From an uncultured Bacteroidia bacterium (GTDB lineage Bacteria > Bacteroidota > Bacteroidia > Bacteroidales > ML635J-15), in the NCBI GenBank assembly GCA_902790405.1, contig CADARW010000005.1, positions 1 through 34,461 on the forward strand: DNA of 34,461 nt, in the 5' to 3' direction. Positions 1 through 34,461 of this stretch are shown piece after piece. A model generated the notes under the pieces. The model saw only the letters and a program-made list of their open reading frames with translations. It had not been told where the DNA came from and searched no databases. A program made the position numbers and the translations under genes. Every line of letters starts with the position of its first letter. Position 1 is the first letter of the stretch.

Positions 1-381
1 TTCGAAAGTATAGTCGCCGCCTTTTACAAGGAAGTCCGGCTTCAACGTTTTTATAAGGTTCTCGGGTGTGTCTTCTTCGAATATCACAACTGCATCGACA
101 AAGCTGAGGGCTGCAAGCAAAGTCGCACGTTCGTGCTGTCCGTTTACCGGGCGAGTTTCTCCTTTGAGTCGTCTGACCGATGCGTCGGAGTTTAGTCCGA
201 TAACAAGCTTGTCGCCTAGATCTTTGGCTTCGGCTAGGTAACATACGTGTCCGTAGTGCAACACATCGAAGCAGCCATTTGTGAATACCACTTTCTGTCC
301 GCCGGATTTCCATAAGGAAACTAACTCGGCGGCATCTGGCAAACAAACGATCTTCGATTTTATTTGCGACAGGATTGCCAT
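1..381 (-). CDS. rfaE2: D-glycero-beta-D-manno-heptose 1-phosphate adenylyltransferase (3' end cut by the window)
   Basis: My reading of the minus strand from the ATG at 381 gives 127 codons with no stop, so the gene continues past base 1. The visible protein has the nucleotidyltransferase signature [14 protein letters not shown] around residues 34-47, with the HxGH-type (HYGH) ATP-binding motif, then [13 protein letters not shown] and [10 protein letters not shown], and later [11 protein letters not shown]. This is the pattern of the HldE C-terminal domain / RfaE2 family, which transfers AMP from ATP to heptose-1-phosphate in ADP-heptose synthesis for lipopolysaccharide inner core. In Bacteroidota it is commonly a stand-alone protein of about 150-165 aa, so most of it is present. 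The start codon overlaps the panD stop by one base (TAATG), which suggests translational coupling. A related cytidylyltransferase is the only realistic alternative. Confidence 0.88.
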
Positions 382-731
382 TAAATAATTTTGTTGGTTC
401 TGGTGTCGGGGAAAACGAAAGACGGCTTGAATTTCTTTGCTTCTTCGAAATCCATCGAGGCGTAGGAAATGATAATGACGATGTCGCCGACTTGAGCCTT
501 GCGTGCTGCTGGGCCGTTGAGACAAATTACTCCAGTACCACGTTTACCCTTAATAACGTAAGTTTCAAGGCGTTCGCCATTGTTTACATTTACAACTTGA
601 ACTTTTTCGTTTTCAATGATGTTTGCAGCGTCCATCAAGTCCTCGTCAATAGTAATGCTTCCAACGTACTGAAGGTTAGCTTCGGTGACGGTGACCTTGT
701 GAATTTTCGATTTTACTACTTCTATGTTCAT
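381..731 (-). CDS. panD: Aspartate 1-decarboxylase (pyruvoyl enzyme)
   Basis: 116 aa, the normal size for PanD. It converts L-aspartate to beta-alanine for pantothenate and coenzyme A synthesis in the cytoplasm. The proenzyme cleaves itself between Gly24 and Ser25 to form the pyruvoyl cofactor, and the motif YVGSITID places that pair at exactly residues 24-25. Lys9 and the later [19 protein letters not shown] segment also fit the family. It lies 41 bp downstream of panC, so the two branches that meet in pantothenate (beta-alanine and its ligation to pantoate) are together. A -7-like box at 757-764 may give it a promoter of its own. It overlaps rfaE2 by one base at the 3' end. Confidence 0.95.
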
Positions 732-756
732 TTCAGATGTCGTAAAAAAACGGGTG

Positions 757-764
757 CAAATTTA
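757..764 (-). promoter_or_regulatory. Possible internal -7 element for panD-rfaE2
   Basis: The minus strand reads TAAATTTG, a perfect match to the Bacteroidota -7 consensus TAnnTTTG, 25 bp before the panD ATG in the panC-panD gap. No good TTTG lies about 19 bp upstream, so it is weaker than the other promoters proposed here. Confidence 0.4.
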
Positions 765-772
765 ATCAAAAC

Positions 773-1624
773 TTATTTAACAATGCAATTAATATTGTCA
801 ATTAATCTGATGTTTCCGCACCAAACGGCAATACAGAGTCTTGTGCCGATATTTTTGTCGAATTTGCTTAAAAGTTCCAGTGTTTCTGAATTGCAGAACG
901 CAGCATATTCCATCTTCATGAATTTTACGCTGTCAATCTTTGATTGCAGTGTGTCGATGAGAACCTGCGGTGTCTGGCTTTCTGGAATTTCAGAGCATGT
1001 TTCGGTTATTATCCTGTAGATTTGCGGTGCAACTTCGAGTTGTTCTGCCGTCAGAAGTTTGTTGCGTGAGCTTTTTGCCAGACCGCTTTCTTCGCGGACA
1101 ATGGGGCAGGGGACTATCGTCAAAGGCAAATTCTTTTGTTTTACCATAAGCTTTATGATTGCAACCTGCTGGAAATCCTTTTCTCCAAAATATGCGAAGT
1201 CTGGTTTTACAAGGTCGAAAAGTCTATACACGATGTCGACTACACCCTGGAAATGACCTGGACGGAATTCGCCTTCGTACTTTCTGTCAAGTCCTAGGAA
1301 GTCCATCTTGCAACCTTCGTAGCCGTTGTAGATGTCGTCGGCGGTGGGCAGGTAAAGGATGTCGCATTTTACGCTTTCGAGCAGTGCTATGTCGGCATCG
1401 GTAGTTATGGGGTAGTTCTTGTAGTCGTTCGGGTCGTTGAATTGACGTGGGTTGACGAACACCGAAACCACTGTGCAGTCGTTTTCAGCTACGCTACGAC
1501 GTATAAGCGATGCGTGTCCCTCGTGCAATGCTCCCATGGTAGGAACAAAACCTAATCTCTTGCCTTTGAGAGAGTTGTCGTTTCTCAAAGCAGTAAGTTC
1601 ATCAACAGTTCTAACTATCTTCAT
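773..1624 (-). CDS. panC: Pantothenate synthetase (pantoate--beta-alanine ligase)
   Basis: 283 aa, normal for PanC. It joins pantoate and beta-alanine with ATP to make pantothenate. The HIGH-like motif is PTMGALHEGH (residues 28-37, His34 and His37), followed by SVFVNPRQF, EGEFRPGHFQGV, the KD pair in YFGEKDFQQ (Lys149, Asp150) and REESGLAKSSRN (177-188). Three positions that are usually well conserved differ: the Thr of NPTQF is Arg60, the Asp of the usual DGLAMSSRN is Ser180, and the Met there is Lys184. The catalytic-type residues are present, so I expect an active enzyme. It precedes panD by 41 bp. The 96-bp gap from the ThrE gene holds a plausible promoter, so panC-panD-rfaE2 may be a separate transcription unit. 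Confidence 0.94.
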   Translation of the reverse strand: MKIVRTVDELTALRNDNSLKGKRLGFVPTMGALHEGHASLIRRSVAENDCTVVSVFVNPRQFNDPNDYKNYPITTDADIALLESVKCDILYLPTADDIYNGYEGCKMDFLGLDRKYEGEFRPGHFQGVVDIVYRLFDLVKPDFAYFGEKDFQQVAIIKLMVKQKNLPLTIVPCPIVREESGLAKSSRNKLLTAEQLEVAPQIYRIITETCSEIPESQTPQVLIDTLQSKIDSVKFMKMEYAAFCNSETLELLSKFDKNIGTRLCIAVWCGNIRLIDNINCIVK

Positions 1625-1644
1625 GACAATGAAATTTGTTGCCG

Positions 1645-1675
1645 CGAAATTATAATTAACATTTTATATAGCAAG
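1645..1675 (-). promoter_or_regulatory. Probable promoter of panC-panD-rfaE2
   Basis: On the minus strand CTTG (1675-1672) is followed after 19 bp by TAATTTCG (1652-1645), one mismatch from each Bacteroidota consensus box (TTTG and TAnnTTTG), with correct spacing. The panC ATG is 20 bp downstream. Confidence 0.55.
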
Positions 1676-1720
1676 GGAAAAAAGAATGTTTTCTAACTAT
1701 AAGAAATCGATGTTTTATAA

Positions 1721-3010
1721 CTATTTCTTTATTCTCCTTCTCAGCATCCTCTTTGCTATTTTCTGTCCGCGCAGTTCGTTTATGATAAGAATGCCGAATG
1801 CAATGGCTACGGTGTTTTTCACTGCCAAGAAACCACTGCTCATTGCTGCTGGAATATGGTTGGCGACAATGTTGTAGGTTGTCCAGAACACACCGGCGCC
1901 AGGCACAAGCGGGAATATTCCGCAGATAAGGAAAACGGCGACTGGACATTTGCGTATAATTGACATCATTATCGATACGAATGTTACAAGTGCTGTCGCT
2001 AGGAAGACTATAATGGGTTGAGAAATAGTCGTATTCCACATCAGCAGAAGATATAGCAGCCAGCCTAGCATTCCGCCTATTCCGCAGTATATGTAGTGTC
2101 GGCGAGGGACTCCGAAAAGTATGGAGAATGCAAGCGTGCCGATGAATGCCGATATAAGCTGTACTGTGAGTCCAGAAGTGTCGGGGTCGGCGGTAAGTTC
2201 CTGCAAAGGTTGTACCTGCCCGTTAATTGCTGCGTCAATCATAAATGCTGCCGCCACGCCGAGCGAAATGCAGAAGAATGCCAGAAGGGCGTCGAGCAGA
2301 CGGGTGACACCTGCGATGTAATCTTCGTTGGCAAGGTCGCGGATACCGTTGGTAAATGGCACTCCGGGGATTAATGGTATTATCGCTCCGATAATCATGT
2401 TGCTGAGGTGAGTGCCAAGTCCAAGCGCATACATTATTATGCACATGCCTGCCGCTAGCAATCCGCCGACAAAGTTGCCCATGATTCTCGACATATATCT
2501 GAATCCTACGAAATACATGAATGTCCATAATAGCGTACCTGTTATGAAAGCCGCTATGCTGTCGAATATTCCGCCTCCGAATATTATGCAGAAGGCAGCG
2601 CTGCCTGCGGCCGAACCCATAATCTGTTCTATTGCAGGCTTAGCTTTCATGTTGCGTATAAGTTTCAGTCGGCGTTCCACTTCGTCGATGTCGCATTTGC
2701 CTTGAACAACATCGCGCGACAACTGGTTTACTTCGACGACCTTTTCAAGGCAGGTGCCAAGTATCGGTATGTATTTGGAGCGGGCGTAGTGTTTTTCTGT
2801 AGCCATGATGCCGTTGCTCAGCACAAAGAAATTTTCGTCTTCCGTGCCGAAATGCGATGCCATTCTGCTCATCGTTTCCTCGACGCTGGATATTTCGGCT
2901 CCGTTTTCAAGCAGGATTGTGCCAGCTTCGTAGGCTGCATCCATCACTCTCTTCTTGTCCGATGCAGATAGGGTTGATCCGCTGTTTTTTATAGCATCAT
3001 TGCTTTCCAT
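1721..3010 (-). CDS. ThrE-family threonine/serine exporter (DUF1212 plus DUF3815 fusion)
   Basis: 429-aa inner-membrane protein. Residues about 15-130 form a soluble N-terminal region with AGTILLENGAEISSVEETM and NGIMATEKHY. Roughly ten hydrophobic segments follow between residues 130 and 415. The family hallmark IPLIPGVPFTNGIRDL is at about 211-226, and the second half repeats it in degenerate form as FPLVPGAGVFWT. This is the ThrE architecture, in which the halves (DUF1212-like and DUF3815-like) are fused. Known members export threonine and serine using the proton gradient, but substrate specificity cannot be read from sequence. It starts 6 bp after the esterase gene, as the last gene of a three-gene unit with that esterase and a PQQ-propeller lipoprotein. 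The grouping does not by itself suggest the exported substrate. Confidence 0.85.
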   Translation of the reverse strand: MESNDAIKNSGSTLSASDKKRVMDAAYEAGTILLENGAEISSVEETMSRMASHFGTEDENFFVLSNGIMATEKHYARSKYIPILGTCLEKVVEVNQLSRDVVQGKCDIDEVERRLKLIRNMKAKPAIEQIMGSAAGSAAFCIIFGGGIFDSIAAFITGTLLWTFMYFVGFRYMSRIMGNFVGGLLAAGMCIIMYALGLGTHLSNMIIGAIIPLIPGVPFTNGIRDLANEDYIAGVTRLLDALLAFFCISLGVAAAFMIDAAINGQVQPLQELTADPDTSGLTVQLISAFIGTLAFSILFGVPRRHYIYCGIGGMLGWLLYLLLMWNTTISQPIIVFLATALVTFVSIMMSIIRKCPVAVFLICGIFPLVPGAGVFWTTYNIVANHIPAAMSSGFLAVKNTVAIAFGILIINELRGQKIAKRMLRRRIKK

Positions 3011-3016
3011 CGTGCT

Positions 3017-3997
3017 TTATTTCAAATATATTTTCTGTCCAATCTGCAGAATGCTGGTTTCGCTGATGTGGTTAATCTGGCAGAGTTTTGCAACTGTTGT
3101 GTGGTACATTCTTGCTACATGGCTCAGAGTATCACCTTTTTTTATCACGTAATAAGTTGCGTTAGGGTCGTCGGGAACATACGAGTAAGCCTGCGGATTG
3201 GGGTCAACTACTTTGAAATGAGTGCTGCTCTTGTCGAGGTTCTTGTATGCAAGTTCCATTGTTGCGTTGTCGATTGGGACATTGCGGTTTACCTGACGGG
3301 CAGAGTCGGCAAGGGAGTGAGAGAACAGCCATTCGTAAGTGTCGGGCAGATAAAACATACGTGCCAGACGGCTGTGGTTTACTCCGCTAAGTCGGTCGAA
3401 AATCAGACGAGATGTGTCGCCACAAGCTATCATCTTGTCAACCACTGCCTGCGATTGGCTAACACCAACGGCCTTGTCGGCAGTGCCGTGCATTATCCAT
3501 AGTGGAACTTCGTTGAGTCCGCAGTAGTTCTTCAGTGTGCCGCCACCGCAGAGAGCCATCGCTGCTGCAACCTTGTCGGGGTAGGTGCCGGCAAAGTCGA
3601 TTGTGCCGTAACCGCCTAGACTCATTCCTAGCACATACAGACGGTTGGTGTCGGTGTGGTATTTTTCTGTTGTCCAGTCGATAATCTTCATTATCTTTTC
3701 TGGTTTCCATGCGTCGCCAGGGTTTTGTGGCGCAACTACCACTGCGTTTATCTTGCGACCCATTAAAAGAGCATCAAGAGGTCCGTATTTGCGCACCATC
3801 GACAGGTTGCGTCCACAGAGGCTTCGTCCGTGGAGGAAAAGCACGGTAGGAGTGGTGTTCGAAACCGAATCGTAGCATTCGGGGATGTATACCCAGAAGT
3901 TGTATGCTCCTTGAACAGAGTCGCGGTTTGCAATTAGCTTCTGCGAGTTCGCGTAGAAGGGGATTATGAGTAATATTGCAATGATTATCTTTTTCAT
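3017..3997 (-). CDS. Secreted alpha/beta-hydrolase (esterase) with C-terminal LysM domain
   Basis: 326 aa with an N-terminal signal peptide (MKKIIIAILLIIPFYANSQ). The hydrolase domain covers about residues 30-230. Its oxyanion-hole region is LFLHGRSLCG, the nucleophile elbow is GMSLGG with Ser126, and HGTAD (Asp174) and NHSRL (His208) complete a likely catalytic triad. It resembles the phospholipase/carboxylesterase or poly-feruloyl esterase-like group; the substrate is unknown. Residues about 282-326 form one LysM module (YYVIKKGDTLSHVARMYHTT), which binds peptidoglycan or related N-acetylglucosamine polymers, so the enzyme is probably periplasmic and cell-wall-associated. Its ATG overlaps the stop of the upstream propeller gene (ATGA), implying translational coupling. 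An esterase joined to LysM is unusual. Confidence 0.82.
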   Translation of the reverse strand: MKKIIIAILLIIPFYANSQKLIANRDSVQGAYNFWVYIPECYDSVSNTTPTVLFLHGRSLCGRNLSMVRKYGPLDALLMGRKINAVVVAPQNPGDAWKPEKIMKIIDWTTEKYHTDTNRLYVLGMSLGGYGTIDFAGTYPDKVAAAMALCGGGTLKNYCGLNEVPLWIMHGTADKAVGVSQSQAVVDKMIACGDTSRLIFDRLSGVNHSRLARMFYLPDTYEWLFSHSLADSARQVNRNVPIDNATMELAYKNLDKSSTHFKVVDPNPQAYSYVPDDPNATYYVIKKGDTLSHVARMYHTTVAKLCQINHISETSILQIGQKIYLK

Positions 3998-5595
3998 CGT
4001 ATTGTAAGTTTATAAATATTAGTACCTCTTGAGCCAATCACTACTTTGTTGCCGATTATTATAGGTGACGATTCAAAATTTATGCCGATAAGTTTTGTCA
4101 CTAAAAATTCACCCGTCTTGCCGTCGATGATGTATGCGTGTCCCACGCAGTCGAATGTCAGAACAAACATTTTACCGTCGTTGTTGGTGATTGCTACTGG
4201 CGACGACCATGCGTAGTGATTAAGTTTTTTCGAATATACGATTTCGCCTGAGGCTTTGCTTATAGCATAGAAGTTTCCTGCTGCTGGCGGATCGTTGGTG
4301 CAGATGTTTGTGAAAATAAGGTCGGAGCAGTCACCTGTGCCGAGGAGCATTGTAGAATACATTCCTCCGTCGAAATGCTTTCCTCCGAGTATCATTTTCT
4401 TGCATTCGATTCTTTGCTCCCAGATGCGTTCGCCTGTGAGGGCATTAAGCTTTACGAGATATGATATTCCTTCGCCACCTTGCCTGTCCATTTCGCAGCC
4501 CGAATAGAGGTAAGGAATGCCGTCTTCGAGTTCGAGTATTGGAGTGGCATCGGTGTCGTCGTGGTTGTCGTAATGCCAAACTGGTTCCAGATTGTTGAGA
4601 TTGATACACAGGATGTTGCCATGATTGTCGGTAGTGTATCCGTAGTTTTTGTACACAGCCATCGACGATTCCATGCCGCCAGCGCTGTCATCCTTTTTGC
4701 TGTAGCGCAAAGTCGAGTGAAGCGATATTTTTCCTTTTTCGCGCGTGTATTTGTAAACTGTCCCATTTTCGCCAATTCTGAAAAGGAAGTCACCGACAAT
4801 AAGCGGAGAAGCGTCGTATGCGCTCCAGTTGCGCCAAGCGTTCGGGTCCTCGGGAAATAGGTGGGAAACTTTGTGCTCGAAAAGGTCGACAACCAATGCT
4901 CCAATCGGTCGTTTTTTCGGAATGCCTTGTCCTATATAATAATTACCGTTGAGGGCAGGGTCAATCATGCCGGTGCCTTTTATTGGATTCATCACATTGA
5001 TTGGCTTGCGCGATGCCTTGCCTGTTTCGTAGTTTATGAAATATAGTTTTCCGCACAACGAACTGACAATTATTTCCTTGCTGCCGAAATTTTCTGTCAG
5101 CGAATCGGATTTCTGACTGAACTCCTGCATCATGCTGTCGTTCCATTCCACATAGAGCGGTTGTCCTGTCCAGCCTGTTCCGCCGCCCCATTGTCCGAAG
5201 CTGGTTTTGACGGTGTCGAATCCTGTTTCGAATGTCCAGTCGATGTCGATATCGGTAGGAACGCTGTCGATGTGGCCGCAGAATGAAGCATTTCGGAGAG
5301 GATTTCCTCTGAATGTGAATATTCCTGGTACATCGGCATATACATCATCGGTGTATAAAAGTTCGCCGGGCGTTAGGCTGTCGAATATAGTGATGCTGTA
5401 TTTCAGTCTTCCTACCGATGGGAACGCGGTGTCGGGGAGAAATTTAGGCTCTGCTGGCGGAACAATGCTGTCGGTTGCGGCGACGACTTCATCCGAGATT
5501 TCGATGCTTTGCGTATTTGCATTACACGAGGTCGCCATGTATGCAACTGAGCAGATTGCTAACCATAATATTGCCAGATATATCGGACGTTTCAT
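3994..5595 (-). CDS. PQQ-like beta-propeller lipoprotein
   Basis: 533 aa. The N-terminus is a lipoprotein signal peptide ending MATSC, with Cys24 as the lipid-modified residue, so it is anchored in the periplasm or on the outer membrane. The rest is a run of repeated beta-strand blades typical of PQQ-like/quinoprotein propellers: SSLCGKLYFINYETGKA, DFLFRIGENGTVYKY, NHGNILCINLNNLEPVWHYD, LVKLNALTGERIWEQ, ISKASGEIVYSKKLN, HAYIIDGKTGEFLVTK. Such proteins act as scaffolds or ligand binders, and a bound PQQ or dehydrogenase activity cannot be inferred. It is the first gene of the minus-strand unit, has a good promoter 31 bp upstream of its ATG, and overlaps the esterase gene by 4 bp. A role in organising the neighbouring cell-wall esterase is inference. 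Confidence 0.82.
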   Translation of the reverse strand: MKRPIYLAILWLAICSVAYMATSCNANTQSIEISDEVVAATDSIVPPAEPKFLPDTAFPSVGRLKYSITIFDSLTPGELLYTDDVYADVPGIFTFRGNPLRNASFCGHIDSVPTDIDIDWTFETGFDTVKTSFGQWGGGTGWTGQPLYVEWNDSMMQEFSQKSDSLTENFGSKEIIVSSLCGKLYFINYETGKASRKPINVMNPIKGTGMIDPALNGNYYIGQGIPKKRPIGALVVDLFEHKVSHLFPEDPNAWRNWSAYDASPLIVGDFLFRIGENGTVYKYTREKGKISLHSTLRYSKKDDSAGGMESSMAVYKNYGYTTDNHGNILCINLNNLEPVWHYDNHDDTDATPILELEDGIPYLYSGCEMDRQGGEGISYLVKLNALTGERIWEQRIECKKMILGGKHFDGGMYSTMLLGTGDCSDLIFTNICTNDPPAAGNFYAISKASGEIVYSKKLNHYAWSSPVAITNNDGKMFVLTFDCVGHAYIIDGKTGEFLVTKLIGINFESSPIIIGNKVVIGSRGTNIYKLTIR

Positions 5596-5625
5596 TAATA
5601 TAATTCAAACTCTTAAAAGCGGCTG

Positions 5626-5656
5626 CAAAATTATATAAATTTGTTGAGATGGCAAG
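5626..5656 (-). promoter_or_regulatory. Promoter of the propeller-esterase-exporter unit
   Basis: The minus strand has CTTG (5656-5653), a 19-bp spacer, then TAATTTTG (5633-5626), a perfect match to TAnnTTTG. Transcription would start near 5619, leaving a leader of about 25 nt before the ATG at 5595. Confidence 0.7.
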
Positions 5657-5722
5657 TCTTATATTTAGGTAGAAATTTTGCTTCTGTACCATGGTTTTCG
5701 TATGTAAATTTTTTTGTAAAAA

Positions 5723-5756
5723 CTTGTAGGCTATAAAAAGTTTTTTATTAACTTTG
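5723..5756 (+). promoter_or_regulatory. Promoter of the glycogen-metabolism genes
   Basis: TAACTTTG at 5749-5756 matches the TAnnTTTG -7 box. CTTG at 5723-5726 is a near match to the -33 box with a slightly long 22-bp spacer. The expected start is near 5763, giving a leader of about 14 nt. It is divergent from the promoter at 5626-5656. Confidence 0.6.
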
Positions 5757-5776
5757 TAGGGTAACTTTTTCGATTT

Positions 5777-7720
5777 ATGGGATATATTAGTTTTGACAAG
5801 AACCAACTGGTAAATCTCGAGTATTCGCTCAAACGCGAACTTATTCGTACCAGCCGAAGCGGAGCCTATGCAAGTTCTACTATAATCAATTGTAACACAA
5901 GAAAATATCATGGTCTGTTCATCTGCCCGATGGAGGACATTGATGGCGATAACCATGTGCTTATTTCGTCGCTCGACCTTTCGGTTGTACAGCACGACGA
6001 GGTGTTCCACCTTGGTGTTCACAAGTACCCCGATGGTGTGTATTTCCCCAAGGGACACAAGTATTTGCGCGATTTCCAGATTGAAACCATCCCGTATTTC
6101 ATTTATCGCGTTGGCGGTGTGCTACTCAAGATGGAACGAATCCTCAGCGACGACGACCGCATTATGCTGAAATACACCTTGCTTGAGGCTCATTCCGATA
6201 CAAAGTTGCGGTTCCAGCCTTTCCTCGCTTTCCGAAATGTGCATAAGCTGAGCAAGGCGAATTTCTTTGTCAATACAAAGTATGTGCCTGTGGATAACGG
6301 TATTAAGTTGAGAATGTACGATTCGTACAAGTACTTGTATATGCAGATGTCGAAGAAGTGTGAGTACGTTCATGTGCCCGACTGGTACTACAACAACGAG
6401 TACATCGAGGAGCAGGAGCGTGGCTACGACTATCGCGAGGATTTGTATGTGCCAGGATATTTCGAAGTGCCGATAAAGAAAGGCGAATCGGTGATTTTTA
6501 CGGCTGCATTGAGCGAAATTTCACCATCAAGCATATCGCGCAAGTTCAATACCGAGCTTGCAAAGCGTTCGCCACGTAACAACTACGAGGAATGTCTGCG
6601 CAGTGCTGCCCAGCAGTTTATCTGCAAGCGCAACGGTAAGACCGAAATCGTGGCCGGCTATCCGTGGTTCGGTCGCTGGGGACGCGATACTTTCATCTCG
6701 TTGCCCGGACTTACGCTTTATGCTGGCAATGCAAAGGCTTGCCGCGAGGTGCTCGACACAATGTCATCGGAAATGAAAAACGGCCTGTTCCCGAATATCG
6801 GTGCGGGCGACGATGCCGCATTGAACTCGGTTGATGCACCGTTGTGGTACTTCTGGGCTTTGCATGAGTATGCAAATGTGCTTCCCGATCGCAAACAGAT
6901 TTGGCAGCTTTACGGCAAAAAGATGAAATCGGTGCTTGATGCTTATCGCAATGGCACAAGCTTCAACATAAAGATGCACGACAATGGTCTGATTTGGCAG
7001 GGAACTCAGGGCAAGGCTCTCACTTGGATGGACGCCGTGGTGAACGGACGTCCTGTAACTCCGCGAATGGGCTTTGCTGTTGAGATAAATGCTCTGTGGT
7101 ACAATGCGATAATGTTCTCGTTGGAACTGGCCTCTGCTTGTGGCGATGCCGAATTCATCGAGAGGTGGAAAGATATTCCCGAAAGGACTAAGAATTCGTT
7201 CCTGCAGATGTTCTGGAATGCCGACCTTGGCTATCTTGCCGATGTTGCAACCTACGAAACTGCCGACTTTTCGGTGCGTCCGAACCAGATTTTCGCTTGC
7301 TCGTTGCCATACACAATGGTTACAACCGATATGGCTGCATCGATACTCGAAAAGGTTCAGTCGAGGTTGCTTACGCCGAAGGGATTGCGTACATTGTCAC
7401 CCGATTCGTCTGATTACAAGGGCGTTTACTTTGGAAATCAGGAACAGCGCGATTCGGCTTACCATCAAGGAACGGTTTGGCCGTGGTTGCTCGGGCATTT
7501 CTGCGAAGGTCTGCTGAAGGTTTACGGAAAGCAGGCATTGCCACAGGTGAAAAAGATTGCTTGGGGCTTCGAGGAAGATATGACAATTGCAGGTATCGGC
7601 AGCATTTCCGAAATTTACGATGGTGACCCGCCATACAATCCGCGTGGTGCAATAGCTCAGGCGTGGAGTGTGGCTGAGGTGCTGAGAATTTTGTCGCTGA
7701 TAAAGAAGTATGACAAGTAA
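5777..7720 (+). CDS. Glycogen debranching enzyme, GH133 (amylo-alpha-1,6-glucosidase type)
   Basis: 647 aa, the usual size for the bacterial/archaeal type that has only the glucosidase half of the eukaryotic enzyme. An N-terminal beta-sandwich domain (about residues 10-255; TRKYHGLFIC is characteristic) is followed by an (alpha/alpha)6 barrel from about 270. The barrel carries GYPWFGRWGRDTF (294-306), GLFPNIG, NSVDAPLWYFWAL, GLIWQGTQGKALTWMDA, RMGFAVEINALWYNA, YHQGTVWPWLLGHF (about 561-574) and EIYDGDPPYNPRGAIAQAWS. These are the conserved blocks of the GDE_C family that surround the active-site acids. It removes alpha-1,6 branches from glycogen in the cytoplasm. It leads a plus-strand cluster with a glycosyltransferase and a GH57 enzyme, a grouping known in Bacteroidota glycogen loci. 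The lipoprotein gene that follows by 12 bp is an apparent insertion. Confidence 0.92.
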   Translation: MGYISFDKNQLVNLEYSLKRELIRTSRSGAYASSTIINCNTRKYHGLFICPMEDIDGDNHVLISSLDLSVVQHDEVFHLGVHKYPDGVYFPKGHKYLRDFQIETIPYFIYRVGGVLLKMERILSDDDRIMLKYTLLEAHSDTKLRFQPFLAFRNVHKLSKANFFVNTKYVPVDNGIKLRMYDSYKYLYMQMSKKCEYVHVPDWYYNNEYIEEQERGYDYREDLYVPGYFEVPIKKGESVIFTAALSEISPSSISRKFNTELAKRSPRNNYEECLRSAAQQFICKRNGKTEIVAGYPWFGRWGRDTFISLPGLTLYAGNAKACREVLDTMSSEMKNGLFPNIGAGDDAALNSVDAPLWYFWALHEYANVLPDRKQIWQLYGKKMKSVLDAYRNGTSFNIKMHDNGLIWQGTQGKALTWMDAVVNGRPVTPRMGFAVEINALWYNAIMFSLELASACGDAEFIERWKDIPERTKNSFLQMFWNADLGYLADVATYETADFSVRPNQIFACSLPYTMVTTDMAASILEKVQSRLLTPKGLRTLSPDSSDYKGVYFGNQEQRDSAYHQGTVWPWLLGHFCEGLLKVYGKQALPQVKKIAWGFEEDMTIAGIGSISEIYDGDPPYNPRGAIAQAWSVAEVLRILSLIKKYDK

Positions 7721-7732
7721 AAAATATTGAAA

Positions 7733-8878
7733 ATGAATAATATTAGAAAATATATCTTTCCGTTGACAGTAACTTGTATGTTGTTATTGTTAATGAGTGG
7801 ATGTAAGAAGCATGAAACATTCACTGTAACATTTGATGCAAACGGTGGAACTGGCACAATGGAAGCACAGACTTTCACCGAGGGCGAGGCGCAAGCACTT
7901 TCACGCAATGCGTTTACATACGATGGCTACACATTTAGCGGTTGGAATACCGTACAGGGAGGTAGCGGAGCAAGTTACACCGATGGGCAGACAATAACCG
8001 CAACAGCAGATATGACCTTGTATGCGCAGTGGGAAAGAAACACAGCAATCGTTACTTTCAATGCTAATGGTGGTACTGGCGAAATGACACCACAGACATT
8101 TACAATAGGTGTAGCACAAGCTTTGTCTACCAATTCGTTTACACGAGAAAATTGTATCTTTTTAGGTTGGAATACTGTTCAAGATGGTTCTGGAGCAACC
8201 TATTCGGAAATGCAAGAAATAACCATAGAAGAAAACATTACTCTGTATGCACAATGGATGATTCCTACAGGTCAGCAGGGTGGACATTATTATGTAGATC
8301 TCGGTTTGCCTTCGGGTACACTTTGGGCAACATGCAATGTAGGTGCAGTAAATCCTACAGACTATGGAGATTATTTTGCGTGGGGAGAAACCGCCATAAA
8401 GGAAAAATACGATTGGACTACATATAGATATTGTAATGGTGATAGAAGATTTCTTACCAAGTATTGCAACAATGGAAGTTATGGTTATAATGGTTTTACT
8501 GACGAGCTTACAACACTCGAAGCAAGTGATGATGTTGCAACAGTAAATTGGGGTGTTGACTGGAGGATGCCGAAATGCAACGAACTGGAAGAACTGAATG
8601 ACTACTGTACTGTAATATGGACAACACAGAATGGTGTAAACGGACGAATGTTTACTGGACCTAATGGCAACTCAATCTTCCTGCCTGCCGCTGGCATCCG
8701 TAGTTCTGTCAGTCTCAGCAATGTTGGTGTTCGTGCTTACTACTGGTCGAGTTCGCTATATGTTGACGAACCTTGCCAAGCGAAGTATCTTAACTTCATT
8801 TCGCCCAAATGCGAAGTGGGGCAGCTTAACCGTTTCATAGGTTTTTCTGTGCGTCCTGTATTAATTGAAAATAATTAG
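7733..8878 (+). CDS. Lipoprotein with two InlB B-repeats and a FISUMP domain
   Basis: I chose the ATG at 7733 (381 aa) over a TTG two codons upstream because it gives a clean signal peptide ending LLMSGC, with Cys24 as the lipidated residue. Residues about 30-100 and 105-175 are two copies of the InlB B-repeat/Listeria-Bacteroides repeat: VTFDANGGTGTM...GWNTVQGGSGASYTDGQ...LYAQW, and VTFNANGGTGEM...GWNTVQDGSGATYSE...LYAQW. Residues about 186-378 are a Fibrobacter succinogenes major paralogous (FISUMP) domain: DLGLPSGTLWATCNVGA, YGDYFAWGET, WRMPKCNELEEL, YYWSSS, GFSVRPV. Such proteins are surface lipoproteins of unknown ligand. It splits a glycogen gene cluster of cytoplasmic enzymes and looks A+T-richer than they do, so I infer it was inserted there. 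Function unknown. Confidence 0.85.
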   Translation: MNNIRKYIFPLTVTCMLLLLMSGCKKHETFTVTFDANGGTGTMEAQTFTEGEAQALSRNAFTYDGYTFSGWNTVQGGSGASYTDGQTITATADMTLYAQWERNTAIVTFNANGGTGEMTPQTFTIGVAQALSTNSFTRENCIFLGWNTVQDGSGATYSEMQEITIEENITLYAQWMIPTGQQGGHYYVDLGLPSGTLWATCNVGAVNPTDYGDYFAWGETAIKEKYDWTTYRYCNGDRRFLTKYCNNGSYGYNGFTDELTTLEASDDVATVNWGVDWRMPKCNELEELNDYCTVIWTTQNGVNGRMFTGPNGNSIFLPAAGIRSSVSLSNVGVRAYYWSSSLYVDEPCQAKYLNFISPKCEVGQLNRFIGFSVRPVLIENN

Positions 8879-8918
8879 AATTAAGAATATAATTGATTAA
8901 GTAAAAAAATATACGCCA

Positions 8919-10199
8919 ATGAAAGTTTTGATGTTCGGATGGGAGTTTCCCCCACATATTACGGGTGGTCTTGGAACAGCCTGCTATGGCTTGACCAAGG
9001 GTCTTTCGCATTTCGGCACCGAGATAATTTTCGTGGTGCCGAAGGCTTACGGCGACGAGGATCAGAACTATGTGTCGATACGCAATGCTAGCGATGCTGT
9101 AATTACCGAAAAGGATGTCAAGGAAACCAAGGTGTGGAAGAATTTCCGCTACATCGAGGTCGGTTCGCGCCTTGTGCCTTACATGGATCCCGAGGATTTT
9201 GCAAGGATGTACGAATCTAACATTCCTGGGGTTAAGATTTCCGAGAGTTTCCTCAATACCAAATATACATTCTCCGGTTCTTACGGTCCAAACCTGTACG
9301 ATGAGGTTTCGCGTTATGCCCTGATTGCCGGACACATAGCGGCACATAACGATTTTGATGTCATTCACGCGCACGACTGGCTGACATATTTTGCCGGCGT
9401 TGCTGCAAAGAAGGTTTCGGGAAAGCCCTTGGTGGTGCATATCCACGCTACCGAATTCGACCGCAGTGGCGAGCACGTCAACCAGCACGTTTACGACATC
9501 GAGCGCGCAGGCATGGAGGCTGCCGACAGGGTTATTGCTGTCAGCAACCTGACAAGGAATATCGTCATCAACCGCTACGGCATTAGTCCCGACAAGGTTG
9601 TGACCGTACATAATTCGGTGGAGCCAATGTCGTTGCCCGAATTTACCTTGCACAAGGGCTTCCGCGAGAAGGTCGTGACTTTCCTTGGCCGTGTTACCTT
9701 CCAGAAAGGTCCCGACTATTTCATCGAGGCGGCAAAAAAGGTCATCGACCGCGACCCTAATGTGCGCTTTGTGATGGCTGGCAGTGGCGATATGCTCAAC
9801 AAGATGGTGCGCCGTGTGGCTCAGCTGGGAATTGCGACCAAGTTCCATTTCGCAGGTTTCCTTAAGGGCAACGAGGTATACGAAATGTTTGGCATGAGCG
9901 ATGTGTATGTGATGCCGTCGGTGAGCGAACCTTTTGGAATTTCACCGCTTGAGGCAATGATGTCCGATGTGCCGGTAATCATTTCAAAGCAATCGGGTGT
10001 GGCAGAGGTGCTTAAGCACGCCATCAAGGTCGATTTCTGGGATGTGGACGAACTGGCGGATTCCATTTACGGAATGTTGCACTACGATGCGTTGTCGCAG
10101 ATGTTCAAGAAATACGGCAAGCAGGAGGTAGAAAATTTAAGGTGGGAAAATTCGGCTTATTATGTTAACGAGGTTTATAAAAGTGTTTGTGGATATTAA
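8919..10199 (+). CDS. GT-B glycosyltransferase, glycogen synthase-like (GT4/GT5 type)
   Basis: 426 aa with the two-domain GT-B layout. The N-terminal domain begins MKVLMFGWEFPPHITGGLG, whose glycine-rich loop (residues 16-19) resembles the KxGGL motif of glycogen/starch synthases, and it contains HAHDWLTYFAG (150-160). The C-terminal nucleotide-sugar domain has FLGRVTFQKGPDYFIEA (255-271), FAGFLKGNEVYEMF and the EX7E catalytic motif EPFGISPLE (Glu337 and Glu345). It most likely extends alpha-glucan with ADP- or UDP-glucose; donor and product are inferred from the debranching enzyme and GH57 neighbours. The GH57 gene follows by 10 bp. Its spacing from the upstream FISUMP gene (40 bp) would allow separate expression, but I see no clear -7 box there. 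Confidence 0.88.
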   Translation: MKVLMFGWEFPPHITGGLGTACYGLTKGLSHFGTEIIFVVPKAYGDEDQNYVSIRNASDAVITEKDVKETKVWKNFRYIEVGSRLVPYMDPEDFARMYESNIPGVKISESFLNTKYTFSGSYGPNLYDEVSRYALIAGHIAAHNDFDVIHAHDWLTYFAGVAAKKVSGKPLVVHIHATEFDRSGEHVNQHVYDIERAGMEAADRVIAVSNLTRNIVINRYGISPDKVVTVHNSVEPMSLPEFTLHKGFREKVVTFLGRVTFQKGPDYFIEAAKKVIDRDPNVRFVMAGSGDMLNKMVRRVAQLGIATKFHFAGFLKGNEVYEMFGMSDVYVMPSVSEPFGISPLEAMMSDVPVIISKQSGVAEVLKHAIKVDFWDVDELADSIYGMLHYDALSQMFKKYGKQEVENLRWENSAYYVNEVYKSVCGY

Positions 10200-10209
10200 A
10201 AAATAAGAT

Positions 10210-11391
10210 ATGCGTTCAATTTGTTTCTATTTTCAAGTACATCAGCCATTTAGGTTGAAAAAATATAGGTTCTTCGACATTGGCAACGACCATAGCTACT
10301 ACAACGACTACGAGAACCGCACCATTATGCGCAAGGTGGCCGAAAAGTGCTATTTGCCTGCCAACCAGTTGTTTTTGGACTTGGTAAACGAGTACGGTGA
10401 CAACTTCAAGATTGCATATTCGCTTTCGGGTACGGTAATCGACCAGTTCGAGTTGTATGCTCCAGATGTGCTCGAAAGTTTTCAGAAACTTTTCGCCACG
10501 GGCAGGGTAGAACTTCTTGATGAGACCTATTCGCACTCGTTGTCGGCGTTGCGTCCCGAGGATGTGTTCGACTATCAGGTGAACCGTCATAGAAGGAAAG
10601 TAAAGGAACTTTTCGGCTTGCAGCCAAAGATTTTCCGCAACACCGAGCTCATTTATTCCGACGAAATAGGCGAGAAGGTGGCAAAACTCGGCTACGAGGG
10701 AATGCTTACCGAAGGCGCACGTCACATTATGGGATGGAAGAGTCCGAACTATCTGTACTGCAATGCGATAAATCCAAAGTTGAAACTTTTGCTTAAGAAC
10801 TTCAAGTTGTCGGACGACATTGCATTCCGTTTCTCGAATCAGGCTTGGGACGAATATCCGCTTACTGCCGAAAAGTATGTTTCGTGGCTCAATGCCATCG
10901 ACCCGAACGAGGAGGTAATCAACCTGTTTATGGACTATGAGACCTTTGGCGAGCATCAGTGGAAGGAAACGGGAATCTTTGATTTTATGCGTGCATTGCC
11001 CGAAAAGGTTTTCAAGTATTCCGACTACCAGTTCCATACACCGAGTGAGGTAGTTGCAAAATACAATCCGGTTGGTAAGTTGAATGTGCCGTATCCGATT
11101 TCGTGGGCTGATGAGGAACGCGACCTTACCGCATGGCTTGGAAATGAATTGCAGAACGAAGCTTTCGAGAACTTGTATAAGTTGTTTGAACGTGTAAAGG
11201 AACTCGATGATCCTGAGTTGTGGCGTGATTGGCTCTATCTGCAGACCAGCGACCATTTCTACTACATGTGTACCAAGTGGTTCTCCGATGGCGATGTCCA
11301 CAAGTATTTCAATCCCTACGATTCGCCCTACGAGGCATTTATCAACTACATGAACATTTTGAGCGATTTCAGGATAAGGTTGGGATTGTAA
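10210..11391 (+). CDS. Glycoside hydrolase family 57 (alpha-amylase/branching-type)
   Basis: 393 aa, cytoplasmic (no signal peptide). GH57 blocks are visible in order: FQVHQPFRLKK (His11), GRVELLDETYSHSLS (about 99-111), FRNTELIYSD with the likely nucleophile Glu146, and NLFMDYETFGEHQW with the likely acid/base Asp242. The protein is shorter than the about 500-700-aa branching enzymes and resembles the compact GH57 enzymes found beside a glycosyltransferase and a debranching enzyme in Bacteroidota. It may be an alpha-amylase or a 4-alpha-glucanotransferase; sequence alone does not decide. It is the last gene of the cluster, and a strong terminator follows 20 bp after the stop. Confidence 0.9.
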   Translation: MRSICFYFQVHQPFRLKKYRFFDIGNDHSYYNDYENRTIMRKVAEKCYLPANQLFLDLVNEYGDNFKIAYSLSGTVIDQFELYAPDVLESFQKLFATGRVELLDETYSHSLSALRPEDVFDYQVNRHRRKVKELFGLQPKIFRNTELIYSDEIGEKVAKLGYEGMLTEGARHIMGWKSPNYLYCNAINPKLKLLLKNFKLSDDIAFRFSNQAWDEYPLTAEKYVSWLNAIDPNEEVINLFMDYETFGEHQWKETGIFDFMRALPEKVFKYSDYQFHTPSEVVAKYNPVGKLNVPYPISWADEERDLTAWLGNELQNEAFENLYKLFERVKELDDPELWRDWLYLQTSDHFYYMCTKWFSDGDVHKYFNPYDSPYEAFINYMNILSDFRIRLGL

Positions 11392-11410
11392 AGGATTATA
11401 AAGGAAATAG

Positions 11411-11448
11411 AAAAGGACTACCAAAAAAATTTTTGGCAGTCCTTTTTT
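11411..11448 (+). terminator. Rho-independent terminator of the glycogen cluster
   Basis: A 17-bp stem with a single A-C mismatch (AAAAGGACTACCAAAAA paired with TTTTTGGCAGTCCTTTT) closes on a tiny loop and runs into a T-tract (TCCTTTTTT). It is strong in the plus direction and could also act on the minus strand because of its A-rich left arm. Confidence 0.85.
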
Positions 11449-11457
11449 ATGATTAAT

Positions 11458-11721
11458 CTATCTCATCATTCTTTCCAATTCTTCTTTCCAGCGTTCCCAG
11501 TGTGGCATTTCCTTGGATAAGAGTGCATAAAATTCCTTTGTGTGATTTCTGTGTATCAAGTGGCACAATTCGTGGGTGATCACATATTCGATGCAAGATG
11601 CATGGTGAATATTTATCTCAAGGAGGAAAAATATTTTAGGGAGAATAGAGACAGAAGAAGAAAAATTTTTATATTTGCCGATTGTATGACACGAAATAAG
11701 GGAAGACGGAGGGGGTGACAT
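11458..11721 (-). pseudogene. C-terminal fragment of a DUF45/YgjP-type zinc metallopeptidase
   Basis: Only about 87 codons are open, whereas this family (M48-like, also called YgjP or DUF45) is about 220-240 aa. The last 45 or so residues are typical: CIEYVITHELCHLIHRNHT followed by KEFYALLSKEMPHWERWKEEL, containing the zinc motif HELCH and a third His ligand (HRNHT). The first 25 or so residues (MSPPPSSLISCHTIGKYKN) have no family character and overlap the putative promoter of the next gene on the other strand, so the gene has lost its N-terminal two thirds. Homology appears to end near 11640. It sits at the left edge of an accessory region and is best read as deletion scar rather than a working gene. 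Confidence 0.7.
11670..11677 (+). promoter_or_regulatory. -7 element upstream of the WbuC cupin gene
   Basis: TATATTTG matches TAnnTTTG perfectly. The expected start is near 11684, with the ATG at 11746. No TTTG is seen at the right distance upstream. Confidence 0.45.
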
Positions 11722-11745
11722 ATTTTCATGTCATAAGAAGTTATT

Positions 11746-12147
11746 ATGGTGATAGATAATAAAATACTTGACAACTTGACTGCTCAGGCCAAGGCATCGC
11801 CTCGGCTGCGGATGAATCTGAACTTTCATCAGAGTCTGGAGGAAAAGTGCCACCGTTTTCTGAATGCTGTGGAACCGGGTGCCAACATCCCCATTCATCG
11901 CCATCTGGAGAAAGAGGAGTCATTTGTTGTGTTGCGTGGCAGGATACGTGTCATCACCTACAACGACGACGGCACCATTATCGACGACATGGTCCTTAAC
12001 CCATCGGAAGGCCGCTACGGCGTGAATGTAGGAAAGAACGTATGGCACACCGTGGAAGCCTTGGAGCGGGGTTCCGTCATCTTCGAGTGCAAGGAAGGCC
12101 CGTTTGTGGAGCATGAGGAGGAAGGGATTTTGATAGTTGACAATTGA
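11746..12147 (+). CDS. wbuC: WbuC-family cupin-fold metalloprotein
   Basis: 133 aa. The order of motifs fits the WbuC cupin family: SPRLRMNLNFHQSLEEKCHR near the N-terminus, NAVEPGANIPIHRHLEKEES with the metal ligands His51 and His53 plus a following Glu, and NVWHTVEALERGSVIFECK with a third His. WbuC-type proteins are often found in lipopolysaccharide or O-antigen gene sets, and their exact reaction is not established. No polysaccharide genes surround it here. The last codons (IVDN and the stop) lie inside a 14-bp-period direct repeat, so the C-terminus may have been altered by repeat insertion. It precedes the four-gene cassette by 95 bp. Confidence 0.75.
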   Translation: MVIDNKILDNLTAQAKASPRLRMNLNFHQSLEEKCHRFLNAVEPGANIPIHRHLEKEESFVVLRGRIRVITYNDDGTIIDDMVLNPSEGRYGVNVGKNVWHTVEALERGSVIFECKEGPFVEHEEEGILIVDN

Positions 12148-12156
12148 TAGTTGACA
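12130..12156. repeat. Two copies of a 13-bp repeat with 14-bp period (TTGATAGTTGACA)
   Basis: Copies at 12130-12142 and 12144-12156 are identical. The first covers the last codons and stop of the WbuC gene. The reverse complement belongs to the same family as the repeat at 21487-21512. Confidence 0.75.
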
Positions 12157-12242
12157 GTTATGAAGGATTTGAAAGTGGGGGGGATTGTAGGTGTTTGTTT
12201 GGGCCGAGGTGGTGAAATCAATAAATAAAAAAGATAATAATT

Positions 12243-13151
12243 ATGGCAGCTATTCCAAATTTAACATTTAAACTAGAGTCTTCATTGGCTAAGATTTTTA
12301 AGAAAGAAATAGAAGACCTCGGTTTTGATGTGTCATCCTTGGCCAAAGACGAGGATGTATTAAAAGCTTATTGCTCATATTCTTATCGTCTTCTTGAGAA
12401 TCGACCAAGAACAATACATAAGGCAGACACTTTCGTTTGCCCAGACGAGGTTAAGGTGGGGTTGACATGGCTGGAATCAAAATTGACGAAAGGTGAAAGT
12501 GTGAATCCTCATTTGAATTGTGCAACAAAGAAAGACAAGCTGGATGGTCTGCTATACGACTGGGGTATACATCATCTCCATTTGGGCGAGAAATTTTCTT
12601 CTCCTGGTTTTGTTGAACGTTCAGGCCCTGTGCTTTTTGCTATGTTTCGTCAGGATGATGTTTTTTTTATTGACATTCGAGACCATGAGGGTTGGTCTGA
12701 CAAATCTCTTCTTGAAATAGTGAATCGTAATTGGCCGGAACTGATTGAACGATATTGGTTAAAAGGGGTGAGGCCAGAAGCATCGTTGTCGGCAAATGAT
12801 TTAACAGCTACGAGAAAAGGTGGCATAAATACCATTGTTGAACTCTCTGATGGGAAGGTGTTAGTATCAATAGGAGGAGGGATAACAACGGCAAAAACAA
12901 GTTTGGCGGCCATGGATAGTTATGTTGAACTGAAAAGAGCGTTGTATGATGTGGAAAAAGAAATCCGCTCCTGCGGCAGTAAACTGGCCACTCATGTTAG
13001 CCCGAAGGATCACCCGTTCCGGGATAAGACCAGTTTTGTGTTTGTCTGTAAGAGAGTTGGTGATGAAATCAGCTTCTACGATGTTGTGAATAACAACTAT
13101 TGGCAGAGCTGTTGGAAAGTGAAAACATTGAAAGAACGTTACGGCATTTGA
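12243..13151 (+). CDS. Cassette gene A: unrecognised protein with a His-rich core (HHLH)
   Basis: 302 aa, no signal peptide or membrane segment, so cytoplasmic. I do not recognise a named family with certainty. Residues about 98-168 look like a conserved core: DWGIHHLHLGEKF (Trp107, His110, His111, His113), then FVERSGPVLFAMF (Arg126), FFIDIRDHEGW (His148) and EIVNRNWPE. Clustered His and Arg on alternating strands would suit a small RNase fold of the RelE/barnase/EndoU kind, but this is speculation. The C-terminal third (GGINTIVELSDGKVLVSIGGGITTAK...) has beta character and no known motif. It is first of four nearly contiguous genes with A+T-rich codon use; the next gene starts 7 bp after its stop. 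No clear TAnnTTTG box is visible upstream. Confidence 0.7.
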   Translation: MAAIPNLTFKLESSLAKIFKKEIEDLGFDVSSLAKDEDVLKAYCSYSYRLLENRPRTIHKADTFVCPDEVKVGLTWLESKLTKGESVNPHLNCATKKDKLDGLLYDWGIHHLHLGEKFSSPGFVERSGPVLFAMFRQDDVFFIDIRDHEGWSDKSLLEIVNRNWPELIERYWLKGVRPEASLSANDLTATRKGGINTIVELSDGKVLVSIGGGITTAKTSLAAMDSYVELKRALYDVEKEIRSCGSKLATHVSPKDHPFRDKTSFVFVCKRVGDEISFYDVVNNNYWQSCWKVKTLKERYGI

Positions 13152-13158
13152 TATTGAT

Positions 13159-14157
13159 ATGAATAATGAGGATCAAAATAAAAGAGAGTGGCAATGGACA
13201 GGGAAACGTATTGAATACAACAATACGTGGCCTGATTGTGGTATGTGGCACGGCGACATCCAAATTGAATTTGATAATTGGTTGAAACAGCAGTGCCTTT
13301 CTCAGTTTTTTGAGGTAGTTAAGCTTTCCGATTCAGCCCAACAGGTGTTGTACGATAATGCCAAGCTGAATAAACTGTTCTCAGGAATACTGGATATTTA
13401 CGATGAGTTGCCATATCGGCCCGATGAGGCTTTTGATATAGCGTGGCGGTCGTTGGAAATATTCATGAACCATCATAGGAATATAGCATGGCAGGCAGAT
13501 GGTGACAGAACCGCTCCACATCTTATTATGAGAACAGTGAAAGACTTGATAATGCCTTTAGCCAATAAAGAGAAGAGTGTTGAGGATGTTTTTGAGGGTT
13601 ATTTGTGTAATATACCTCTTTCAGTCCTCGTTTTTACAATTCTTCGTTGTTATATTATTCACGATTTGTCAATTAATACTCAAATCAAAAAGGTTTCAGA
13701 GAGAGCTGAAGACGTTTTGACAAAGGATTTGTACGATGATATAAAGATACAATACAAACTAGAACAGGATGTCAAGCCCGCTGTTGAAGTGTTGAGAAAC
13801 GCTGCATTATTACTTCAACTCATTCTGAAAGGCAGAGAAGTGACAGTTAACAAGCACAAGTACCAATTAGGATTAGAAAAAAGGCTAGAATTCTTGGTAA
13901 GTTGTGTATTATACACAAGCAGATGCGAGCGTTTTCATGGTGACTACTTCTCACCATTCAAAAGTGACAGGGCCAATTTGGATACTTATGCTTTTTCTTA
14001 TTATCTATTGGCTTTCTGTTACATCTACCTTCTAACTTTGATTCATCGGCATTGTGAATTGAACAATATAGGAGAGATATGCTCTTTGGATAGTATCCTT
14101 GATGCTGCGAAAACAATGCAGGATAGAATGAAACCTTTGATAGCAAAAGGGAAATAA
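13159..14157 (+). CDS. Cassette gene B: putative HEPN-domain protein
   Basis: 332 aa, mostly predicted helix, without a signal peptide. Near the C-terminus LYTSRCERFHGDYFSPF contains Arg255-x4-His260 followed by Gly, the R-x4-6-H-G active-site pattern of HEPN ribonucleases. After a stretch with Asp it is followed by a long hydrophobic helix (YAFSYYLLAFCYIYLLTLI), which matches the usual last HEPN helix. The N-terminal half (DEAFDIAWRSLEIFMNHHRN, IPLSVLVFTILRCYIIHDL) is also helical but has no motif I can name. HEPN proteins are frequent in toxin-antitoxin, abortive-infection and CRISPR-associated RNases. The gene lies 7 bp after gene A and 52 bp before gene C. The HEPN call rests on this motif and the helical context only. 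Confidence 0.7.
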   Translation: MNNEDQNKREWQWTGKRIEYNNTWPDCGMWHGDIQIEFDNWLKQQCLSQFFEVVKLSDSAQQVLYDNAKLNKLFSGILDIYDELPYRPDEAFDIAWRSLEIFMNHHRNIAWQADGDRTAPHLIMRTVKDLIMPLANKEKSVEDVFEGYLCNIPLSVLVFTILRCYIIHDLSINTQIKKVSERAEDVLTKDLYDDIKIQYKLEQDVKPAVEVLRNAALLLQLILKGREVTVNKHKYQLGLEKRLEFLVSCVLYTSRCERFHGDYFSPFKSDRANLDTYAFSYYLLAFCYIYLLTLIHRHCELNNIGEICSLDSILDAAKTMQDRMKPLIAKGK

Positions 14158-14209
14158 AGATGATTATCACCGTGTGAATAGCAATGGATAAGTACTCTAT
14201 TAACAAAAA

Positions 14210-15490
14210 ATGCCTAATATGGTACAAAGAGGTTATGTGAGATGCCCTATATGTGATAAGATTTACCAATTAAAGATACAGATGGATCAGAATGTTGGTA
14301 TCTTTGAGTGGCCAATAAGCTTTGAATGTATAGAATGTGGTGAAATTCTCACCTACAAATACAGTAACAAAGGAATTTGGCCTAAAGATATCGACTATAA
14401 GCCCAATGTGGACGATGATCCAGTTACAACCATTGGTTATTCTTCATCTTTGCCGATTACTGATGAGGTATATATGAAGGATTTGAGTTATGCTGAATCT
14501 ATTGCCTTCTTTTCGTTGTTTATTAATCTGCAACGGGGCTTTTTCACATCTGAGGAAATAAATGCATTTGACGCTTTTTTAAAACAGATGCAGGTGAATT
14601 TGCTTCCTTACCGGAGTGTATTGAAAGAGTTGCTACCCTTTTTGAAAAAAGGTAATTTAGCCGCTTTTAGTAAGAAAATGGCTTTGTATTTTGATGAAAA
14701 AGAATATAAACCCATAGATTCTCATCAGTTAATGTTCGATGCATACTTTGAGTTGATAGAGATGAGTTATATCAATCTTGCCCCCCAAGGGTATGTAAAT
14801 AGAATTGGGAAGCCTATATACCTACCTCTGCTTGATTATGTTGAAAAAACATCAGTGGAGGAGGTGCGTTCAATAAAGGATGCCCTTGATGAAAATGGTA
14901 AAATCTCAGTTTGGTATAAAGAAGAAGCTTTCCCATATATATCAGAGCTTTTGACAAATATACAAAAACTGATACCAGCTATGATTTATGCCAGTGCGGG
15001 AGTGGGGATGACGCAACATAGAGGAGACTTGAAGATTGTGACGGTCTCATGTAATGATGCAACTACTTATTATAAAGACGGTTATGAGGTTTTGGCACAT
15101 GGGCTAAAAGTAATAGTTGGGCTTAATAATCTTGTGGAAAACGGTGATGTGAACATCTTCACAAACCCAATCTTGGGCGATGTGGATTCGATTGGAATGT
15201 TTGCAAAGAAATCTGGAGGAAAGATGATCGAACATCTTAATGCATACCAAACCATGTCCACATACTTTGATGGTGCGATGAACAACAAAGTGAGAAATGC
15301 TGCAAGCCACAGCGGGGGCGTGGTTTATGATACGGCAACTCAAAAGATAAAATGCCTTTATGATAAGAATGACGACACGAAAGTGTATGAAACTACATTA
15401 ATGGACATTTGCCGCCTATGCCATGTGCAATTTTTGCATATAATGGAAGCCGCTATATTGGCATATAAGATAGTTAGTAAGGCTAAATAG
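14210..15490 (+). CDS. Cassette gene C: zinc-ribbon protein with C-terminal HEPN-like motif
   Basis: 426 aa. The N-terminus is a zinc ribbon: CPIC (Cys12, Cys15) and CIEC (Cys40, Cys43), spaced 24 residues apart. The middle (about 90-350) is largely helical and unrecognised. Near the C-terminus MNNKVRNAASHSGGVVYD carries Arg362-x4-His367, then a Thr/Asp-containing strand region and a long final helix (LMDICRLCHVQFLHIMEAAI). That is the layout of a HEPN-like domain whose Arg-His pair is the RNase site. The zinc ribbon could bind nucleic acid or a partner protein. A second in-frame ATG three codons later is an alternative start. The stop is 4 bp before gene D. Probable function: RNA-targeting effector or sensor (inference). 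Confidence 0.7.
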   Translation: MPNMVQRGYVRCPICDKIYQLKIQMDQNVGIFEWPISFECIECGEILTYKYSNKGIWPKDIDYKPNVDDDPVTTIGYSSSLPITDEVYMKDLSYAESIAFFSLFINLQRGFFTSEEINAFDAFLKQMQVNLLPYRSVLKELLPFLKKGNLAAFSKKMALYFDEKEYKPIDSHQLMFDAYFELIEMSYINLAPQGYVNRIGKPIYLPLLDYVEKTSVEEVRSIKDALDENGKISVWYKEEAFPYISELLTNIQKLIPAMIYASAGVGMTQHRGDLKIVTVSCNDATTYYKDGYEVLAHGLKVIVGLNNLVENGDVNIFTNPILGDVDSIGMFAKKSGGKMIEHLNAYQTMSTYFDGAMNNKVRNAASHSGGVVYDTATQKIKCLYDKNDDTKVYETTLMDICRLCHVQFLHIMEAAILAYKIVSKAK

Positions 15491-15494
15491 TAAT

Positions 15495-16844
15495 ATGGGG
15501 TTGGCATCGAAAGAATCAATTGAAAAATTGGTGAAAAATGCATCTCTTGCTGTTGGTGATATGTATCCCATCATCAAGCAGGATATGCATGTTATGGCGG
15601 AATGTGACGATGGAGTATTGCCACTTTTAAGATTGGTTCCCGAACTGAGGATGAATGTTCGTTTCATTCTTGTCGATTTGGAATCAAGTTTCCGTGCATT
15701 AATGAACGCTAGTAGTGCTGTTGAGAAACGTCTTCACCTTATCAATATTCGAGCTGATATCTACGAAAGTTATAAACTTCTTTACGGATATGGGAAGTCA
15801 CGACAACATACAGCTTGGTCAAAGATAGGAGGTGAATTACAGGCTCTCCAAGAGTCGAGTGCGGAAAAAGCCTATGAACAATTGGGAAAGGAATATGATG
15901 CTATAACGCCTTTTTTGGTCCAAATAAAAACATCCCTCCGGGACAAGGATAACCGAAATCTGACCTACCACTATGATGGAAATCTATTGAAGGTTTACCA
16001 GAATATACTTGAAGCTACAGACGAGGAGGGAATGTGTAGGAGGATTATCCCGATTTTCGATACGCTTCTGGCCGTTTTGATTTTCTGCGATCATGTTGAA
16101 CTTGTTGAGAAATCCCAAGGACATGTCTTGCCTAAAACCGATGTTCGTGATAATTATAAACTGACTATTCAAAGATTATTTGCGAAGACTCTCGGTTCGA
16201 ATGTGCGTATGCGACAGATTACAAAACAGTTTTTGGATAATGCATCGCAAATTGATACTTTGGCAAAAACAACCAAGAGCCTTGTCAATATTCAAGAATA
16301 CGCCAAGACCAACTGTTCACTGATAGATTTTCCTGAAGCTGGAAATATGGTAAAAATGTCACAAACGCATTTACTGATACAGATAATGCTTGTGAATATT
16401 GCATCTGACCTAAATGCATACCTTAACTCTGGCAGTGAACCAGAATATGCATTCATAATGCGTCGTTTGACTGTCATCCGTTATGCTGTGCTTTCTCAAC
16501 TATTTGGCTATAGCGATGATGAGCGTGAGAACTCTTTATGGGCATCTATTTACAAGATGATCCCCGAGAATTATGATGCTTTTGTATGTAGCGCCAAACA
16601 AATAAGAATGGAACTTGAAAATTTAATTGATGCATCGGATAAAAAGATAAGGACACTCTACACCCATTTGATTAATAGACGTAGAAATAATGTTCCAGCT
16701 ATCATCGCAACAATGGAAGCGGCAAATCCAGTAACGGAATTGAAGAAAACAGAAGCCTTGGTAAGAGCAACAACCAAAATTAGTAGATTTTTGAAAGCCT
16801 TGATGGATAAGCTTGCCAAGGATGCCCATGCAAAGGTAAATTAA
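15495..16844 (+). CDS. Cassette gene D: helical protein with duplicated HEPN-like unit
   Basis: 449 aa, almost entirely helical, cytoplasmic. The two halves look homologous by eye. ILVDLESSFRALMNAS...LINIRADIYESYKLLYGY (about 58-99) aligns with MLVNIASDLNAYLNSG...RRLTVIRYAVLSQLFGY (about 298-339). Each is followed by a W-x3-I-like segment and then an R-x4-H motif: DNRNLTYHYD (Arg154, His159) in the first half and KKIRTLYTHLI (Arg386, His391) in the second. HEPN domains work as dimers around paired R-x4-H sites, so a fused pair would form the dimer within one chain. The family itself is unknown to me. It starts 4 bp after gene C and closes the cassette, with no obvious terminator after it. Confidence 0.7.
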   Translation: MGLASKESIEKLVKNASLAVGDMYPIIKQDMHVMAECDDGVLPLLRLVPELRMNVRFILVDLESSFRALMNASSAVEKRLHLINIRADIYESYKLLYGYGKSRQHTAWSKIGGELQALQESSAEKAYEQLGKEYDAITPFLVQIKTSLRDKDNRNLTYHYDGNLLKVYQNILEATDEEGMCRRIIPIFDTLLAVLIFCDHVELVEKSQGHVLPKTDVRDNYKLTIQRLFAKTLGSNVRMRQITKQFLDNASQIDTLAKTTKSLVNIQEYAKTNCSLIDFPEAGNMVKMSQTHLLIQIMLVNIASDLNAYLNSGSEPEYAFIMRRLTVIRYAVLSQLFGYSDDERENSLWASIYKMIPENYDAFVCSAKQIRMELENLIDASDKKIRTLYTHLINRRRNNVPAIIATMEAANPVTELKKTEALVRATTKISRFLKALMDKLAKDAHAKVN

Positions 16845-17089
16845 TCAGAGAATAATCAAATTGAAAATAGAGATATGTTCAAATTAGACAGGTTTATGTT
16901 TAGACAGGCTCGCCATAAATGACGGTGACTCGTTCTGAGCTTGCCGAAGGGCGTTCCGCCCGAGCAGTATGTTCGAAGCAGATATTCAGGTCAACCGACG
17001 CATGAGCGTACACAAAGCCAAATTTGTTTGAGCTTTGTTGAGGGAGAAGGAAGAAAACGAAGTCAAATCCGCAGATAGCACAGATATGG
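16845..17089. other. Intergenic stretch after the cassette, no gene seen
   Basis: No ORF with recognisable content is present. It contains a short direct repeat (TTAGACAGG at about 16884 and 16898) and a G+C-richer patch (CCGAAGGGCGTTCCGCCCGAGC) that differs in texture from the A+T-rich cassette, suggesting a junction between sequences of different origin. Confidence 0.5.
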
Positions 17090-17223
17090 CTCGCCAGGCG
17101 GTGAGCGGCTGAGATGTGAAGGAATAAATTCAGCTAACCGCCACATCAAATTTTCGCCAAGTGGGTGAATGAGGCAGAAAATAATAAAACGCTGCTGAGA
17201 AGGTCTCCTATGCAGCTGGCGAG
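17090..17223. repeat. 134-bp element bounded by 8-bp inverted repeats, internally structured
   Basis: CTCGCCAG (17090-17097) and CTGGCGAG (17216-17223) are exact reverse complements. Inside, GGCGGTGAGC (17097-17106) can pair with GCTAACCGCC (17133-17142) with one mismatch, GATGTG (17112-17117) is complementary to CACATC (17142-17147), and GCTGC (about 17191) can pair with GCAGC (17212-17216). This could be a MITE-like or REP-like element or a multi-branched RNA. The minus strand has a 63-codon ORF across it (17063-17254) that I regard as spurious. Confidence 0.5.
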
Positions 17224-17316
17224 TGTTTGTGACACAATAAAGAAAATAATACAAATCATAAAAAATGGAGCAACGGTCTTCTCCTGTTGCCCCTTTCGAT
17301 TATTGGGATTTACATA

Positions 17317-17511
17317 TTATTCCACATTGCTCAGTTTCTTGTAACTTGATGATATTGCTATTTTCTTGTACTCATTCTTGTACTCATCGTCGGCAGATTG
17401 TTCGTAATTTCTGGTCACTGATTTTTCGTCCAATTCTCCTTTTGCAAAAATATGCTTAATATGTTCGCTAATATTCGATTTTCTGGATTAATACAGAAGA
17501 ACTAATTGCTT
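17317..17511 (-). pseudogene. Remnant resembling the N-terminal part of a RhuM-family protein
   Basis: The minus strand reads KQLVLLY, a TAA stop (17490-17488), then SRKSNISEHIKHIFAKGELD followed by EKSVTRNYEQSADDEY and, after further residues, a stop at 17317. The NISEHIKHIFAKGELDEKSV segment closely resembles the conserved start of RhuM family virulence proteins (typically ...NIS.HI.NIF.EGELDE.SV...TA.DGKTY), and the in-frame TAA sits where those proteins have Gln, one base from CAA. No start codon fits and the sequence loses family character after DDEY, where a 12-bp duplication (encoding EYKNEYK) is seen. It is a decayed gene at the right side of the accessory region. Confidence 0.42.
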
Positions 17512-17576
17512 TTATACATAGAATATGGTATACTTTTTATTGTTAATTCTGATTGCGGATTTACAAAAAACAGAAT

Positions 17577-17612
17577 AAAAAAAGAACGTGCCCCAAATTT
17601 GAGGCACGTTCC
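17577..17612 (-). terminator. Rho-independent terminator of nifJ
   Basis: GAACGTGCC (17584-17592) and GGCACGTTC (17603-17611) form a perfect 9-bp stem with a 10-nt A+T-rich loop. On the minus strand it is followed by a run of seven T (17583-17577). It lies 27 bp beyond the nifJ stop. Confidence 0.88.
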
Positions 17613-17638
17613 ATATTATGAAACAATTCTATTCAAAA

Positions 17639-20600
17639 TTATTTCTCTTCGCTCAGCTTCTTGTAGCCTTCGTATCTCAGCTTTGCAAACTGCTCGGTCT
17701 TAGCGAACAATTCCTTAGCTTCTTCTGGGAAGGTCTTGAGAAGCGAGTTGTAACGAACTTCGCCCATGATGAAGTCCTGGAACTTGCTCCAATCCGGTTC
17801 CTTGCTGTCGAGGTGGAATCCGTTCTGTCCGGCTTCTTCCTCAGCAGGGTTGAAACGCCACAAGTGCCAGTAACCGCAATCAACAGCAAGCTTTTCTTCG
17901 TGCTGTGTGCGACCCATACCAACCTTGATACCGTGGTTGATACATGGAGCGTAGCAGATTACCAATGATGGTCCGTGATATGCTTCAGCTTCCTTGATTG
18001 CCTTGAAGTACTGAGCCTGGCTTGCACCCATTGCAACCTGTGCAACATATACATAACCGTAGCTCTTTGCAATCATACCAAGGTCTTTCTTGCGAACCTT
18101 CTTGCCCGATGCAGCAAACTTAGCAACAGCACCTGCTGGAGTTGCCTTTGACGACTGTCCACCAGTGTTGGAGTAAACTTCGGTATCGAGAACGAGTACG
18201 TTAACGTCTTCGCCGCTTGCCAATACATGGTCGAGACCGCCGAAACCTATATCGTATGCCCAGCCGTCACCACCAAATATCCACTGCGATTTCTTTACAA
18301 GGTGATCCTTGAGGTCAACAATCTGCTTGCAGTAGTCGCAACCGCACTTTTCGCATGCAGCAACGATCTTGTCTGCCAATTCAGCAGTCTTGATACCACA
18401 TTCGCGGTTGTCGATCCATTCCTGGAACATAGCCTTGATTTCCTTGCTGCAGCAATCGCATTCAGCGATAGCTTCGCGCATGATGCGTTCAACGCGGTCG
18501 CGCATCTGGCGGGTTGCTGTTGCCATACCGAGGCCAAATTCAGCGTTGTCTTCGAACAAGCTGTTTGCCCAAGCAACACCCTTGCCAGTACGGTAGTTCT
18601 TGCAGTATGGAGTTGCAGGAGCCGAACCACCATAGATTGACGAACAACCTGTTGCGTTTGCAACGAGCATTCTTTCGCCGAACAACTGAGTGATAGTCTT
18701 GATATAAGGAGTTTCACCACAACCTGCGCAAGCTCCCGAGAACTCGAACAACGGCTGTGCGAACTGGCTGTTCTTAACATTTGCGTACTTGTCGATGAGG
18801 TTGTCCTTGTAGGTAACCTTCTTCTGGCTGTAGTTCCAGTTGTCAACTTCACCAAGCTGGCTTTCGAAAGGCTTCATAACCAATGCCTTTTCCTTAGCAG
18901 GACATACGTCGGCGCAGTTACCGCAGCCTGTGCAGTCCATAGCCGATACCTGCATACGGAAATGCATACCTGCAAATTCCTTCGGCATCTTGATGTCGGC
19001 AGTCTTCATCGACTTAGGAGCCTTCTTGAGTTCTGCATCGGTCATTACAACCGGACGGATTGCAGCGTGAGGACATACGAGTGAGCACTGGTTGCACTGG
19101 ATACACTTTGTGTTGTCCCATTCTGGAACCATAGTAGCAACACCACGCTTTTCGTATGCTGTAGTACCTGCTGGGAAAGTACCGTCGATAATGTCCTTGA
19201 ATGCGCTTACAGGCAGGTCGTTACCGCACTGTGCAACCATTGGACGCATAACCTTGTTGATGAATTCAGGATCGTTGTCGTTGTGTTCGAACTTGAATTC
19301 GGTTGTGCAGTTCAAGTTAGCCCATTCTGCAGGAATTTCAACCTTCTGGATTTCTCCACCACGGTCAACTGCTGCATAGTTCTTGTTAACAACATCTTCA
19401 CCCTTCTTGCCGTACGACTTAACGATGAATTTCTTCATCTGCTCTACTGCGAGGTCGTAAGGAATAACGCCCGAAATCTTGAAGAATGCGCTCTGGAGGA
19501 TGGTGTTGGTTCTGTTGCCAAGACCGATTTCCATTGCAATCTTAGTAGCGTCGATGATGTACATGTTGATGTTGTTGAGAGCCAAGTACTTCTTAACATA
19601 GTCAGGAAGATGCTTCTTTGTCTCTTCAACGCTCCACGGTGAGTTGTAGAGGAATGTACCGTTCTTCTTCAATCCGCGCAAGCAGTCGTACTTGCGGAGG
19701 TATGAAGGAACATGAACTGCTACGAAATCAGGAGTACCTACAAGATACGGAGCAAGTATTGGCTGGTCGCCGAAACGCAAGTGCGAGCAGGTGTAACCGC
19801 CCGACTTCTTTGAGTCGTAGTCGAAGTAAGCCTGGCTGTACTTGTTGGTGTTGTCACCGATTATCTTGATAGAGTTCTTGTTAGCACCTACAGTACCATC
19901 AGCACCAAGTCCGTAGAACTTAGCTTCGAATGTGCCCTTCGGGAGAATTGAAATTTCCTTGCCAACTTTGAGTGATCTGCGGGTAACATCGTCCTTGATA
20001 CCAACTGTGAACTGGTTCATTGGCTTGTCTGAAGCAAGGTTCTTGTAAACTGCAAGAATCTGAGCTGGAGTTGTGTCCTTTGATGACAAACCGTAGCGTC
20101 CGCCGATAATCATAGGCTTCTTTGTGCTGTCCTTGAATGCTTCAACAACATCGAGGTACAGAGGATCACCGTTTGCACCTGGTTCCTTTGTTCTGTCGAG
20201 AACGCAGATTCTCTTAACGGTCTTAGGCATAATTGCCATCAAGTACTTGGTTGAGAATGGACGATACAGGTGAACTGTAACGAGACCGAGCTTCTTGCCG
20301 TTCTTGTTTTCCTTGTCGATAACGGTCTTGATAACGTCGTTAACCGAACCCATAGCGATGATGATGTCGGTAGCGTCTTTTGCACCGTAGTAAACGAAAG
20401 GAGCATATTCACGACCTGTGATCTTGCTCAACTGCTTCATGTATTTAGCTACAATGTCGGGAAGAGCATCGTAGTACTTGTTCTGCAATTCTCTTGTCTG
20501 GAAGTAGATATCGGGGTTCTGAGCAGTACCACGTGTTACAGGATGCTCTGGGTTGAGAGCTCTGTCGCGATATTCCTTCAAAGCCTTGTAGTTAACGAGC

Positions 20601-21181
20601 TTGCGGAGTTTTTCCATATCAGCTGCTTCTACCTTCTGGATTTCGTGAGATGTACGGAAACCGTCGAAGAAGTGGAGGAAAGGAACGCGACCTTCGATAG
20701 CTGCGAGGTGAGCTACTGGAGCGAGGTCCATGATTTCCTGTACCGAGCTAGTTGCAAGCATTGCGAAACCAGTCTGGCGTGCACTCATTACGTCGGCATG
20801 GTCACCGAAGATTGACAAAGCCTGAGCTGCCAAAGCACGAGCCGAAACGTGGAAAACGCCAGGGAGCAATTCGCCTGAAATCTTGTACATGTTCGGAATC
20901 ATAAGCAGCAAGCCCTGCGATGCGGTGTAGGTAGTTGTGAGGGCACCAGCCTGCAACGAACCGTGAACAGCACCTGCAGCACCAGCTTCCGACTGCATTT
21001 CAACTACTTTAACTGTTTCTCCGAAGATGTTCTTTCTGCCGCCTGCACTCCATTCGTCGATGTATTCAGCCATCGGTGACGACGGGGTGATAGGATAAAT
21101 AGCGGCAACTTCGCTAAACATGTAGGCAACGTGAGCTGCAGCGCAGTTACCATCACATGTCATGAATTTTTTTTCTGCCAT
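17639..21181 (-). CDS. nifJ: Pyruvate:ferredoxin (flavodoxin) oxidoreductase, single-chain
   Basis: 1180 aa, the normal length of the fused homodimeric enzyme. It oxidises pyruvate with CoA to acetyl-CoA and CO2 and passes electrons to ferredoxin or flavodoxin, a central step in anaerobic metabolism. Domain order from the N-terminus: the pyruvate-binding domain with IYPITPSSPMAEYIDEW (about 28-44); the gamma domain (about 420-620); two ferredoxin-type [4Fe-4S] motifs, CIQCNQCSLVCP (about 692-703) and CTGCGNCADVCP (about 748-759); then the TPP domain with GACAGCGETPYIKT (about 810), NATGCSSIYGGSAP and GDGWAYDIGFGGLDHV through DTEVYSNTGGQSSKATP (about 970-1015). Codon use is strongly biased, as expected of a highly expressed gene. 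It is monocistronic: its own promoter-like box lies upstream and a clean terminator downstream. Confidence 0.97.
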   Translation of the reverse strand: MAEKKFMTCDGNCAAAHVAYMFSEVAAIYPITPSSPMAEYIDEWSAGGRKNIFGETVKVVEMQSEAGAAGAVHGSLQAGALTTTYTASQGLLLMIPNMYKISGELLPGVFHVSARALAAQALSIFGDHADVMSARQTGFAMLATSSVQEIMDLAPVAHLAAIEGRVPFLHFFDGFRTSHEIQKVEAADMEKLRKLVNYKALKEYRDRALNPEHPVTRGTAQNPDIYFQTRELQNKYYDALPDIVAKYMKQLSKITGREYAPFVYYGAKDATDIIIAMGSVNDVIKTVIDKENKNGKKLGLVTVHLYRPFSTKYLMAIMPKTVKRICVLDRTKEPGANGDPLYLDVVEAFKDSTKKPMIIGGRYGLSSKDTTPAQILAVYKNLASDKPMNQFTVGIKDDVTRRSLKVGKEISILPKGTFEAKFYGLGADGTVGANKNSIKIIGDNTNKYSQAYFDYDSKKSGGYTCSHLRFGDQPILAPYLVGTPDFVAVHVPSYLRKYDCLRGLKKNGTFLYNSPWSVEETKKHLPDYVKKYLALNNINMYIIDATKIAMEIGLGNRTNTILQSAFFKISGVIPYDLAVEQMKKFIVKSYGKKGEDVVNKNYAAVDRGGEIQKVEIPAEWANLNCTTEFKFEHNDNDPEFINKVMRPMVAQCGNDLPVSAFKDIIDGTFPAGTTAYEKRGVATMVPEWDNTKCIQCNQCSLVCPHAAIRPVVMTDAELKKAPKSMKTADIKMPKEFAGMHFRMQVSAMDCTGCGNCADVCPAKEKALVMKPFESQLGEVDNWNYSQKKVTYKDNLIDKYANVKNSQFAQPLFEFSGACAGCGETPYIKTITQLFGERMLVANATGCSSIYGGSAPATPYCKNYRTGKGVAWANSLFEDNAEFGLGMATATRQMRDRVERIMREAIAECDCCSKEIKAMFQEWIDNRECGIKTAELADKIVAACEKCGCDYCKQIVDLKDHLVKKSQWIFGGDGWAYDIGFGGLDHVLASGEDVNVLVLDTEVYSNTGGQSSKATPAGAVAKFAASGKKVRKKDLGMIAKSYGYVYVAQVAMGASQAQYFKAIKEAEAYHGPSLVICYAPCINHGIKVGMGRTQHEEKLAVDCGYWHLWRFNPAEEEAGQNGFHLDSKEPDWSKFQDFIMGEVRYNSLLKTFPEEAKELFAKTEQFAKLRYEGYKKLSEEK

Positions 21182-21235
21182 AAACGTCTGTTATTTAAGA
21201 ATTTAATAAAATTTGTTACAAATAATGTTAATTCG

Positions 21236-21243
21236 CAAATATA
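21236..21243 (-). promoter_or_regulatory. -7 element upstream of nifJ
   Basis: The minus strand reads TATATTTG, a perfect TAnnTTTG, 54 bp before the nifJ ATG. No clear -33 TTTG was found. Confidence 0.45.
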
Positions 21244-21345
21244 CCTTTTTTATTGGGAACAGAAGATAATTTTGTGTATTTTTTTGAACAAAAATAAATA
21301 GGTGTAAATGTTTGTGTAACAGCCATGTCGGATTTGTGACCAGTT

Positions 21346-21466
21346 GTATCGGATTTGCAATCCGATACTTGCGAATATTAGCATTTGTAATGCGGATTAT
21401 AAATCCTTATATTCGTATCTTTCGGATTACAAATCCGAAAGACCGCGTATTAGCATTTGCAATGCG
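21346..21466. repeat. Head-to-head palindrome array (three units)
   Basis: Five palindromes, each with a 3-nt loop. P1 21346-21368 has a 10-bp stem around GGATT-TGC-AATCC. P2 21381-21393 is GCATT-TGT-AATGC. P3 21394-21406 is GGATT-ATA-AATCC. P4 21419-21441 has a 10-bp stem around GGATT-ACA-AATCC. P5 21453-21465 is GCATT-TGC-AATGC. P1-spacer-P2 (23+12+13 bp) is mirrored by P3-spacer-P4 (13+12+23 bp), so the first 96 bp are two inverted units. P5 with its GTATTA spacer is a third, partial unit in the first orientation. Confidence 0.8.
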
Positions 21467-21486
21467 TTATATAATGCGGAGCGGAT

Positions 21487-21512
21487 TTATCAATTGTCCA
21501 TTATCAATTGTC
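21487..21512. repeat. Two copies of a 12-bp repeat with 14-bp period (TTATCAATTGTC)
   Basis: Identical copies at 21487-21498 and 21501-21512, ending a few bases before the queE stop codon. The reverse complement (GACAATTGATAA) belongs to the same family as the repeat at the end of the WbuC gene. Confidence 0.75.
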
Positions 21513-21519
21513 AATTGAA

Positions 21520-22149
21520 CTATGGTATTCTCAAGAACTTATGCATCTGCACCGAAATCTTCCACTTCGGATTTTTCTTCACATAATCGACAACCATATC
21601 GCCGGTGCGCTTGAACTGGCTCCATTCTGGCTGGAGGTAGAGTTCACAGCGTCCGCTGACCTTTTGCGAGCATTTTTCTGCCCATTCGAGGTCGGTCTCG
21701 TCGAAAACTACGACTTTCAGTTCGTTGGCAAGCTGGTAGAACTCGGGCAATGGCGGCATCTGTTTCTTGGGCGATACGCAAATCCAGTCCCACACACCGC
21801 TGAACTCGTGTGCTCCGCTGGTTTCTATCATTGTGGTTATGCCTGCTTGCCGTGAAAGTTCGGTAAAACGGTTGAAATTATAAATTAATGGTTCTCCGCC
21901 TGTTACGACAATAGTGTCGGCAGTTGTATGCTTTACGCGCTCAATAATGTCATTTATCTTTACAAACTGGTCGAGGCGTGGAACCCACGATTCCTTTGAG
22001 TCGCACCAGCGGCAGGCAAGGTCGCATCCGCCCAAGCGCACAAAGTAGGCGGCTTTTCCACTGTTGAAGCCTTCGCCCTGTATGGTGTAGAATTCCTCGA
22101 GTACGGGAATTTTATCTTGTTTGAGTAAGTTTATGAATTCGTCTGTCAT
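21520..22149 (-). CDS. queE: 7-carboxy-7-deazaguanine synthase (radical SAM)
   Basis: 209 aa from the chosen ATG at 22149. QueE rearranges 6-carboxytetrahydropterin to 7-carboxy-7-deazaguanine on the way to queuosine. FYTIQGEGFNSGKAAYFVR precedes the cluster motif GCDLACRWCDS, whose Cx3Cx2C cysteines (Cys42, Cys46, Cys49) hold the [4Fe-4S] cluster. TIVVTGGEPLIY is the GGEP SAM-binding motif, and ETSGAHEF and CVSPKKQMPPLP are further QueE-type segments. An upstream in-frame ATG at 22194 would add 15 residues (MLVCLPVRNLL...), but these are encoded by one arm of a hairpin repeat, so I prefer the later start. No other queuosine genes are in the window. Confidence 0.9.
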   Translation of the reverse strand: MTDEFINLLKQDKIPVLEEFYTIQGEGFNSGKAAYFVRLGGCDLACRWCDSKESWVPRLDQFVKINDIIERVKHTTADTIVVTGGEPLIYNFNRFTELSRQAGITTMIETSGAHEFSGVWDWICVSPKKQMPPLPEFYQLANELKVVVFDETDLEWAEKCSQKVSGRCELYLQPEWSQFKRTGDMVVDYVKKNPKWKISVQMHKFLRIP

Positions 22150-22162
22150 GTTGTTCTTCTTT

Positions 22163-22232
22163 AGGAGATTCCGCACTGGCAGGCACACAAGCAACGTACC
22201 TTATGCTGTTCGCTTTGTCATGCGGAATGACT
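22163..22232. repeat. Hairpin repeat in the gap between the C1B peptidase and queE
   Basis: ATTCCGCA (22168-22175) and TGCGGAAT (22221-22228) form a perfect 8-bp stem enclosing 45 bp. The outer context GGAGATTCCGCA / TGCGGAATGAC resembles the dispersed hairpin repeats seen in many bacterial intergenic regions. It fills most of the 87-bp gap. Confidence 0.55.
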
Positions 22233-22236
22233 GTTA

Positions 22237-23451
22237 CTATTTTATTATTCCGTCAAGGATTTTCCTTGCGGCATCGACATTTACCATTATGTTTATCATT
22301 TTCAGCTTGATGTAGTCCTCGCTGTAGAAGCGGTAGCCACGGTGTTCGCCGTCCATTCCGCCCGAACCTGAATCCTTTATCAAGTACCAGTACTGATTCT
22401 TAATCTTTTGGTAACCAACAATCTGAATGCAGTGGTCGTCGGTGGTGCAACCGTTTTCGAGGCGCATTTCGCGTGAGTCGGCATTGATGTACTTGGCTGG
22501 AATGTCGAAAGTGGGGATTATGCCGACTTCGGTTTCCTTCACATAGCCGGGTTCCGATGTGTCGCCGCAGAGGCTAATTGAATAGCCGTTTGTGATGGCG
22601 TTGCGGATAATCCAGATGTAGTCGTCGAGCGAAATGTTGTAGTATTCGTTGCTATGCCACCAGTTGTCGGGTTCCTCGAGTTCGTGGCGCTGGTTGTACG
22701 GGTATTTCTTGAACGACATGAAACTGAAATAGTCGTTCGGTTTGACTTTTAGGTATTCCTCCATGAACGATTTCGGGGTGTAGGTCTTGCCTTCGTAGAT
22801 GAATGTTTCGGGAGGCGTACAGATGTTACGGTCGAGGATTTCCTTTACTTTGCCGACCACATCGTCGTCCCAGAGGTTTTTGTTTGCAACTTCGTCGAGA
22901 TAAGCCTTGAACTCGGTGAAAAGCTTCACGTGGTTGTTGTATTTCTGACCTTCTTTCAGACCGTTGTAAGCCGAGTAGGGCATAAGTCCGTGGTTGAACA
23001 TTACGCGCTTTATGGCGTTCGACTCGCTACCTTCGCCAAGTTCGATTTTGCCGCGTGTTTTTACAAATTCCTCGGCGCGGGCTACATATTCCCAGTAAAC
23101 GGTGAACATTTCCGACAGTTTCACCTGATGTCCGCTCTTGCGGTAGGCTTCGCTCTCGATGAACGAGGTTGCCGAGTATGCCCAGCAGGTGCCGCTAAGT
23201 CCTTGCGAAACAGGGTCATTGTGCCATACAGTTGTGTATTTGGCAGGGTCGGTGGGGTAGGTCTTGCCATTGAAGTCCATCACAAACGACTTCTTGTTAG
23301 GCGCGTCGCCTTCCTTGCCGGTGATGTCCTTCATTATTTCCTTCTGCATAAATCCTGCTGGCGAAGTGGCATATTTTGCCTTGTCGGGCTGCTGTGCGAA
23401 TGCCGTGGTTAACAGCAGGATAAATGGTATGACTGATATGGTTCGCTTCAT
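22237..23451 (-). CDS. Secreted C1B-family cysteine peptidase (aminopeptidase C / bleomycin hydrolase-like)
   Basis: 404 aa from the ATG at 23451, which begins a standard signal peptide (MKRTISVIPFILLLTTAFAQ). An ATG 22 codons upstream would put extra residues before the signal peptide, so I rejected it. The papain-type active site is visible: oxyanion Gln83 and catalytic Cys89 in NDPVSQGLSGTCWAYSATSF, and catalytic His340 in TTDDHCIQIVGY. The third residue, normally Asn in a KNSWG motif, is replaced by Asp in LIKDSGSG (Asp360). Unlike the classical cytoplasmic PepC hexamer, this one is exported, probably to the periplasm, for peptide degradation. A C-terminal catalytic-site blocker typical of bleomycin hydrolase is not obvious. 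Confidence 0.85.
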   Translation of the reverse strand: MKRTISVIPFILLLTTAFAQQPDKAKYATSPAGFMQKEIMKDITGKEGDAPNKKSFVMDFNGKTYPTDPAKYTTVWHNDPVSQGLSGTCWAYSATSFIESEAYRKSGHQVKLSEMFTVYWEYVARAEEFVKTRGKIELGEGSESNAIKRVMFNHGLMPYSAYNGLKEGQKYNNHVKLFTEFKAYLDEVANKNLWDDDVVGKVKEILDRNICTPPETFIYEGKTYTPKSFMEEYLKVKPNDYFSFMSFKKYPYNQRHELEEPDNWWHSNEYYNISLDDYIWIIRNAITNGYSISLCGDTSEPGYVKETEVGIIPTFDIPAKYINADSREMRLENGCTTDDHCIQIVGYQKIKNQYWYLIKDSGSGGMDGEHRGYRFYSEDYIKLKMINIMVNVDAARKILDGIIK

Positions 23452-23461
23452 ATTCAAATTT

Positions 23462-23475
23462 TTTGCAAAGTAAAT
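23462..23475 (-). promoter_or_regulatory. Possible promoter box of the C1B peptidase gene
   Basis: The minus strand reads ATTTACTTTGCAAA, a near match to the -7 box (TTACTTTG), ending 11 bp before the ATG. The identical 14-mer lies in the same place upstream of the flavodoxin-like gene (25831-25844). Confidence 0.4.
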
Positions 23476-23659
23476 AATTTCTACCGAATTGAGGAGAAAA
23501 AAGCTTGCTATATTCAATATGTTATCATTGATGAATGTAAAATTCTATCAACTATTACAATGATGAAGTCAGAAATATCTTCCATATCTGCCAGAACTTC
23601 AGTGGACATGATGTCCTGCTGAATTTTGTCAAAAAGCTAAAATTGAACGTTATCAATAT

Positions 23660-24793
23660 TCACAATTTTCCACAAACAAAGTCCTGGTAATTTTCTGGAG
23701 ATATAACTGCATAGTCATGTTTAGGATAATTTTGTGCAAAGGTTTTGTTTATTTTAGGAAGTTTTGCTGTACTCCATTTGAACTCGTATGCATGTAAAAT
23801 CCCGTCGGTTTCTTCTATGTAGTCAATTTCTTGTTGTTGCATTGTTCTCCAGAAATAGCTATTTCCATAGAAATCGCTGTATAAATTATGCTTTATTCTT
23901 TCGCTAACGAGATAGTTTTCCCATAATGCGCCAGTGTCTTGCCGTAGTGATAACGGTTTGAAATCCCCGATGATTGCATTACGCACCCCATTGTCATAAA
24001 AATAAACTTTACGGCTTTTCTTCAGTTCATTGCGCACATTGCGACTAAATGAACGCAGGTGGAAGACAATGAAAGATTTCTCAAGTAGGTCGATGTAGCG
24101 TTGCACAGTTTGCGAATTCATGCCAACAAGATTGCCAAGTTCGTTGAACGAAACTTCGCTTCCTATTTGCAATGCAAGTGCCTGAAGAAGTTGCTCGATT
24201 ATTTCTGGCTTTCGTATGTCCTGAAAAGCAAAAACATCTTTAAAAAGGTAACTGTTTGTAAGATTTGTAAGTATCTCGCGTTCTTCACCTTCGCTGTTTA
24301 TTACATCAGGATATGATCCATATATCAACCGTCTTTCAATAAGCCTTTTTTCGTCCAAACTTCCATGTTCGTTAATAAGTTCTTTGGTAGAAAACGGGAG
24401 CAATGTGTATTCGTATTTTCGGCCTGTGAGAGGTTCGTTTATGGAGTTTGAAAGTTCGAGAGCAGAAGAACCTGTGACGATTACCTGTTTTTCTGGACAG
24501 CTATCGATAAGCAACTTGAGAGTTATTCCTATATTGGATACTCTTTGTGCTTCGTCAATCATTATAATGTCTGCATTCACAACATCCGCTTTCAATTCTG
24601 TAGAAGTTGGTGACGAAAGTTTTTGTCTTATGTCTGGCTCGTCACAATTCCAGAATAAAATGCGCTTATCGCTATCATTCATTATCATACGTAACAATGT
24701 TGTCTTGCCAACTTGGCGAGGTCCCACAATAATAACCGCTTTCCCTTTAAACAAATGTGAAAGTATCAATTGTTTTAATTCTCTTTCTATCAT
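23660..24793 (-). CDS. AAA+ ATPase with C-terminal DUF4143 nuclease-like domain
   Basis: 377 aa, cytoplasmic. The ATPase domain (about 15-200) has Walker A VGPRQVGKTT (residues 23-32), Walker B DIIMIDEAQ (75-83), a sensor-like VIVTGSSALEL and the LTGR motif. The middle includes a winged-helix-like segment, FNELGNLVGMNSQTVQRYIDLLEK. The C-terminal DUF4143 domain ends ALWENYLVSERIKHN, QQQEIDYIEE and AYEFKWS, an E-D-ExK pattern reminiscent of PD-(D/E)XK nucleases. Proteins of this type are abundant and often mobile in Bacteroidota; their biological role is not known. It has a promoter with two 20-bp direct repeats upstream. It appears to be a single-gene acquisition, with an unassignable 140-bp gap on its 3' side. 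Confidence 0.88.
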   Translation of the reverse strand: MIERELKQLILSHLFKGKAVIIVGPRQVGKTTLLRMIMNDSDKRILFWNCDEPDIRQKLSSPTSTELKADVVNADIIMIDEAQRVSNIGITLKLLIDSCPEKQVIVTGSSALELSNSINEPLTGRKYEYTLLPFSTKELINEHGSLDEKRLIERRLIYGSYPDVINSEGEEREILTNLTNSYLFKDVFAFQDIRKPEIIEQLLQALALQIGSEVSFNELGNLVGMNSQTVQRYIDLLEKSFIVFHLRSFSRNVRNELKKSRKVYFYDNGVRNAIIGDFKPLSLRQDTGALWENYLVSERIKHNLYSDFYGNSYFWRTMQQQEIDYIEETDGILHAYEFKWSTAKLPKINKTFAQNYPKHDYAVISPENYQDFVCGKL

Positions 24794-24815
24794 CTTCTGT
24801 CGTTTTTAAACGATG

Positions 24816-24823
24816 CAAATGTA
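24816..24823 (-). promoter_or_regulatory. -7 element of the AAA+DUF4143 gene
   Basis: The minus strand reads TACATTTG, a perfect TAnnTTTG, 22 bp before the ATG at 24793. The -33 position (about 24844-24847, TTTA) falls inside the first copy of the direct repeat at 24836-24887. Confidence 0.55.
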
Positions 24824-24835
24824 TATATTTTTATG

Positions 24836-24887
24836 TTATAATGTAAAATTCTTATATTTTTTTTTGATTATAATGGAAAATTCTTAT
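24836..24887. repeat. 20-bp direct repeat, likely operator for the AAA+DUF4143 promoter
   Basis: TTATAATGTAAAATTCTTAT (24836-24855) and TTATAATGGAAAATTCTTAT (24868-24887) differ at one base and are 32 bp apart, about three helical turns. The first copy overlaps the -33 region, as expected for a repressor site. Confidence 0.55.
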
Positions 24888-25041
24888 GTTTTTGTATGTC
24901 TATATACCAGTCTGTTTTCGGATTTGTTGTATTAATAAATTGAATATTAGTGTTTTAGTCGGTTGAGTGCATTTTCTTACTTTATGATTTTGCACACTAA
25001 TCCGAAAAGCTTTATTTACCTTTTTCGGTAACCTAATTCCG

Positions 25042-25821
25042 CTACTTGATAAAATTCGTCACTTTGTGTTCCTTTTCCCTTATGGGAGTTTCTGTGTCAT
25101 TGTGAATTTTCTTGAGCATCCACGCCATGTTGTTTGCCATTGTGCGCATGGTCTGCAAGCCTTCTTCGTCCAGTGCGGCCTCGCCTTCGTCGCGACCGTA
25201 TACGATGTTCCAGTACTGCGAGGTGACAATGGGCATATTCAGCATTTGGAATGGCATGAGCAGTGTCTGATATACGGCAGTTGCTCCACCTCTACGACAA
25301 ACAGCCACCGCTGCTGCAGGCTTGTTCTGCATTAGATTTGATGCGGAATAACATAGACGCTGTATGAGGCAAAGCAATGTGCCGTTAGGCTGACCGTAGT
25401 AGGTTGGGGAGCCGACTATGATGGCATCGCATTCGGACATAAGATTATAAGCACGATTATATAGGTCGTCCTCGAAGACGCAGCGGCCAGTCTTTTTGCA
25501 ATGGTTGCAGGCGATACATCCTTGTGCTGGTTCGGTTCCAATCTGCAAAAGTTCGGAGGCGATTCCGTTCTGTTCCAACTGCTTGGCGGCTTCCATCAGA
25601 GCCAAATAGGTATTCCCGTTTTTTCGCGGACTGCCGTTTATTAGGAGTACTTTCAGCCCTTTTCCTGTCGAATCTTTGATGCATCCCGCTTCTTGCGACG
25701 GTTTATTCTGTTCTTGTGAAATCTGGGTTGGGTTCTCTTCTTTCGGTTCTGTTGTTTCCGTTTTGCTTGTGCAGGCGACAAGTGTGAATATCGAAACTGC
25801 AATTACTAATAATTTTCTCAT
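25042..25821 (-). CDS. Flavodoxin-like NAD(P)H-dependent FMN reductase family lipoprotein
   Basis: 259 aa. The signal peptide ends LVAC with lipidated Cys17, followed by a low-complexity Glu/Lys/Gln linker to about residue 55. From about 57 the protein is a flavodoxin fold: LLINGSPRKNGNTY (59-72) is the FMN phosphate loop, and IIVGSPTYYGQPNG is the second flavin-binding loop. Between them GCIACNHCKKTGRC holds four cysteines (102, 105, 108, 114), as in iron-sulfur flavoproteins and related oxidoreductases. An exported lipoprotein version of this normally cytoplasmic family is uncommon. The electron donor and target are unknown. It is divergent from the MATE gene, and the 14-mer ATTTACTTTGCAAA lies 10 bp before its ATG. 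Confidence 0.83.
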   Translation of the reverse strand: MRKLLVIAVSIFTLVACTSKTETTEPKEENPTQISQEQNKPSQEAGCIKDSTGKGLKVLLINGSPRKNGNTYLALMEAAKQLEQNGIASELLQIGTEPAQGCIACNHCKKTGRCVFEDDLYNRAYNLMSECDAIIVGSPTYYGQPNGTLLCLIQRLCYSASNLMQNKPAAAVAVCRRGGATAVYQTLLMPFQMLNMPIVTSQYWNIVYGRDEGEAALDEEGLQTMRTMANNMAWMLKKIHNDTETPIREKEHKVTNFIK

Positions 25822-25830
25822 TTGATTTTT

Positions 25831-25844
25831 TTTGCAAAGTAAAT
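25831..25844 (-). promoter_or_regulatory. Possible promoter box of the flavodoxin-like gene
   Basis: The minus strand reads ATTTACTTTGCAAA, identical to the sequence at 23462-23475 and placed equally close to its start codon. It contains TTACTTTG, one mismatch from TAnnTTTG. Confidence 0.4.
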
Positions 25845-25879
25845 GAAATTATGCAAATTATGATGTGAGAAAAAATGCT

Positions 25880-25887
25880 TACTTTTG
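25880..25887 (+). promoter_or_regulatory. -7 element of the MATE gene
   Basis: TACTTTTG matches TAnnTTTG perfectly and ends 8 bp before the ATG at 25896, so the transcript would be almost leaderless. It also means the upstream ATG at 25875 lies before the transcription start and is not used. Confidence 0.5.
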
Positions 25888-25895
25888 CATCTTGT

Positions 25896-27260
25896 ATGGA
25901 TAATGCGGAACGATTAGGAGTTGAGCGGATAAGCACTTTGCTTATGCGGTTGTCGTTGCCCTCGGTGTTGGGGATGCTCGCCATTACCATATATAATGTC
26001 GCCGATACAATTTTTGTGGGACAGGCGGTCGGCGTGGAGGCTATTGCCGGCTTGTCGGTTACTTTGCCGTTGATGCTCGTGATAAACAACACTTTCGGAC
26101 AGGCGGTAGGACTTGGCGGTGCATCAATCATTTAGCGCGCGCTAGGGGCAAGGAAACGCGATTTTGCCGAGCTTGTGCTTCAGAACTTGGTGTTTATGAT
26201 TCTGTGCCTCAATGTCTTGTTGTTCGGTTTGGTAATAGCTTTTTTGCCCCACCTGCTACGGATTTTCGGTGCCGACGATTCTATTTTGCCTTATTCGATT
26301 GAATATGCAACTTGGTGCCTGCCAGGAAGTTTCGCGATGAACATTTTCTTCGTTTTTATCAATGTTATCCGTGCCGAGGGGAATACAAAGTTTGCAATGT
26401 GGTGTCAGATACTGACAGCCGTAATCAACCTTGTGCTTGACCCGATTTTCATATTCATTTTTGATTGGGGCGTGAAAGGTGCGGCAATTGCGACTTCCAT
26501 TTCGCAGATTGTGAGCGCAGCACTTGGAGTATGGTATTTCCGCCAGAGCAAAAAAAGAGTGCTTTCCCTGTCGTACCGCGATTGTTTCCGACTGCCCGAA
26601 CTAAAGGTTGTCGGCGAAACCTTGGCTTTAGGTTCTGCTTCGTTCGGACGACAATTGGCGCATTCTTCTACTTCCATTGTGGTAAACAATGTATTGCTTT
26701 TTGTCGGAGGTTCGCTGTCGATTGCTGCCTACGGTATCATAAACCGCCTGACTATGTTCGTATTTATGCCGATTTTTGGTGTCAACCAAGGCTTTATGCC
26801 AATTGCGGGATATAATTATGGCGCCGAGAAATATGGTCGCGTCATCGGTTCGCTGAAGGCTGGAATTATCTTCTCAACAGTGATATGCGTTGTGGCGTTT
26901 GTCTTGTTCGAACTGATTCCGCATCCGCTTCTTGCAATGTTTACCGACGACAGCGAACTGGTGGAAATTGGAGCGAGAGGCCTGCGGATTTTTGTGCTTG
27001 CAATTCCGGTCGTGGGTTGCCAGGTGATAGGTTCTGGACTGTTTCAGGCGCTGGGCAAGGCAAAGCCGGCATTTTTCCTTTCCATAGCACGGCAGATGAT
27101 TTTCCTTATACCTTTAGTTATACTTTTGCCTCGCTATTGCTCTTCGTTTTGGGGCGACGATGCCATCTGGTATGCCTTCCCGATTGCCGATTTGCTTTCG
27201 ACGGTAATAACAATCTTTATGTCTCATAAATTAATTAAATCGTTGATACATACAAACTAA
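25896..27260 (+). pseudogene. MATE-family multidrug exporter interrupted by an in-frame TAG
   Basis: Read through, this is one 454-codon frame with a single TAG at 26133-26135 (codon 80). Before it: RLSLPSVLGMLAITIYNVAD and LGGASII. After it: RALGARKRDFAELVLQN, then membrane segments to the end, with ELKVVGETLALGSASFGRQL and the MATE second-half motif GVNQGFMPIAGYNYGAEKYG. The family normally has Ser at the stop position (SxIS-R-LG), and TCG to TAG is one base change, so this is a point nonsense mutation, or a sequencing error, in a Na+ or H+-coupled multidrug exporter with about 12 membrane helices. TAG is used as an ordinary stop by the FISUMP, cassette C and DUF58 genes, so recoding is unlikely. 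The rest of the frame is intact, implying recent damage. Confidence 0.85.
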
Positions 27261-27349
27261 TTGCAGTGGTAAATGTTAAATAAATGTTATTGAACACATT
27301 TTGGAACGGATTTTGCCATAGCCATTTTCGAATCAAAAATATTACGGAT

Positions 27350-27943
27350 ATGAAAAAGTTATGTCTCATAATAATAGTTGCCCTTATCGGATTTTCGGAG
27401 GCTACTTTCGCGCAGAAAAATATGCCGTACTATTCGGAGATTAATGTCGATAGTCTTATCTCAGCCACCGAGCACCTTATACTTTTGCCCGAGGTGAAAG
27501 TTTATTCAAACAAGCGCAAGGCTGCTCGTGCAAATAAGAAATTCGACAAGTTGGTGTTTAATTTTAAGAAGGTTTATCCGTACGTTTTGGAGGTTTCGGC
27601 TTTGTACCGTCAGATTGACGATAGTCTTGCCCGCATGGATTCAAAGCGTCAGCGCAAGGAGTATATGGATATGCGCGAAGACCAGATAATGGCCCATTAC
27701 AAGCCTATTATGAGCAGGTTCACCTTGTCGCAGGCAATAATATTTGTCAAGTTGCTCGACCGCGAATGTGGAAGCACTGCCTACGAGGTAATCAAGACTT
27801 TGAAAGGTGGATTTTTTGCCGGTTCGTGTCAGCTGTTTGCATGCATGTTCGGCAATAACCTCAAGAAGTCGTACGATTCTGAGGTGTCGGACAAGACGCT
27901 TGAGTACCTTGTTTTGCAGTATCGCGCCGGTAAACTTACCTAA
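27350..27943 (+). CDS. DUF4294 family exported protein
   Basis: 197 aa from the ATG at 27350, which begins a clear signal peptide (MKKLCLIIIVALIGFSEATFAQ). An ATG 22 codons upstream was rejected because it would bury the signal peptide. The mature part has the features of DUF4294: HLILLPEVKVYSNKRK, FDKLVFNFKKVYPYVLEVSA, YMDMREDQIMAHYKPIM and FVKLLDRECGSTAYEVIKTL. The family is conserved in Bacteroidota, is probably periplasmic, and has no known function. It is rich in charged helices with no obvious catalytic motif. It is followed 38 bp downstream by a terminator, so it is likely the last gene of its unit. Confidence 0.8.
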   Translation: MKKLCLIIIVALIGFSEATFAQKNMPYYSEINVDSLISATEHLILLPEVKVYSNKRKAARANKKFDKLVFNFKKVYPYVLEVSALYRQIDDSLARMDSKRQRKEYMDMREDQIMAHYKPIMSRFTLSQAIIFVKLLDRECGSTAYEVIKTLKGGFFAGSCQLFACMFGNNLKKSYDSEVSDKTLEYLVLQYRAGKLT

Positions 27944-27981
27944 GACAATCTTCTGTTTTCCTTTTATATATTTTGTTGGCG

Positions 27982-28008
27982 GGCGGGATTCGTTCCCGCC
28001 TGTTTTTT
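27982..28008 (+). terminator. Rho-independent terminator after the DUF4294 gene
   Basis: GGCGGGA (27982-27988) and TCCCGCC (27994-28000) form a 7-bp G+C-rich stem with a 5-nt loop, followed by TGTTTTTT. Confidence 0.85.
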
Positions 28009-28020
28009 GTATGATTCAAT

Positions 28021-28068
28021 GATTTAAAGATTTAAAGATTCAAAGATTCAAAGATTTGAAGATTTGAA
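28021..28068. repeat. Six tandem 8-bp units in identical pairs
   Basis: The units are GATTTAAA twice, GATTCAAA twice and GATTTGAA twice, without interruption, just after the DUF4294 terminator. They fill the gap before the DUF58 promoter. Confidence 0.85.
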
Positions 28069-28109
28069 TAGAAAATGACAATCTAAAATCGTCAATCGTA
28101 AATTATTAT

Positions 28110-28117
28110 TATTTTTG
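28110..28117 (+). promoter_or_regulatory. -7 element of the DUF58 gene
   Basis: TATTTTTG matches TAnnTTTG. The expected start is near 28124, 12 bp before the ATG at 28136. A TTG at 28115 in the same frame lies inside this box and cannot be the start. Confidence 0.5.
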
Positions 28118-28135
28118 TGCGCAAAACAAAAAACT

Positions 28136-29059
28136 ATGGATGCCAAAGATGTAAACCTTGAGCTGTTTCCGCAGTACGACAATCTTGAATTTCTTGCAAG
28201 TCAGGTTGTTGAGGGATTTATTACGGGTTTGCACAAGAGTCCGTTCCATGGTTTTTCGGTGGAGTTTGCCGAGCATAGGCTCTACAACAAGGGCGAAAGT
28301 ACCAAGCATATCGACTGGAAATTGTATGCGCGCACCGACAAGCTTTTTGTGAAGCGGTACGAGGAGGAGACCAACTTGCGTGGGCAGATAATAATTGACG
28401 TGTCGTCGTCGATGTTGTTCCCATACAAGGAAAAGCGCATGAACAAGCTTCAGTTTTCCATATATGCGGCTGCGTCGCTGGTTTATCTGCTTCACCGTCA
28501 GCGCGATGCTGTTGGCCTAACGCTTTTCGACGACGATGTGAGATTTCACCTCGATGCCAAGTCGTCGCAAGTGCATTTGTCGGTGATGTACAACGAGATG
28601 CGCAAGTTCTTGAGTCCCGAAAGCATTCAGTTGCAAAAGCGTACCGATACGGCAGGCACCTTGCATAAGATTGCCGAGATGATTCACAAGCGCTCGCTGG
28701 TGATATTGTTCAGCGATATGTTTATTGACGGCGATACAGAGGCTTTGTTCTCGGCATTGCAGCATCTGAAGTATAGTAAGCATGAGATAATTATTTTCCA
28801 TGTCATCGATCGCAAGATGGAGGAGGAGTTCGCATTTGCCAACCGTCCCTACAAGTTTGTCGACCTCGAGACTGGCACGACTATGATGCTTAATCCTGCC
28901 GAAGTGCGCGATGGCTATGTGAAGAAGGTTTCTGGTCTTGTATCGGAACTGAAATACAAGTGTGGGCTGTTTGGTATCGATTTCGTCGAAGCCGACATAA
29001 ATAAACCCGTCGATGAGGTTCTGAAGCCGTATTTGATAAAGAGGGCAAAGTTCTTTTAG
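28136..29059 (+). CDS. DUF58 domain protein (vWA-like)
   Basis: 307 aa from the ATG at 28136. The DUF58 signature is GESTKHIDWKLYARTDKLFV (residues 53-72) followed by KRYEEETN. A von Willebrand A-like fold follows, with the MIDAS motif DVSSS (Asp88, Ser90, Ser92). Later segments SLVILFSDMFIDGD and HEIIIFHVIDRKMEEEF are typical strands of the same domain. These proteins usually work with a MoxR AAA+ ATPase and Bat proteins in assembling or maintaining envelope or aerotolerance functions. No moxR or bat gene is adjacent here, so it stands alone with its own promoter. No signal peptide or membrane anchor is seen. The stop codon is immediately followed by a hairpin array. Confidence 0.86.
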   Translation: MDAKDVNLELFPQYDNLEFLASQVVEGFITGLHKSPFHGFSVEFAEHRLYNKGESTKHIDWKLYARTDKLFVKRYEEETNLRGQIIIDVSSSMLFPYKEKRMNKLQFSIYAAASLVYLLHRQRDAVGLTLFDDDVRFHLDAKSSQVHLSVMYNEMRKFLSPESIQLQKRTDTAGTLHKIAEMIHKRSLVILFSDMFIDGDTEALFSALQHLKYSKHEIIIFHVIDRKMEEEFAFANRPYKFVDLETGTTMMLNPAEVRDGYVKKVSGLVSELKYKCGLFGIDFVEADINKPVDEVLKPYLIKRAKFF

Positions 29060-29365
29060 GGCTAAAGCCGTTTCTATGTGCTTCGCACGTTTGAATGGCT
29101 TCGACGTTTCTATGTGCTTCGCACGTTTGAATGCTTCGCCGTTTCTATGGCTGACGCCGTTTCTATGTGCTTCGCACGTTTGAATGCCTGCGGCGTTTCT
29201 ATGGCTTCGCCGTTTCTATGGCTTCGCCGTTTCTATGTGCTTCGCACGTTTCTATGCCTTCGGCGTTTATATGTGCTTCGCAACGTTTGAATGGCTTCGC
29301 CGTTTCTCGTTTCTATGCCTGCAGCGTTTCTAGTTTCACGTTTCAATGGCTAAAGCCGTTTGAAG
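29060..29365. repeat. Array of about 16 micro-hairpins separated by GTTTCTAT/GTTTGAAT
   Basis: Immediately after the DUF58 stop, short palindromes of 8-12 nt alternate with an 8-nt spacer (GTTTCTAT or GTTTGAAT). The hairpin types are GTGC-TTC-GCAC (five exact or near copies), GGC-TTC-GCC, GCC-TTC-GGC, GCC-TGC-GGC, GGCT-AA-AGCC and GGC-TGAC-GCC. Stem bases differ between units but pairing is nearly always kept. The spacing is about 17-19 bp. The plus strand is largely open but composed of a few repeated codons, so I do not call it coding. Confidence 0.85.
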
Positions 29366-29383
29366 GTTTCTGTGTAATAAAAT

Positions 29384-29413
29384 AAAAAAGAGCGGAATTT
29401 TTCCGCTCTTTTT
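29384..29413. terminator. Bidirectional terminator between DUF58 and the T9SS gene
   Basis: A-rich AAAAAGAGCGGAA pairs with TTCCGCTCTTTTT around a 3-nt loop. Runs of A and T on the two sides give a T-tract in both directions. It ends 18 bp beyond the stop of the minus-strand gene. Confidence 0.85.
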
Positions 29414-29431
29414 ATTGTGTTTTTGCAATTA

Positions 29432-31336
29432 TTATCTTGCGATGTTGAGCTTCGAAGTAGCAACTTCACCGTTCTTAACGATTCTTACAACATAGTTGCC
29501 GTTAGCAACAGCTGAAAGGTCGATAGTGGTGTTTTCGTTTGCATTTTCAACGCGTGAAACAATCTGTCCCATCATGTTGAATACTTCGATAGTAGCGTTT
29601 TCAACATTGTTGAAGTTTACGATACCGCTTGTCGGGTTCGGGTACATTTCGATTTCGTTAGCAGTGAAAGAGTCAACAGCGCCACCCTGTGGAGGTTCCT
29701 GTTCACAAGTGTAGAATCTGATCATAAAATTTCCTTCTATGTCACTTATATAGTACCACTTGTCAATGTATGCAAGGTTTTCATAGGTGTTATGCTGTAC
29801 TGTTTCGTCGAATCCAACCTTGAATGACTTGTCGTTGTCCATTACAACTACTACGGCAATTATATCTGGAGAATTTTCGGTTACAGCCGGTTCGAAAATA
29901 TCTTCAGTGTACAATGTAACGAATCCGGGAGTGAAGTTTTCTCCAACTACATAAGAATCGGTTATTGCAATGGGGCTAGCCTCGAATCCATCGAAAAGTG
30001 TACCGCGAAGTATTTCGTAGTGGAATGATGCACCAGCTTCAGCTTCGCTAATGTATGCCTCGATAGCATTTACTTTATCTTCTGGATTGTATAGGTGATA
30101 CGTTGTAGCTATTTGCGTGAATCTGTCTGCGCTAGCTGTAATTGAATTAACGTATTGGCCGTTGTCTCTTGTATAGAGGCAATTGTCTGTTACTGTTGTG
30201 TAGTTGGTGTATGACATTGTTCTGTTGTTAGGGTTATCGTATGTCCCATTAGCAGGTTCCAAAGTAGCTACGAATCTGTATTCTCCATAATCTGTCATGT
30301 ATTGGTTGAATATAAATAGAGCTTCTTCAATCCATGTAATACGGTTATCATTGTCAACAGTGTAGTATTCGATAGTATCTCTACCAGGGACGAATATCCC
30401 ATTTTCATCAAATCCGGCTGCTGGTATGGTAACAGGTGCGTATTCGTAAGAGAATATTTCGTCATCTGAAGGACCGTATGCCTTGTGGGTCAATTTTACG
30501 TCTACTGGAGTTGTTCCGTAGTTTGAAACAACACCTTCGTACGCGCAGAATATACCAGCTACTTCTTCAGCAGGAAGGTTGCGATACATACCATGTAGTC
30601 CGTAGAATACGCTTTGTGCCGGATATGTCTGTACAAATGCGTCGCTGAGTTCGTAATCTAAAGAAGGTAATCCATCCACCGAGATGTTGTCGATTGCAAA
30701 CCAGCATGCAGCTCTTCCTACATATTGGAATGCAATTTTTACATCTATTCCAGTGTATGCAGAAAGGTCTATGTTTGCTTCAACCCATTGTTGCGATGCC
30801 CATTCTACAGCCTCGTAGTAGTCATCTTCGTTCCATATGTTGGTCCAGTTTTCACCAGCATCTGTTGAGACTTTCACGTTTAAATTGGCATTGTTGTTTG
30901 GATTTGCCATCCAATATGCGTTTGTATGGAAGTTAAATTTAAGTACGCCTCCTGTAGGTATTGTAAAAACTGGAGAAATAAGCCATTCGTCTTGAGGTCT
31001 GGTAATAGTATCGCTGGATGCAGAAGTTGCAGCCCTTTGGATAATCATATATGCGCCTCCATTGTTTATGCTACTAGCTCCTCCGCTTCTTCTGTACCAG
31101 TGCTGGTTGCCCTCGCTCTCAGCTCCACATATTGTGTCCCATCCTGTAGGAGGGAATGTGTTTTCTTCGAAGTCCTGTGTTAGAGCTGCATCCTTTGTAA
31201 AATTAGAATGATTTTTAATTGGTTCAACAACTGTTCGATAACTAGTGTTCCCAATCTTTGTTTCTGGTATAATGTTCTGCGAGAAAGCAAGAACTGTTAC
31301 CATAATTGCTAATGTTGTTAAGTAAAATCTTTTCAT
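29432..31336 (-). CDS. T9SS-secreted protein with choice-of-anchor-J-like domain (paralogue 1)
   Basis: 634 aa. A signal peptide (MKRFYLTTLAIMVTVLAFSQ) is followed by a domain of about residues 50-225 of the choice-of-anchor J/MAM-like type: FPPTGWDTI, DEWLISPVFTIPTGG, FNFHTNAYW, VKVSTDAGENWTNIW, and IAFQYVGRAACWFAIDNISV. The middle (about 230-555) is shared with the neighbouring paralogue and has no catalytic motif I recognise. The C-terminus is a type A T9SS sorting domain: MYPNPTSGIVNF, IEVFNMMGQIV, DLSAVANGNYVVRIV, ending TSKLNIAR. The protein should cross the outer membrane by T9SS and be attached to the surface or released. Likely roles are adhesion or ligand binding. It lies 268 bp downstream of the paralogue, on its own promoter. 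Confidence 0.88.
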   Translation of the reverse strand: MKRFYLTTLAIMVTVLAFSQNIIPETKIGNTSYRTVVEPIKNHSNFTKDAALTQDFEENTFPPTGWDTICGAESEGNQHWYRRSGGASSINNGGAYMIIQRAATSASSDTITRPQDEWLISPVFTIPTGGVLKFNFHTNAYWMANPNNNANLNVKVSTDAGENWTNIWNEDDYYEAVEWASQQWVEANIDLSAYTGIDVKIAFQYVGRAACWFAIDNISVDGLPSLDYELSDAFVQTYPAQSVFYGLHGMYRNLPAEEVAGIFCAYEGVVSNYGTTPVDVKLTHKAYGPSDDEIFSYEYAPVTIPAAGFDENGIFVPGRDTIEYYTVDNDNRITWIEEALFIFNQYMTDYGEYRFVATLEPANGTYDNPNNRTMSYTNYTTVTDNCLYTRDNGQYVNSITASADRFTQIATTYHLYNPEDKVNAIEAYISEAEAGASFHYEILRGTLFDGFEASPIAITDSYVVGENFTPGFVTLYTEDIFEPAVTENSPDIIAVVVVMDNDKSFKVGFDETVQHNTYENLAYIDKWYYISDIEGNFMIRFYTCEQEPPQGGAVDSFTANEIEMYPNPTSGIVNFNNVENATIEVFNMMGQIVSRVENANENTTIDLSAVANGNYVVRIVKNGEVATSKLNIAR

Positions 31337-31361
31337 TTCAATTAAAATTTAAATTATGTTT

Positions 31362-31369
31362 CAAAATTA
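31362..31369 (-). promoter_or_regulatory. -7 element of T9SS paralogue 1
   Basis: The minus strand reads TAATTTTG, a perfect TAnnTTTG, 25 bp before the ATG. A weak -33 match lies 19 bp upstream (31392-31389). Confidence 0.5.
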
Positions 31370-31555
31370 TAAAATAATTTTTTAATATCATAAAAAAAAC
31401 AAAAATATTTACAGTATAGGAAATGCATTGCTTCACCGTTTTAATGCAGAAATTTGCGGCTATTTAATTGATGAGATTTTTTTTTGATAGAGATGTTGTG
31501 TGCCGAGAATTAACTTTTTCCTATTTTACAACGACCTGTATTGATTTGCATAAAT

Positions 31556-31586
31556 AAAAAAAGGCGGATGAAAATCCGCCTTTTTT
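31556..31586 (-). terminator. Rho-independent terminator of T9SS paralogue 2
   Basis: AAGGCGGAT (31561-31569) pairs with ATCCGCCTT (31574-31582) around a GAAA loop, flanked by A- and T-runs that give a T-tract on the minus strand. It is 18 bp beyond the stop. Confidence 0.85.
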
Positions 31587-31604
31587 GTATTTCGCTTTGA
31601 TAGA

Positions 31605-33536
31605 TTATCTAGCGATGTTGAGCTTCGAAGTAGCAACTTCACCGTTCTTAACGATTCTTACAACGTAGTTGCCGTTAGCAACGGTTGAAAGGTCGATAGT
31701 GGTGTTTTCGTTTGCATTTTCAACGCGTGAAACAACCTGTCCCATCATGTTGAATACTTCGATAGTAGCGTTTTCAACGTTGTTGAAGTTAACGATACCA
31801 GTTGTTGGATTCGGGTACATAGCGATTTCGTTAGCAGTGAAAGAGTCAACAGCACCACCCTGTGGAGGTTCCTGTTCGCAAGTGTAAAGTCTAATCATGT
31901 AGCTTCCGTTTATATCGCCAATATAGTACCACTTGTCAATGAATCCAAGGTTTTCGTAAGTGTTATGCTGTACAGTTCCATCGTATCCAATCTTGAATGA
32001 CTTTTCGTTGTCCATTACAACTGCTACAGCAATTATATCTGGAGAATTTTCGGTAACAGACGGTTCGAAAATGTCTTCAGTGTATAATGTAATGAATCCG
32101 GGAGTGAAGTTTTCACCAACTACATACGAATCGGTAATTGCAATGGGGTTAGCCTCGAATCCATCGAAAAGTGTACCGCGAAGTATTTCGTAGTGGAATG
32201 ATGCACCTACTTCGGCTTCGCTAATGTATGCCTCGATAGCATTTACTCTATCTTCGGGATTGTAGAGGTGATACGTTGTTGCTATTTGTGTGAATCTGCT
32301 TGAGCTTGCAGTAATCGAATTTGATAATTGTCCGTTGTCTCTTGAGAAGAGGCAGTTATTAGTAACTGTGGTGTAGTTTGTGTATGACAAAGTTCTGTTG
32401 TTGGGGTTGTCATATGTTCCGTTAGCTGGTTCCAAAGTAGCTACGAATCTGTATTCTCCGTAATCTGTCATGTATTGGTTGAATAAGAATAGAGCTTCTT
32501 CAATCCATGTAATATGGTTTTCTTCGTCAACAGTGTAGTATTGGATAGTATCTCGACCTAGGGTGAATACTCCGTTTTCATCAAATCCGGCTGCTGGTAT
32601 GGTAACAGGTGCGTATTCGTAAGAGAATATTTCGTCATCTGAAGGTCCGTATGCCTTGTGAGTAAGTTTAACTTCAACAGGAGCTGTACCATAGTTAGTA
32701 ACAACACCTTCGTATGCGCAGAAAATACCAGCTACTTCTTCAGCAGGCAGGTTGCGGTACATACCGTGTCCTCTATACATTACGCTCATTGCAGGATATG
32801 TTTGTACGAATGCGTCGCTAAGTTCAAAATCTACAGAGGTAATTGAAGATACAGAAATGTTGTCAAGGAATAACCAGCAAGCATCCTCTGCTTCATATTG
32901 GAAAGCTAATTTTACCTCTATTCCATTGTATGCAGAAAGGTCAACTGTAACTGTATTCCACTCTCCAGTTTCCAAGGTGCCAGCATCATATGCATCGTCT
33001 TCGTTCCATATCGATGTCCAGTTTGCCCCGTTATCTGTAGAAATTTTTACTCTAAAACTGCCATAGTCTCCATCACCCGGTTCAATGTATGCTCCATCTG
33101 TCCAGTAGCGGAAAAGGGTGTATATGTCGAAATTTAATGCTCCGTTAGCCGGAATTGTTATTTGTGGAGTGATAAGCCAATCGTTTTGTTGGATGCCAGG
33201 TCCTCCATAATTAATAAATGCATATTGGCCAGGGAATTGAGTGCCGTTGCTACCCATCGTGAGGTTTTCTTGTCTTGACCAATGATGAGATGCATTGGTA
33301 CTTGCGCTACAAATGGTATCCCATCCTGTAGGAGGAAAGGTTGTGTTAGTAAAGTCTTCTGAAAGAACAGCGTCTTTAGTCATAGAAGTATGTCTCTTCT
33401 GTGGTGTAAAGTTAATGTACCCGTCCTTAGTATATTGTGCATTGTTTTCAGCACGATAACTGATAGTCGGATTTGCCTGTGCAAATGCGAATGTTGCAGC
33501 AAGCAATGCAATACCTAATAAATAAAGTTTTTTCAT
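31605..33536 (-). CDS. T9SS-secreted protein with choice-of-anchor-J-like domain (paralogue 2)
   Basis: 643 aa with the same architecture as its neighbour: signal peptide (MKKLYLLGIALLAATFAFAQ), anchor-J-like domain at about residues 55-235 (FPPTGWDTI, NDWLITPQITIPANG, VKISTDNGANWTSIW, LAFQYEAEDACWLFLDNISV), a shared middle region, and a T9SS type A C-terminus (MYPNPTTGIVNF ... TSKLNIAR). From about residue 235 (SDAFVQTYPA) to the end the two proteins are nearly identical, while the first 230 residues agree only in motifs. This suggests a common delivery and stalk region carrying different binding heads. It has a good promoter 28 bp upstream and its own terminator. No enzymatic motif was seen. 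Confidence 0.88.
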   Translation of the reverse strand: MKKLYLLGIALLAATFAFAQANPTISYRAENNAQYTKDGYINFTPQKRHTSMTKDAVLSEDFTNTTFPPTGWDTICSASTNASHHWSRQENLTMGSNGTQFPGQYAFINYGGPGIQQNDWLITPQITIPANGALNFDIYTLFRYWTDGAYIEPGDGDYGSFRVKISTDNGANWTSIWNEDDAYDAGTLETGEWNTVTVDLSAYNGIEVKLAFQYEAEDACWLFLDNISVSSITSVDFELSDAFVQTYPAMSVMYRGHGMYRNLPAEEVAGIFCAYEGVVTNYGTAPVEVKLTHKAYGPSDDEIFSYEYAPVTIPAAGFDENGVFTLGRDTIQYYTVDEENHITWIEEALFLFNQYMTDYGEYRFVATLEPANGTYDNPNNRTLSYTNYTTVTNNCLFSRDNGQLSNSITASSSRFTQIATTYHLYNPEDRVNAIEAYISEAEVGASFHYEILRGTLFDGFEANPIAITDSYVVGENFTPGFITLYTEDIFEPSVTENSPDIIAVAVVMDNEKSFKIGYDGTVQHNTYENLGFIDKWYYIGDINGSYMIRLYTCEQEPPQGGAVDSFTANEIAMYPNPTTGIVNFNNVENATIEVFNMMGQVVSRVENANENTTIDLSTVANGNYVVRIVKNGEVATSKLNIAR

Positions 33537-33563
33537 CGTTCTAAAAATTTAAAATTAACTTGG

Positions 33564-33595
33564 CGAAGTTATTCCCTTTTTCCGACACCGCCAAA
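33564..33595 (-). promoter_or_regulatory. Promoter of T9SS paralogue 2
   Basis: The minus strand has TTTG (33595-33592), a 20-bp spacer and TAACTTCG (33571-33564), one mismatch from TAnnTTTG. The ATG is 27 bp downstream. Confidence 0.6.
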
Positions 33596-33683
33596 TATTT
33601 TTTCAATTTTTTTTTATCAGTTTTTTATTTTCTGTTGTTGGCAACTCAATTTTTTGTGATTTTTTTCTTTGTAAATAAATGAT

Positions 33684-33691
33684 TATCTTTG
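33684..33691 (+). promoter_or_regulatory. -7 element of the Crp/Fnr gene
   Basis: TATCTTTG is a perfect TAnnTTTG and is followed by C, the commonest form in Bacteroidota. The ATG is 16 bp downstream. No TTTG is at the expected -33 distance. Confidence 0.55.
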
Positions 33692-33707
33692 CGAAAAAAA
33701 CAACGAC

Positions 33708-34409
33708 ATGGATACAGAGCAAATTGCAAAGGATAAACTTTTTTATTCGCCCGAGTCGATTTTCAATTGCTTGTCGAAGGAAGCGAAGGATTTCCTGCGC
33801 GAACATACGACATGCAAATCGTATCGCAAGGGCGAAATGGTGTTTGTGGATGCCTCGACGCCCAGTGGGCTAATAAGCCTTTCGGACGGCAAGGTGAAGA
33901 TCATAAAAAAAGGTGCGGGCGGTCGCGAGCAGATTGTTCGATTGTCACGTCCGTGCGGATTCATCGGTTACCGCGCTTTGTTCGCCGGCGAAAACTACCA
34001 CGCTTCGGCTGTGGCTATGGAACCGTCGGTGGCCTGCATAATCGAAAAGACGGCGCTCTTCTATGTGATGAAGAACGATCCGAACCTTACTTTCGCTATA
34101 CTGAAGTCGCTGGCTACCGAACTCGGCGTTTCGAACGCTCGTACTGTTAACCTTACCCAGAAGCACATTCGCGGTCGTCTGGCCGAAGCTCTGCTTTGTC
34201 TTATCGATACCTACGGCTTTTGCGACGACGGTATTACTCTCAAGGCACAGTTCTCGCGCGACAACATTGCAAACCTCAGCAACATGACAACCAGCAATGC
34301 CATCCGTACATTGTCGGCTTTCGCCAGCGAAGGCGTCATCGACCTCGACGGTCGAAAAATCAAAGTGCTGAACCTTGAGCAGCTTCAAAAGATTTCTAAC
34401 ATAGGATAA
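33708..34409 (+). CDS. Crp/Fnr-family transcriptional regulator
   Basis: 233 aa, the standard length. The N-terminal beta-roll sensor domain covers about 30-125 (SYRKGEMVFVDAS, GLISLSDGKVKIIKKG, RPCGFIGYRALFAGENYHAS), followed by the dimer helix (about 125-150). The C-terminal winged helix has its recognition region at about 182-201 (FSRDNIANLSNMTTSNAIRT) and wing FASEGVIDLDGRKIKVLN. The residues that contact cAMP in CRP are not clearly present, and the N-terminal cysteine cluster of oxygen-sensing FNR is missing (cysteines only at 21, 36, 83, 110 and a few others), so the effector is unknown. It is divergent from the T9SS paralogues, which makes them possible targets, but there is no direct evidence. 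Confidence 0.9.
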   Translation: MDTEQIAKDKLFYSPESIFNCLSKEAKDFLREHTTCKSYRKGEMVFVDASTPSGLISLSDGKVKIIKKGAGGREQIVRLSRPCGFIGYRALFAGENYHASAVAMEPSVACIIEKTALFYVMKNDPNLTFAILKSLATELGVSNARTVNLTQKHIRGRLAEALLCLIDTYGFCDDGITLKAQFSRDNIANLSNMTTSNAIRTLSAFASEGVIDLDGRKIKVLNLEQLQKISNIG

Positions 34410-34419
34410 TAAGAGGGAA

Positions 34420-34461
34420 GTGTCGAAGAAAAAAAACGAAATAGTAGAGAACCTTGAGATT
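34420..34461 (+). CDS. Possible start of an RlmD-like 23S rRNA (uracil-C5)-methyltransferase (partial)
   Basis: Ten bases after the regulator stop, a GTG start gives SKKKNEIVENLEI after the initiator before the window ends. Bacteroidota RlmD-type methyltransferases often begin with a Lys-rich start followed by a similar LE..EI stretch, so this is a plausible beginning. Only 14 codons are visible and no catalytic motif is included, so the call is tentative. Confidence 0.3.
   Translation, partial: MSKKKNEIVENLEI

Follow-up and report, generated by a model that had tools for sequence, protein, structure and literature searches.

The stretch analysed here, referred to as the window, comprises 34,461 nucleotides from an uncultured Bacteroidia bacterium. 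An open reading frame encoding a DUF58/VWA protein (28115–29059, plus strand; Pfam PF01882, E 6e-37), with orthologues of 91–99% identity in its subclade, ends in a TAG stop codon that directly abuts an array of short hairpin words (29060 to about 29369, plus strand). A bidirectional intrinsic terminator (29385–29413), conserved in the sister genome G015, closes the 3' region and is followed by a convergent gene on the minus strand whose product carries a secretion-system C-terminal sorting domain (29432–31336; Pfam PF18962, E 4e-13). As the first-pass annotation had stated, the array begins with the nucleotide that follows the DUF58 stop, ends just ahead of the terminator, and is placed as a 3' untranslated region (UTR) would be. 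The convergent gene belongs to a pair of adjoining, closely similar paralogues (29432–33536), apparently a recent duplication, in which the first has the secretion sorting tail recognized by Pfam. Tandem Repeats Finder (TRF) also reports an 8-bp GATTTAAA repeat upstream of the DUF58 gene (28013–28065) and a 32-bp AT-rich repeat (24822–24904). The frame at 25875–27260, presumably that of a MATE-like transporter as named from its sequence, has one in-frame stop after 86 residues and is open onward to 27260; it may be a pseudogene, a sequencing error, or a case of recoding.

The array contains 16 hairpin words, in keeping with the approximate number claimed originally, of which 14 are intact or nearly so and two are broken (GGCTTCGAC near 29097 and GCCTGCAGC near 29316). 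The first word, GGCTAAAGCC (29060–29069, plus strand), occurs twice, GTGCTTCGCAC five times (once with an extra A in the 3' arm), and GGCTTCGCC three times; the others include GCCTGCGGC, GCCTTCGGC, GGCTGACGCC, and one short GCTTCGC. A typical unit, GTGC-TTC-GCAC (29078–29088, plus strand), reads GCGAAGC on the complementary strand. The joiners follow GTTT(CTAT/GAAT/CAAT) and are mostly 7–9 nt long, predominantly the 8-mers GTTTCTAT, GTTTGAAT, and GTTTCAAT. The regular short period described earlier stands, and its range of 17–19 widens to spacings mostly of 16–19 with a few insertions. TRF detects the array at 29060–29307 with periods of 17, 36, 53, and 89 and scores of 223–295. Folded as RNA, the stretch is more stable than its shuffled versions (z −6.1). 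No Rfam family matches the array at its gathering score, and the weak matches overlap the terminator.

The array is no curiosity of one locus. A search of the genome and its relatives, which the first-pass annotation had proposed, places it in a dispersed family. Pattern matches and fetched stretches give 71 copies of CGTTTCTATG and 57 of CGTTTGAATG in this 2.75-Mb genome, mostly clustered into arrays; control words obtained by reversal without complementation have 20 and 14 copies, respectively. There are dozens of mini-hairpin arrays in the genome, and the arrays of one genome have their linkers in common. Of 41 genomes searched, 14 contain the linker-hairpin-linker pattern: 13 belong to one subclade of ruminant Bacteroidia, all 13 species of which carry arrays and have a DUF58 protein at least 91% identical to that of the window, and the remaining genome has a single match. 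Congeners with DUF58 identity of 75% or less have no arrays, and a survey of 393 genomes of the order turned up at most one chance match in any other lineage. The named records that bear the pattern come from metagenome assemblies of ruminant Bacteroidia. Viral contigs, plasmids, and phages gave no match to the window's pattern or array, and carriage on viruses or plasmids is rejected on this ground. The ends of several arrays (L021, L023, L040, and L050) often adjoin palindromic repeats of other kinds, for example GAGACGCAATGAATTGCGCCTGTACAA and CTGTCCCGTTAGGGACAATG.

Comparison of orthologous sites shows that array presence is polymorphic and that the interior evolves rapidly. At the DUF58 site, four of the subclade's 13 species carry an array, each with GGCTAAAGCC or GGCAAAGCC as its first hairpin. 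Both array ends are common to the window's genome and its 99%-identical sister G015, but the interiors differ, with a 48-bp block repeated, and G015 has about 11 words rather than 16, which bears out the variation in unit number that had been suggested for checking. Two more species carry different arrays at this site. Where the array is missing, another gene lies directly next in four species, and G012 has a plain spacer and then a terminator after the stop. Further orthologous sites display the same pattern, with ends that persist and an interior that turns over.

The rules by which the units are built are narrower than those first proposed. One-letter arms pair in 425 of 448 cases across the clade, whereas 1000 shuffles give a mean of 220 and a maximum of 253; arm complementarity is genuine pairing. 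The covariation inferred from the window is real in this sense, but the arms fall into only about five types (G/C, C/G, GG/CC, TG/CA, and none) around a constant core, CTNCG, so independent compensatory events are few. The central loop base in the window's clade is T in 264 units, G in 157, A in 130, and C in one (1/552), as compared with 13% C in background CTNCG words. About 523 of the 679 loops with three bases fit TNC; among loops of four bases within GGC-GCC stems, the main ones are TGAC, TAAA, TTAC, TAAC, and TGGC, and most fit TNNC. On the complementary strand most cores read CGNAG or CGNNAG, and these loops, TAAA excepted, turn into GNA or GNNA loops with a closing C-G pair. Hairpins with GNA or GNNA loops and at least two G-C pairs are extraordinarily stable, nuclease-resistant DNA structures (PMC4686876), and GCGAAGC melts near 78 °C (PMC4686876; PMC6479982). 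By sequence, the array units have such loops on stems of two or more G-C pairs, apart from those with TAAA loops. In the window's clade, GCC-type hairpins rarely follow one another (seven successions seen, about 43 expected), an avoidance that is absent from the second lineage described below.

The arrays are oriented with respect to genes. With gene calls from a simple longest-ORF rule, 43 of 64 arrays start within 60 nt past the stop codon of a sense 5' neighbor, and six of 56 end within 60 nt of the stop of an opposite-strand 3' neighbor (Fisher p 2e-10). Counted per gene, 60 of 80 first units in sense are no more than 40 nt from the stop, versus five of 59 in antisense, and start codons are avoided. 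This polarity is not an artifact of gene ends drifting into repeats, because only two ORFs in 45 inspected rows run into an array before stopping. About 40% of arrays do not lie directly behind a sense gene, and many are upstream of genes or antisense. The motif TTCTA, suggested as a target by the DUF58 site, fails at other sites.

Look-alike arrays occur elsewhere in Bacteroidota with different linkers. When 395 genomes of the phylum were searched for the structure alone, with the linker left free, a genome of another class (G549) stood out. In it, the same hairpin words are joined by GTGNGRGAC at spacings mostly of 14–18. Within its family, distant from the window's clade, arrays are found only in G549 and G808 among 23 genomes. 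The loop center in this second lineage is again almost devoid of C (T 269, G 88, A 21, C 0; 0/378), and a sense stop immediately precedes 10 of 14 arrays, versus one of nine for antisense (p 0.009). Viral sequences contain five single matches to the second lineage's pattern, and the three that were inspected (L365–L367) resemble ordinary coding DNA. A class-wide search added four lineages with other linkers, G1029 (GTTATTTT), G684 (GTTTATTTG and similar), G904 (TGTAAGATC), and G780; the stems of G904 have two pairs only, and G780 allows some C at the loop center, the one exception among the array lineages. With few loci in each, and with a backward control pattern that matched some genomes too, these four are leads rather than proof. 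The look-alikes may be convergent, ancient, or transferred.

Several known systems resemble the arrays in part. The REP and BIME elements of enterobacteria and pseudomonads likewise consist of short palindromes that form mosaic arrays at many loci of intergenic DNA, part of which is transcribed, and often near stop codons; the arrays described here share their character as multi-locus extragenic palindromes close to stops. Unlike these elements, the arrays have 16–19-bp units with 2–5-bp stems in direct tandem orientation, their linker is conserved and their hairpin variable, and they show no link to a REP-associated Y1 transposase (RAYT). The unit and linker tables contain no 20–40-bp palindrome with the terminal GTAG or CGTC tag that defines REPs (PMC3733652), and none of 40 RAYT-like loci is flanked by the repeats. 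Like minisatellites and VNTRs, the arrays consist of tandem units with preserved ends and copy-number turnover, including variation between close relatives; they differ in that their units are palindromic, keep a fixed orientation to the upstream gene, and share one linker across dozens of loci. The STRR repeats of cyanobacteria are also short tandem repeats in intergenic DNA, but they are heptamers and are not known to have alternating hairpins or stop-codon polarity. Closest in sequence are the d(GCGAAGC)-type mini-hairpins, since the complementary strand of the units holds this motif or its CCGNAGG variant. These hairpins are known from chemistry and aptamer design, and no report of genomic arrays of them was found. 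The original impression that no named element is like the array agrees with Rfam and with the literature, in which no description of such arrays was found; given incomplete coverage of subscription papers, novelty is provisional.

The reading we prefer, at a probability of about 0.5, is that these are dispersed, fast-turnover tandem arrays whose unit combines a putative extra-stable DNA mini-hairpin with a lineage-specific linker, and which may be tolerated or used in 3' UTRs in the manner of REP and BIME elements. Units would be gained and lost as single-stranded DNA folds into hairpins during replication or repair, and some process would copy units between loci, which could account for the single linker of each genome. 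Arrays that come to lie in sense behind a stop would become part of a 3' UTR and survive best there, perhaps because no other position leaves them harmless or makes them mildly useful, a situation that would parallel that of E. coli REP and BIME elements near stop codons.

The loop rule, the two-pair stems, and the minisatellite-like turnover form the basis for a DNA hairpin. The initial description of a hairpin array holds in that the mini-hairpins are genuine, but the sequence rules point to DNA hairpins and not clearly to RNA. Single-mismatch stems show no preference for G-U in the sense RNA (five would-be G-U pairs versus 16 of the opposite kind, with distinct variants about even, in a test with small counts), and for this reason we favor DNA mini-hairpins as the probable driver of expansion, while the transcript would determine the places at which arrays are tolerated. 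The two-pair stems of G904 would be too weak for RNA but sufficient for a DNA mini-hairpin.

Several observations oppose this DNA-based reading. A mechanism acting purely on DNA does not predict the sense polarity at stop codons, which is a signature more like that of an RNA. The stability of GNA loops, listed for all four N (PMC4686876), leaves the exclusion of C at the loop center unexplained. The arrays that are not directly behind a sense gene also count against it, as does the lack of excess folding stability on the complementary DNA strand (z −0.08), a value obtained with ViennaRNA DNA parameters that lack special loop terms and cannot rank GNA loops. Finally, no copying enzyme was found.

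A functional 3' UTR RNA is the rival that survives best, although we consider it unlikely. Hairpins behind the stop could slow 3'-5' decay, block Rho access, or stall the terminating ribosome, and E. coli offers a precedent in REPs within 15 nt of the stop codon, which reduce translation (PMC12306157). The sense placement, with the first hairpin 0–19 nt from the stop in 48 of 80 cases, suits such a role, as do the terminator behind the array and its favorable RNA fold. Conserved function is harder to reconcile with an array present in four of 13 species at the DUF58 site, with stems of two or three pairs that would be weak as RNA and tolerate no wobble in sense, and with the many arrays that are upstream of genes or antisense.

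A second rival treats the linker as the word recognized by a lineage-specific DNA- or RNA-binding protein and the hairpin as a spacer between binding sites. Linkers are uniform within a genome and differ between lineages, and T occupies linker position 8 in 229 of 241 cases although C would pair better; both observations favor this view. Unit number and order are not kept between sister species, no candidate protein was identified, and we regard such binding-site clusters as improbable.

Mobilization of REP elements by a RAYT is very improbable and largely refuted. RAYT-like genes are common in the subclade, but array-free congeners also have them, and the units carry no GTAG or CGTC tag. The 40 RAYT-like loci retrieved with about 1.5 kb of flank have no array unit nearby, and the first 20 Y1 loci have hardly any. 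Among the 23 family members of the second lineage, a RAYT is missing from both array carriers but present in 17 of the 21 others. RAYT-like proteins at L212, L213, and L215 contain the peptide GAGFKPAPT or GAGLKPAPT, which we take to be translated repeat DNA and which may point to a palindrome family of the RAYTs' own.

An assembly artifact or a coding repeat can be set aside with considerable confidence: repeats are hard to assemble and these are draft metagenome assemblies, but arrays recur in 13 species from separate assemblies, one with a 1.39-Mb contig, and a period of 17 breaks any frame in DNA that is intergenic. A degenerate CRISPR array, already rejected in the first-pass annotation and presumably suggested only by 8-nt linkers that resemble CRISPR repeat ends (on the other strand ATTGAAAC, ATTCAAAC, and ATAGAAAC), is scarcely credible and is refuted by the 16–19-nt period and by the absence of Cas1, which does not track the arrays, from array-bearing G013, G015, G022, and G002; there are no spacers of the kind that, with regular repeats and cas genes, define such an array, and other lineages use unrelated linkers.

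More tentative than the preferred reading is its extension to the look-alikes, which we put forward with some doubt: stop-anchored mini-hairpin arrays may be a recurrent class in Bacteroidota that arose several times, with linkers that differ and with words, loop rule, and polarity in common, made and spread by an undescribed hairpin-recognizing copying process at gene 3' ends. If this is true, the small DNA hairpin known to chemists for its extraordinary stability would be a natural building block of genomes that expands at gene ends, and REP-like DNA would be able to spread without a RAYT. The same rules of expansion would operate in separate lineages, providing a testable system for hairpin-driven repeat expansion, and annotation would have missed a new class of element sited where translation and transcription end.
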